NCBI GenBank assembly: GCA_008692225.1
Contig: VICG01000006.1
Coordinates: 160,001 to 224,000, forward strand
Direction: 5' to 3'
Origin: Monilinia fructicola
Taxonomy: Eukaryota; Ascomycota; Leotiomycetes; Helotiales; Sclerotiniaceae
Length of the DNA: 64,000 nucleotides
The notes under the pieces were generated by a model that saw nothing but the letters and a program-made list of their open reading frames with translations, ran no database searches and was not told the origin of the DNA. The translations under genes were made by a program, and so were the position numbers. Shown here piece after piece: positions 1 to 64,000 of the stretch; positions within the stretch are counted from its first letter, which is position 1; each line of letters begins with the position of its first letter.

Positions 1-67
1 ATTAAAATTATAATTAATTAATATATATCTATTCTACTTTATAGTATATTAAATATTTATCATTAAG

Positions 68-98
<31 letters not shown>

Positions 99-547
99 AT
101 GAATTAAATATTAAATTCTATTCATTTAATATATATATATATAATACTCGTGGACATTCGAGTAACTACCTAGGTATACTTATCTAATACAGTAGAATAC
201 GTCTAAGGTTATTATTACTCCTTTATCTCTTTATTCTTATTCGTAATCTTTTTTGCCTTTCTATTCTAAAACCTAATTCATCCTCTTACTTTTGACTAAT
301 ACTGCTCGAGATAAGGTTAGCAGATATTCTTTTTACATACTTAAAATATCTTCATTCTCCGTCTCCTCCATCAATTCCATCTCAAAGTCGAGTATTTCCT
401 AAATCAGCAACTCCCTCCCCCAAACAGAATTGATTACTTAATTACTTAATAATAAGGACAGACACATATAACCGTGAACATCCATATATACATGTTAGAT
501 ACACAAATACATATACATATATACATACATACCTGGGTATATACACA

Positions 548-578
<31 letters not shown>

Positions 579-720
579 CATATATACACATATACGTACA
601 CTTATACTCACACTCATATTTATACTTATACTCACACTTATACTCACACTTATACTTATACTCACACTCACATTCACACTCACACACATACACACATAAA
701 GGAATAATAATCAACTTCCA
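1..720. repeat. AT-rich stretch and microsatellites, no gene
   Basis: The first 160 bases are almost pure A/T with a (TA)n run at about 68-95. A (CATA)n array occupies about 515-580, followed by a degenerate 6/12-base repeat alternating ACTCAC-like and ACTTAT-like units at about 595-695. Open frames across the array on both strands are low-complexity (Tyr/His/Cys repeats) and are judged non-coding. Confidence 0.8.
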
Positions 721-724
721 AGAT

Positions 725-885
725 TTGATATCTTCCCCCCCTCTCCCCCCTGCCCCCCAGCTACCTCATACATATCATCAAATCAGCGACTCCATCCATT
801 GTCAATCGTGGATCCTTTCTCCCTCCTCCCTCCTCCTCCTCCTCCTTCTCCTTCTCCTTCTCCTCATCCCCCCATCTTTCAAAGA
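725..885 (+). promoter_or_regulatory. Pyrimidine-rich leader upstream of the UBL gene
   Basis: C/T tracts at 733-760 and a (CTC)n-like stretch at 825-875 lie about 100-250 bases upstream of the chosen ATG at 982. CT-rich tracts close to transcription starts are common in filamentous ascomycetes. The regulatory role is inferred from position and composition only. Confidence 0.35.
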
Positions 886-981
886 GATTCCGGTGGCGCT
901 CCATACCCCATTTTCCACCTCATCCTGCACCTCAAACATAACGCCAACCTCAACCCCCAACCCCGACTTCAACTCCAACCA

Positions 982-2172
982 ATGGCGAATTCAACATCAA
1001 GCGCAGGTCATGGAAGTGATGATAGACTTGATTCGATCCAAAACTTACATTCATTATCAGCATCCTCATCATCAAATGAGCAATCAGCTACAGTCGAAAT
1101 GAGTGAACTTAATCCTTCAAAAAATTCAATAAACGACGCAGGAACATCGGGTTTATTGAATAATATTTCAATTCCGGAAACATCACCTATAACATCCGAT
1201 TATCCTCCATTTTCATCCACATTTACATCTTCACTTTTACCCACAACCACGAATTGCAAACACAAAATCAACAACGGAAACAACAATCACGACGAAAGAA
1301 ATGAATCCTCCTTCGAATCCAAATAAAAGTCTCGAAGATGAAGCTTCGACATCTCGAGAAAGATTAACTGCACCTAATAATATAAACGACGAATCCTCAT
1401 CGACTGATCCCGCGCCACCACCAACAACCACAATAACAATGCCCAAAAGCGAAGGCAAAGCCCCTGCAACTGCAAATTCATCATCCTCCGATACTCCAGA
1501 ATCTCCCAAATCGCGACCACGTCTTGATTCCGATGCTATAGGTTCCAATCTCGATACTTACCGATTGCAAACACCTAGCACAGTCGATTCAGGACCTACT
1601 CTCGTCATCACCCTGTTACTTACATCTGGCGCGCGCCATCCGTACAAAATCGATGAAAAGTATTTGACCAAACGTGGTGTTGCGATTCCTGGCGTGACGG
1701 AAAATGGGAAGAAGGATCCTTTGTCGATTAGTGTATATACACTCAAAGAGTTAATATTGAGGGAGTGGAGAGAAGAATGGGAAGCAAAGCCAAGCAGTCC
1801 GAGCTGTATACGATTGATATTTTTCGGGAAATTATTGGAAGATAACAGTGTTTTGGAAGGTACGTTTGATTTCTCATATTTTATGAAAGGATCGGGTGAA
1901 GGTCTTAGGGTTGGATCTGATCTGCATAGGTCATGGTCTAGATTGTGATATCGATCATAATTCTCCTTCGCATGTTTTCATATCATGAGCACTTTACTAA
2001 ACATCACTCTACACAGACTGTAAACTCAAACACGACAGCTCAAAACGTCGTACATATGACCGTCAGACCCCAAGATCTAGTTGATGAAGAAGATGCATCA
2101 AAAGCCAAATCCATGAGCCGAAGTAGGGATGATGGTGAAAGCACAGCGTCTTGTCGATGTACTATCCTCTAA
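982..2172 (+). CDS. Membrane-anchored ubiquitin-fold protein (UBL3/MUB-like), frameshifted in this sequence
   Basis: About 343 aa if two extra bases are removed. The N-terminal ~190 residues are Ser/Asn/Pro-rich and probably disordered. A ubiquitin-like fold follows (LVITLLLTSG near the start of the fold, FFGKLLEDNSVLE, then NVVHMTVRPQD), and the protein ends in CRCTIL, a CaaX box whose final Leu favours geranylgeranylation. This is the layout of UBL3/MUB proteins (Rad60-SLD_2 family), which attach to membranes through the lipid. One intron fits at 1860-2016 (GTACGT...ACACAG); exon 2 opens with DCKLKHDSS, as expected for the fold. An A4 run at 2042-2045 then shifts frame; with three A the reading continues into NVVHMTVRPQD and the CaaX end. 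A second shift is needed near 1250-1270 to join the Ser-rich start (ATG 982, good context) to the frame opening at 1301. If that upstream part is not coding, the start is 1301. The family call is firm; the N-terminus is less so. Confidence 0.72.
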
Positions 2173-3915
2173 AGTTTATCTTCTAATCATTCATAATCAC
2201 CGTCGCTGTGGCCATCACCATCCACATTCCCATCTCGAAATACAAAACTGGCTTATTGTAATGCGGGATGAAAGGGAGAAAATGGAGTGGAATACAAAGA
2301 GAGAAAATACATTGCATGTATACCTAATACATTGAACACAAAAGCGATACACCACCAATCCCAAAGCGAGTCTCAACCAGCACATATTCTACATTTTTTC
2401 ATCTCGTCTCTTTCAATCTTTCGATCTTTCAATCGTATATCCCATCAATATCATCCAGCGATCAGAACAGGGAAGGGCTTTCGATGTTCATAAGCGAGAG
2501 AGGGCGTTACGGATACGAATCTTAGGATTATTGTTTTTCTTATTTGATTCTTTTTCTTTTCATTTGTTTTTACAACTTCACTTTGTTACAAGCGTTTAGG
2601 AATGGGATTGGCGCTTGTTAGTCTGTCTGTCTGGCTGGCTATTTGTCTGTTAATACAGGATTGAAGGGAGAGAGAGACGATCTTGATCTCGAGGATTGGT
2701 TGATGGTGGTTGGCTTGGTTGTTGACTGTCGGTCATTGGTCATTGTTCATTGGTCACTGATCGTTGGTCGTTGATCGTTGGTCGTTATGTATATTACGTG
2801 GATAGATGGATGAATACCGATGGTATGGCTGGTTCTGGATCTGGATACTCATACCCCCTACCTACTCATTCAAATACAGCGCATCAAATCATCAATACTG
2901 ATCATCCCCCTCGTCTCCTCCACATTGCAAAATGCTCACAGTGAATAAATAGCGATGTTGGGGTATAGCATGTCCGGAGGATAGGTAGGATGCGCATGCA
3001 CAGTACTTCTCTCACCGCCTACTTGTCTGCATCTCAATCTCAATCTCAATCTCTATCTCAATCGTGAGTTGGCGAGTGAGCGCATAAATTCTATAACTCC
3101 ACGCGTCCAACGAGGCTCCAACCAGGGATCCCATAAAATACCACAAGATGCCATGGGATGCGAGAATCGAAGCGGGGAGAGCGAATGTGAGGAGGGGGGT
3201 GGAGATGCGATGCGATGGGATGGGATGGGATGGGAGGAGGAGGAGAAGAAGGAGGAGGAGGAGGGGTAAGAGGAGGAGGATGAGGGAATAAATTGGGATG
3301 CTAAGATGTTGGTAGGATGTTGCTAATAGGATATTGCCAATAGGATATTGCTCAGATTCTGTATTGTGCAGATGTTTTGGATTTGGATTGGATTGGATTG
3401 GATTTGGATATATATGGGGATAGGGATGTGTCTTGGGAGATTGTGATTGGGGTTGAGGTTCTCTATCTCTTTTCAGGGAGAGAGGGGGGCCGGGGGAAGG
3501 GGAAAGGGGAAGGGGGTGTGTTTTTGTTTGTGAGGGGGATTGTGGGTTGATGGATGATGGATGATTAAATGAGTGGATATAGATATCATTTTGTTCATTC
3601 ATCATGGTGTGTGGGTTGGGGATTTGTTATACTTTTCTTTCTTTCTGAAAGGGTCTAGTAGGTGTGGTTTTCTTCAATGCTAGCCTCAAATTACATCTAC
3701 ATCTGGTATTCTTGTGATATTGGATTGGGTTGATGCAAATAGTAAACATGGATAAAGTGATAGACAAGTAAGCAAGCAAGTCGTCCTATCCTCTCGCTTT
3801 CTAATGTCATACCTAGCTTCCATCGTTCCCAACCATGAGCATCTATCTATACATCCATCAGGAATTCGATATGCTTCGCTTATCGCTCAGTAAGATTACC
3901 TGCATGACACCATAT
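2173..3915. other. Intergenic, low-complexity, no gene seen
   Basis: Between the UBL and UMP1 stop codons (convergent genes). It holds degenerate GGTCATT/GGTCGTT repeats at 2728-2790, a (TCTCAA)n array at 3028-3064, GGGAT/GGA repeats at 3205-3275, (GGATT)n at 3383-3405 and G-rich runs at 3478-3520 that could form quadruplexes. Reading frames here follow the repeats. Confidence 0.7.
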
Positions 3916-4756
3916 CTAAAAACCCATCTTGACCTTCCTCTCGACTTCCTCGTGGAATCCGGGCACGGTCCTCATTTCATCGCCTTGGAATACATCTTCC
4001 CATGAAATGGTCGTGTCGCTTCCTCGGAGGATCTCTTCGTGAATACCTGGGGGAGTGGGTGTTAGCTGAAGATCGGTGTTGTATTCATTGCGATGTTCAC
4101 TCTTCATTTCCCACATCTTCTCCGTTCCTTCACTTGTGATTGCGTCTCGTAGCCTCTCCCACAGATCCATCAATCCACAAATCCAAACATCACAACATCA
4201 CAACATCATAAACAACAGAATATCAAAGTATATCAAAACATACCAGGGCCACCTCCCCCCAACGCAAGAGGTCTCCATTCTCCCTCCCTCGCAATCTTCA
4301 ATTCCATTCCTCGACGGATCGGCTCGCTCATGCCGAACGTTCTTCGTAAGCCCGACATCTTTAGCGCTTCTTGCGTTGCTTCCCACTTCTTGAGGCGGTT
4401 CTCGAGCGGGTGAGATGAATCGGGTGTGGAGTTTAAGGAGGAGTTTTGGGTTGGGCCAACACCGTGGCGGAGTGTGTCGTGGAGGCCTGGGGCGGAGGGC
4501 GCGCCGAGGGTGCTGGGTTCGAGGTGGGAGTGTGTGGTTGTGTGGGAGGCGGCGGGGGCGATGCGCATTGCCTGGAGATGGTGAGTTAGTTGATGGGGGA
4601 GTTGTTTGGAGAGGGAAAGAGATGGAGAGGCTGGGGAGGGTGAGGAGGAGATAATGAGGTTTGTTCGTTTGTTCGTTTGTTTGTAAAACAGGCAGAATTA
4701 TAGATATGTAGATAGATAGACTGATGGATAGAACCTAGAGCTTAGGAGCTTACCAT
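3916..4756 (-). CDS. UMP1: Proteasome maturation factor Ump1
   Basis: Three exons give 153 aa, normal for Ump1. The coding part of exon 1 is only the ATG (4756-4754), directly followed by GTAAGC. Introns are 4572-4753 and 4047-4243; phases agree across both. Ump1 hallmarks are clear: HPLENRLKKWEATQEALK, LRRTFGMSEPIRRGMELKI, EGEWRPLALGG, then HEEILRGSDTTISWEDVF and PGFHEEVERKVKM at the C-terminus. Ump1 chaperones assembly of half-proteasomes and beta-subunit maturation and is degraded as the first substrate of the finished 20S core. No frameshift is present. A conserved housekeeping gene; confidence is high, including the split start codon, because the next in-frame Met (MRIAP) is only two residues further on. 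Confidence 0.93.
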
Positions 4757-5160
4757 GATGAATTAATTTGTTATTGACGTTTTTAGATGGATCTTTTCTT
4801 GTAGTATTGATTCAAAACGAACGGATAGATGGATGGTATGAGAGATTCCAGATTGAATTGCTGTTATGAAGATGAAATGTTGGGGTTGGTTGATGTGATT
4901 AATGGAACTGTTTATTGTACGGGTACCTAGTTCTAATAGTTATTATTAGAGGGAGAGCTTGGATGACTTCAGGCTGCACCAGGGACGTGTAAGCGCGACG
5001 GGAAGATGAAAATGGATGGGAACGGGACGGAATTAAGCGCGTTGAGGTAAGGAAGGGAGGAATAAGGCTTATTAGGTAATAGAAGACTTTAAGCGCGATG
5101 AGTTGGACAGCTGTTATAGCAACCTTTGGGGCTGGAATTGTATGATTTATAATTGATCGA
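4757..5160. other. UMP1 upstream region and edge of the AT island
   Basis: 5' flank of UMP1. TAAGCGCG occurs three times in 110 bases (about 4990, 5033 and 5091), just before GC content collapses at about 5150. No gene is seen. The repeated octamer may be a regulatory motif or part of an unidentified repeat. Confidence 0.5.
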
Positions 5161-5228
5161 TCTATCGTTATATATTTATTTTAACAAATAAACTTTTATT
5201 TTCCTTTCCGATTATAATACTCGCTGTT

Positions 5229-5275
5229 ATATACTTAGTGCTGTTTTGGGTCTATATCGCGGTAGAAATTTATAA
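5229..5275 (+). repeat. Decayed terminal repeat, same family as the 56.5-kb MITE
   Basis: TACTTAGTGCTGTTTTGGG followed by AAATAGTATAT matches the left end of the complete MITE at 56461 with several transitions. It is a solo end; no partner is adjacent. Confidence 0.6.
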
Positions 5276-5320
5276 AATAGTATATTTTCTAAATATATTA
5301 TTTTTATTAATTCTTATTTA

Positions 5321-5371
5321 TATACTTGGCGTTGTTTTGGGTTAATACCGGGCTAAAAATTAGCCGAAAAT
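5321..5371 (+). repeat. Terminal repeat (TACTTGGCGTTGTTTTGGG family), forward copy
   Basis: Better preserved than the copy 90 bases upstream; continues into a CGGGCTAAAAATTAGCC palindrome-like stretch. A reverse copy ends at about 9110, so the two could bound a ~3.8-kb element. Confidence 0.6.
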
Positions 5372-6376
5372 ACGTTAATACAGGAAATATGTTTTTATAT
5401 ATTAAATATTTAAAAATTAATAATAAATCAATAAATCAATATTATATTATAAAAAATGCCTCGAAAAAATTGTAAAATTAAAAGGCAATTATACTCTTTA
5501 CGAAAAACCTTAAAAATCGAAGTTTTTATAAATGTACAATAAATTATAATTAATACTAATAAAAAACCTCTCTCTATACAAAAAACGGCTAATTAATAAT
5601 ATCGTTTTTTCTATGTATATTATAAGAAGAATATAGTAAAAAATACATAAAAAAGCTAATTAAATTAATATATATAATAAGTGTAATCGATCTCCTTTAG
5701 CAAATATATCAAATATTTAAAATAAAAGTGGTAGAGGAAATATGATTTACTTTTTTTTTTACTAGCGAAAAAAGGTTGTTAAAATAATTATAGTATCTCG
5801 AAAGTTTAAAGAATTAAATGTTTTTCAATATATATCAAATTAAAATACAATATATAAAAAGAAATTAAAGAAATCCTTATTTTATATTATTATATATAAA
5901 ATTTATTTTATTTACTTTTTATTATTAAATAAACCCAATTTAATTATAATTATATAGAAAATACAAATTGTATAAATAAAAGCTTTTAAATCTATATTAA
6001 AAATAAATCCTAAATTAGTTATATTCATTAATACCGCTTTTGTATAATTCTATAAATTCGAAAAGAAAAAGGTATAATTAATTTTTGATAAATATAATTA
6101 TAAAGATATTATATAATTTACAAATTTGAATAATAACTATAGTTATAAACAATTTTTCAATAGAATATACTATATCTACTATTTTAACCCCTATATAATC
6201 TTTTTAATTAAAATAAAGTAAAAAAAAAATGAAATAAATAAATATATAAATAATCTTAATTAATAAAAGAATATATAAAATAAATTAGTATTTAAAAATA
6301 TTAAAGCATAAAAAAAAAACATTAAAAAAGAAATATTAAAAAGTATAGCCTACCAACCAATAAAAAAAAATATATT

Positions 6377-6533
6377 ACTAGCACTCGCGGAAAATAAATT
6401 TTCAGACTATGGATTCTTCGAATTTTATTATTTAATAGGGGTTAGCCCCCAAACCCCCAATCCTCACTTCGTTCGAGGCTAATAAAATTCTACGAATCCA
6501 TAATCTAAAAATTTATTTTCCGCGAGTGCTAGT
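6377..6533. mobile_element. 157-bp MITE-like element with ~55-bp inverted ends
   Basis: Starts ACTAGCACTCGCGGAAAATA and ends with the reverse complement. The two arms (to about 6432 and from about 6480) match over most of their length. A near-identical copy in opposite orientation lies at 10495-10653. Central loop is GC-richer than the surroundings. Confidence 0.75.
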
Positions 6534-6544
6534 ATTATTATTAA

Positions 6545-6813
<269 letters not shown>

Positions 6814-7559
6814 TTAAGAAAGAAATTATTCTTTTAAAATTCTTTACTAATATATATTTATTTTCTTCTTCTTTTATTCTAAAATAAATACTCTTATATT
6901 ATAAATATATATCTTATTTAATTATATTCTATATTAAATATATTAATAATAATATTTTATATTTTATATCTTTTTTTCTATATTTTAATATATTATTTTA
7001 TATCATTATATTTTTAAATATATATCAATATATAAAATTTTTCTTAATATTTATTCTATTATTTTATTTATATTATTTTATAATTTATATTTAATATAAA
7101 GAGTTTAAAGTTCTTATATATTCTTTAATATATTTTCTAATTTGATATAAAATATATTAAAACCTTATTATAATTATATTACGTACAAAATAACGCGTTA
7201 TAATACAATGTAGTTAATAAGGTATATATAGTATAATCCTATAAATTTCTTATGATTTCTCTATAATAAATTATAATTATTAATCTTTTTTATTAATATT
7301 TATTAATTATAAATAATTTTTATTATTTATTTTTAATATTTAAATTATAGTTTTCTATAAATAATAATACTTTTATATAAAACTAAACTATTAAATATTA
7401 ATAGTACTATAGAAAATCCTTTAATATTTTATATTAAAATGTTTTAATATTTTTATTATTATTTTATAATAGAAAAATTTAATTTAAATTCTATATAAAT
7501 ATTTGTTTCTTAGAATCTTTATTATTTATAATCTAAAATAATTAAAGTATATTTACACT

Positions 7560-7683
7560 TTTATTTATTATTTATTATTTATTATTTATTATTTATTATT
7601 TATTATTATTTATTATTATTATTTATTATTTATCATTTATTATTTATTATTATTATTTTATTATTCATTATTTATTATTTCGA
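7560..7683. repeat. (TATTATT)n-type AT microsatellite
   Basis: Tandem TATTTATTA/TTATTATTT units leading into the left arm of the inverted repeat at 7691. Its reverse counterpart follows the right arm from 9534. Confidence 0.85.
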
Positions 7684-7690
7684 AATAAAA

Positions 7691-7972
7691 TAGGCCTATA
7701 TGAAATGGCCGGAAATAGAATGGCCGGAATGGAATGGCCGGAATGGTCGGAATAATTAAGCTCCGAAGGCAGAACGGAAAGTCGGCATTAAAAAAATTAA
7801 GGTTTTTTGCTTACTAATGTTCGACCAATTAAATTTTTTCGCGGAATACTTATGACCAATCACAAGAGAGCTTTGAGATTTAAGGTTTATGTTTTTTACA
7901 TTTTTGAATTCCCTATAGTACAGGTATAATAATCATATGATACAATAAATTAATGAACTAAGATTCTTCGAA
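7691..7972 (+). repeat. Left arm of ~300-bp inverted repeat
   Basis: Contains repeated AATGGCCGGAA units (7703-7755), then TTCGACCAATTAAA, TGACCAATCACA and a TAGTACAGGTATAATAATCA block. All recur in reverse order and strand at 9150-9533, so the pair bounds a ~1.84-kb element (7691-9533). Confidence 0.75.
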
Positions 7973-8489
7973 TTCATAAATAAAAAGTTTAAAAAAGATA
8001 ATTGATTAAAAAAAAGAATAAACTAATATTATTTCATTTTTAAATATTTAAAGCCTCATTTAATCCCCTAATATAAAAAGATTTAATTTAAATATTCTAC
8101 TTTTTAATTTATAATAAATGATACAATAGTATATAATAATAACTATATAAAATTCTACTTTAAATTTAATAAAATAGCTTAATTTTTATAACTACCTCAA
8201 TTTTTAAATTTCAACCCCATTAAGCAAATATAATATTATATATATACTTAAATTTGAAAAAAAAAGATTTTAAAGTATATACTTTTAAAATAATACAAAA
8301 ATAATAAAAGCATAAAAAAAGAAATAATCGAAAATCCCTTAAAATTTTATTAATACTACTATTCTACATATTATAAAAGTATACAAATTAATTATAAAAT
8401 ATAATAAAAATAATAACTTTTATAATTAATCCTTCTCTTAATCTACTACTTTTTTATTATCTCTAAAAGTCCCTTTATAGTATAAACTA

Positions 8490-8646
8490 TTACGATCACA
8501 TACTAGAGCGAATCAATAGAGGTCAATTAACTAAAATAAGAAAGCTAAAAAGGGAAGAGATCTCTAGGGAACCTAAAGATCTCTTATATGTACAGTATCG
8601 CTTAGCGTGATGAGATATCACGTGATTAAGGCACGTGATATTCGTC
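8490..8646 (+). repeat. ~157-bp dispersed repeat, copy 1
   Basis: Runs from ACGATCACATACTAGAGCG to a TATCACGTGATTAAGGCACG palindrome-like end. The reverse complement appears at 10662-10820 with few differences; the CACGTG-containing near-palindrome is at one end of each copy. Confidence 0.7.
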
Positions 8647-9063
8647 ATATAAACCACCTTCTTTAACTTATTAAAAGCTTTTAATAGAATTAATTATTCT
8701 AGCTCTTTCAACCGTAACGTTTTAAAGCTTTATATTCTCTATCTAATCAATAAAAAAACCCCCTGAATCTACTATAGCAATACTAATTTAATTAGCATTA
8801 TCTAAAGCTTTTTTTATTAAATAAAAAAATATTATTAAATTAAGAAAATTAATAAAAGAAAAGAAAGTTATTTAAAGATTTTATTTAAGATTGATTAGCT
8901 TATATTAATAATCTAAGAATAATTACACTTTTATAAATAAACCTAATATATAGAACCATTTTTTAGAATTTGAATAATATAATTTTTTTAAGAGTAGAAT
9001 GTATTATAGTATAAATTTATATAACAATGTATTCGTAGTTGAAGAAATTATAATTCGAAATTT

Positions 9064-9110
9064 TCGCTTAAATGGCCTAGCATTAACCTAAAACAACGCC
9101 AAGTATTATT
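9064..9110 (-). repeat. Terminal repeat (TACTTGGCGTTGTTTT family), reverse copy
   Basis: Reads AAAACAACGCCAAGTA on the plus strand, the reverse complement of the 5321 copy, and shares sequence further inward (AAAATTTTCG region). Lies inside the 7691-9533 element. Confidence 0.6.
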
Positions 9111-9149
9111 AAACTTTAATTTCTAAAAATTAAAATATAAAAAACGGCT

Positions 9150-9533
9150 TTTGGATTCGAAGAATCTTAGTTCATCAATTTGTAGTATCATGTGATTATT
9201 ATACCTGTACTATAAGAGGTTAAAAATGCAAAAACATGAACCTTAAATCCTTAGCGGCTTGTGTGATTGGTCATAAGTAAACAGCGAAAATTTTAATTGG
9301 TCGAACATTAGTAAGCAGAAAACCTTAATTTTTAATGCCGACATTCCGTTTTGCTTCGGAGCTAAATTATTCCGGCCACCTAATGGGCCATTGCGAAAGG
9401 GAATCGATTATTTTGACCTATTCCATTTCGGCCCATTCTATTTCGGCCATTCCGGCCATTCCATTTCGGCCCATTCCATTTTAGCCATTCCATTTCGGCC
9501 ATTCCATTCTAGCTATTTTATATAGGCCTTAAT
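9150..9533 (-). repeat. Right arm of ~300-bp inverted repeat
   Basis: Reverse complement of 7691-7972 but longer: it carries extra CCATTTCGGCC/CCATTCCGGCC units (9415-9515), suggesting unit-number variation in the subterminal repeat. Confidence 0.75.
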
Positions 9534-10052
9534 AATAATAAATAATAAATAATAAATAATAATAATAATAATAATAAATAATAAATAATAAATAATAAAT
9601 AATAAATAATAAATAATAAATAATAAATAATAAATAATAAATAATAAATAATAAATAATAAATAATAAATAATAAATAATAAATAATAAATAATAAATAA
9701 TAAATAATAAATAATAAATAATAAATAATAAATAATAAATAATAAATAATAATAAAAATAATAAAAATAAATAATAAATAATAAAGAATAAATAATAAAG
9801 AATAAATAATAAATAATAGAATAAATAGAATAAATAGAATAAAAATAGAATAAATAGAATAAATAGAATAAATAGAATAAATAGAATAAATAGAATAAAT
9901 AGAATAAATAAAATAAATAGAAATAAATAGAATAAATAGAATAAATAGAATAAATAGAATAAATAGAATAAATAGAATAAATAGAATAAATAGAATAAAT
10001 AGAATAAATAGAATAAATAGAATAAATAGAATAAATAGAATAAATAGAATAT
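9534..10052. repeat. AT-rich tandem arrays: (AATAAAT)n then (AATAAATAG)n
   Basis: A 7-base array of AATAAAT units to about 9780, a transition with AAAGAATAAAT units, then a 9-base AATAAATAG/AATAGAATA array from about 9810 to 10050. The change in period is gradual, consistent with slippage and base change. Confidence 0.85.
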
Positions 10053-10151
10053 TTTTATTTATAATATAAGAGTATTTATTTTAAAATAAAGAAAGTAGAA
10101 TATAAAAACATATAATAATAGAGGATTAAAGAAATGATTTTTTAATCTTAA

Positions 10152-10483
<332 letters not shown>

Positions 10484-10494
10484 TTAATAATAAT

Positions 10495-10653
10495 ACTAGC
10501 ACTCGCGGAAAAAATAAATTTTTAGATTATGGATTCGTAGAATTTTATTAGCCTCGAACGAAGTGAGGATTGGGGTTTTAAGGGCTAGCCCTCATTAAGT
10601 AATAAAATTCGAAGAATCCATAGTCTGAAAATTTATTTTCCGCGAGTGCTAGT
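10495..10653. mobile_element. 159-bp MITE-like element, second copy (inverted)
   Basis: Same ends (ACTAGCACTCGCGGA...TCCGCGAGTGCTAGT) as 6377-6533 but opposite internal orientation; differs by small indels and transitions. Confidence 0.75.
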
Positions 10654-10661
10654 CTTAATTG

Positions 10662-10820
10662 TGACGAATATCACGTGCCTTAGGCACGTGATATCTCATC
10701 ACGCTAAGCGATACTGTACATATAAGAGATCTCTAGGTCCTCTAGAGATCTCTTCCTTCCTTAGCTTTCTTATTCTAGTTAATTGACCTCTATTGATTCG
10801 CTCTAGTATGTGATCGTGAC
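10662..10820 (-). repeat. ~157-bp dispersed repeat, copy 2
   Basis: Reverse complement of 8490-8646, beginning with the near-perfect palindrome ATATCACGTGCC/GGCACGTGATAT and ending GTGATCGTGAC. It sits only 8 bases from the MITE. Confidence 0.7.
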
Positions 10821-11283
10821 ATTAATCTTATAATACTTTAAAGCATTTTTTATAATTTATAATAGATTCGTTAGTTTACTATTAAAAAATTTAAGATATA
10901 TTTTTATTTTAATTAATTTATAACTTAGTATTAATTAAAAATAATATATAGTATATATTAATATTATTATTATACTTATATATTATATATTATATATTCT
11001 ATATTATTTTTACTATTTTAAGCTTATTTAAAATGCGTTAATAAGTACATAATATATACTTAATTAATTATAATTAAGTATCTTTTATTATTACTTACGG
11101 TTTATAATAAAACCTTTAATTAACTAACCATCCATCTATCTACCTTAATGATCTATAAATGCGTCATCAAAAAAGCTTTCCCCCGCGTTTTGGAGTCGGC
11201 TCTCTTCTATTCTTGGAATAACTAGTGAGTCAACCTTTTTCTTTTTCTTCTCGAAATGATCATTCCAATTATACAAATCCGCC

Positions 11284-13405
11284 ATGAGACAAACTATAAT
11301 ATGGAATCGCAAGTCCTTCATACCTTGTCGTCGATATGGTACAAGTACGATCACGATTCAACCACCAATCGTTAAAATAGATAACGGCACATTCTACCGT
11401 CATCATCCTAACTCTCATCATATCGCCGGTCACCCGAATCCAGCTTTATTTGAAAATCTAAAGTTTGAAATACCTTCGTTTTCAGAAAGGGAGAAACATT
11501 GGGCCATATTGGGAGCTTCATCTTCTGGAAAAAACTACACTCTTACAGATTTTAAGAGGGGGTCTTTTATGTATTCCTCCTTCTGCGCGATCCTATCCAT
11601 ACTTGAGTAGCGATGCTATTGCGACGAAAGGTTCCAAATCAAAAACTCCGAGCAAGGCAATTAGATATGTGGGATTTGATGGGGAACAGGGTTTGGGGAA
11701 ACAAGCTCCGAAAAGTGCATATTTGAGTGCAAGATATGAATCGAGAAGAGAAAATACAGATTTTAGTGTATGGGATTATTTACAAGGAAACACGGAACTC
11801 AATCCATCGACGAAGATAGATAATGGCAGGTTAGATAATGAGACACTCGCACGTGTTATCAAGGATTTGAGATTGGAAGAGTTATTGAACATGCCGGTGT
11901 CGAATTTGAGTAACGGACAAACGAGACGATCGAGAATTGCAAGAGCATTGTTGGAGAACCCAGAGGTTTTATTATTGGATGAACCTTTTATGGGATTGGA
12001 TCCTCCTACTTTGTTAACGTTGAGTCCAATGTTGCATGGATTGGCTAGGGCTAATACCCCCAGACTTGTATTGGCTTTGAGACCTCAGGATCCTATACCA
12101 CATTGGATCACGGACTTGGTATATCTGAAAGGAAATTGTGAAGTTGCCTTTTTGGGACCCAAAGATGATGTTCTGGATCAATTGAGAGATCATCTTCATA
12201 AAACTAAAAATGGGAAGGATGATTTGAATCTTCATTTGACTCCGTCATCTTTGAAGGAGATTGGTCGAAAGTTAACCTTGGATGGGATTGAACAACCTAA
12301 ATATGAACAAAGTGTGGCTACAAGCAGTAATCTCAAGGTGCCGAAGCAGGAAAGTTCTAAGTATACAGGTCCAGTGAGTCGAGATGGTTACCCGATGAAT
12401 GATGTTCAATCATTAGAGAAGGGCGAAGTACTTATTGAGATGGAAGGTGCTAGAGTAAATTATGGAAATAAATCTGTGCTTGGGAATTGGACTGAAAAGG
12501 TAAATGGTGTTGAAAGACATGGTTTATGGTGGAGTGTGAAACGAGGTGAAAGATGGGGTATTTTTGGCCCAAATGGTTCGGGAAAGACAACTCTTCTATC
12601 TCTAATCTGTTCCGACCATCCTCAAACTTATTCTCTTCCCATTCGTCTGTTTGGCAGGTCCAGATTACCGGAACCTGGAAAGCCTGGCATATCTATCTTT
12701 GATCTTCAGTCAAGGATAGGTCACTCAAGTCCTGAGATTCACAATCATATTCCTCGCAACTTGACTCTGAGAAAGGTTCTCGCCAATGCATGGGCAGATA
12801 CATTCATGGGTGTACCAAAATTAAATGATGATGCGAATGAACGCATAGATGCAGCTTTGAGATGGTTCGAACAAGATTTGAGATTAGGAGGAATTCCTGA
12901 TCAAAGTTCTCATAACGAATCTCCCACATGGGCTGATGATATTCTTTTCCGGGAAATGCCATTCTCGTCTCAGAGAGTAGCTCTCTTCCTCCGCGCCATA
13001 ATAAAAACACCGGATCTCATCATTCTCGACGAGGCATTTAGTGGTATGGATGATGGTATACGAGATCGATGTCTTCTCTTCCTTGCTCATGGCGAAGAAA
13101 AACAATTCTCTCATGTTCATGGAGAGACCCGTATTGATGAATTGCCATCGAAACCTATTGGACTACAAATTGTTGAATCAAATATCTCGAAGGAAGGGAG
13201 ACTTAAAATCAAGGGTTTGAATAAAGATCAAGCGCTTCTTTGTATCAGTCATGTGAGGGAAGAGATTCCGGGGAGTGTGAGGGAGTGGATTTGTTTGCCA
13301 GAGGCGAATACGGGGGAGAAGGCGAGGTTTGGGAGGTTGGAGGGACCCATTGAGGGCGACTGGGGGAGGTGGAATGGGATTTGGGGGGTTGGGGGTGGGA
13401 AGTAG
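11284..13405 (+). CDS. Soluble tandem ABC ATPase (ModF/YDR061W-like), one frameshift
   Basis: About 706 aa with no intron. Two ABC cassettes and no membrane segments, as in yeast YDR061W and bacterial ModF. Cassette 1 has Walker A GASSSGKTT, signature LSNGQTRRSRIARALL and Walker B VLLLDEP. Cassette 2 has Walker A GPNGSGKTTLLSL, a degenerate signature (PFSSQRVALFLRAI) and Walker B LIILDEAFSGMD, with an H-loop-like CISHV near the end. The first ~20 residues (Arg-rich, no acidic residues) resemble a mitochondrial presequence. The frame breaks inside Walker A1: an A6 run at 11529-11534 should be A5 to read SGKTTLLQILRGG. The break looks like a homopolymer error because everything downstream is intact. 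Substrate is unknown; such proteins are thought to act as ATP-driven regulators rather than transporters. A gene finder ignoring the shift would start wrongly at 11465. Confidence 0.8.
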
Positions 13406-14343
13406 GCGGTTGAGTGGTTGATGAGAAGGGGAGATATGGGGATTGAGCTCGGGAATAAGAAGTCTCATTACATCGTGGACTCATATCAAGTGATACCAGT
13501 ATTTGTTCAATCATTTGATTCTTGAAATTCCCTTCTGATAAACCAGTCACATTGCCTAGAAGCTTACCGTTCTAATCCATCGGATATATCAACGGACTCA
13601 TACTCGTGCATATACAAAACCTCCTTACAAGTAGCATAGGGATGAAGCTGCTGATATATGATTCAAATAGAGTCATGGATGAACAATAACTACCTTGAGA
13701 TCTTCATGACTGACTAACTGCCTACCTATCTACTAGTATAAATAGTCTCTTGTATCTTTATGAAATCGGGAAACGGGGTTATGTGATATGAATTTTTGGA
13801 ATTGTGGGGAAAGGGGGAGGGGGTGGGATTCATGGGGTTTGATCTAACGGGACGGAATTATATGTGATTGGGTGGATTAGATCGTAGATGGTTGGTCTTA
13901 GGTTTGAGCTGTTTGTAGGTTTTTCATGCGTTTAAGCTAGTTTTATGTCTTTGGGTTTTGTTTCGGGGTCTGGAGTTTTTTCGTTGGTGGATTTGAGATG
14001 GGGGATTGTTTGGAAGATGGTATATATGAAAGAGGTTCAAACGGAAATTGTTAGGATTTGAAGTTAGAAGTTAGAAGTTGGAAGTTGGAAGCTGGAAGCT
14101 GGAAGCTAGAGGCTTGAATATAGAATATATTGATAAATGCTAGGTATGTCCTCATGTTACATGTATTTCTTCAAATTTTCAGACGAGCTAGAGAAAAAAA
14201 TAAGACACTCATAAAAATTCTTGGTTGGTTTAATGGCTAATGGAACAATGAATGTAATTTCAAACATGCAGAGAAATAATGAAATGACTCTTAGAGTCCC
14301 TTTTATCAAATATTGCACCCCTCCTAAATATATACGTATATGC
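13406..14343. other. Intergenic between convergent genes
   Basis: No gene seen. A seven-base tandem repeat (GAAGTTA/GAAGTTG/GAAGCTG) occupies about 14059-14112. TG-rich stretches lie at 13780-13990. Confidence 0.65.
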
Positions 14344-15043
14344 CTAGTACATCCCACGAAGCGCCATCCAATGATCGAAATCATCAGGCCATTCTTGATG
14401 CATTCTCAACCAGTGATTATTCTGCCCTCTCAAATGATACCAACCAATGTTATGATTTTCTCCTATCCGATGTGCTCCTTGCCAGAAACTATCATATTCT
14501 TGTCTGAATCTCTGCATCATTTATTAGCAACCAAAACACCCGAGATATAAGAGACGACCTACCTTGGGACCGTTATGGTTCCAATCTTTTATCTTGGAAG
14601 GATCAATTGGATGACCTTGATGATAAGCACGATAGATTTTGTGCAGTTCATCCTTAGTTAGCCGTGGGTACTCTCCTGGATTATCTTCAACACCATAACC
14701 ATTCCAATCCTGCTCTTGTTCCCACTCTACATATTTCCTTGTGTGAGGATCATATCTTTTAAAACCTCTCGAACATGGTCCTTTTACTTCGTGAACATGC
14801 TTGTATTCATCATGGTAGGAGTCCCTGTTGAATAGTTAGCTATATCAAACAGCGGTAAAAACTTAAGAAATCTTACCAATTTTGCCAGCGATCGGGACGA
14901 ATTCTACTTCCTTGTTTCCCAACAAAAATATCTGGCCCGCGGTTGGTTACGATATTATTCAATCGTCCCCAGAATCCACGGTGCTCACGACCTTTGGGCC
15001 CATCTTTTGGCCAGATGAATTGCAAGTTCTTTTTGTTTGGCAT
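14344..15043 (-). CDS. Unknown Trp/His-rich protein, three exons
   Basis: 198 aa from exons 15043-14877, 14824-14563 and 14511-14344; introns of 52 and 51 nt with GTAAGA...CAACAG and GTAGGT...ATGCAG borders and matching phases. I do not recognise the family. It is very rich in Trp, His, Tyr and Arg, with repeated aromatic motifs (IWPKDGP, RFRQEYDSFWQG, GWYHLRGQNNHWLRMH, EWPDDFDHWMALRG). No signal peptide or membrane segment is evident. The first ATG in frame is used; an upstream exon cannot be excluded. Consistent splicing and codon use support a real gene. Confidence 0.6.
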
Positions 15044-16533
15044 ATCGAATAAAAGAGTGGTTTCCAAGGTACATAATCACCAAGTCCATGTAAGAAGAAC
15101 AAAGGAAATTTCAGAATATCATTACTTTATGACTACATATAGTGCTGGCTTCAGACCAGTTTGATGAAGCAAGATCATCAAAGCTTGCATGTAACACTGC
15201 TGGCAACTTCATGAGGCTCGCTTGACCACTATAGCAGAGCAGACAATTTTAATAAATCTGCCAACAATCCTAGGAGTCATACTTGGTGATATTCAACACA
15301 AAGACATCTCATGTTGTTGCTTGCGCTGCAAACAATATATATAGAATAGCAATCGTAGAAACGATAACGATTGTAATGGTTGCACTTGCACAACTGCTGA
15401 GACAGATGGAGAACAGCAGATCCCATGCTTTCATTACTGGCAAGCAGCAAACCTCTGGTATATATGTCGTCCTGTCACACTCTTCGCATGCAATATGAGT
15501 AATGTCAACGTGCCATATTGTACCGCTTTGTACCACTTTGTGTACGATATCAGACGTTTGATGAAGTTCAAGACATCATGGCAGGCAAGTAATGATAACC
15601 AAGATCAATAAGTCCAAAGAGAATCTGACTCTGGGAAAGATCAAGGTTTGATCAAAGCACGTGAGAAATTGAAGGGCTGAGAAAATTGTGGGGGATTTGA
15701 TGGTCCGAGCAGGACGCGGTTGGGTAGCGTCGGCCATATATCGCGTCTACCTTTCAAAGGACCAGAAACTTTGAATCAAAGTAAACACAATAACCAGCAA
15801 CGTATATTCACCAGAATCCTACATTTATACGGAGCAATCGAGTCCAATCATCCTGGAGGATCTGGATGGAGAATTTGGGGAGGAAGATTTTGAGGAAATA
15901 ATCGATTTCGGATTTTATATCAACCTGTATAGGAGTTGGGACAGCGAGGGCCCTTTCTGCGCGTCGAGTCTCGAACGATCTGCGATATCCACCCTTTGCA
16001 AAGAGAAAAAATTGCTCCAAGGACCAACTGATTTCTAGCACAATCAACTTGAATGCTCTGCCAAAGTGCCAATAGCAATTGTATAGGTAGAGAATTCCCT
16101 TCTCTCTGCAACCCATCCGCCATTTGCGAAGATAGCGGAGTCTCGGAATTAGATAATTATTGGGAGTCATTGGCGCTAAACAAGGGAATTGCTTGGATCA
16201 TTTGCATTTCTGGAGAGTTTTGGGGCATTTCAGTTCTCATAGCAGTGGGAGGTTGCAGCATTTATCATCAACACCTGCGGGAATTTTGGAATTTCGGAAA
16301 ACAGAACGATTAGGCCACGCAGCCCAACTTATAATCGTCCGTGGAGGTGGTGGCATTTCCGAAATGACCTGAGCTATAAATAGTCATTCAGACACTGTCC
16401 TGATCGCATATTCAACAAGCGTAAGGCACTGGCCCTTGGACACCAGATCCGGATTTGGGAACGGGGTCATTTGGGTGTTCTCAACAGACAGGAAGAAGCA
16501 AAATCGTGCTGCTCGGGTCACAATATCGCCACG
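15044..16533. other. Divergent intergenic region, no gene seen
   Basis: Lies between the 5' ends of the Trp/His-rich gene and the sirtuin, so probably holds both promoters. Short frames on both strands have no recognisable protein features. A CTATAAATAG box at about 16373-16382 precedes the sirtuin start by about 155 bases and could be its TATA element. Confidence 0.5.
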
Positions 16534-19500
16534 ATGCCCACAATTAATGTTGTACCGAACTCTACCACAGAACTACAGCAAATTGCAGATATTCTCGCCA
16601 AATCAAGGAAAGTTGTGGTAGTAACGGGAGCTGGCATAAGTACAAATTGTGGGATACCTGTAAGTTGATGAGATTCACTCTTTGCTCATTGGTCAAGGGC
16701 TAACTCAGAACCATAGGATTTCCGCTCTGAACATGGTCTTTATTCTATGATCCAGGCTCAGTACGACGCTGCACTCGAAAACCCACCTTGGGAAATGAAC
16801 GATTATGATATTGATGATCGACCAAAGAAGAAGAGGCGTGTCACAGAGCGCTATTACTACGAACTTGTGACAGCTGATGGCGTGAGGGTAGAATTACCCC
16901 CTGAAGAAACTTCTGAATTGCCTTCTGAGCAGCCCTCCCAACGGTGCTCTCGGCTAGCTTCCAAAGAACCTTCAATACAAGTACAAGCACCCCCTCCTGC
17001 TTCATCTCGAAGAAGTTCTCGTAGGCATGTTTTTTTCGGCACAGGACAATACCAAGAATGAATTTGCAAATCCGAACTTGAAAGGACAAAATCCTCAGAC
17101 CGAGCACGATTCGCCAATTCAGGATGATTCTGTCAGTGGATCTCCAAGAATACATTCCAAGGGTCAATTTTCACGAGCTCGGAATACATCCTCAGTACCG
17201 AGTGATCCTATCAACAAGGCACCTAAACCACCTTCCATGAGTCAGGTTACTCGAGCTCGGAAGGTTTCTTTGGCACAGGTTGAGCCTAAGAACGAGTCGC
17301 CAAAGTCTAGCTGGAAGAGTCCGCTTGCTCGAACTCGGCCTACTCGTGCTTGTGATCGCTGTCGAGCTCGAAAGATAAAATGTGGTGAGGTACGACCATG
17401 TTGTGAACCATGCTCCAAAGCTGGATCCGAATGCATCACGACGGAGAATCCTAAAAGACGAGAATCCCGTAATGGGAACATCAAGCCCCAAGAAGAAATT
17501 ACTCCTTCATTGGAGATGGATATTGATTCGGAGAGTTTTAACGTGGAGGAAAAAGCATCACAACAATTATTGCAAGAGTCTAGTGAATATTCTTCTCGAA
17601 ACTCATCCGAAAATTCTCGGTTGCCTGAGGACGTGGATGCTGAGGACGTGGATGCAGTGAACAGTAAAGAAAAACGCGCTCGACGCTCAGTCAGAAATAT
17701 CTCTCCCTTACCTCTGACAAGCGAAGAAACATCTATTCCAACAAGAATTCGTTCTGATTCTTCTCTATCAAATTCACTTCGACGTGAGAGTAGCATTCGA
17801 TCGACAATTCAAGCCTCGAACACCAACCCGCAGTCTACCTCCAAACCGCGGAATCCAAATCAGAAATCCTCATCACAGATATCTTCTTCCTCGAAGTCAA
17901 TCATCAAAAGCAGATCTTCTTCACGCCAGTCAACTAGATCACGAGCTGATAGTTTATTATCACAGCCTGAACAACAGTCCTCACTCCTTGGAACATCTTC
18001 TCAAGGAAACACCCCAACATTCGAACTTAGCAACAGTAAACTCTCCTCCACAACCAATACCGAAAACGCGTCTATAGATAGTAGCGCTACACCTTCAATC
18101 TCATCAAGCGATTGCAGCAGTGTCAATAAACGCAATTTCTTGAGCGAAGTTAGTTCAATCACGACAGCTTCTGAATCTGAAGAGCCCTCAACGCAATCAT
18201 CTCAATCTTCTTCTTCACGTACATTACCCAATCTCAAAGGAAAAGATCTATTTGACTCGGTCATTTGGTCCGATCCTTTCTCAACCTCCATATTTTATAT
18301 GTTCATCTCCAATTTTCGTCGCAGAATTAACAATAATGTCAAGTCTACCACCACCACTCACAAATTTATCCGTGCTCTCAGAGACAACGGTCGCCTCGTC
18401 CGGAACTACACACAAAATATTGACTGTCTCGAGGAACGTGAAGGTCTCACTACTGACCTCGAGCTTGGGGCGGGCGATCGTACGCGTTTTCAGACCAAAG
18501 TACAAGGCAAATCTGTCCCATCTGGAGGAGAAGGACGAGGAGGAAAGGAAACCCCTCTTGGAACTGGAGTAGAGTGTGTTTTATTACACGGTTCACTCCG
18601 TCAATTGCGCTGCGGGGTTTGTTCAAAACTTACTAGTTGGGATGAAGACGATAGAGAAAATACCACAATGGCTGGATCGGCTCCCGACTGTCCTTCGTGT
18701 ATTTCAAGTTCCCTGTCGCGCCAGGATAAGGGTCGGAGAGGATTAGCTGTTGGCAGGCTTAGACCTGATATCGTTCTTTATGGAGAAGAGCATCCACACG
18801 CAAATCTGGTGGGACCGTTAATCATTCACGACTTGAAACTGGGTCCAGATGTCCTTCTAATTCTTGGTACTAGTTTAAGAGTTCACGGTCTCAAGATCAT
18901 GGTCAAAGAATTTGCACAGGCTGTGCATGCAAGAGGAGGAAGTGTGATCTTCGTCAACCAAACAAAGCCTCCAGAGAGCCAATGGGGTGATGTAATCGAT
19001 TACTGGGTCGAATGGGATTGTGATGCCTGGGTTTTGGACCTAAAGAACCGACGAAGCGACATCTGGCAGCCATATTCGAACGTTACACAGACCGTTGCCA
19101 ACAAAGATCCACCTCCGTCAAAGCAACGCAACCCGTCTGAGAAAATACCAGCATATCGGCCACAGTGTAAAAGAGACGACAAGACTAATGCAGTCCATTT
19201 CACTTTCAAGATACTCGACGATCTTCGAAAGCTCAAGGATAACGAAGGAAATGGATCAGCACGACCTATTTATTGGCAACCTTTCGACCGCAAAGCCTTC
19301 AGAGCTTCTACAGGACAAATACAAGAGCAGAACATGACGAAGAAGTCTCGACCATCTATACTGCCCATCAGGAAATCTCGCAAATCATTCCCAACTTCCT
19401 CAAGTATCAAACCAGCGACTGCTGCCACGCACAGCAAACCCGAGAAAGGCGAACCTATTCCTGAGAATGCTCCTCCAGCTATTGACAATACCCTCTCAAT

Positions 19501-20047
19501 CGAACCACCCCGCAGTGGTGCCTGGCTCGGGGATCGAATTCTCAAGAAGGTCCGCAGACTCACCAACAATACTCTCCCAGAGAGCTTTTTTGATGATCTC
19601 CGAGCCAGGATGTCTTTGGAACGATTAGCTGAGACTGTGCCCGGGAATAGCATCGGATATAAGAGATCATTTGGAGATGTCGGTATAGAGGGTGGCCTCG
19701 AGGTGATTGGTCTACCCAATATGAGGGGCCTGATGGATTCTAAGATCAGTATCAAAGGAATGAGCTTGGCTAGTTTACCTCCGACTGGCTCTCCAGAATC
19801 AGGGAGAAAAGATCAGGGGAAGGGGAAGATGGTGAAGAAAGGAGAGAGGGCTAGTTCACCTCTGGACCAGAGTACAATTGTTGTGCAAGCGAAGCCAGTG
19901 ATGAAACATCCCTATGGGACTAGGAGTAAGCGGACAAATCAGATTGAAGGCGAGGAGAATGGAGATGGTAATGGGGGTGAAGGAGATACTATTGTAGTCA
20001 GGGGGAGAGACAGAATGAGGATTGGGGCAGTCTGTAATGATAGATAA
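16534..20047 (+). CDS. Hst3/Hst4-type sirtuin with embedded Zn2Cys6 zinc cluster, one frameshift
   Basis: About 1,151 aa. Exon 1 16534-16659, intron 16660-16716 (57 nt), exon 2 to the stop. NAD-binding motif TGAGIS is at residues 31-36 and DFRSEHGLYS at 43-52. The catalytic fold is then interrupted by about 490 residues before resuming at GKDLFD (about 550), followed by TQNIDCLE, the catalytic HGS (His about 666), zinc ligands CGVC...CPSC, GTSLRVHG and VNQT. These features are those of class-I Hst3/Hst4 NAD-dependent histone deacetylases (H3K56ac in yeast). The insertion carries an SV40-like nuclear signal (PKKKRRV), Ser-rich disorder and, at residues 254-281, a perfect C-x2-C-x6-C-x6-C-x2-C-x6-C cluster in a basic context (RACDRCRARKIKC), i.e. 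a GAL4-type DNA-binding domain. A T7 run at 17030-17036 must be T6 to keep the frame. The C-terminal ~300 residues are basic and disordered. Confidence 0.85.
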
Positions 20048-21679
20048 TGACTGGGTGCTATTCTGTGCGTGCTATGCTATGCTGGAATTGGTAGGATTGC
20101 TAGACTGGCTAGGTAGACTGTTTGCTTGTTTTATATAATGTAGAATATGATACCATGAATCAAATACTGTTTATCCGAGAGAAAAGACGAAAGCAGACGC
20201 CCTTTCATAGCAGTCCGGCTTTGATATCACCATGTCTTCCTACATGCGTTGACAAAGAATAACATTTGGTCCGTCTCAAACACAGATAGATAGACAGATA
20301 TCTATTGAAATGGCCCAGAAAATATCCACCAAATCTCCCATCTCATCTCATCATACATTAATAATAGAGAACTTCCACAGCCAGACAGATACCCTTGATA
20401 GGGGTAGATCTCTCCAACGCATCATTTATCTCTAGGTGCTTTATAGTTTACCTCACACACGTCTTTCCATCCCATCATACTCGGGTGTATATATAATCAC
20501 CCGTTTCATGCTAGTAGGAAAGTATAAGTATGTTGTTCTCTGGCAAAGTCGTGGAATACCTACTTATTTACCTACCCACCTACCTACCCACCTACTTAGT
20601 GTGGTTGATGTTGATGTTGATGTCGATCGAGTGAGTGAGTGAGTGAGTGAGTGAGTGAGTGAGTGAGTAAGTGAGCATGATATTACACATGGCTGTCAAA
20701 TTCCTCAAGTCAATAGCGCGATTTTGGAAAACTGGACAGCGGGGGGGAGGGAGGAAGGAAGGGAGGGAGAAGTGAGAAAGGATTCATTGCGTTTGAGTCT
20801 TTGGGGCGGCCATGGATTGTGGATCGTGAATCGGGGGTCAATGGATGTATGGTTGGGTTGGGTTGGGTTGGGGCGGGGTGAGATGAGATGAGAGGAGGTT
20901 TTCTTAAAAGTCGCCATGATTCCTTAGCCGATCTATCGAAATCGCTATGGTAAATGTGATGGGATGTAATGCAATGCAATATGATATGATATGATATCCC
21001 GGAATCAAAGATCGATGCAGGGACCGGGTAGTTGGTAGTTGGTACTGGGATCATGAATCAATGCCCCGTCCCATCGTGGGGTAATCGCCATGGGAATATT
21101 GATGCATGGCGGGACACGCGACATCGAGTAATTAGGGCGGGGGTTGAGGATGAGCGTGGGAATTTGGGTTGGGCTTTTTGTGGGGTGATGGGTTGGTGTT
21201 TTGGTTTTGGGGGTATTTGGTGGAGGGTTTGGGGAGGGGTTTTGTGGGGATGTTTGGAGGTTGGGATTTGTGTTGTTCGGTGAAGTCGTGTTATCTTTGA
21301 GAGAAGGAAAGTCAGTAAATGGGAGATGATTGATGATGGATGGATCTTTGAGGAAAGGATTTTGGGGTCGAATGTGGTGTACTTGGCGCATTTGAGAGAT
21401 AAAACTCTTTCACCCTAAGATGGTTGGTAGTCGGCAAATTGGGGGATGGAGAGGGGGACTTTGATGGGTTTGATAATGGAAGGGTTGGAACTGAGCCATG
21501 GAAAATGTGATATGTAATATCTATAATGAATGATATGAATAACGAAAACCCGATGGATCAAGAAAACCAGAACATCAACTCCAATTTCAAAGGACAGAAC
21601 ATCAAATCCTTAACTCCCGCGCCTTCTCGACAACACGATCATCCCATCAAAATATGTACTCACTTACCCCAATTACGAT
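20048..21679. other. Intergenic between convergent genes, low-complexity
   Basis: No gene seen in 1.6 kb. It holds CTAC/CCAC repeats (20565-20600), (GAGT)n at 20630-20668, G-rich runs at 20738-20775, (GGGTT)n at 20850-20870, (GATGA)n at 20880-20895 and GGTTTGGGG-rich DNA at 21165-21270. Confidence 0.7.
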
Positions 21680-23212
21680 TCATACACCTAACCTACTTCT
21701 GATCCTCCTCCAGATCTCCTTCTCAAAGCCCTTGACCCAGAAACCTGTTCGTCCTAACGCATCACGATTCTCCTTAACCCTCCTCAACAAAAATTGAAGA
21801 GATTGTTGAGTTGAGCCCCAGACCATACACTTGTATGCTTTAGGTTTTAATGCTTGCGCTAGAATTGATTGCTCTAGTTCAAGTTGCGTAGGATTTCTGT
21901 AGGGTGCATCTCTAGAATCTCGAGATTCGTCGTCTCGACATAATTGCAATAATCCACAACTAATCTCGTCGGCCATCCCTTGGAGTTGTCCAAACGCCAA
22001 TTCAATCGTTGGCTCTCCCTCTCTGATCCTCTGACTTTGGATAGCGTGGGCGCGTTTGATACTCTCCTCGTTATGCGTAGCCAAAAACAGTTCTGCTCTC
22101 GGGTACCCCGTTGCGTCTCCATCAATGTCGATTCCCGGATATGATTTTCCCAGAAGGTTAGCTGCGATACTGTTATAAGCATTATGCGTATCTTGAATAT
22201 TATCATGAATCAGTTCCCTCTTCTCCGTCGCAATATATGCCCCCCTGACTAACTTGATCCCCAGAGTCCAATCCTCTGCTTGAGCGAGTTTCAAGTGATT
22301 GAGAATATTAGAAGGGGTAGCTTTTAAATATGCTTGCATGGTGGTGTATAAAAGCGCTTTGGGGCCAGTGTTATAGATTCGCATGAGATCTTTAGTCCAT
22401 TTTTCAATAGTGTGCTGGAGATCTTGTTGCTCGGCGTCAAGCCAGATGCGGGCTTTTTGAGCTTGGGCAGTACGGAGAAGAAGATGCATGGATTCTTGGA
22501 GTAAAGGTGGTGGGGGAAGATCGTTTGCGAGTGCATGGAGAGCAAGGGGGCCTGCTCCGGAGAACCTGGTTGGGATTAGTGATGCCGTTCTTATGAGCAT
22601 AGAGATGATGAGTTTAGCAGAGACCTACTTGACGGATAGAAAGTCACCAGGTTGTAGTAAAGATATTGTATTCATGAGATCATCCCTCCATTCTCTGATG
22701 GCAGATTCTCCTGCTTCCTTGGTCACGGAACTTTCACTTCCGTGTTGAGCTACTCCTCCCGTGATGTTGACTTCCCTAGCATAACCCAGAATGACACCTC
22801 TAAATCCCAAATTCTTCATATCAGCTACCCTTGCCCTCACTTGAGATGCATTTTCACCGGCGATGAAATGATCGTACATGAAGTTCTTCACTATCATGTG
22901 CAACACTGGATTTCTATCTGAATTTAACAATGCCGAATTAGAGTTTGCGAGCTTGTTCAGTAGCGGAAGGAACAGCTTGATGATTTTCGGTGAAGCTAGA
23001 ATCCAGGTAATGAAGTAGGACTTTAGAAGAAGAGGCATTGGCATTATCGATAGTGGTGGGAGCTCGGAAGTTTTACTTGTATCCGGAGTATTTTGATTGT
23101 GAGAGAAGCCATTTTGATGTGAGATATTTGGAGTTATTGATGAGCATCGCCTTCGAGATTGCAAGAGATATTTCTCCGGTGAAGGGAATCTCTGCATCCG
23201 TCGTAAGAACAT
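21680..23212 (-). CDS. PUT1: Proline dehydrogenase, mitochondrial
   Basis: 489 aa from exons 23212-22629 and 22565-21680 with a 63-nt intron (GTAGGT...ACCAG) restoring SVKFSGAGPLALHAL. PRODH hallmarks: KNFMYDHFIAGE, GYAREVN, IWLDAEQQ, LGIKLVRGAYIATEKREL, ELFLATHNEES, FGQLQGMADE and a C-terminal RRVKENRDALGR, all part of the FAD-binding TIM barrel. The N-terminus (MFLRRMQRF..., then RRRCSS) is Arg/Ser-rich without acidic residues at first, as expected for mitochondrial import. The enzyme oxidises proline to pyrroline-5-carboxylate and passes electrons to the respiratory chain. It is next to a gene for the reverse step (24243-25276), same strand. Length is normal and no frameshift is present. 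Confidence 0.92.
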
Positions 23213-24242
23213 CTTTGGGAAATCGAATGGCTCGAACTCGTCGAATGAGAAGGAAGACCAAGAGATTAGAAATCTGAAGGAAATAGACGTTGGCTTGGGA
23301 GCACCAGTGGAAGTGTTGTCTGATAATATGTCCGATTTCCATCACTTATCAACCCCGATTGTTCTATATTAAGAACAGCCACTTTGTGTATCATCGGGTG
23401 CGTATTACTCGAGTAGCATGAATTTCCACCTCGTAATTGATCCCCAACCCCGCACATCACCCTCACAATATTGCCTTATCAGGCTGGTGAACCCTTATCG
23501 TAAAGTCAAATGTGATATCTTCGTGCATTGAACCAAAATAAGAGTCTCGTTTTAACCGTGAAACTACTTCTAGAGTATAGATCGGCGGAACTGATGGCTT
23601 TGCGACTTGCCCGATTCATGTTCAACTCTGACGGTGAAGATGCCGTGCACGCGGAAGAAATGAAGCCGTCGCTATCCGCGATAAGGAGTGCCGAAGGGAA
23701 TATTTAGATGCCGCGTCTTTATGACTGTCGTAGTAGCACGAGATAAATTTCACCGAGTATCTCTGTTGGAAATTTATTCTCTTCGAATGCAAGCGAAAGT
23801 CATTCCCAGTTGTTAAAATGTTGACTAGAGGAAGAGAGAAGACGATGATGGAAGACAACCATGATCAGCGAGTGGCGGCTCGAATAGAACCCAATGTATC
23901 AACATTCTTTTTGATTTCGAATGGAAAAAATAGGTCCATTTGCGTGCGGCATTTGCCCTTTGGCCATTCATGGTGTTTCTATACGTGAGCATCACAAGAC
24001 AAATAGAAATATTCCGAAGTAAAATATTTTGGAATGGTGGAAGGATCGATGGATATCTACTCTATGGAGACAACTTTTCTAATCTATCGGAGCCGGAACT
24101 TCATCTATAGGATTATATGTCTTTTTTGGTGAAAGATCGATGTCTGGAGTATACAGACTTCTTCTCATCCAGTTCCAAATGGCGCATTGTCGAGTCAGGT
24201 GACCGAGCTTCATATCCAGTCCTGGGTAGGGCAAGAAAGAGT
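23213..24242. other. PUT1 upstream region, no gene seen
   Basis: About 1 kb between PUT1 and PRO3, same-strand genes, so PUT1 promoter plus PRO3 3' end. Open frames here lack recognisable domains. No clear PUT3-type site (CGG-N10-CCG) was identified by eye. Confidence 0.5.
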
Positions 24243-25276
24243 TTATTTCTTGGCCATATTCAAACCATGCTGTACAGAATCGATTGTTGCATCTGTATAT
24301 GTGGACCTGACACCACCCTTCTCGATCGTTTTGAGGCCTTGGATTGTGGTACCCTTGGGGGATGAGATCTTCTCCCGCAAAACAGCAGGATGTTCACCAT
24401 TTTGTATCATCTTTGCAGCTGCGAGCATAGACCCAGCCAGAATTTCCGTTGCGGTATCGCGCTTCATTCCCTCGGAGACGGCACCGTCAAGGATTCCATC
24501 AAAGGCAGTAAGGAACCATGCTGGAGTACAACCTGCAAGAACACCAGCAACTTGGAAAACATTGTCAGGAACATATGTGTATTGACCAATACTTTGAAAG
24601 ATCCACTTCATGGCCTCTTCGTACTTTGGAGAGATGGCTTCCAATCCTGCAGTGGAAACTACGGTTTGTGATTCCTTGATTTGTGCGCCAAGATTTGGCA
24701 TGCTCCTAATAAAGGAACAACCTTTCGTATCCGAATGACCCTTGAAAGCAAACTCCTTCAATTGTTCAGTTGTCGAGCCTGCCAGAACTGAGATGACAAG
24801 TTTGTTTGCTAAAGCATCGGCAACCCCAGGAGCTCCAAGAACTTCCTCGGCCATGTACGGTTTACATGCCAATATAATGATATCGGCTAGTTGAAAGGCT
24901 TTCAGGTTATCATCGTAAAAAACGGCAAGTCTATCACCAGCTTTGCAGTCTTTTGATGCTTGATAGACTTTGGACGCTGAAGCTTTTGTTTTGGTGCAAG
25001 CAATGATATGTGAGATGGGTGTATTATCTCTTGCGTCTTCCACGGAATTTGCAGCAAGAATGCCCGTAAGTATCGCACTTCCCATGTTTCCTAAAATTGT
25101 GAGTGATCATACTTATCAACTGTTAAGTTTTCTGACTCACCACATCCTACCAAGGCGACGACCAAGTTATTGCCCTTCTCCAAATCCCTATTCTCGATCC
25201 ATTTCTCAATGTTTCCCAACACTTGGTTCGAAGTTGGATCACTACTCGTACTTCCTGTTCCGTTTGGTATAGCCAT
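24243..25276 (-). CDS. PRO3: Pyrroline-5-carboxylate reductase
   Basis: 327 aa from exons 25276-25141 and 25090-24243, intron 50 nt (GTGAGT...TTTTAG). The intron falls inside the NAD(P)H-binding GxGxxG: splicing gives LVGCGNMGSAILTG. Later features fit P5CR: IIILACKPYMAEEVLG, VISVLAGSTTEQL, IRSMPNLGAQIKES, and the C-terminal signature QVAGVLAGCTPAWFLTAFDG...ISSPKGTTIQGLKTIEKGGVR. It reduces P5C to proline, the last biosynthetic step, usually cytosolic, and no targeting sequence is visible. Neighbouring PUT1 performs the opposite conversion in mitochondria, so the pair could support a proline/P5C cycle. Length normal; no lesions. Confidence 0.93.
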
Positions 25277-27932
25277 GATTTCAGTATGGTATGGGAGGAA
25301 AGGAGGATTGAAGGATTGAAGGATTGATGGTACTCGAGTGACAAGCTTTAGATTGTATTACAGATAATTAAGAAACTTGTTTTGAATTATATCGACTGAA
25401 ATTTCTTTTTCCATCGCTTTTTATATGATAATACCAGATTTTTTAACTTATACCGGATTACCGGATCATTTTAGAGAAAATCCGGTATAAAAATTGATAA
25501 GAAGGAATGGATGGGGATCCAAGCGGTAGATTAATCCGATTAACCTGATTGAGTTGATCATGTGATAAGGTTGCTTGATCAAAATCGAATGAAAATTTAA
25601 GGCTGACTAATAAGGTTATATGGGTTTTTGTGGATGCTCAGGTGGCTTGATTAACCTGGGATGCTTTTAATGCCTTAATTCTGTAATTATGTAGTTAATG
25701 CCTTAATTCTGTAGTTAATGCCTTAATTAATGACTGACTAACCCTTTTATATACTGGAATGGAAACCTGGAACCTCCTTACACCGGATCTGATCTGATTA
25801 GTCGAATTTGTTTGTTCGGTCTCATCTCGTATCATCTGTACTTGTGGACTGACTCGACATCATCTGTATCTGTCCACGGGTATCTATATCTGTATCTGAA
25901 TCTGAATCTTAATCTGAATCTCAAAGAAGATTGAACTTCCACAGAAAACATCAGGGCTCATGATGAGTCAGCATGAACAGCTTATGTAAGGCTAATCAAT
26001 ATAAATGAATTCTTATCATATTAAAACTAATTAAACCTCTATCCATGCATCTACTCTACTTTGTATGTAAAATTTACCCCATGAGGTACGAGTTTGTTTT
26101 GAACAGATGCAAAGGAATCGATATCACCAGGTGAATGAATCTTCACCTCACTGAAACTAGCACTTGCTAAGACTTCAAGGCTATCCATACGTTAGGTTCC
26201 CATGAGTTGGATGCTTTATTCTTGGTATTCTTCCCATTCTATCATTTGAGCATTCGATTCTAGATGCCGATACTACCTCGAGCCCACCCTTACAATGTAA
26301 CCTTATCCTTATGGTATGTTGGTGATGAATGCTAACTAACTGCTTTGGATTCGCCATCTAATTTCATATAACTTATCGCCGGCATCGGAATGCTGACCAC
26401 CCCTTTCCCCCATGCGTCTTGACTTCTTGATAAGACTCAAGTACTGCATGCTCAGACTTCGATGGAGTTAGTCTCTCTGTGTGCTTTTCACAGAGCATGT
26501 CATCTCTCCCATTAAGACGAGCTCGAGGAGGCTGGGTAAGTATACCAATATCTCATAGTCCATCGGCCACAACATCATCATTCCATCCATAAGCAATCTA
26601 TCTAGATTCTCTCGTCTTATTCAATAGCACTTCTTGGTTTTAGGAGTCCAATGCTCTTTTCAATCTTCCTGCATCCTACATACTTAAAGCGCAGGCGTGG
26701 ACGTCGACGGGTACGCACCTTCCTTTAGATTATTCGCTATCTGGTCTGAATAAGAGACATTTCTCTTTATCCAGACATAATCAAGTGATCACATCTCCAA
26801 TTCTTGTGTGTTAGACAGTACGCATCAAATTTGGTGGGAAATACCCCGTAGATGAATATTACTTCCTTCAAAGGAAGCCCACCAATCACCAGCCTCCACT
26901 GCTCAACCCAGCGCAAATCAATATCCTATCTCAACCCCAACCCTGAGGCCACAACCTCATAATTCTAATAGGCTATCTTGAAAAGTTTCAGATAAGCTCA
27001 TTATGAGTCTTGATTTGGTTCTGCTTCAGCCGGTGGAAGGATGAGGGATAGGGGGCAGCGATGGCGCGAATGGCGATGACGAGGTTTCTATTTGGTGTTA
27101 TTGAATGGTGAAGGAGTATCGAGGGAGGTATGCTGATCCTGCATTTTGATAAGAATGGCGAAGCTGCATCAGAATAAACGCAGCAACTGAAGTAAGTGAA
27201 AGAAGTCGGTGATGACTATGCGAGTGTATTACAGACCAGGGAAAAGAGTGCAACAAGTGGTTTGAACCAAAGACCCAACCTTTGTCCAAACTTCTTTCTT
27301 CCACAAAAAAAAACCCCTCGACGTATAAATTGCACAACCTAGTCCTCTTTTCCATCCTCACGGCCCACACACCCAAGCCGAGTGCGCTATTCTTCCAACA
27401 CATCCCACTATGTCGTTCGTCTGATTATCATCTTGTCGATACCTACTGTACTTATATCCGGAGTATCATAAGCTCTCATGAAATCAATAGTGAAAGTTTC
27501 ACCCATCAACAAAGATGCTCGTAGTGTGTGCGAGCACTGTTTTAAAAACCAACTGGAACTATCTATGCTTTGATAATATTCTTCTTGGGAGCTGATGTAG
27601 ATGATGATTCCCAGAAATTGGCAAATTTTTCTACGCATATATCTACTCACTGATGATTTAGATGGATTGCATAGATATGGGATGACTCTGAATGTTATGA
27701 AAGAAATGATGGCTGCCATTATCTTATGATTACGCTGATAGATTGTAAGATGGTTGTTAGAGAGACAATAACCTATCAGTCACAACTTGCATGTAATGTT
27801 TTGCAGCTGATAGCCTCAATCTCAATCACAAGCCACAACCACAACCAAAACCACAACAACATCTAATTTCGACGCTGATTTCTGTATCTGATCTTCCTGA
27901 TCTCCTCAATTGAGAAACCATTCTTTCTATTG
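25277..27932. other. Long intergenic region, no gene seen
   Basis: 2.6 kb holding the PRO3 promoter. Noted: a 12-bp inverted repeat TTATACCGGATT / AATCCGGTATAA at 25448-25459 and 25479-25490; a tandem repeat of AATGCCTTAATTCTGTAGTT at 25671-25735; TCTGAATC/TCTGTATC repeats at 25860-25920; CCACAACC repeats at 27825-27860. Short frames do not look coding. Confidence 0.55.
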
Positions 27933-29983
27933 TTAGGAAATCTTCGCTAGTGCTTGGTAAGGTAAGGCTGAATAAGGGAGATGCATCCGATCTTCCACTT
28001 CTGCGGATGTGGTTGGTGAAGCTTTCATGACGAACTTTCTCATATCATCAAGGACTCTACTCCCAGTCTTCTCTATTATCTTCGCCATCATGCTATTTGT
28101 TTGCTGGAGATACCGCTGAGCATGCATAGTTGACTACAAAGTAATTGTGGTAGTTATCTAAAGTCGAGGGTGGAGGATTTTGCGAGAAAATTTGCACTGG
28201 ACGCCCGATGATGAAAAAACTCCATGCCTTTCCATTTCGAATAGTCTGGCAGCTCGTGGGGAATGGCGTTGTAAAAATGCACAAACAATAGCATAAGGCT
28301 CATCATACAGTTTCTTCAAAGGGTGGCTCCAACTCCATCTTGACGGCTGATATGGAATAATCGAGAAGACGGGATCGAAAATGTTCCTCCACACAAAGGA
28401 GTTCCTCATAACAACGTATTACTCCTAATCCAAGAATAGATCGGATATCACACATGACCTGTGCCGCGAAGACCAGCCAAGGTGGAACACTTTTCTCAGC
28501 CAAAAATTCCATCATTCTATTCGTGAAATCGTCTTCTCCATAATTGAACATAAATCTTTTGTCACCCTTCTCGTATTTGATGCGACGGCCCTCAGCTAGC
28601 AGTTCGTCCAAAATGTTGAAGTCAAGATCAATTTGGCCTTTGAGATTATCAACTTTGTAATTAACAGTGCTTGGATGGTGCAACATATGTCTTAAGTCTG
28701 AAAGGCTCTCTGATGATCCTTTATGCCAAGTAGGCAATTTAAACCAGGCTGTATAGCAAAGATAGTCCTGCAAAGGGAATATCAGCTGATGAAAAAAGCC
28801 TCAAGCCGGCGCTGAATTCGTTTCTGAAGCTCAGTGACCATAATGCGTTAATAGCATTGCTGGGGACAAGGTTTCTCGAAAACGCAGCATGTGAGTGTTT
28901 GGAGGTTTAATCTCAGGATGCACTAACCTCAGCGTCTAGGATAGCTTTCAGGACTTTCTTTTCTTTCGATACTCCATTTTCGTCATTCGTGTCCTCCAAT
29001 GGGTCTAGATCGTTTATATTCAGGTGACCATATTTCTCCAGCTTCGGCATCAGTGTTTCTAAATCTGGATACAGGATAGTTGCAATGCTTTGATAATTCT
29101 GTTGATGCTTAGGCAATGCTGACATTAATTCCTTTTCGGAATTCTTAAGAAGTTGGAAAGCTGTGTGGTAACAACAGAGACCTCCATCAGACTAAGGAGC
29201 CCCTCCCGATAACCGCGCTACAAATTGGAAATGTGATGTTTTATGATCTTTATGTCCTTGAAGAAGTAGACACTCATGTATGTATCGACTTGTTCGTAGT
29301 CATCATAATTTGAAAAGTCTTCGAGTGAATCAAGTCCCGTACTCTAACATATAATTTTTATGAGTAATCACTCAGCATCTGCAGAGTCGCCTGAGAAGTT
29401 TGTTCAAACTGAAGGTGCTCTGAGATTTCCTTCTTGTCCGCCTACTTTTAGTCTTCTTTTTACCTTGTTTCTTCTTTGCCTTTTTGATCCGTCCCTTGCC
29501 TTTGGTATCAGGAGCGTTCGGTGTGTTGCCTTCACTGTTGCTGCTAGACCTCTCACTATCCTTCACCAGGTTCAAATCCTCAAAGCTATTCCTAGAAGAA
29601 TCAGCCCGAGAGTGGCCAGACGGGGGATTTGCATGTCCACTTTTGGGTCTATCTCTCGGGGCAAACTTGTCGATAAGTTCCCAAATTTCTTGCAGAGTCC
29701 TCAAATGGTGCGCGTGACCTTCGTCCGCCTGGTTATCAAGTGTGTACCATACCAATGCCTCCTTTCGGTGTTTTATGACCACCGATAAGTCATCTCGCAC
29801 AAGCTGCGGTATCTCATGTCTACCATTTATAAGGGATATCACCAGGTTCTTGATCTCGTTCATTCCAAGTTTAGTGCAGGAGCTATGGCCAGCCTTCAAG
29901 CCAGCTTCGTAGATGCCGTTGATAAAGCGTTCCTCATGTCGCTTATAAATGATGTAAGTATCATCGATAGGAAAGAAAGACAT
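27933..29983 (-). pseudogene. DUF6604-like gene, interrupted (pseudogene or sequence errors)
   Basis: The first exon (from ATG 29983) reads IDDTYIIYKRHEERFINGIY, then HEIPQLVRDDLSVVIKHRKE and HHLRTLQEIWELID, the pattern of fungal DUF6604 proteins, and continues into a Lys-rich linker. Further coding pieces are EDFSNYDDYEQVDTYMSVYF (about 29320-29250), RGYREGLLSLMEVSVVTT (about 29217-29165), FQLLKNSEKELMSALPKH (exon 29160-28928), DYLCYTAWFKLPTW (exon 28767-28309) and possibly MHAQRYLQQTNSMM (28133-27933). The 28928/28767 junction is a clean intron (GTTAGT...TTTGCAG), and 28309/28133 is possible. Between 29400 and 29160 the frame changes at least twice and an in-frame TAG (29220-29218) replaces the Trp expected before RGYREG. 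The stop is a substitution, so homopolymer error alone does not explain it. Function of the family is unknown. Confidence 0.5.
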
Positions 29984-32358
29984 CTCAAGAGAGGATATAA
30001 GAAATATTGTGCCAAAAACTGTATCGAGCCCAAAAGAATGAATAATAATGTATAGTGGTCAAATCATGCAAGCTGTAGAGAAGAATTGATTCGATGCTAG
30101 AAGGATTCATTGCAAACAAACTTCTTCTTTATTTGGCAGTTGCTTACAACACATTGTATGGTGTAGATTTAGGGTTTGACCACCCACTTGCTCAAGCCTA
30201 AGCTCCTTTTCTATATGGATGTCACAATGTGCGATATAAGTCTAACGCCAAATTGGACTTTTCTATGTTGGAATATGAATTAGATCCAACAACGAAGTAG
30301 TCTCCCAAATTCAGTTACATTGGTAGCCATTTTATACTATGAATCGAATTTTGATGATCAAATACTTCGATTCGATAGGAGCATGCTTTGTTTTATCTTT
30401 TCTTACTCCATATAATGCCCACTTGAGCTGCTCTTGCCGACGTTAATCGATTCCTGAAGATAATAAGACATATTAAATAAGGAGTATGTTGGAGGCGTGA
30501 CTTTGGTCTGCAGATGACAAGCACATGATGAACAAAACAAAAGTTTATGTAAGATTATTCAAGTCCAACATGCCATTTCCATGCAGAATCTGGTTCATAA
30601 CATGGATGGATGCCATTATCGCTTCAAGTGTATAAGATCATTTAGTTGTCGAATTTGGGTTAGATGCATCATTGATCATCGAAGAGTTCCTTGATCTATT
30701 TTGATTCTAACATTAACAACAAGAACTCGAACTCGAACTCGAACTCGAACATCACTTGCTACTTTCCAAAACCAATCCATCGAAATCTTTTCTCTCGCGC
30801 CAAATCTCAAAACATGTTATGTTATTGTAGAGGGCATGCTTGTGTTCATCATCACGACATCGCTTCCTGGAAGTCAGGCTGTCAGTTACGATATACCAAA
30901 GCAAAGTCTCGACCCATACTAATATCCCTTTATCACCGAATATCCCCTCAATTCTGTGATCTGGATTGAGAGCAAGGGATCTAATCTAGGTCATCAAATC
31001 TTCCCTTGTTGCACACAATTCGATGCCCGCGCAAGGAAACCTCTTTCACCAAGATCTGACAAGATGAACCAATGCGGAATGCTCATGGACGTAACGAGAC
31101 ATACGATTCATGGCATCCACCGATAATTCTTTTTCTCTTCACGACCAAGGAAAAATGGAGGTATAAAGAGCTCAACTGATTTTTCCACAGGTACAAATAG
31201 CCCCGGGTTTACTACCAAATGACCATCTGCTCACAGATTGACGTTTTACGATCTTTCGCTTCCCACTCACTCAAGATCTGATCTAATCTAATCTACTCGA
31301 GTAATAGAATATCTGGTTTTGACTTTTATCCAGACATCCATCCACCTTGATCATCCCACGCATCATTCGACATCACTCAATTTCCATTCGATCAATCACA
31401 AAGCAGAACCAACTCGCCAGAACAAGCTCAGCCCCTCGAATCGTTTGCGGGGGATCTCTACCGACGAACCCAGCACGATTGATTGATTGATTGCCGCCGC
31501 AAACAAACTACATACATAGATGTAGATATGAAAACCCCCAAGCAAGCACCTAGAGTAATTTAAACGAGAGACTTTGATTCGTACAGGAAGAAAGGCTACG
31601 TTGGGATTCATCTCGAGTTGAAGACCTTACCATGGCTAGCGGTCATGATGCAATTTCTTCCATGGCACAGGCGCATGGATGCTGGTCCATCGTCCCCAAG
31701 TCTCTCAATCACAGCGAATCTACACGGAGTGTGCATGGGCAAGGCAGTAAGGTTACACGATAATGTAAAGCCGCTTGTATAATGTACATATTGTTTACAT
31801 CCCATACATCGGCTACGCAGCGCGCCACCAAGGATGATTATCCGACAACAGGAATAAAGCCAGCAATTGCGTGAGCGTAAGTGAATCCGTCGGTATATTC
31901 TCGTCCGCTTATAAAATCAATACACCACCGCGAGGAGATAGATGGCAGGTTGCGATGGGGAACTTCTGGATAGAGGTATCCATCCATTTACCGGGACATC
32001 AAGCACCGCTCTCCTTGAAAGCGAAGAAGATTTTTCCCTGCCAGTGCTGGTTTATCTTCGCTTCAACCTGTTTGGTTGAATTGGGGAGGCGTTGAGGAAT
32101 ATCCATCGCTTATTTGCTGTCCGTCAATATTATCTAATTACTTGCCATGCGATTGCCAATTGGCATGATCCACGTGCACCAATTCGTAGAGTATGACTGT
32201 ACGCAAAACGCGCTGTCGAAGCCAGAAGAGTGTGAACGGTACCGTGAGCGATGTGCATGAGGAAATCGAGAAATGAACATGATATCAAGCTAACTTTAAC
32301 ATATAAAAATACCATTACAACCTTTCACCACCATGCCAACAGCTCCACCGCACCCAGA
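29984..32358. other. Long intergenic region, no gene seen
   Basis: 2.4 kb with balanced composition. A short GAACTC repeat at 30722-30750, (GATT)n at 31478-31493 and a TATAAAGAG box near 31161 were seen. No reading frame shows a recognisable domain; short ones have unlikely composition. Confidence 0.5.
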
Positions 32359-34447
32359 TCAAGCCGTGACTCCCCTCGGACCCATCCGATCCCTCCTCCT
32401 CATACTCCCCCAAACCCCCTTCTTCCCCCCTCGCAACGCCCCTTCCGCCCCGAGTCCCCCGTCGACCCCCACGCCCCTCCTCTGCTCCCCCCTCGCCTGC
32501 TCGTTCGCCTCCGCAATAAACTGCGCAAACTCGCCCGTCCTGTGATCCAGCCCCGAAGCCCCCCCACCCCCCTCCTCCTTCCTCTCCACAACATCCCGAA
32601 TCATCTGCCCCGTCGAATACGGCGCAGCCTCCGAATACGTATACGTCGCGTAACTCTGCTCATCATACCCCCCGCAATCCATCATGAGATTCGGCACCTC
32701 GAGCATGCGGATGAAGTCGGCCTTCTTGGCGCGTCGCGGCACCTGCGCATTCTTGAGCGCCGACGTCTTTTCTGAAGCCTCGACTGGGCTCGGACTCCTT
32801 GAGGTGTCGGGCCCGGAGGAATTCCTCGATGCGGGAGAGGAGCCTGGGGTGGGGAGGAATGTCGTGTCGTGCGGCGCACTCTTGGTCGTCAGGATGGAAT
32901 TTCGAGGATTGACGGAAAGGGATGCGGAAGTGCTCTGAGATAGGGATGAGATTGCCGAGTGCCTCTTGGCATGTGAGACCGTCAGACTTCTCGAGAGACC
33001 CGGGATGGCGGGCTCCGAACTCCAAGTGTGTAGTAGGATTTGGAACGCGTATTCTCCGTTGGCTGAGGTCTGCGAGATAGGTTTTGTACTCCTGTATCTT
33101 GGGATTGAGAGCGAGCGGGGGTGGGACGGGATGATTTTGAAATCTGATAGAGACCGTTTGATGGATGTGAAAGGTGTAGGCGAGGGGCGTCTTCCTCTGG
33201 TGGCTTTTCGAATCAAGAGGGGGGCTACGGTATCGTGGGTGTATTGGGGTGTCATGTTGTTGGTAGTGGCGTAGAGTTCGATTGACGAACGAACCGTTTG
33301 GGCATTACTTAGCGCACGGCTTCGGGCTGGCGCTAGAGCTGAAGATGGTACTGACACTGATACTGGCACTGATGCTGGACTTGGCAATGTAGATTGTGGA
33401 AGGGCTCCGGTATGAGACTGCAATTGAGAGTCGCTATTCGGAATCAAGGCATCATCATCATCAGAACCTTTAGTAGCAAGGGCAGGATGTTCCGATAGAT
33501 CCACCTTAGGCTTTTCATCCGTAGGAAAGTCCATCGAAGCACCATAAGTAGGCGGCGGCGATGTGATTTCCTCGGCTTCTGTTACCGGAAGATTGGTAAC
33601 AATCTTCCCATTATTTTTAAGGCTAGAACTAGAGAAAACTTTCTGAACAGTAAATGAATCCTTCCTTGGTACTGGAGGACGAATCTGAGAGTTGGGCGTC
33701 GTTGGCCTTCTAAGACTTTTGAGAGAAAAGTTTCGACGGAGAGATTTCGGTGGCTTGGGCGAAGCTGTAGACGTAGATACTCCATCTAGGCAAGCGGAAT
33801 GATTTACCACCGGGTTAGGAATCACCTTCTTGATATCAGAAGGATAGGCTGCATAAGCATCGCTGTCCAATTTAGCCCCTTTCCCCTTTCTGGAAAATTT
33901 CAGCGAAAACTTTCTTCCCAGAGATTTTTGCAGCACGAGCTGAAGAACTTGATTGTGCATCTGCTTTCGCTTTTGGTTTAATAGATTTTGTGCTCTGCTC
34001 ATCTTGCAGATTGTTGCTGGCTAGACCAGTCATAGATCCTTGCTCTCTATGACCCAAAGGCATGGGCGGTTCTCTGGTTGCGAGAGAAGAATCTGGCACT
34101 GCCTGTTTATCCGATGTTCTTTTCTTAAAGGTACCAACGATACCCAAGTTTCGATTGATGTTCTTAGTGTCGAGGACATTGAATCTTCTGGGATCTTCGA
34201 GGGTATTTTGTCGTTTGTGACCAGGTCTGGCATCCACGTCGACTGCTGGTTTTGTGTTGACAGTGGAGGATAGAATATTTACTAAATCCAATTCCGGTGT
34301 CTCTACTACCAACATTGGTCTTTCGTGTAATCTTGGAGGTGCTTGTCTTGAAGCTTGGCGACCGAGAAGCCCTCGACCTATTCGATGGAGTTTGAGTGGC
34401 CAGCCGTCTTTCTGGTCGTCCGTCATTGGAGAGTAGGTGTTTTGCAT
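32359..34447 (-). CDS. Unknown, largely disordered basic/Ser-rich protein, one frameshift
   Basis: About 695 aa, intronless. I do not recognise a family. Ser/Pro/Thr-rich throughout, with basic patches resembling polybasic membrane or nuclear signals (SLGRKFSLKFSRKGKGAK, SLRRNFSLKSLRR) where the repeated RRNFSLK/RKFSLKF motif looks like kinase-type sites (R-x-x-S). Near the C-terminus a more ordered block appears (KKADFIRMLEVPNLMMDCGG, TGQMIRDVVERKEE, GEFAQFIAEANEQA). The frame shifts at a T5 run (33925-33929; A5 on the coding strand): with four bases AARAAK reads directly into SLGRKFSLKF. ATG at 34447 has a good A-rich context. The lower half is GC-rich, unlike its surroundings. Possibly a fungal-specific signalling or scaffold protein, but this is only a guess from composition. 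Confidence 0.6.
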
Positions 34448-35681
34448 TTTGTAGAAGTATGAATGAAGGTGAATTCAGCTTAAGTATCCAGTATGGACTC
34501 GAATAGCACGAGAGTAATATAGGAATTTTGAGTATCAAAGAAAAAAATAAGTCAAAGCACTGATAAAACTCTGCGTTTCTAATTTTGAAGAAATGATAAG
34601 ACGATGCTATGTTTCGAACGTATGACACAGCGTTCGCAATTTAAGGGAAGAGCAAGAAAAGAAGAGATTTTGATTCAATCCGGTTTAACACGATTGCAAA
34701 CAAAGGGAATAGAACGAGAGTAGTTGTCAAAGTGCAATGAATATATGAGTAATTCCGTCCAAGAGAAGATTGATTTACCAGAAATCAAACTTAAAAACGT
34801 GCAGCACTGCTTGCTTGCTTGCTTGTACCTGTACAAATCAATGGAAGAAGGCACGAAAAAAGACCAATCGTGAAGATTAATCTCATCTTAGAAACGGCGG
34901 ACGAACCCTCTGCATATATGTGAGCTCGGAGAGGAGAGAAATTATACATCAGTCCGAGCATTTCAATGGTCCCCTTGCCACTTGACAATAAATGCAACCT
35001 TTGCTACTGACAGTAAACTGATGTGCACTCAAACAAGGGACGGCCATTGAGCACGAGCCTTTGCACCGACACTTTTATGTGTACCTTTGCCTTTCTTTAG
35101 TTGTGAATCTGTGGCCGTGAGCGAACCTAGCGCGATTGTGCCTGCTGATCAATCATGATTTTCAGAGGGCGCTGACCGAAGGCTATCTAGCATATCGAAG
35201 AGATGGGAAGATTTTGAAGCTATTCGATGCTATTCGATGCTATATTGGGAAGTGGGGGGATAGAGTTCGGATTGTCTGCAGTATATATGCGCTATGTGGT
35301 GCATTAGGGGATGCAAAGTCCTGAGGGGAAAAGTTGGAATGACAATGATCATTTGTGCCTCCCGCAGGGATTTCGAATATCGCCTCGAGATTCGTTCAAA
35401 GCCTCATCTAATATGGTATACTTGACAGCTAGCCAGTGTTTGAAAAACGTTTGAATCCGTCAACATCACCAAGTCCTCGAGATTGTAAATAAACATTAGA
35501 ACTATATTTGAAAGTGTGATGCAAATTGTTCGTAGGACGGGACCGATGTATTGTCAAAGGGAACTAATCTCATCGTCCGAGCACCGCAGTACTGTCTAGT
35601 AAGTCTTGCTTGGCTGTTTCACCATCTCAAGCCACTTTGTTCTTAGAATTTTGGAACTCTACTAGTATCTGATTATGCTTA
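34448..35681. other. Intergenic, no gene seen
   Basis: 1.2 kb between the 5' end of the 34-kb gene and the 3' end of the Egt2-like gene. A (GCTT)n run is at 34808-34826 and a CTATTCGATG direct repeat at 35219-35240. Nothing else recognised. Confidence 0.5.
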
Positions 35682-37313
35682 TTACTTCCCCGATTTTATA
35701 TATTCTCCATTTCCAACTCTGGCGCACAGTTCTTTCAGTGTACGGCCTGCCCACTCAAAATCTTCTATTTCGAGATATACTTGTCCGCTGTAGGAAAGTG
35801 GAAAGATTTAGTCGTTGCAGAACAGGAGAGAAACATAACCAGAACAGATATTATGAATTATGCAATTGTGGATTAGGAGAGAGGGTGGATTGTCACATAC
35901 CTGAGTCTTGCCCACCATTTGTTGTCCAAGAATGCTATGGCGATGTATGTTTTGTAGTCCTTTATCAACGTCTCTAACATCCATTGATATGCGTCCATTT
36001 TCGTGTCTTCATTGACCTTGAAGAACCCCTCCACTTTAGACGTGCCAATTTCCAACGGTAGCAAAACGTTCACAAGACTGCAATCCGTCAAAGTGTTGGT
36101 ACTGTTATCTAGAACCTCAGTCCCGAGGATCTTGGCCACACTTCTACCACCTTCCCGTGATAAATTGGTGCAGTAATCCATAATTGCTTCTTCACCACCA
36201 CAAACTTCCTTTCGCCACTTGATGGCTTCGGCAGTGCAGAGATAATTGGTATTATCAATGGTACCAACGAATTCGAATTGATTAACAAACTCGCTCTTCG
36301 CGTTTGGTGGTAATGGATTGAATGGTTTTGGTCCTTTGGGTACAAAACCATGTGATGTAGGCAAAGTCGTTCTCATCAAGTCTTGGTTTCTTTCGGGCAC
36401 ATAAAATACTGCACAGCCTCTTGGAACAAAGAGCCATTTGTGACAATTGCTGACGAAAAAATCGGGATCCAGATTCGACAAATCAAGAGACACGTGACCA
36501 ATTCCATGAGCTCCGTCAACGATTGAGTAGATGCTTTCCTTCTTGCAGATCGCGATATACTTTTCGTAGGGGACTCTCAAACCAGGGAGGGATCCTACAA
36601 TATCGAAAACGGCAGCTCGAGGACGTTTCCCTTCTGCCTTGGAGGTTTCAATGGCTTTTTCGAATAATCCAACCAGTTCATCGTCTTCGATAGGATACTG
36701 AAAGGTAATCTGCCTGGGTTGAACGAGGCCTCGATTTGCTTCCGAAACGTATTTTATCTGTGATGTGTGAGTTAAGTGCACGTTTGAGTCGTGACTGAAC
36801 ACGCCACAAAAGAATACGATATCATTCCAAAGCTCGGAGGGGTACGCACCGTCAAACCACAAGCACCATAGATGGTCGAGAAATAAAGAATCTCATCCTT
36901 GCCATCCTCATTCCAAACCAAATTCCGAAGAACTGTATTGACACCAGTCGTAGCATTGGGAACAAAGACCACAGTACTGGTGGGAACATTAAGGAGCTTT
37001 CCCAAAGCTTCTCGTGACTCGTCAAGTAATCGCGGATATGTATAGCGAATGAATTCATCTGGACGTGCTTCCGACTCATCCTGAAACTCTCTTTGCTTCT
37101 CACGAATGGCACGAGGAACAGTACCAAAGGAACCTATACGTTGTGAGATGAGAGTTTGAAGGTGGAATCTTGTATGCATGTACCGTGATTTAGATTTCTC
37201 CATCCTGGTTCGAATAGAAAATGTTTGGCCATCTCTTTGCCAAAAGGAGTGGCTTGATATGTTCTTGATTCATTGAGGGAAACTTCCCCAAGCCTGTCGG
37301 CGAATTCTCCCAT
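35682..37313 (-). CDS. egt2: Class-V PLP lyase, hercynylcysteine sulfoxide lyase (Egt2)-like
   Basis: 458 aa from four exons: 37313-37184, 37133-36850, 36757-35901, 35787-35682, with introns of 50, 92 and 113 nt and consistent phases. Fold-type-I aminotransferase class V features: LNHGSFGTVP near the start, [25 protein letters not shown] (PLP-contact Asp), and [12 protein letters not shown] with predicted Schiff-base Lys245. The last exon restores [20 protein letters not shown] and [12 protein letters not shown]. From memory the whole layout is closest to fungal Egt2, which cleaves hercynylcysteine S-oxide in the last ergothioneine step. Isopenicillin-N-epimerase-like relatives share the fold, so substrate is inferred. 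No Egt1 neighbour is present, which is usual. Intact; no targeting signal seen. Confidence 0.78.
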
Positions 37314-39168
37314 GATGATAAGTTATAGATGTGATCTTGGAGTATTGAGAGGTAAATATAAAGTAAATATAAAGCAAGAAAGATAGGACAATTGAATAGA
37401 AGGAGGGGAAAGTGAAGTGTATTATATATTATTCCACTAAGTGGAGAAATTCCGGAAGATTGCTTGAAGAGTCATCGATAGCTATCTAATTACTATTTAT
37501 CTGGTGGAGATAGCAACCATGAATGGTCAGTTCTAATTATCACAATACAGAACGATGATAACCTTGGAAGTCATTGATATAATGAAAACATCAATAGTTC
37601 TAGCTCTCCTAGCAAGAAAAGTTGTTTCCAATAACCTTACAAATGAAGGGGTTTAACCGATAAGGTTACCATCCATACCTTTGTAGTGATACGATTTGAT
37701 AGACATTCGAAGTGAAGCACTCCGTACGAAGTCAAGTATCCTATCCGTCGTGTTATATCGTCAAGCAAAAGGCGTCGATGGTATAAGTTCGACTTCCAGC
37801 CCAGCCCACCAATGAACCCGCCGCCTATCATGTTATTCTCGAGTACTAATTAAGCCCAAAAGCCCCAGACGGGGGAATTCTTTGTTCCCACCTATTTCGC
37901 CATAGATTCAACATCTTCTTCATATCAACCACATTCATTCTGCCGATTCTATGCGAAGATACCAGTTATGACTCCCGACTCCCACACCGATAATATTATA
38001 TACTCGACAAAAATGATGTGGTCCGAATCTCGGAGGACATGCATGAATTTGTTCAGTAAAAGGTTAACTCCTGTTGCTCTCCTCTTCAGAGCCCCCGTCA
38101 TTAAGCCTGGCCTGGATGCCGCGAGATATCTCTGTTGTGATAATACCTCTCCCTTTGAACATATGACCGGCCTTGTATGTATAGTTAAATATTATAAATA
38201 TATATATATATATATATATAATCATTTCCCACTCAGACTATCAAAAACTAGTGTTACATCTCTACATGCCGAGAAACATTCCATTTATAGACCGATGTAT
38301 CTTGGGCTGAGTGAGGTAAGGCTATGTTGCAGCATTGGCCAGTGAGATGGAAGGAATGCTATCAAGGTTCCCCTGATAATCCAGATGCTTGAATCGATTG
38401 AGAGGAGGAAATGATTATATATATATATATATATATAATGCATATATATGGCCAGAGCTCAACAGTAACAGACGCGTTTACTCTGAATAGTTGCACCCGG
38501 CCCATTTCCAGCCAGCTCGCCGCCCTTGACCAACCACAAGACCATCTCAATCCCAATGTCCCTCAAGGCCAAACATCAACAGAACGCGAAGTTCTGCGAC
38601 TATTCCAACATTGGATTTGCTTAAAATATAATAACTCACGCTGATTGGTATTTACTCTCTTCATTATCTACTCTCTCAATATAATTATACCAACCAACCT
38701 ACCTACCTACCCACCCACCTCCCCACCTATATAAAGAAAAACAGACTAATACGTAAGAATCGATTCCAGGAATACTCTAACTCTTTGGATTTCGATACTT
38801 TTCAACGGTCGAATACAAAGTAGTGCGAGGACATCCGCGTTATTTGGATGAGACAAGATAAGATAAGATGAGATGAGATGAGATATTGCGTCCAAGCCAC
38901 AGGGCAAAGGAGAGATGCGAGACATGAGCGGAAGGGTAGTCTAACCTCATATTGCAAAGTTGTGATTGAAAGGAATGGCATCGATGGTTTGGGTAGAGGA
39001 AGATATTGTTAAGCGAGGAAAGAGGGTTGGAAGGGTGGTACACTCCTCACCTGCATTCGTCACTTCGGGGAGACGCATCATGGGGCCACTATTCTTATTT
39101 TTGACGGCGGGGATAAAGAGGTAGACAGTTCAGCGTAGCGTTATTCTATAGGAATGAGATAAAATCCT
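37314..39168. other. Intergenic, microsatellites, no gene seen
   Basis: 1.85 kb. (TA)n runs at 38198-38221 and 38414-38438, CTAC/CCAC repeats at 38697-38728 and (GATAA/GATGA)n at 38855-38885. Short frames overlap the repeats. Confidence 0.65.
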
Positions 39169-40824
39169 CTAACCAATGGCATGTTCCTCCGCGCCCTCTC
39201 TTCTATTTTCCTTTCCCTCCTCGCTTCCACCAAATGCACCACCATTCAATATAATATCCTCATTATCATCCATATCATCCTGGACTCTTCTCCAAGTTTT
39301 CTTTTTCCTTGCATATACATCGCCATCCGCATCCGCCTCCCCCTGACCCTCTTTCTCCTTCCCCTTTCCTGCCTTCCAGACAGGTTTGATAAGACTCCCC
39401 AACAAAGGATTACGACTAAACGTGCCACCACCCTCACTCATTCCACTCGTACTTCCCACCAGAGGATGATCCTCTTCTTCCTCCCCATCGCTCTCAAATT
39501 TCGGTGCCTCGATCTTCGCCATTCTCTTCACAATCTTACCTCCCACCAAATCTACACTAACAACCTGTCTCCTCTTCTCATACTCCGGCCGTGCATTCCA
39601 TTCCTGCTCCGCAAGAACTCTCTGCTGTCTCTTTAATTCCTTTGCCCTCTCCGCCGGACTAGCCCACATTCCACCCATCCCACTCCCTCCTCCAACCGCC
39701 ACACTCGCCGCTAAACTGGTATCGAAATCCGCAGCCTCATCTCTAACCGTGGTTCTCTTCGCGTTCTGGGCTTGAAACCCTAGTAATCTATCGCGGTGTT
39801 CCTTGGCTTTTTGTTCTGCGGGCGTCATATCCAGTGTCTTTGGCTGTGAAAAGGGAGCGGGCGTTCGTGATACTTCAGCACGTCGATGGGAGGATGCATC
39901 AAGACGCATCTTTTCCTGCCCCCTTTCTTCTTTCAGCGTACGGATCATCGATTGAATTTCATTTCTCCCCAGTATGGCAGACCCGCAGAATGTACAAGGT
40001 CCGAAACCCTCCTTCACACATATCACCTTTCCACAACTCAGGCAATTTGGAGCAGCGGCGAGAAGTGCATGACGAGTGGCGATGCAATTACATCTCCTCT
40101 TTGCGGGATCGGCAGAGAGGGAAGAGTTTGTGGATATTTCAAGCGTACGGATTGCAGCGTCAAGATCGGAAAGTGCGGTTGAGGCCCCGTGCATGGCATT
40201 TCCACCAGTGATGTTTATTTTTGTTTTTGGAGCGGGGGAAGCATTGCGAGAGGGGTTTTGGGAGGTGACGCGTGATGAGGCTGTAGATTTGGATTTCTTG
40301 CCGAAATCTGATATCAAAGTACCCGCCGCTGAAGGGGGAGGTCGGGGAATTGGGGCTTGGATGGCGGCCGGGGTGTTGTCGAGTGCGAAGGCATTTGAAG
40401 ATGTTGATTGTTTGGAGTTTGATGGTACGGGTGTAGATTTTCGGGATACATAGTCATCCTCATCTTTCTTCTTGTATACCGTTCCTTGCCCTGCATATGT
40501 ATCTTGCACTTGACGTGGTGCTGGTGTATGTATAGGAGCTTTCTTCTTTTTTGGCCCTCTAGTTGGCTTTGGCACACCGCTCGACGTTGAAGCTTGTGTT
40601 GCAGTCTGCGGCTGTGCCTGTGTCTGCGAAGCTGACTTGACAGTGGGATCTTGTCTTCTTGAATTGAACGAAGATATAAACTCAATACTTCCCGGTGATT
40701 CTCCTAATAAATTGTTGAAATGATCTGCTGCAGCTGGTTTGGAGAGTGTGTTTGCATAGTCCAACACCTGCTTTAAGTCTTCCTCTGGAAGAGGTAATAA
40801 TCTTTGTAATTGTGCGAGAGACAT
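39169..40824 (-). CDS. RQT4: ASC-1/TRIP4 homologue, RQT complex subunit Rqt4-like
   Basis: 551 aa, intronless. The key feature is a C2HC5-type zinc finger at roughly residues 240-285: RRCNCIATRH, NCLSCGKVICVKEGFGPC, TFCGSAIL. This defines ASC-1/TRIP4 (zf-C2HC5). Flanks are low-complexity, with basic stretch RGPKKKKAPIH and a C-terminal acidic/basic tail (SDGEEEED, VYARKKKTWRRVQ). The first 50 residues (LLPLPEEDLKQVLDYANTLS) match the N-terminal helix of fungal family members. In yeast, Rqt4 works with Slh1 and Cue3 to pull apart collided ribosomes ubiquitinated by Hel2; in animals ASC-1 is part of ASCC. Start ATG is the first in frame. Intact, normal length. Confidence 0.85.
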   Translation of the reverse strand: MSLAQLQRLLPLPEEDLKQVLDYANTLSKPAAADHFNNLLGESPGSIEFISSFNSRRQDPTVKSASQTQAQPQTATQASTSSGVPKPTRGPKKKKAPIHTPAPRQVQDTYAGQGTVYKKKDEDDYVSRKSTPVPSNSKQSTSSNAFALDNTPAAIQAPIPRPPPSAAGTLISDFGKKSKSTASSRVTSQNPSRNASPAPKTKINITGGNAMHGASTALSDLDAAIRTLEISTNSSLSADPAKRRCNCIATRHALLAAAPNCLSCGKVICVKEGFGPCTFCGSAILGRNEIQSMIRTLKEERGQEKMRLDASSHRRAEVSRTPAPFSQPKTLDMTPAEQKAKEHRDRLLGFQAQNAKRTTVRDEAADFDTSLAASVAVGGGSGMGGMWASPAERAKELKRQQRVLAEQEWNARPEYEKRRQVVSVDLVGGKIVKRMAKIEAPKFESDGEEEEDHPLVGSTSGMSEGGGTFSRNPLLGSLIKPVWKAGKGKEKEGQGEADADGDVYARKKKTWRRVQDDMDDNEDIILNGGAFGGSEEGKENRREGAEEHAIG

Positions 40825-41391
40825 AATTATTACTCTCTCAGTACAATGGCAGGAAGATGGCAGGAAGATGAGTCTAGGTTATGTGAAATTTGTTGATAAG
40901 AGAGATTGATTTATTGAAGAATGCGGGACGGCGCGGAGGCATTGGCGTCATTGGTAAATTAACCTTAGAACTATAGAACCTAGTGGGGAGATACACCCAC
41001 CCACCACGCTGACCTAGTAGTCCACCCAAGAGTTTATATCCATGGATGACCTAATTAGTACTGTGAACATTTGAATATTTGATACAGAGATCAATCCTGT
41101 CGTCCGACACTGGCAGTGAGAGGTGGCTTCCAGCAGACTTGTAGCTGTCATTGTCGTGTTATTTTCAGATGTCGAAGTAGACGGACTAGTTCTAGTATTG
41201 GTCTTACAATAATACTGTATGTGATAATAACCATAACTATTTACATCTCAAGGTAGAGAGAGATATCTCTAACTACATCCATACGATAATGATGCATCCA
41301 ACCATCTTTAACCCGTAAATACCTAGGTAGCTCTTGCAAGCAATTCATGTCTAATAATTCCGTAGCAGCTTTATCCCCACCCCAATCTACT
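40825..41391. other. RQT4 upstream region
   Basis: 567 bases between RQT4 (5' end) and the TTC27-like gene (3' end), same strand. No gene seen; an imperfect direct repeat of GGCAGGAAGATG lies at 40848-40870. Confidence 0.5.
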
Positions 41392-44289
41392 CTAAGCCTT
41401 CAACTCCCCCATCAGCCCCTCCAACGTTTCCCACCCCCTAGTCCCCTCCCAGAAATCTCTCCCTTTCCCCATAACTCCTCTCACCGCACTCCTCGCCTTG
41501 CCCTTCCACTTCCCCTCTTCTCCAAAATTCTCATAAGCCCCTACTAACCTCTCCGTTGCTCCCACAACCTGCATCCAGACCTCCTCTTTCTCCAACCATC
41601 CTTCTTCATTCATACTCATTCTCCATCCTTTCTCCGCTGCGTCCAAGGCACCCTTATAGTCCCGTTGCCAGAGACGAAGTTTCTCTACCATTTCGTAAAG
41701 TTCGACGCGTTTTGTGATGAGAGGTATAATATCGCGATCAACCATTTCGATGACTGCTCGAGCAAGAGTTCCACGTTTGGGTATCCAGATTCCGGTTCCT
41801 TCCCCGGAACTACCTACTTCTTCAGTTTTATCTCTACTCACAACCTCCGTCACAAGACTTCCGAGAATATCGATATCAATCGCATATTCGCCTACATTGG
41901 GAGCGCGAATACGAAGAATATTACGAAGCCCCATCAGGATTTCAGGGAATGCAGGAGGGGCCATTCGTGTCGCAATTGTTATGACATTATCCCAAATTTT
42001 CCAATTGTCGTGTGCGATAGCAGCGCCTCTCTTGTAGGACATTAATGCCTGTCTCAAGATCTCCTTGGGATCATTAGATTTATCCTTCTTGTCTAATTTC
42101 AAAGAGTCGAAATCAATCTCTTCGTCATCTGGGATATCGGTAGATGCTTGTTCCTGTTTCGCAATTTTCTTTAGGGAGACAATTTCGTCGTGTTTGGAAA
42201 GGAGGGCGGATCCGAGGTTACTATATGTTTTCGCATCCGTGTCATCAATCATGATACTCTGTTGAAAGGCAATAACAGCACCATCCCAGTTACCAGTTTT
42301 GAGATCGATATCGCCAAGACGGGACCAAGTGTCGTTGTTTTGACGATTTACAACGACGGAAGCGAGATATGCTTCGCGGGCTGCAGAGAGATCGTTCTGG
42401 CGCGTGTAGTAATCTCCTAGAGTGCGTTGGGCGCGGGCATAACGGTTGTTAGAGATTGTCCAAGCGCGTTGCCAGCAGGTGGGATCTTGATCGAGGTCTC
42501 CTAGAATGCACCAGAGACGGGGTGCGTGAGGTGGAGGTGGGGAACGCATTTCGCCATTCCATTCTTCTTTGATGACGGCTTCTGCGTCAATATCGTATTT
42601 ATCCATTTCAGGGCCGTTGGAAGAGTAATATAGTTGTCTTCGCACGATTTGTCGGGCTTTATCTTCTTGGGCAACGGAATGGTAGCATAAAGCCACTTCA
42701 GCCCACATCTTAAGTCGCTTGAATATTTCTAGAGCACTGACGAGAGACCCAGCATTGGACCATGCAAATGCAAGCTCGGTTTCGATTTCCCATCGTGTAG
42801 GTGTGTTGAGTTGATTGACGTATCTCAATCTCTCAGTTACAGGAGCAGATTCACCAGATTTGGCCCGGGGAAGGAAAGAAGTGACTTGAATTTCAGGTAT
42901 TCCGTCAGCATCCGTCGAGGGCGCGGATTCTTGTGTATCGGCAATAATTTGATCTACGATGACTTGTAGTTGCAGAACAGATCTTTCTTGGGTTCTTGAT
43001 CTATGAGCTTCAATCCTGCTTCGGACTAAGAGAGCCTGTGTGTAGATTTGCCAATTCGTAGGTTTATCTGATAGGACACGGACAGCGTATGGAAGAATCT
43101 CTTCGCTGTTCAATTTGTCCAGAGGTGATAGAGTATCTTTGAGAGTGGCCTCCGTTAAGAGTACAATCTGGTCCAGGGGGTTAAGTTGTGGTTGTTCGTC
43201 GGGTTTCATACCAGCTAAAGCTGCTGGTAAATTGGAGTTATCCACTTTGTCAGATGGACTTTTAGCGAACTGGATAGACTCCAATAATGTATCATCATTC
43301 AACTCCAGTGCTTGAGGACCATTTGTGCTTGGTTCATCAGCATCAGCCGATGGTTGAGCGCTTTTCTTCGTATTTTCTGACGAATCCTCGGTCTCAACAC
43401 CCGCAGAATCATCCCTACTCTTCGCAAAAACCACCAACTGCGAAATATCATTTTGTTGAAACTTTGTTCTCTTTCCCAAAGCGCCAGAAAGTGCATACTC
43501 AAAACCCGAAACCTCACTGGCTTTCTTCACATTTTCCCTTGCTTTCAAATCCAGCCCCTCCATGATATAGATTTGCGCCTTCTCCAACAAAAACATAACC
43601 TTGGCATCCGTTCCAAAGGCGCTCTCTTCCGCAAATACCTCCGCTCCCAAATCCTTCAAATCAGTTTCAATCAAATCTTGTAACACGGTAGAATCACTCA
43701 TTCTCCCATTCATTGAATATCCGCTCAACAATCGTTGGTGATAAGCATTAATCCTAATCCTCATCCACTTACAATCCCAGGTCTTCACCCACGAACGTCT
43801 TGGGAAAACAGTCGTAAAGATATACCTCGCCAGACAAAACAATTCCACTTTTGGAATATGTTGATAAACACTTACGCCATCCACATCCAAGCTCCTCAAA
43901 CATTTCTCCCTCAACTCACTAGCATTCCATTCCGAGCTTTGAAAGACATCACCGAAATCCACTGATGGTCCGGTAACATTAGTTTGAAGAAACGCATTAA
44001 AAGCTGCCAGCCCCGTGATGAAAGTATAAAGAATAACCTCTCGGTTCTGGAGATTTGCATCTTTTAGAGCCAGAGTCTGTTCCTCTTTGGAGAGATGAAC
44101 ATTTTCCGCCAGAATTTGAATTAGGATTTGCGCAGTGGGCGTGCGGAGGACGGCTTTGTAATCCCCATTCAGATGATTTGTGACGATTTCTGACACAGCT
44201 TCAAGTTGTTTTAATTGCTCCAAATCAAATAATAGAGCATCCAAAGTACCACCTTTACCGCCAGTAGATAAATCCGATGCAAAAGACAT
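41392..44289 (-). CDS. EMW1: TPR protein, TTC27/EMW1 homologue
   Basis: 965 aa, intronless. The frame is open to 44430, but the ATG at 44289 (MSFASDLSTGG) is preferred because the upstream 47 residues are basic, low-complexity and not conserved-looking. TPR units occupy about residues 520-830: ELAFAWSNAGSLVSALEIF, MWAEVALCYHSVAQ, NRYARAQRTLGDYYTRQNDL, NDTWSRLGDIDLKTGNWDGA, DAKTYSNLGSALLSK and DNWKIWDNVITIATRM. The order and spacing fit TTC27/Emw1, an essential yeast cytosolic TPR protein linked to cell-wall integrity and recently to chaperone-type roles. A central linker (about residues 315-360) is Ser/Asp/Glu-rich. No lesions across 2.9 kb. Confidence 0.85.
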   Translation of the reverse strand: MSFASDLSTGGKGGTLDALLFDLEQLKQLEAVSEIVTNHLNGDYKAVLRTPTAQILIQILAENVHLSKEEQTLALKDANLQNREVILYTFITGLAAFNAFLQTNVTGPSVDFGDVFQSSEWNASELREKCLRSLDVDGVSVYQHIPKVELFCLARYIFTTVFPRRSWVKTWDCKWMRIRINAYHQRLLSGYSMNGRMSDSTVLQDLIETDLKDLGAEVFAEESAFGTDAKVMFLLEKAQIYIMEGLDLKARENVKKASEVSGFEYALSGALGKRTKFQQNDISQLVVFAKSRDDSAGVETEDSSENTKKSAQPSADADEPSTNGPQALELNDDTLLESIQFAKSPSDKVDNSNLPAALAGMKPDEQPQLNPLDQIVLLTEATLKDTLSPLDKLNSEEILPYAVRVLSDKPTNWQIYTQALLVRSRIEAHRSRTQERSVLQLQVIVDQIIADTQESAPSTDADGIPEIQVTSFLPRAKSGESAPVTERLRYVNQLNTPTRWEIETELAFAWSNAGSLVSALEIFKRLKMWAEVALCYHSVAQEDKARQIVRRQLYYSSNGPEMDKYDIDAEAVIKEEWNGEMRSPPPPHAPRLWCILGDLDQDPTCWQRAWTISNNRYARAQRTLGDYYTRQNDLSAAREAYLASVVVNRQNNDTWSRLGDIDLKTGNWDGAVIAFQQSIMIDDTDAKTYSNLGSALLSKHDEIVSLKKIAKQEQASTDIPDDEEIDFDSLKLDKKDKSNDPKEILRQALMSYKRGAAIAHDNWKIWDNVITIATRMAPPAFPEILMGLRNILRIRAPNVGEYAIDIDILGSLVTEVVSRDKTEEVGSSGEGTGIWIPKRGTLARAVIEMVDRDIIPLITKRVELYEMVEKLRLWQRDYKGALDAAEKGWRMSMNEEGWLEKEEVWMQVVGATERLVGAYENFGEEGKWKGKARSAVRGVMGKGRDFWEGTRGWETLEGLMGELKA

Positions 44290-44758
44290 GTTGAAAGTGT
44301 TATTGTTGTATGGGACTTGAATTTGTGGAGGGGTGATTTTTTTTTTCATGTGGGAAATTTTATCCAAGGTCTGTCTGGTGGGATGGATGATTTGTAAGCG
44401 AGGATTCCGGATTTTGGAGTCATATCTCATTTATTTCTTAGTATTTAAAAGTAGATGACATTTGATCAGATGAAATGTTAAATATCATTTCAGAACATGG
44501 GACAAAAGCCTGAACAGTCATGAAATGCTGCACGTCTTATAATTGATGCTACTTTAACATTATTAACTACCTAGATGCCTACTTCAATCTACTTCTTTTT
44601 GTTAATCAAGAGAGTAGGTATATATATATACCGTCTCCAGAAAAAGGACGCTGATGAAGAGGTAGTATCAACAACCTAGTCTGAAATACAAAACTGCTTA
44701 TTCAGACAAGCTATCCATAATGCAGCAATAATGGCATCGATCATGTTCTTCCTATCCC
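44290..44758. other. TTC27-like gene upstream region
   Basis: 469 bases containing the promoter of the TTC27 homologue and 3' flank of the GYF gene. Only a (TA)n tract at 44620-44631 was noted. Confidence 0.5.
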
Positions 44759-47700
44759 TCATTTCTTTCCCTTCTTCTTGTTGGGGACAACCTTGAAGCC
44801 AGCAGTAGGTTCCTCCTTTGGTGGACCTTTCTTGGCAACTTCATTCCATCCACCACCACCAGACTTATCATTAGATCCAGTATTGGCAGGTTCAACAATA
44901 CCCTTATCAGCTAACTTATGGCGGCGAACATACTCCTCCGCAAAGCGACGACCATCCATCACACGAGAATTAGAATACACGACATCGGCAATAATATTAG
45001 CCTCGTCTGAGAATGAAGACAAGAGAGAAATAAATTCATCAACTAAAAACTGTTAGCGCCAGGCTGCTGTCGGCTTTGGGTAAAATTGGACTCACCATCA
45101 ATGTCAGAATTGAGGCCTTCTTTACCAGACAAGGTAGCTCTAGTCCATTTCTTGAACTCTTCGTTGGCGGTATTAGCACTAGCTTGGCTGCCAGCAATGG
45201 TCACACTGCGAGCGGATGGTGCTGGGCGTACTGTACGAACAGCAGGGCTAGCAACAGAAACGTTGCTAACAGAACGAGCTGGAGCAGGTGCAATGGCAGC
45301 GGATGGTCCTGTCGGAATTTTGACCTTTCCAGTAGCGCCAACAGTGGCCCAACCTCTTTCAGTAGCTGGAGGTGCTGCAGATGGCTTACTTGCAAGATCG
45401 GCATATCGTTTGCCACCTGCAACAGGAGAAGGTTGAGAAACAGCGGTAGAAGCTGCAAGCTTCTTCTTACGCGATTCCTCTTCTCTTTGAATCTCTGCGA
45501 GCGTCTTTTTAGAAGAAGTAGCAGCTACAGGAGTCTTGGCAGCAACAGGCTTTGCCCAAACAGAGGGAGCATTAGATGGAGTTGTTGGTGTTGCAATAGC
45601 TCCCCAAGTAGAGGTGGTTGGCAGACCTGGAGCTGCTGCAGCTGGCTGACTAGCAAGTGCCTTCATTTCTTGCTCGTGAAGAGCACGACGAGCCGCTGCT
45701 GCTGCCTCCTCGGCTTTGGCAGCTTTCTTTGCTTCGGCTTCCTGAATCTCTTTGAGAGAAGGACCTTTTGGTGCCTCGACAGGCTGAACGGCCCATGGTG
45801 CAAGAGTTGGACCAGCACTTACTACCTCGGGGGTCTCAGATCTCGATTGAACTTCCGCATGTAAAGTATCTGGCAAGCCGGATCGGCCTCTTTGTGCAGT
45901 AGGGGCAGGAAGAGGTGTAGTCGACTGTGCAGGAGGTGGGAAAGGCATTGGAAGACTAGTATTCACCTTCGCCCAAGGAGACTCGGGTTGAGGAGAGATC
46001 GGAGATTGCTTAGAAGGTGCTGCTGCATTGGAAGCAGCCTGTTGATCCTTGATTTGTTGAGTCAAGGATAGAACCTCCGGAGACTGTGGGGCAGGAATTT
46101 CTTCTGTATCAGTTTCCTTGTATTGCGATTTATCCTCTTCTGGTTCTTGTTGAGTTTGGGCTGGAAGAGGAGTGGGGTCTTCAGTCGTAGTTGATTGAGC
46201 GGCCTCCTCCGCATCATGCTCGGCTCTAAGCTGCTCGAACTGTCGAAGACGAGCTACAAATCCTTGTGGATCATTCTGACTTTGTTCTGTTCTGGGAGCC
46301 TCACGCTGAGCACCGATCTGTGGTTGTTGTTGTTGACCGAAAAGGGCATTGATTTGCTGTGCTTGAGAAGTTGGCGCACCGACTGCTCCTGGTTGTTGGC
46401 GGTCTTGAAGGCCAAGACGAGCTAGATCATCATGGAGAAATTCGTTAGGCATGCCTCCCATCATTTGCGAGAGACCTGGTCTAGGGCCAGTTTCAAAGAA
46501 CGCTCCAGGCATTGGTGGTTGAGGTGGCATAGAAATGGGCGATGTCATGCTACCAAAGCTAGGTTGACTTTGCAAGCTATGGGCACTTGAATGGTGATGC
46601 AAAGTGGAAGGAAGGCCACCCATTTGCATTTGCTTCATACTGACCTGTTGCTGTGCCAAGAACTCTCTCTGTCGAGCCATGAGGTATTGCTCCTCCTGTT
46701 TGCGTCTCTCCAAATTGTTTTGTTGCTCGGCGGTCAATGTAGTACCAAAGCTTGGAAAAGCTCCAGCAAAAGGAGGTTGAACGGAGCCAGGCTGAACAGC
46801 AGGAGCTGTAGCAGTGGAGGCGAAAGGTGTGGCTTGAGTAGTAGGAGGCCCATGCTGAATACCGATCTGAGGTACAAGAAATGGTTCACGCGAGTTCCCA
46901 ATACGACGGATAAGCTGGCCAAGGGGCTCAAATTCAGTGTCTTCGACTTTCTTGACCGAGAGATCAGGAGTGAAGAATGAAGCCTTATACCAATCGTGCA
47001 TCTCTAGTCCAGACCAAGGGCCCTGAGGTTGTCCTTGTGAATCAAGGTAAACCCATCTCATTCTGTCTGGCATGACCATCATGCGTTGTTGAGCGTTGGG
47101 AAGCTGACCCGGTGCAGAATCCGATCCAGTTTGAGACTGCTGATAGTTGGACTGCGCCGAAGAAGCTTGTGGAATGGCTGTACTAGGCTGAGACTCCGCT
47201 GTAGAGAATGGCTCCTGGGCACGCGGCTCCGATCCAAAGAAAGCACCATGGCTGTGCAATGGGGTTCGGCCAATCGCTCCAAATGCGCTATTTTGCCTCA
47301 AGTCTCCAATATCATTAGAATTATCGTTCTCTACACCTTGCATCTGAGCCTGCATAGCAGGAGGGAAAAGAGACCCAAGCTTGCTTCCGCGACCAATAGA
47401 TCCCATCGGATTCCCATGGCCAAACATACCTCCACCCATAGAGCTATGAACTGGAGATGGCAACTCACCCATTGGCCCAAATATGGAGTTTCCAAATGCA
47501 CTCGGGAATACAGATCGACTTTCACGATCAGGTGTCGAAACCAGATTGTTACTCGTTGGCCAACCACCCATATTACCAATATTACTCAATGATGGAAGTC
47601 CTCCTAAAGTCGTGAATGGGCCGCGAGATACACCACCTACAACACTGGATGTTTGGCTACGATCGCTCCCGTCAAAAGCTCCACTACCAAAGTTTCTGGA

Positions 47701-49613
47701 GAGATTAGTAAAAGCATTCGGTGCATGTTCAGGAATTCCTCCTAGTGGTTGAGGTCGATCATGGGAATTATCATCATCAAAGGAAGTATCCTCAAGTCCA
47801 GTCCTCTCTCTACGCTCCTCGGGTGGACTGCGATAAGGATTAGTATCTGGACTCAATGGTTCGTTGAAAGGCTGTCCTTGAGGGGTATGATGATTTTGGG
47901 CACGTAGTTGAGCATCTCTGAAACCAGGCACATCAGACATGCCGAAATCACTTGACAATCCGCGAATTGGTGTGTCCAGTCCTGGTGCCTTTCGCTGTGG
48001 GTTCAATGTTGGGCTTGTATCTTGACCGCCTCCAAGACCAGCACTACCGGTAGGAATGCCTTCCTCACCAAAGGGATCTGTATCCGTTCGGGGTCTATTT
48101 CTCCACGAGCGTTCGGCAGGTTGAGAAACAGTGTCCTCCGGTTTTTCCTTTGGCATGAGGTGAGCGAGCCGACTCTCTCCTCGACTGAAGGCTGGACGTT
48201 TCTCGCTCGGAGTGGTTGGCATTGCAAAGGCACCAAAAGTTCCCATTGGGGTCATCGTTGCGCTTGAAGGCGCTGGTCCCCAAGGGGATAATGGCGCACT
48301 ACCCAAGTTCGCCCCACCTGTGTTGGAACGCATCAAGGGGCCAAACGGTAAGGTACTCTTGGGCTCATCCGCTCGGTCATCTCCATCGTCCTTCAAATCC
48401 GTGAGTTTGCGAGTGAAGAATGGAGAAGACTCGTCTCGAGGGAAACGACCATTTCCTGCAGGGGAACCTAATCCAGCGGAAAATGGGACTGAATCACTCG
48501 TCTCTCGGCGGCGCGTACCAGGTCTGCTTGATACTGGCGAGGAAACAGCAAAAGTCGAATTACCAGAAGCATGAGAGAGCGATGCTTTGCGACCATTTGT
48601 ATTCGATCCTTGTTCGTTCTGGCCCTTTTGGTTTTGTGGCGGTGGCTTCATGGGAGAATTGACATCGGTAGAGAAAAGCTGATGTATACATTAGTATCAG
48701 ATTCCAGCGATGAGCTACTAGATAGGTAAACTGACTGTTTTCTCTTCTTCAGTCATTTCTTCCAAAGAAACTGGTCGCTGACTACCACTCGAATCCCAGC
48801 AAGCATCTGGGCCATGAGTCTCTCTACCATCAGTGACTTTACCCCATGCTCGACCATTACTGCCATTTGATTGACCGGGATTCCAGCCTTCAACATAAAG
48901 TCTCGAAACGTCACCGTTTCGTACGCCAGAATCTTTAGCCTCTCGATGTTTGTGGTATAGTTCCAATAAATGAGATTTGGGATAACGAAGATCTGCAGGC
49001 ACAGATGGCTCATATAATTGAGCAGGTTGTTGCGATGAGTCCTCGGAGGCTTCGATACTATGTGCTTGAATGTTCTCTGTTTGGGCGGATAGTGTATGAG
49101 GAGCATTAGAAGAACGGCGGAAGGTTAATGTGCCACTACCGTTGGTAGATCTGTTATCTCTTCGTGCCCTGAAAATAACATGACCTGAATTAGCTCCCCG
49201 TATGGGTGAAGTCTCTTTGAAGATGTAGCGGACACGACTTGAGGGGTGGAAAGAGTTCAGAGGCGCCATCAAATCCCAATATTTACATGGATTTCAGGTA
49301 CTTATGACGTCCAGAAATTCCAAACAATGAAACCCCTCGAGCAAGTCGTAATAGGGAAAAGGAACTTATTGCATGCAAGATATGTAGATGATATGACGAA
49401 TGGCGTTCATATTCATCCAATGATAGATATGAAGTGTCTGTATTATGTGCAGAAAGAGCATTATGAAGAGAGTTTATCAACATACCATTCAGTTCCACGA
49501 ACACTTTCATTCCTTCCCGATCGAGAATCGCGACCCGAACCTGAACCTGAACCCGAACCTGCTGCTGCTGCTGCTGCTGCTGAAGCAAAACTTGACGGCA
49601 TTTGTGAAGGCAT
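44759..49613 (-). CDS. GYF-domain protein (Smy2/Syh1/GIGYF-like)
   Basis: 1,475 aa from exons 49613-49486, 49168-48736, 48678-45096 and 45042-44759; introns of 317, 57 and 53 nt, all with matching phases. The N-terminus is poly-Ala followed by Gly-Ser repeats. RYPKSHLLELY at residues 104-114 fits the Y-x4-L-hydrophobic motif used by GIGYF proteins to bind eIF4E/4EHP. The GYF domain is at about residues 724-785: RWVYLDSQGQPQGPWSGLEM, DWYKASFFTPDLSVKK, LGQLIRRIG, giving the GP[YF]xxxx[MV]xxWxxx[GN]YF-like proline-rich-peptide pocket. Long Gln/Pro-rich and Ala/Lys coiled segments follow (KKAAKAEEAAAAARRALHEQ). The last exon (VDEFISLLSSFSDEANIIAD, DGRRFAEEYVRRHK) is a conserved C-terminal helix region. 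Yeast Smy2/Syh1 act in mRNA decay on stalled ribosomes and ER-Golgi/mRNA roles. Intact throughout. Confidence 0.9.
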
Positions 49614-52041
49614 ATTGAATACGTTTGAGTGACTTCCTGTTGTTTGCACAAGTAAGAAGAAAGTATTGCTGTTGATGTAAAAGTTTTGATCGCGCGGCGA
49701 TTTTTATATTGAACGCTATTAATGCGCACAAATTTAAATGTGTAATATGTATTGCTATCGCTTTAAAGATTGTAGAGAAGATATAAATTATACCTGATTG
49801 AATATCTTACGATATTGGTTTGAGATTGAATTTTGTGTTTTGCGTGAGTTTGCTGGGGGGGGAAGTGGTGGGCGAATATTCTTTTCGATATTGAGGAACC
49901 TCGAATTTCGTACAAAAAAAGCGAAGGAAGTTGTTAAGGGCAAGAAAGGTCGACGGTTAGTAGCTTCAACTTCTGGGAGGAGTTAGTATGTTTTAGGTTT
50001 AGCGTGATTATGATGATTCTGTGAGTGGTGGGTGAACGGGGTTTGCTCTACTTTGCGCCTTAAATCCAAGGTATCCTGTTTTGTCGGACAGAAAAAAAAG
50101 AATCGTTCATCTCATCACGTGCCCATCCAATCAATAAACAGCCGTCGGTAGAATCATGGTCGATGATGTTCGATCAACAGTCAATACAGTACAGCAATCC
50201 ATGGATGGGCCAACCTCATCAGTGCCATCCCAGCAACCGTTCCTACTCCGTACTCCGTACAGCAATATGTAGTTTGCTTACTAATGCTTGTATAATAAAT
50301 ATATTTGGCATTGAAACTTCGACTTTCGTTATCATGCCTTTCCCTTCGCCCTTCGACCAATATGATGAAAGCCCTGAGTCTTTACTCCTATGGCACGACA
50401 TGCATATGGCCCTCTCTAGAAGGGTAATAGACATTATGAGATATGCCTTCATGCGATTGTGGACTCTGCTCATCTGGCACAATATGGCCCTTGACTATTT
50501 GCAAAGCTTTTTCACGTTATGCATGATCATCGTATCGCAAATTTGGCTCTGGAACCGGGTTCTAATGTACGAGATGCTGAATGCGGTTTCGATCATGTCG
50601 CTATTCATCCCGCAAAGTCGGCGGGTTTCCATGTTCATGGAATACATGTGATGAATCATCTTGTTGTCAAGGCACGAAATAATGACAAGACTGATTGATA
50701 CATTGGATGGGGAAATCACCATTTACAAGTATCATCATTATCATCATCGTCTTGGCGTGCCTTTAATCATGATACCTTTGATGGAATCTATAAATTAGGG
50801 GCATTGATTTATGTAATTGCGTCGGAGGTGCTGTAGCAAAATTCTTTCGTGTCATTTGACTAGAAGATCTGCTTGCTATGCAAGTTCAGATAGCCTCAAA
50901 ATCATTCATTAACACGTCATTATTAACATTCATGAAAGGTCATACCAGTTAGTCAATGATTACTTATGAACATTAGGTATGAATGCGATTCAATCGATCT
51001 CATAACACAAGCCAAAAATGTCGGAACTTCATTAGCGAGTATCATGATACATGCAGCTATATGCTTGCGCACAAGTGCTTCAATCAAGGCGTACTCGAAA
51101 AGTGGTGTAAAAGGTTGCCGACAAGTATATTATGTTCAAGGATCTGTGCAATCATCTTCTCCCGACGTTGAGGTTTCATATCCTGACTGCTATTCCATAT
51201 TTGATTTTCAGTTTATTGCTTCTTCAGTCTTTATATCAGTCTGGTAAAGGGTCATAACGCTTATCTTTACTGGCATGCGGCATGATACATTCCAGTCTCG
51301 GAGAGAAAACCTTTGGAGATGATTGCACAGCGGAATGAGGGATGGGAATGGATTTTTTCTGGCATCTAAGCTTAGGATATGGGTTGCTTATGGTTCTAAC
51401 TTACGCGTTGTGGGTTGTGATCTTTCTCTTGATTCTAGATACCCGGTTCTATGCGACTTTGAATTACATAGGTATGATACCGAAGCAATGATCGTGATTG
51501 TATCATTGCATTGGGAACTAGCAAAATCTGTCTAAACTTGCCACACCAACCCTTTTTGAAGGTATCCGAGTACCGGACGGCTCCCAGAGCCATAAGCCTA
51601 GTATCATCGGAATGTTAGTTTGCTCACTCGAAAGATCAGCACGATAACTTTCGCACAAACAAGTATCAATGCACCTATGAGATTTCATTTTTTCCGGTCA
51701 ATATAGGTGTCGGTTTGATCCATTGGTTACTGATAATACAAGACGCTATGTTACACCGGTTTTGACCACGAACAAGTGTTACGGTTTGTCAGAATCTCTG
51801 AACAAGCAAACAATCTAGGCATCAGTTCATCCACCTCGTGGGTACTTTAATAGTCAGAAGATATCTTGACTCATATATGGTTGTTTCACGGTCGTATCCG
51901 GTACCGGCTGGTAAGGACGTAAAAGTTAACTTCATGGCCTTTCCCTCCTCCTTTACTGTCTCTCCCTAACTTTTCTCCTCACCTCAAATCTTGTGCCACA
52001 CAATTCTGGGCCAAAAATCGAAACCCAAACCTATCTTCAAT
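49614..52041. other. Intergenic, one doubtful small frame
   Basis: 2.4 kb between divergent genes. A TACTCCGTACTCCGTAC duplication is at 50244-50260. Apart from the small frame at 50334-50651, nothing coding is recognised; other short frames lack features. Confidence 0.5.
50334..50651 (+). CDS. Possible small membrane protein (doubtful)
   Basis: 105 aa from the ATG at 50334. The start (MPFPSPFDQYDESPESLLLW) is followed by a long hydrophobic, Met/Trp-rich stretch (LWTLLIWHNMALDYLQSFFT, LCMIIVSQIWLWNRVLMYEM) that could make one or two membrane spans. No family is recognised and no intron or conserved neighbour supports it. It may equally be a chance frame; the composition is the only argument. 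Confidence 0.25.
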   Translation: MPFPSPFDQYDESPESLLLWHDMHMALSRRVIDIMRYAFMRLWTLLIWHNMALDYLQSFFTLCMIIVSQIWLWNRVLMYEMLNAVSIMSLFIPQSRRVSMFMEYM

Positions 52042-53253
52042 ATGCTTCTCGAAAGTATCGACCTAGGAAGATCTCATCGCGATTCCAGGCATGCTCTTTC
52101 ACGCCTTAGCAACCATCAAGGTTCAACCTCTGGTTGTTATGATATCCGCCATGAGAAAAACGGAGTTCACTGGGAAGGATGCCCAAATTATAATCCAAGT
52201 TCAAGACAATTGGCAACTAGAGATCAATTATCAATGGGTAGGATGAGAAATTCTGGCAGAGGGATCCCTAGACTTGGAGATTCAATATCTTCAATGGGAT
52301 TATCTTCACTTCAACGGAATCATTTCAATCCCACTGAAAGGTATTTTGAAGGATCGGGTGGTATGGAAGCTCTTGCAATAGGAGGAACGCGCCCAAGATC
52401 TAGAAACATCGGTCAAAATCCTGGTGGTCTTGAAGCTCTCAGACTTGGTGGACAAGATCTTCGAGGTAGAAATCCCAGCTTGCATGGCGCACCACCAACA
52501 GGTCAAGAACAATTTGAAGGACTTGGCAACAGAAGATTGCCATCATCTCTAGCCTCTGACCATTATGCAGCTTTCGAGCACCTCATGAATCACGACGCGA
52601 TACCCAGATCATCACACCGAAGACTTCCCAATCCAAGTCGTCAATCCCTACGCGAAGATGAATATCTGAATTCCCGAATGCAGAATCCTAGATACCAGGA
52701 TCCCCGCGTCCCATCATCCCCAATGCAATTCCAAGACCTAGGTCCTGGCCCCCCTGAAATTGACATTGCGCCTAAGCACCACCCTGCAGTATATTACGGA
52801 TCAAACTCCCCGCGTCCACCTCAACGTTCCACGCCCCGAATGATGTATAATGAAATGGCCATGAGCAGCCCTCATCCTCACCACAGTTTCCACCAGCAAA
52901 GTCCCAATCCTCTGATGTACGGCGAAATGGACAGTCCACTTACCTCCTCTCGCTACGGATCCATTCATTCTCCCACAGGAAGTAATGCGGATTTACACCG
53001 TTCAATTGGTATAGAACAGATGAGGCCATATGCTACTCATGGGCACGTGGGTAGTCGAAATCATCTTGGTGGTCATGACAGTCGTATGGAGACAAATTAT
53101 CAATCTCCTTACGTGGAAGATTGGGTTAGTGAAGCGGGAATGGGAGTACAGGATGAGATGCTGCAGAGACAAGCTGCGATGGAAGGGGGTTTGTTTTATG
53201 ATGAGAGGGGTGGTATGGAGGGTGATGGGTATGGGAGGTCTAGATTAGTATGA
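52042..53253 (+). CDS. Unknown disordered protein, Arg/Ser/Gly/Pro-rich
   Basis: 403 aa, single exon, first ATG in frame at 52042. No family recognised. Composition is low in hydrophobics and rich in Arg, Ser, Asn, Pro, His and Gly, with loose repeats: GSGGMEALAIGG / NPGGLEALRLGG, and Met-Tyr-Glu units MMYNEMAMSS / LMYGEMDSPL. Such proteins often serve in RNA granules or as transcription cofactors, but nothing here proves that. The long uninterrupted frame and codon use in a region otherwise closed in all frames support coding. Confidence 0.6.
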   Translation: MLLESIDLGRSHRDSRHALSRLSNHQGSTSGCYDIRHEKNGVHWEGCPNYNPSSRQLATRDQLSMGRMRNSGRGIPRLGDSISSMGLSSLQRNHFNPTERYFEGSGGMEALAIGGTRPRSRNIGQNPGGLEALRLGGQDLRGRNPSLHGAPPTGQEQFEGLGNRRLPSSLASDHYAAFEHLMNHDAIPRSSHRRLPNPSRQSLREDEYLNSRMQNPRYQDPRVPSSPMQFQDLGPGPPEIDIAPKHHPAVYYGSNSPRPPQRSTPRMMYNEMAMSSPHPHHSFHQQSPNPLMYGEMDSPLTSSRYGSIHSPTGSNADLHRSIGIEQMRPYATHGHVGSRNHLGGHDSRMETNYQSPYVEDWVSEAGMGVQDEMLQRQAAMEGGLFYDERGGMEGDGYGRSRLV

Positions 53254-54873
53254 CGAAGGCTTGTCAAGGTTTTGATGATGCAGTAGAAATATTAAGGTTC
53301 ACGATGAGGAATTGGAAGTTTTGAGTTCGCCGTTGGGTGTCAATTGATAAGAGTAAGTTCAATATTGTTTATTATCGTTTATTATCGTTCAATATACCTA
53401 CATGACAGTTCAACCATATCATTCATCGATTTTCCTTGTTTTCTGCATACTCCGTAGAACAAAATACACACCTAGCTATATCAATTAATCAACTAATATC
53501 AAAATGTCAGACTCCTCATGCCTTATAGAAATGTGGATAATTCTTCCTAGGTATCCCATCATACTACCTAATGCCAAGCGTGATGACCCCTCTCATACAC
53601 TTTCATACCTATTAAAATTGACCTCGTGACCGTCATACTCACTGCTAAACAACATCATCTTAAGCTCCTCGGAATCGCCGCACCTCAAACATCCAATACA
53701 TGATCTGCATCTCCTCGCCCTTCCACTCAAAAGGTGATTCGGCACCGAGTCTACTAAATCCAGAACCCTTTCATGCCGGTCCGGTTAACCATAACCTTAC
53801 ACATATATAATTCCGGCTTCATTCCTTATAGGGCTAAGGACGGTCAAAAGAGCCAACCCTAACGCAACTCAATCCATCCACTTGCATTCAAAAGTGGACT
53901 CTCTAGTGCAGACAACACATCCATTTCCAATTTTCCAATTTTTTTCACTACTGTACTATACGGAGGAGTATAGGATTGTTGTAGGATTACACAATCGTCA
54001 GTCGACGCAACATAACTTCGGAAAAGCATTGCAAAAATATTGGTTTGCAATAAATGCCAAGAACGGAAAATTCGGCAATGGTTGAGTGAGCTAGAACTAC
54101 TTGGTAAGGTGGCGGGGCGGGGCTGAGGGTGTGGCTTGGGGTGCGCATGCAGTCTGGGTTGACGTGTGTGTGGTTTGCTTTTTTGGTAGCGATGGAAGGT
54201 TGCGAGGGGTGCGAGCTTGATGACGTTAGGAGTTAGGAGTTTGGAGGCTGGAGGTGGGAATGGGTGCGATACTGCGAGTACGATGATTTTGTTTGGATTG
54301 AGGGAATGGGCAAAGCTAGAGTACGGAGTAGATTAATAGTTGGAGGGGAGGGATGGATTCGCTGAATGAAGGGGCCGGAAGCGAGGGATAAAAGAGAGGG
54401 CCTTGTCATTCATCGAATTACTTCATGGGTGTACTAGATTACTGATAGTATTTCGTATGGAAAAAAAATGCCGACAACTTTAACTATGAAGATGTGAATG
54501 TCAATCAAAATCACAAAACAGATGATTGCATCATGTTCAATAGATAACATGTATGTGAATCCTTTGGAATGATCAATGCATTTCCTCCGTAGAACCAATG
54601 CCAGCCCATCAGCATTGCCCCTCCATAAATCCTTCTCGAAGCAACAGAAGCTTTCCATTACATGACTAACCAGGATATGTTTGTTCACTTACTCGTGGCG
54701 CAGTATGCCCCTCATATCGGAAGTCGGCCAATATCTCCATATCAGCCAACCAAATCCTACACATCTTCCCCGCTGATCCGTCAGCTCTATGGTTTAGGCT
54801 CTCAAGGCTGCAGATGATATGATTCACTGTGCCTCACAGGTATATCCGTGCTATGTACTCTGTGTTGTGCCAT
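53254..54873. other. Intergenic, no gene seen
   Basis: About 1.6 kb. TACGGAGTA-type motifs at 53448-53457 and 54322-54330, with a related TATACGGAGGAGTATA palindrome-like site at about 53958-53973. Low-complexity repeats of GTTAGGAG/GGAGGTGG at 54225-54260. No coding signal. Confidence 0.55.
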
Positions 54874-54880
54874 TATATAA
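54874..54880 (+). promoter_or_regulatory. TATA-like box upstream of the 55-kb gene
   Basis: TATATAA lies 155 bases before the ATG at 55035 and is followed by CT-rich and CA/AT-rich leader typical of highly expressed fungal genes, ending ACAAACAAACAAAAATG at the start codon. Confidence 0.4.
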
Positions 54881-55034
54881 GATCCTCTTACCCACCTTCT
54901 ACTCTTTTCTCCTCTGCTTACATCTGACAACGATCACAACGCATCGTATCTACTTCTACCATCAAAACCATCGAAAACATCATCAAACACATCAAACCTC
55001 ACGATATAATATCAAAGAAGACAAACAAACAAAA

Positions 55035-55922
55035 ATGTCCAACCAAGACTTCTATGGTGGTGGGAACTCAAACCCGTATCCACCTCAACAACCATATGGT
55101 GCCGCACCTCCTCAGCCATACCCCCAACAACCTCAATACACCCAAGACAACACTGCCTATCCTCCGGCACCAAACTATGGACAAAACTCCTACCCACCTC
55201 AAAATCTTCAGCCACCCTACGGCGCACCCGGTCCTTCCCCCGCACACTCTCCATCCCCATACGGTGCTCCCCCACCCCCAACAATCTCCCTACGGACAAA
55301 ACCCCTACCCACCCCCAAACGATCCATACGGAAACCAAACAAGTAAATGCTTACGCCGATAACCGGGGCTACTCCCCAGCACCCGGCCCCTACGGCGCAC
55401 CCGCCCCATACGGCTCCCAAGCACCAACCTACACCGAACCCGGCGCCAATCTCCCACCCCAACAACTCGACGCCAACGGCCAACCCGTCGAAGGCGACCG
55501 CGGGCTCGTATCCATGGGACTCGGAGCCGCGGGAGGCTGGGGCGTGGCCTCCCAAACGGGACGGGGAACGATGGGCAAGCTCCTTTTACGCCGCCGGCGG
55601 CATGATCGCGGGGCAATTTCTCGGAAACAAAGTGAAGAAGTACCGCAAAGATCACAACAATCGGGACGTAGAATACTACGAGGACGCACAGACGGGACGC
55701 GAATGTTCGCCGCCGCGAGAGGGCGAGGGCTTGCATCCACAGCATGCGCAGCAGGGGGGGTACAGGGGCGATGAGAAGTATGGGGGTCACGGAGGCTATG
55801 AGGAGGATAGACATGGGAGACACCATCACGAGCACGGTCATCACCATGGACACGAGCACAGGAGTCACTCGAGACATTCTAGCCATTCGCATGGGAGACA
55901 TCATGATGATGATCGGTATTAG
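55035..55922 (+). CDS. Pro/Tyr-rich glycine-zipper protein with His-rich tail, three frameshifts
   Basis: About 294 aa after allowing three one-base shifts. The N-terminal ~110 residues are PYG/PPQ-rich repeats (NPYPPQQPYGAAPPQPYPQQ) of the kind found in prion-like or annexin-like disordered regions. A glycine-rich hydrophobic segment follows (LVSMGLGAAGG, then YAAGGMIAGQFLGNKVKKY), resembling a glycine-zipper two-helix membrane unit as in the 17-kDa-antigen-like fold. The tail is strikingly His-rich (HGRHHHEHGHHHGHEH, SHSHGRHHDDD), a possible metal-binding stretch. Frame changes fall at C5 (55269-55273 or 55275-55279), A3 (55337-55339) and T4 (55584-55587); in each case one base fewer joins the frames, and the total length is then a multiple of three. 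Start chosen at MSNQDFYGGG with an A-rich leader. Function unknown; related fungal proteins are usually annotated as stress-linked. Confidence 0.6.
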
Positions 55923-56460
55923 GGGATAATGAGCGGAGCGGAGCGGAGCTGAACGAGTGTGCACTCGAAAAGCGGAGTGAAGCCCAGCATTGGCCCCGGG
56001 GAATAGGACAGGATACGAATTCCACATCTCCAACGCAGATGTGGAATGGATATCCGAACCGAGAGGATGGGCTGGATTTTGGCGTTCGGATATGCTATAT
56101 GCTATGTTATGCGACGTAACGAACGATGACATATGACATGAAAGCCACTGTGGAACGAATCGACGATGACAGCAACATGTCGTCGTGGGATCATGCAGAA
56201 GAGGTTATGATGTGATTGGATATGACGGGAAGTGGGATGGGCTGGGAAAGGATGGGATAGGATACGCTAGTTTCAATTGTTAAATATCAACACTGTACCG
56301 AGCATCAACTCATGATCCTCTATTTTTCCGATTTTTCGTGTCAAACCATGATTTGAGACATATGTATGCATGGTCACGTTATAACTTCCTCACTCCATCT
56401 TTTAAGTGCCCCATCATGCATCAACGCTTCCATTCTCAACCCAAATTTACAAGATTATGG
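55923..56460. other. Intergenic, no gene seen
   Basis: Downstream of the His-tailed gene. GGAGC repeats at 55932-55950 and GGGATAGGAT repeats near 56240-56265 were the only features noted. Confidence 0.55.
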
Positions 56461-56716
56461 TACTTGACGTTGTTTTGGGTCAATGCCAGGCTAAAATCTA
56501 CAAAATAGTATATATTTTAAATTCTTTTTTATATATTATAAAACTTCCATTTTTAAAAATTTAAATATACTAAACGTTTATTTTTTAACTTAATAATACT
56601 ACAAAGCATTATTTTATAATTTTTAATGGATTTGTTAATTTTATTATAATTTTTTAAAATAAGTTACATTTTCAGTTAATTTTTAGCCCGGCATTGACCC
56701 AAAACAACGCCAAGTA
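56461..56716. mobile_element. 256-bp MITE with ~40-bp inverted ends and TA borders
   Basis: Left end TACTTGACGTTGTTTTGGGT and right end (reverse complement) TACTTGGCGTTGTTTTGGGT match over about 40 bases, continuing CAATGCC[A/G]GGCTAAAA. TA at both outer ends suggests TA target duplication, as in Tc1/mariner/pogo (Fot1-like) elements. The interior is A/T-rich and non-coding. The two mismatches between the ends at conserved sites are G-to-A, which fits RIP. The same terminus occurs at 5229, 5321 and 9110. Confidence 0.8.
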
Positions 56717-57023
56717 GATATGGATAGATTCAAGTGACTTTAAGGGGAACTGGCCTTGAGCACTCTGCAAGCAACTCAATCCCGAGAAGAAATGAGCACC
56801 AGTAAGCAATAAACATAAACCTCAAAGCGGAAACTCACTCGCTCACTTGATTCAACGGGCAACATAACCAAGAAACGGTATCTATTCATCTACACATCTA
56901 TTCGTCTATTCCAAAAAAATCCACAATAACCGACTCGGTACAAACGAAACCCCGCACACTCCCCAAAGAAAAAAAAAAAGATTTCAAAAGAATTCCGTAT
57001 CGAACCAACATCCAATTCGAAAT
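56717..57023. other. Short intergenic 3' flank of the NRPS gene
   Basis: Between the MITE and the NRPS stop. A-rich runs at 56968-56980; no gene seen. Confidence 0.5.
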
Positions 57024-60000
57024 CTAAACCCGATCCCGCAAAAACTCATACCAATGCCCTGCCTCTTCCAGCGTAATTATGTTTGCTGGTCCAAAGATGC
57101 CGAGATCGAGTTCTTCGGTATCGGGATGGTAGCGGAATTCTATATCGATTGCAGGCTGTATTTGATAGAGAGAGTCATTAGTTTAAGATTCTCGGAGATA
57201 AGTTCAGGGGGTGGGGTGATGAAGGGGTGGGGAGAGCAATTGAGAGAGGGTGGGAACTGGGAAAAGTTATATCGAGAGAAAGAAACAGAATTAAATTTAC
57301 CAGATATGCTCCACAATCCTTCACAGCCTCCATATTCTCATTTCTCGTCGGCTTCACCGACCTCGCATAACCCTCCCGATCAACTATCGGTTGAAGAAGA
57401 TCATCATCATCATCATTCTTCTCTTCTGCCTTTCGAACGTCATGTTCTTGATGGAAAGTACCGCAGGAATTCATATTCTCTTCGACGTTGTCATTTTTAC
57501 CGTTCTCCGCATTCTGATCCTCTTTTTCAACTATCTCCCAATCCTCGCCATCCGCTACTCTGTTCCCATTCTCGACCTTCTCATCCCCATCTACCACTTT
57601 GACAATATTGATCCACCCATGCACCTTCACTCCCGTCCATTCATAGATCTCATCCAATCCCACATTAGCCATACCGCCTTTGCCGATCTTTCTCAGAGCT
57701 CTCTGTACACCATTGGCCGACACTTCATCTGCAGAATCAATATCGACGATGATTGGTAATAAATTGAGGGTGGGAGCCAACATCGTAGATAGATCTTGGG
57801 AAAACGGAAAGCGATTCGCGAGATACAGACCTACGACTAAATTCTTCTCGAGTTGGTATGCATTTGGCGTGTCGGAATCATTGCCTGATTGTTTCCTTCC
57901 GATAAGTTTGGATGCCATGACAATCAGGATGTGATCAATGGATACGTCTCGGAGCCGCGCAAGCAACTTGAGACGTTTTGCTTTTATACCCGGAATAAAG
58001 AATTCGGTTCGCTCTGTGCCTTCAGTTTCCGGATAGACTGCTGGGGGAGGGGCGAGATGTTTATTTTCATCGGCAGAGCCAAGATAATTTACCCATTGAT
58101 CTTTCACATCATTCGTCTCCTTAATAGTTGTCGCTACAAATGTCTCCCATCTTGCCTGAGGGATAGAAAACGTATCTAAAGATTTGGAGTCTTTATACCA
58201 GGCTTTCAAATGTTCAATTAACAAGGAGATACTTATGCCATCGTAAAGAGCGTGGTGAATGTGTAGGTGCAATTCAAAGTCCTCATTCGGAATACCTGAT
58301 TCGGAAATATTTCCAATGACAAAAAGACGCACTGGCGGTTCTTCGAGGTGTCTGATACCACAGTATTTAGTCCATTCTTCGGGAGTGAGTGGCTTAGTTG
58401 TATAGACTATCTTATTTGAGGGTTTTTTGTAAACAATCTGGGCGATTTTAGACTCTGGGCCCGCCACATGGAAACCAGTGCGCAGGATATCGTGTTGGCA
58501 TTGTAGTTTGAACCACGCAAAATCAAGGCGGTGTCGGTCGAATCGAATCCATTATACAACTTGAATTTGAAGGTTGGGCAGAAAGAGAAACCCTTGCGAG
58601 CCTTGCCAATGTCTAATCATATATCTTTGTCCCGCTGTTGCTGGCATGATGTAATCTATAGGGCCCCAAGAAGCTTGCAAACGATCAAAATCGGTATGTG
58701 TGAACCATGGCGTAGAATTTACGAGAATTGCGTCAACATCGATCGTGGTGTCTTGCTGAGGTTTTGGTTCCTCAGAAAGGTGCTTGGCAATGTCACGAAT
58801 TGTGAGATATTTCATTATTTTAGAGGCAGTCAGTTCGATCTTATGTTTTTTGAGTAGCGCTGGAAGTTTGAGTATTGTGATTGAATCCAAACCCAATTGG
58901 AAGATCGTCGAGTCTCTATGAATCTCCTCTTCGGGTAGACCTGAAACGATAGAGATTGATTCTCGAAGTTTCAGTTCGGTTTCTGACCAATGCTCAGATA
59001 TAGCGCCTCTTGGTGGGACTTTCTGAGGGAGATTAGTAACTAGAGGTTGAAATGTTCGAAATCCACAAATGGAAATTCCATCAGGGCGGCTCATAATGGC
59101 CTGTTCTTGGTTGTTCTTCATGATTCTTCCGAGAATCATGTCTAAATAGTCGAGGATCTCTTTGGTCTGCTCTAGGTTTCTCGCCTCAGATTTACAAGCC
59201 GCCGTCCAATAAAGACTGTCGGATTCATCTTCGATCTCCATTTCAACACAAATCGCAAACTCAACATCTGAAGAGCCATTAATAGATGAATATAATGGAT
59301 CAATTTCCTTGCTAGGTCTAGCACCTTGATACGTAAATAGTGTATCGAAGAAAGTAGTATCATTGGTTGAAGCATCTCGAGATCCAAGTGCATATGTTTG
59401 AGCCATACGAAGAGGGAAATGTTGAAATTGACGAGTTGCAGCGCTTCTCTCTTGCATGTCTCGAAGCATCTGATACAAAGTTCCACAAATCACTGATCGG
59501 ACTGCGACAGTGTTGAACAATGGAAAAATTCACCTGGTCGGCTTCGCTAGTATCACGACAAGCAAGTACAGCACCAAACAAAACATCAAGCTGACCCCAT
59601 AAGTTCTGCAAGAACGAGAGCCCAGCAGCATGTTTGTCCTAATGTTTGCAACGTAATATTGGAAGTGCTACAGAAGCTTTTGACTTCCTGTAATGAGAAT
59701 GCGGATGATCTCTCATATCTGTGAGTGATACTCTCATGAGTTGGTGATGGTTCCTGCTTTGGAAATGTTGAAAGGTGGTGAATTCCAGAGTGTCGCCTTC
59801 CAGAATTCTTTGGCTTCATTGTTAACAGAATGGAAAGCCTCTGCTATATAACAGGCATATTCAGGTCGCTTCGTAATTTCCTCGCCATAATAAGCCTTCT
59901 TAATATCATCGTGTATCATCGGCAAGGATCCTCCGTCGTAAAGAGCATGCGATATCGCCATCATAATGAACCTTTTGTCCCCGAAATGAACGGGAAATAT

Positions 60001-63000
60001 TCCAAACATATGTTTTTCTATGGATGCCCAGCCATCTCTCAGTTTCTCTTCTGCTCCTTGTAAAAGCTGTTCAAGACTCCATGAGTCATTTCCCACTAAC
60101 ACCTTTGTCTTTGTTGCCTTCTCCCAGTCTTCTCTGACAATTTGTGCATAGTTCACGGAGGACTGCGGATCATGAACTTCAAGAAAAGTAGTTCTCAAAA
60201 TTGGCGAATTTCCAATAACATGATCCACAGCGCGCAACAACTTTTCCTCTTGAGTAGATGCATTTAGTTGGAAGAGATGAACGGTAAAGTATCTCCTGAA
60301 ATTTGACTGGACCATTTCTTTCAAGATACTTTCTTGCAATGGTGTAGCTGGAAAGACTCGTCCATGATCCAAAGGAAGCCTAGGCTTCAAATGGGCTTCG
60401 AGCCCTTTGTTGATCTTTATCAGTTCTTCCATAGATGAAAAATTGTGTCTTGTTTAGAATCTGAAACTCTCGCATTTTCCAGAATTTTTGACGATAGTTT
60501 GACACTTGATAATTTCGCTGACAGATAGTTCAATTCCGTTCTTCCGCAGTCGTGAGGATAGCTTGATTACATCAATGCTATCAAGTCCAAGTTCGAAAAT
60601 TGATCTACGTTCATCGATGTGTATCTTATCAAGCTTCGCCAGGATTGCAACCTCGCTACAAACGACCTCTTGTTGCTGTTTTGTTAGGGCTGAGATTACA
60701 ACTTGATCCGGCGAGCTAAAAAATTGGTGGTTTCGAACGTGAGCTGGAGATAAACTTCGACTGGTTATCTGGTTTGTTGCTACCGAATTCAATTTCTCTT
60801 TTTTCGCTGCTAAGAATATCCTGAATCGTTTTAGCTAAAACATCGGCCAGAATACTCAAAATGGATTCTGTCGCAACCGAACTTTTTCCAACAAGTTGCA
60901 AAGAAAGCTGATTGTTGCTGTGGTCTAAAGTGGCTTCGAGTGCCAGTGGATACTACATGGTAATTAGCTTGAATTGATATCCAGAAATAAATGTTTTCAC
61001 TTACATCAGCAACAACATCTTCACTAACAACAGTTTCTCTCCCCAGACGATTCAAAAATCGTTCCTCATTAACATCCGGACGTTGGAACACAAATAGGAT
61101 ATCAAAAAGCGGTCCGCTGGTTCCAGCAGAAATCCATTTCCTAATGTGTGCTAAAGGTGTGTGCTGGAATCCTTGCATCTTCATATTTATAGAGTGGCAC
61201 TGCTCTACCAAAGATGATACCTGAGTTCCAGATTTGATGGGAAGATGGAAAGGCACAGTGTTGAAAAGGGGTCCGGCAACTTTCTCAACTTCTTCAAAAT
61301 CCATTGTTCTACCAGACGTCACGATGCCAATTGTTGTTATATTTGGGGAAATGACTAGCTGAATCGTTGCCATCCATGCTGCTTGAATGATAGCCTGTGG
61401 TGCAACAGATATGGCCTTCCGTACTTTCTCAAAATTTTGTAGGTTCAAAGAACGACTATACACAAAATCTCCTCGATTTTCGGATTGACGAGACAAAACA
61501 TAAGGAGACCACGTCCTCAAGTGAGATTTCCAGAAGACTTCCGCTTCAGGGACTATTGCCAATGGCCCATACGCCAACGAAGAATGGAAATCTGGCCCAT
61601 ATTGAATGTTCGGTTCATTATGGAATTCGTCGGAAAGATAATTTAGCATCATTCCAAGACTATTTCCGTCATATAGTCCATGGAAAATATTCAAGATCAG
61701 CTTATCTTGAGTTTCTAGACCGCTTTTCTCCAAAAACCACGGACTCTTGAGCATATCTGTCTTATTCAAGTATCCTGGCGTACTTGTGTATGACGATTCC
61801 ACAGATTTGAGAACCACTTGGGCAAACCCATCATTTGTAAGAACAAACTTTGTCCGCAGTATCTGAAGGTGTGAAACAACACGATCCCATGCAGTAGCGA
61901 GTTCTTCGAAATAAACTCCCATTTTTAAACCGTACTGGAGTCTATTGAAGTAGAGCGGTTCATCACTCTCAAGGAATTTGTAGATCATTCCTTCCTGGAC
62001 AGGGGTACAAGGTGCAATACACTCGATCTTATCGATTGAAACCCCGAGCTCCTTGCAAATGGCCATAATATGCTGTTGAGAGAATCCTGCGATATTTTGT
62101 TTGGCAGCAGTCAGGTATAGATTTTCCTTGCTCTCATCTGGATTTGCAGCAAGGAGTGCTTTAACCAAGCTACCTATTGTGGGATTGCTTCTGACGGTGG
62201 CATTGGTCGCATTATTGTATCCGCAGTTTCGCAAGGAGTGAGAAAATGTGACCATCGTAATGGAGTCAATACCGAGTTGGAATATGTTTGAGCTTCGTGT
62301 TAACTCAGGGACTGCAACAGGAAACAATCCGACAATATCTTTCACGACATTCTTCTCTTTTTCCGTCCAATCCGCATGAATCTGCTCCGAAGAACTCAGA
62401 CTTTGAAGGTTTTCCAAACTCATGTCGTTGAATATTGCTGCAAGTTGTTTTGAGTCTGCTTTATTGTTTGCGTTGAGTGGAAGTGCTTTGATGGGAATAA
62501 AATGTGTAGGAACCATGTATCCAGGGAGACGCGATTTACAAGCATCTCTAATGAAGGGAACAACCCCACTGCCTTCCGATTCGTTCTGTACGGAGGCAAC
62601 AAAAAAGGTGACAAGCTGTTCTTTGGCTTGAGCTTGATGTTTTAAGACCAGCGTGACGACCTCTTCGAGATCATTCCTGCTTTTCTTGATTACTTCATTG
62701 ATTTCACTCAGCTCCAGACGCTGTCCACGAAGTTTGACTTGATCATCAGCACGACCTAGAAAAAGAAATGTACCATCATGTAAGATGCGAACGAGATCTC
62801 CAGTACGATATACCCGTTCATTAAACTTGCTAAGAGTGGGAAATCTTTCCGTGGTAAGTTCTGGGCGATTGAGGTATCCTTTTCCGACCAGTTTTCCGGA
62901 GACACAAAGTTCCCCAATGCCACCTCTTAGCACGGGCAACTCTGTACCTGGTTTCAAAACGAATGATCCTACGTTATCGAATTGAGGACCAATGTTGGAA

Positions 63001-64000
63001 GGCTTCCCATTCTTTGGTACTCGAGGATACATAGTGACACCAATGGTAGCTTCGGTCGGGCCATAGCCGTTGTAAATGCAAGCATGTTCACCCCATACAT
63101 CAAGAATTTCTTGCTTGAGTTGCTCACCACCTGTGATAAACACCCCTTTACATAATGATGGGACATCATCAGGGTGCAATAAGCGAGCAAGACTTGGTGT
63201 TAAATCGATATGAGTGATCCCTAGTTGTTGTATCGCGCCAGGTATGTCTTCGAATATCAGGTCTCTGGGGGCGGAAGCTACGCAAATTCCCACGCTCCAG
63301 CTCCAGAATTGTTCTAAAACACTAACATCGAAATGGAAAGACGCAAATTGTAGCCACTTTGAATCGGTAGTCCAATGACCAGCAAACAATCTTTGAAATG
63401 CGAGCATTGCTTGAATTGCATTTTCGTGAGTTAGCAAACACCCCTTTGGCGTCGTCCCGGTTGTCCCAGATGTGTAAAGACAATAAGAGATATCCGAGGA
63501 AGTAATTTCTCTCGAAAGTTGTGGCATCTCAGGTGAGAATTCACAAAGCACAGCTGGATCAGTGAGATCAATCATTTCACCATCTACAAAAGTTCTCAGA
63601 GTTTGAGCCGGATTACCCGCAGTAATGATCAATTTCGCGGCGGAATCCTCAACGATAAATTTCAAACGATCAGCGGGAGCATTAGGATCCAAAGCAACAT
63701 AACCACAACCAGCCTTCATGATGCCAATAATTGCAAACGAAGCCTCAGCACACTTGTCAAAACAAATAGCAATTATCTCGCCAGGAACACAGTCCCACGT
63801 ATATGGAGCATCTGAGCGACCTTATTAGCTTCATCTTCCAGCTGCTGATATGTCCATTTCTGGCTCCGATAATTTCCTGGCTCTAGACACGTTGCGAACT
63901 CCAACGCGACCTTGTCTGGCCATGTCTTAGCACCTCTTTCAACATACTGATGTAAAAGAGTTACGGAGTCTGGAAGGACTGGATCTTGAGCCGGTGTAAT
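57024..64000 (-). CDS. Siderophore NRPS (SidC/NPS2-type ferricrocin synthetase), 3' part, several frameshifts
   Basis: Runs off the window end; about 2,250 residues visible. Order is A-T-C-T-C-T-C, matching the end of the (ATC)3(TC)2 intracellular siderophore synthetases. Adenylation: WTYQQLEDEA (A1/A2 region), CLYTSGTTGTTPKG (A3), IYNGYGPTEA (A5), YRTGDLV, FLGRADDQVKLRG, LPLNANNKAD. Thiolation Ser motifs: FQLGIDSITM, FELGLDSIDV, FQLGLDSITI. Condensation histidine motifs: IFHGLYDG, ISHALYDGG and HIHHALYDG; the last C domain would cyclise and release the peptide. Real introns are 60954-61004 and 57156-57300; the last exon ends EEAGHWYEFLRDRV. The frame is broken by single-base changes near 63786, 60718-60723, 60485-60489, 60438-60442, 59758-59760, 59601, 59524-59528 and 58545-58556, mostly in homopolymers, with intact domain sequence between them. 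Product is inferred from architecture; ferricrocin stores iron inside hyphae and spores. Confidence 0.85.

Follow-up and report, generated by a model that had tools for sequence, protein, structure and literature searches.

The gene EYC84_000040 of Monilinia fructicola, on the + strand at positions 16534-20047 of the window (the whole stretch of 64,000 nucleotides that was analysed), encodes a single conserved protein that combines a sirtuin fold, predicted to be intact and carrying its active-site motifs, with a constrained Zn2Cys6 cluster. A deacetylase with its own DNA reader had been proposed from the sequence alone; the conserved single protein, the fold and the constraint on the cluster support that proposal in part, while docking on DNA and a bias towards certain loci are what we infer from them. 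With moderate confidence, we lean towards the view that the product would be an NAD+-dependent deacetylase of Hst3/Hst4 type, located in the nucleus, which gained a DNA-contacting module (a basic array and a GAL4-type cluster) in a flexible insertion in the ancestor of the Sclerotiniaceae.

Gene model and sirtuin fold

The 1130 residues of the EYC84_000040 product (P0001) are matched letter for letter by the segments 16534-16659, 16717-16980 and 17045-20044, and the long open frame is 100% identical to it. Exon 1 (16534-16659) runs from the ATG start to GIP and encodes the first part of the Rossmann fold, including TGAGIS (residues 31-36; 16624-16641), as indicated by the reproduced protein, the Pfam SIR2 profile and the alignment with SIRT3. 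It is followed by a clear intron of 57 bases (16660-16716), located between GIP and DFRS; two relatives, P0127 and P0110, present additional residues at this site, as though the intron were read through. Exon 2 of the public model (16717-16980), which contains DFRSEHGLYS (residues 43-52; 16717-16746) and the start of the insertion, remains open in the same frame to 17061. The second intron of that model (64 bases, 16981-17044) is open to doubt, as its codons, VQAPPPASSRRSSRRHV, have in M. laxa an uninterrupted counterpart, VEVPPPASSRRSSRRHV, that is found in similar form in other species. The reading shifts frame somewhere in 16981-17061, next to a run of seven T (17030-17036), and the public model spans this change by means of the 64-base intron, which is likely a bridge laid by the gene caller. 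The change itself may reflect either an insertion or deletion near the T run, in the strain or in the assembly, or a real intron.

This raises the question of whether the window holds a working gene. That the gene is broken in this strain or mis-assembled, with a frame change around 17.03 kb that prevents this copy from making a full protein, would fit the deletion by the public intron of codons that other species retain, as well as its position at the T run. However, an assembly error in the length of the run would produce an identical picture, both flanking open parts can be aligned to M. laxa (at 92% identity across the alignment), and the architecture in other species would be unaffected, so that we consider this improbable. 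Apart from the frame change, nothing was found in favor of two genes or a fused gene model, and this reading is even less probable: a single open frame of 1029 codons (16958-20047) holds both the cluster and the larger, second catalytic part, and in related models the cluster is flanked on both sides by conserved segments of the sirtuin family. Two genes, or a join made in assembly, were thus rejected on account of the common frame and by the recurrence of the architecture in relatives. Since the cluster and the second catalytic part both lie in that frame, the doubt about the frame change leaves their union untouched. As a side observation, two proline enzyme frames lie close together on the - strand (window 21680-25106), a proline dehydrogenase (21680-22624; Pro_dh, 145 bits) and, near it, a pyrroline-5-carboxylate reductase (24243-25106).

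The split sirtuin motifs noticed initially, TGAGIS, DFRSEHGLYS and GKDLFD (residues 529-534; 18239-18256), all fall within one gene model, and the separation, put at about 490 residues, amounts to 476 when counted from GLYS to GKDLFD. The second part of the catalytic domain (18239-19069), defined by Pfam SIR2 and by alignments, contains TQNID (residues 586-590; 18410-18424), the catalytic HGS (18587-18595, with HG at residues 645-646), the zinc cysteines C653, C656, C679 and C682 (18611-18700) and GTSL (18866-18877). P0001 scored 97.5 bits against Pfam SIR2 (cut-off 24), and the alignments show GAGIS (32-36), TQNID, the catalytic HG and the four zinc cysteines to be present. The predicted structure assembles the Rossmann fold and the small domain across the insertion, leaving the sirtuin fold intact, as had been anticipated; according to the model and the SIRT3 alignment, the insertion exits after the helix that follows the cofactor-binding loop and returns before GKDLFD. 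A C-terminal tail with few predicted helices (19070-20047) extends to the stop codon. Among the NCBIfam profiles only bacterial deacylase models were matched, all under their cut-offs, and the putative assignment to the Hst3/Hst4 type follows the hst3 or HST3 names given by depositors to relatives (Ciborinia, Clarireedia, Rutstroemia, Lachnellula, Golovinomyces and Ceratocystis). By analogy with HstD of Aspergillus terreus, the product is probably a chromatin deacetylase.

The insertion, its basic array and the Zn2Cys6 cluster

A long insertion is usual at this site, given that in cluster-less homologues with the usual model start DLF is found about 125 to 340 residues past GLYS. Early in the insertion of P0001 the alignment reveals a conserved segment, DIDDRPKKKRRV..YYELVTADGVRVE (16807-16893), with a basic run resembling a nuclear signal (16822-16842). 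Among the Sclerotiniaceae rows, residues 66-100 show a mean pairwise identity of 0.97, P0005 being devoid of the segment; the DIDDRPKKKRRV segment has the same form in two Rutstroemiaceae rows and varies in other cluster-less Leotiomycetes. The sequence-only reading had placed the PKKKRRV motif next to the cluster, which proved incorrect, as it occupies residues 78-84, roughly 150 residues away. PKKKRRV is also found in the two cluster-less Rutstroemiaceae rows, and similar basic runs occur in others; because of this presence in cluster-less Rutstroemiaceae and Leotiomycetes, the run probably predates the cluster.

Four diverged units of 26 residues form a basic array (17039-17350) that runs straight into the cluster; its borders were set by comparison with M. 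laxa, and its first two codons lie inside the doubtful intron. The distance from an SRRH/SRRN anchor to the cluster, measurable in 12 of the 14 cluster-bearing rows (the anchor is missing from P0001 and P0005), is 85, 111 (two rows), 114, 129, 134 (four rows) or 137 (three rows) residues, with steps mostly of 26. When rows were compared with themselves, the strongest offset was 26, 52 or 78 and exceeded all 40 shuffles in seven of ten rows, the array offset of P0002, P0008 and P0009 not surpassing every shuffle. Over the last 78 residues preceding the cluster, or the last 111 in two rows, the net charge is +5 to +12. The array was visible at the protein level alone, DNA-level repeat finders having missed it. 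Neither array nor cluster occurs in P0015 and P0016, the two Rutstroemiaceae proteins used for comparison, a distribution compatible with either a gain in Sclerotiniaceae or a loss in these two proteins. Past the cluster, the rest of the insertion (17435-18238) is serine-rich and predicted to be disordered; it contains a 15-base unit repeated 2.1 times (window 17625-17655), which gives M. fructicola the sequence EDVDAEDVDA; the remaining rows of the alignment are gapped where the additional copy stands.

The binuclear cluster itself spans residues 233-260 (17351-17434) and is defined by spacing, Pfam, alignment and PDB matches. The C-x2-C-x6-C-x6-C-x2-C-x6-C pattern originally described is reproduced exactly by CDRCRARKIKCGEVRPCCEPCSKAGSEC and corresponds to the Gal4 spacing, and the PF00172 profile (Zn_clus) recognizes it with a modest score of 25.8 bits (cut-off 21, E 1.2e-5). 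The region matches the solved domains of Lac9, Gal4, Hap1, Ppr1 and Pho7 with E values from 7e-5 to 5e-3, and 18 of the 19 PDB sequence matches are Zn2Cys6 proteins by name, the remaining one being hirudin (E 1.7). The cluster was aligned in 14 rows, corresponding to 13 named species (that of the window included) plus P0014; their family membership was looked up for M. fructicola and Ciborinia and taken as given for the rest. All six cysteines are invariant in the 14 rows, including P0007 (S. nivalis), which scores 18.5 bits, under the Pfam cut-off, and so are D234, R235, R237, K240, I241, G244 and K255; an extra Cys249 is replaced by serine in five Botrytis/Botryotinia rows. Basic residues are present between the second and third cysteines, and the position of K240 is presumably that of the DNA-contacting lysine of Gal4. 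Invariant columns amount to 13 of 28 in the cluster versus 9 of 60 in its flanks, although the cluster is not the most conserved part of the insertion, 36 of 407 insertion windows (some overlapping it) matching its conservation. Judged from the aligned residues, this invariance is typical of a constrained module that contacts zinc and DNA. Taken together, the profile score, the matches to solved domains and the invariant cysteines place the cluster above chance.

At an E value threshold of 0.1, SIR2 and Zn_clus were the only profiles found in P0001, with no Fungal_trans domain. No coiled coil is evident past the cluster and no helix was modelled over residues 256-530, a region of low confidence. 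For the cluster, model confidence was likewise low, with a block pLDDT of 52-68, and folding the fragment on its own gave zero Foldseek matches.

Distribution and candidate origin of the cluster

The relatives gathered comprise 134 proteins (83, plus 51 new ones from the best 120 of 338 matches), 133 of them sirtuins and one, P0083, a transcription factor. A regular expression detected a Zn2Cys6-like cluster in at least 18 of these 133 sirtuins among the matches listed and none in the other 115, the 18 being a lower bound in that many sirtuin models are incomplete at the N-terminus. Of the 18, 14 are the rows described above. The four further clusters, all from metagenome assemblies, lie in the insertion with different spacing (P0020 and P0022) or in the C-terminal tail (P0127 and P0129, the latter scoring 19.3, under the Pfam cut-off). 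The C-terminal end typical of the family lies beyond the cluster in both P0127 and P0129, indicating that these clusters are internal and not the product of read-through joins. The full cluster of P0127 (residues 585-615) lies in a stretch of the tail that, on inspection by eye, is missing from its near relatives P0125 and P0130. The Hst3-like P0048 of Coleophoma crateriformis contains in its tail (residues 832-923) two N-terminal half clusters, CETCRSKRRRC and CKVCKKRRRRC, which, lacking second halves, may be either remnants or parts of a gain. With the exception of P0048, an ad-hoc HMM (trained on just 11 distinct plus-strand clusters) and the regular expression revealed nothing beyond these clusters in the 134 proteins, and the regular expression found none at the eight other sirtuin loci of the M. 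fructicola genome (L001-L008).

When mapped on a rapid tree of 91 catalytic cores, the cluster trait takes four changes, with P0048 scored as lacking it; 35 of the 88 inner branches are weak, and the well-supported ones alone force only one change per label. P0020 and P0022 group with the cluster-less Hymenoscyphus fraxineus (SH-aLRT 99). A single clade uniting Sclerotiniaceae with P0020 and P0022, picked for testing after the first tree, was rejected in a 32-row tree (p-AU 6.3e-7). Because spacing, site and nearest transcription factor differ, separate gains are favored; formally, that test also allows one old gain followed by many losses.

A search of the whole database with the cluster region alone returned no donor, eight of its nine candidates being sirtuins of the Sclerotiniaceae branch, and for this reason a donor was sought in the M. 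fructicola genome itself (44.0 Mb, 20 contigs). The closest genomic cluster to that of P0001 is at G000:C14:1554491-1554610 (53% identical across 40 residues at 41.6 bits, the next reaching 27.2), and that of P0014 is likewise nearest to it (49.2 versus 34.3). It belongs to a FacB-like gene (P0083) with Zn_clus and Fungal_trans domains, which we take to be a member of the FacB/Cat8 family. Regulators of this type govern acetate use. Among 32 transcription-factor clusters, extracted from 121 genome matches that included the window's own, the C14 factor ranked first for all 14 rows. As a control, the nearest-neighbor scores among the transcription-factor clusters had a median of 113 and a 95th percentile of 138; the 14 sirtuin clusters score 96 to 138 against the C14 cluster, and in the Botrytis rows its lead over the next falls to 2 to 17. 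The link is thus strong for P0001, P0005 and P0014 and ordinary for the Botrytis rows, and a FacB-like donor is not put forward as a firm claim, considering that the sirtuin scores lie within the nearest-neighbor range of the factors and that the Botrytis leads are small. Homology to FacB outside the cluster was dropped, since the match of the 15 residues past it was uneven (shuffle p 0.0005 to 0.55 across the 14 rows). The P0127 cluster is nearest to a different factor (41.5 versus 29.0), and that of P0020 has no standout neighbor.

A broader scenario, which we offer tentatively, is that Hst3/Hst4-type sirtuins of Leotiomycetes captured Zn2Cys6 modules several times independently, from different factors and at various points along the protein, that of Sclerotiniaceae coming from a FacB/Cat8-like regulator. 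A general H3K56 deacetylase would in this way have come to read DNA by itself, with the basic 26-residue array, in Sclerotiniaceae, having grown beside the module as an adjustable tether. Recurrent gains, if true, would mean that such targeting is favored.

Proposed function and relation to known systems

In the model we prefer, the cluster would take two zinc ions and dock on DNA, most likely at CGG-type half sites and as a monomer aided by the basic array. Cluster and array would keep the enzyme on chromatin, which is the best-supported idea, and deacetylation (of H3K56, by analogy) might be biased to certain places or last longer there. Strong sequence specificity of the Gal4 kind is unlikely, because no coiled coil is evident. 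A competing view, which we judge a real but minor possibility, is that the folded zinc module serves for contact with protein or RNA, or merely for stability, and not for recruitment to DNA. The lack of an evident dimerisation helix past the cluster and the uneven fit of the following residues to the FacB-like relative agree with it, as do the weakly matching Cep3 and Rsc3/Rsc30, which illustrate clusters beyond classical transcription factors. However, the basic R237 and K240 are invariant in all 14 rows and a basic array is attached to the cluster, both counting against this view. The exit of the insertion shortly past the cofactor loop, as placed by the model and the SIRT3 alignment, also gives some room to a cluster that gates that loop in response to zinc or redox state, thereby controlling the use of NAD+ and not location. 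This appears quite improbable, given that stretches of about 170 to 180 residues on its N-terminal side and 268 on its C-terminal side keep the cluster away from the core and that in P0127 and P0129 it sits in the C-terminal tail. For brown-rot and grey-mould fungi, a chromatin-tethered deacetylase would imply that an enzyme of the histone deacetylase type finds its own chromosomal places, as the cluster suggests, and the architecture permits a clean separation, in that the cysteines of the cluster can be changed while the catalytic core is left intact.

HstD of A. terreus deacetylates H3K56 (PMC10454297), and the Hst3/Hst4 proteins of filamentous fungi are described as longer than those of yeast (PMC10846017). 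P0001 shares its sirtuin motifs with A. terreus HstD, Magnaporthe oryzae MoHst4 and Beauveria bassiana Hst3 and Hst4, and the portions of the published descriptions consulted mention no internal Zn2Cys6 cluster in Hst3/Hst4/HstD of filamentous fungi. In one open-access library, going by titles and the beginnings of abstracts, no sirtuin with a Zn2Cys6 domain was described. A UniRef name begins 'Zn(2)-C6 fungal-type domain-con'; the SIR2 and Zn2Cys6 pair is thus recorded automatically in databases and, as far as visible, not discussed in the literature. With GAL4-type factors the P0001 cluster has in common the exact Gal4 spacing; unlike them, P0001 carries neither Fungal_trans nor an evident coiled coil, and its cluster lies inside an enzyme. 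Fungal_trans is common, not universal, in Zn2Cys6 transcription factors.

Yeast Sir2 is recruited to its places by Sum1; in the same study, Hst3 and Hst4 were present at telomere repeats in very low amounts or not at all, and on rDNA in minimal amounts (PMC4053722). In the Sum1/Sir2 case, as presented there, the recruiting partner acts in trans, unlike in P0001. A Zn2Cys6-type region within a chromatin complex is also found in Rsc3/Rsc30 of the RSC remodeller, which match weakly (E 0.06-0.25). These two are separate subunits, unfused to an enzyme. As a rule, deacetylases reach genes through DNA-binding partners distinct from them, and some sirtuins, such as SIRT6, contact DNA directly. In the budding yeast Ume6/Rpd3L system, to judge from partial accounts, a DNA-binding protein acts together with a histone deacetylase at genes; Ume6 is a Zn2Cys6 protein, and reader and enzyme are separate subunits, the enzyme being of the classical class. 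In P0001, by contrast, reader and sirtuin form one chain, and a sirtuin joined in this way to a conserved module of the sequence-reader type would represent a natural fusion of enzyme and reader.
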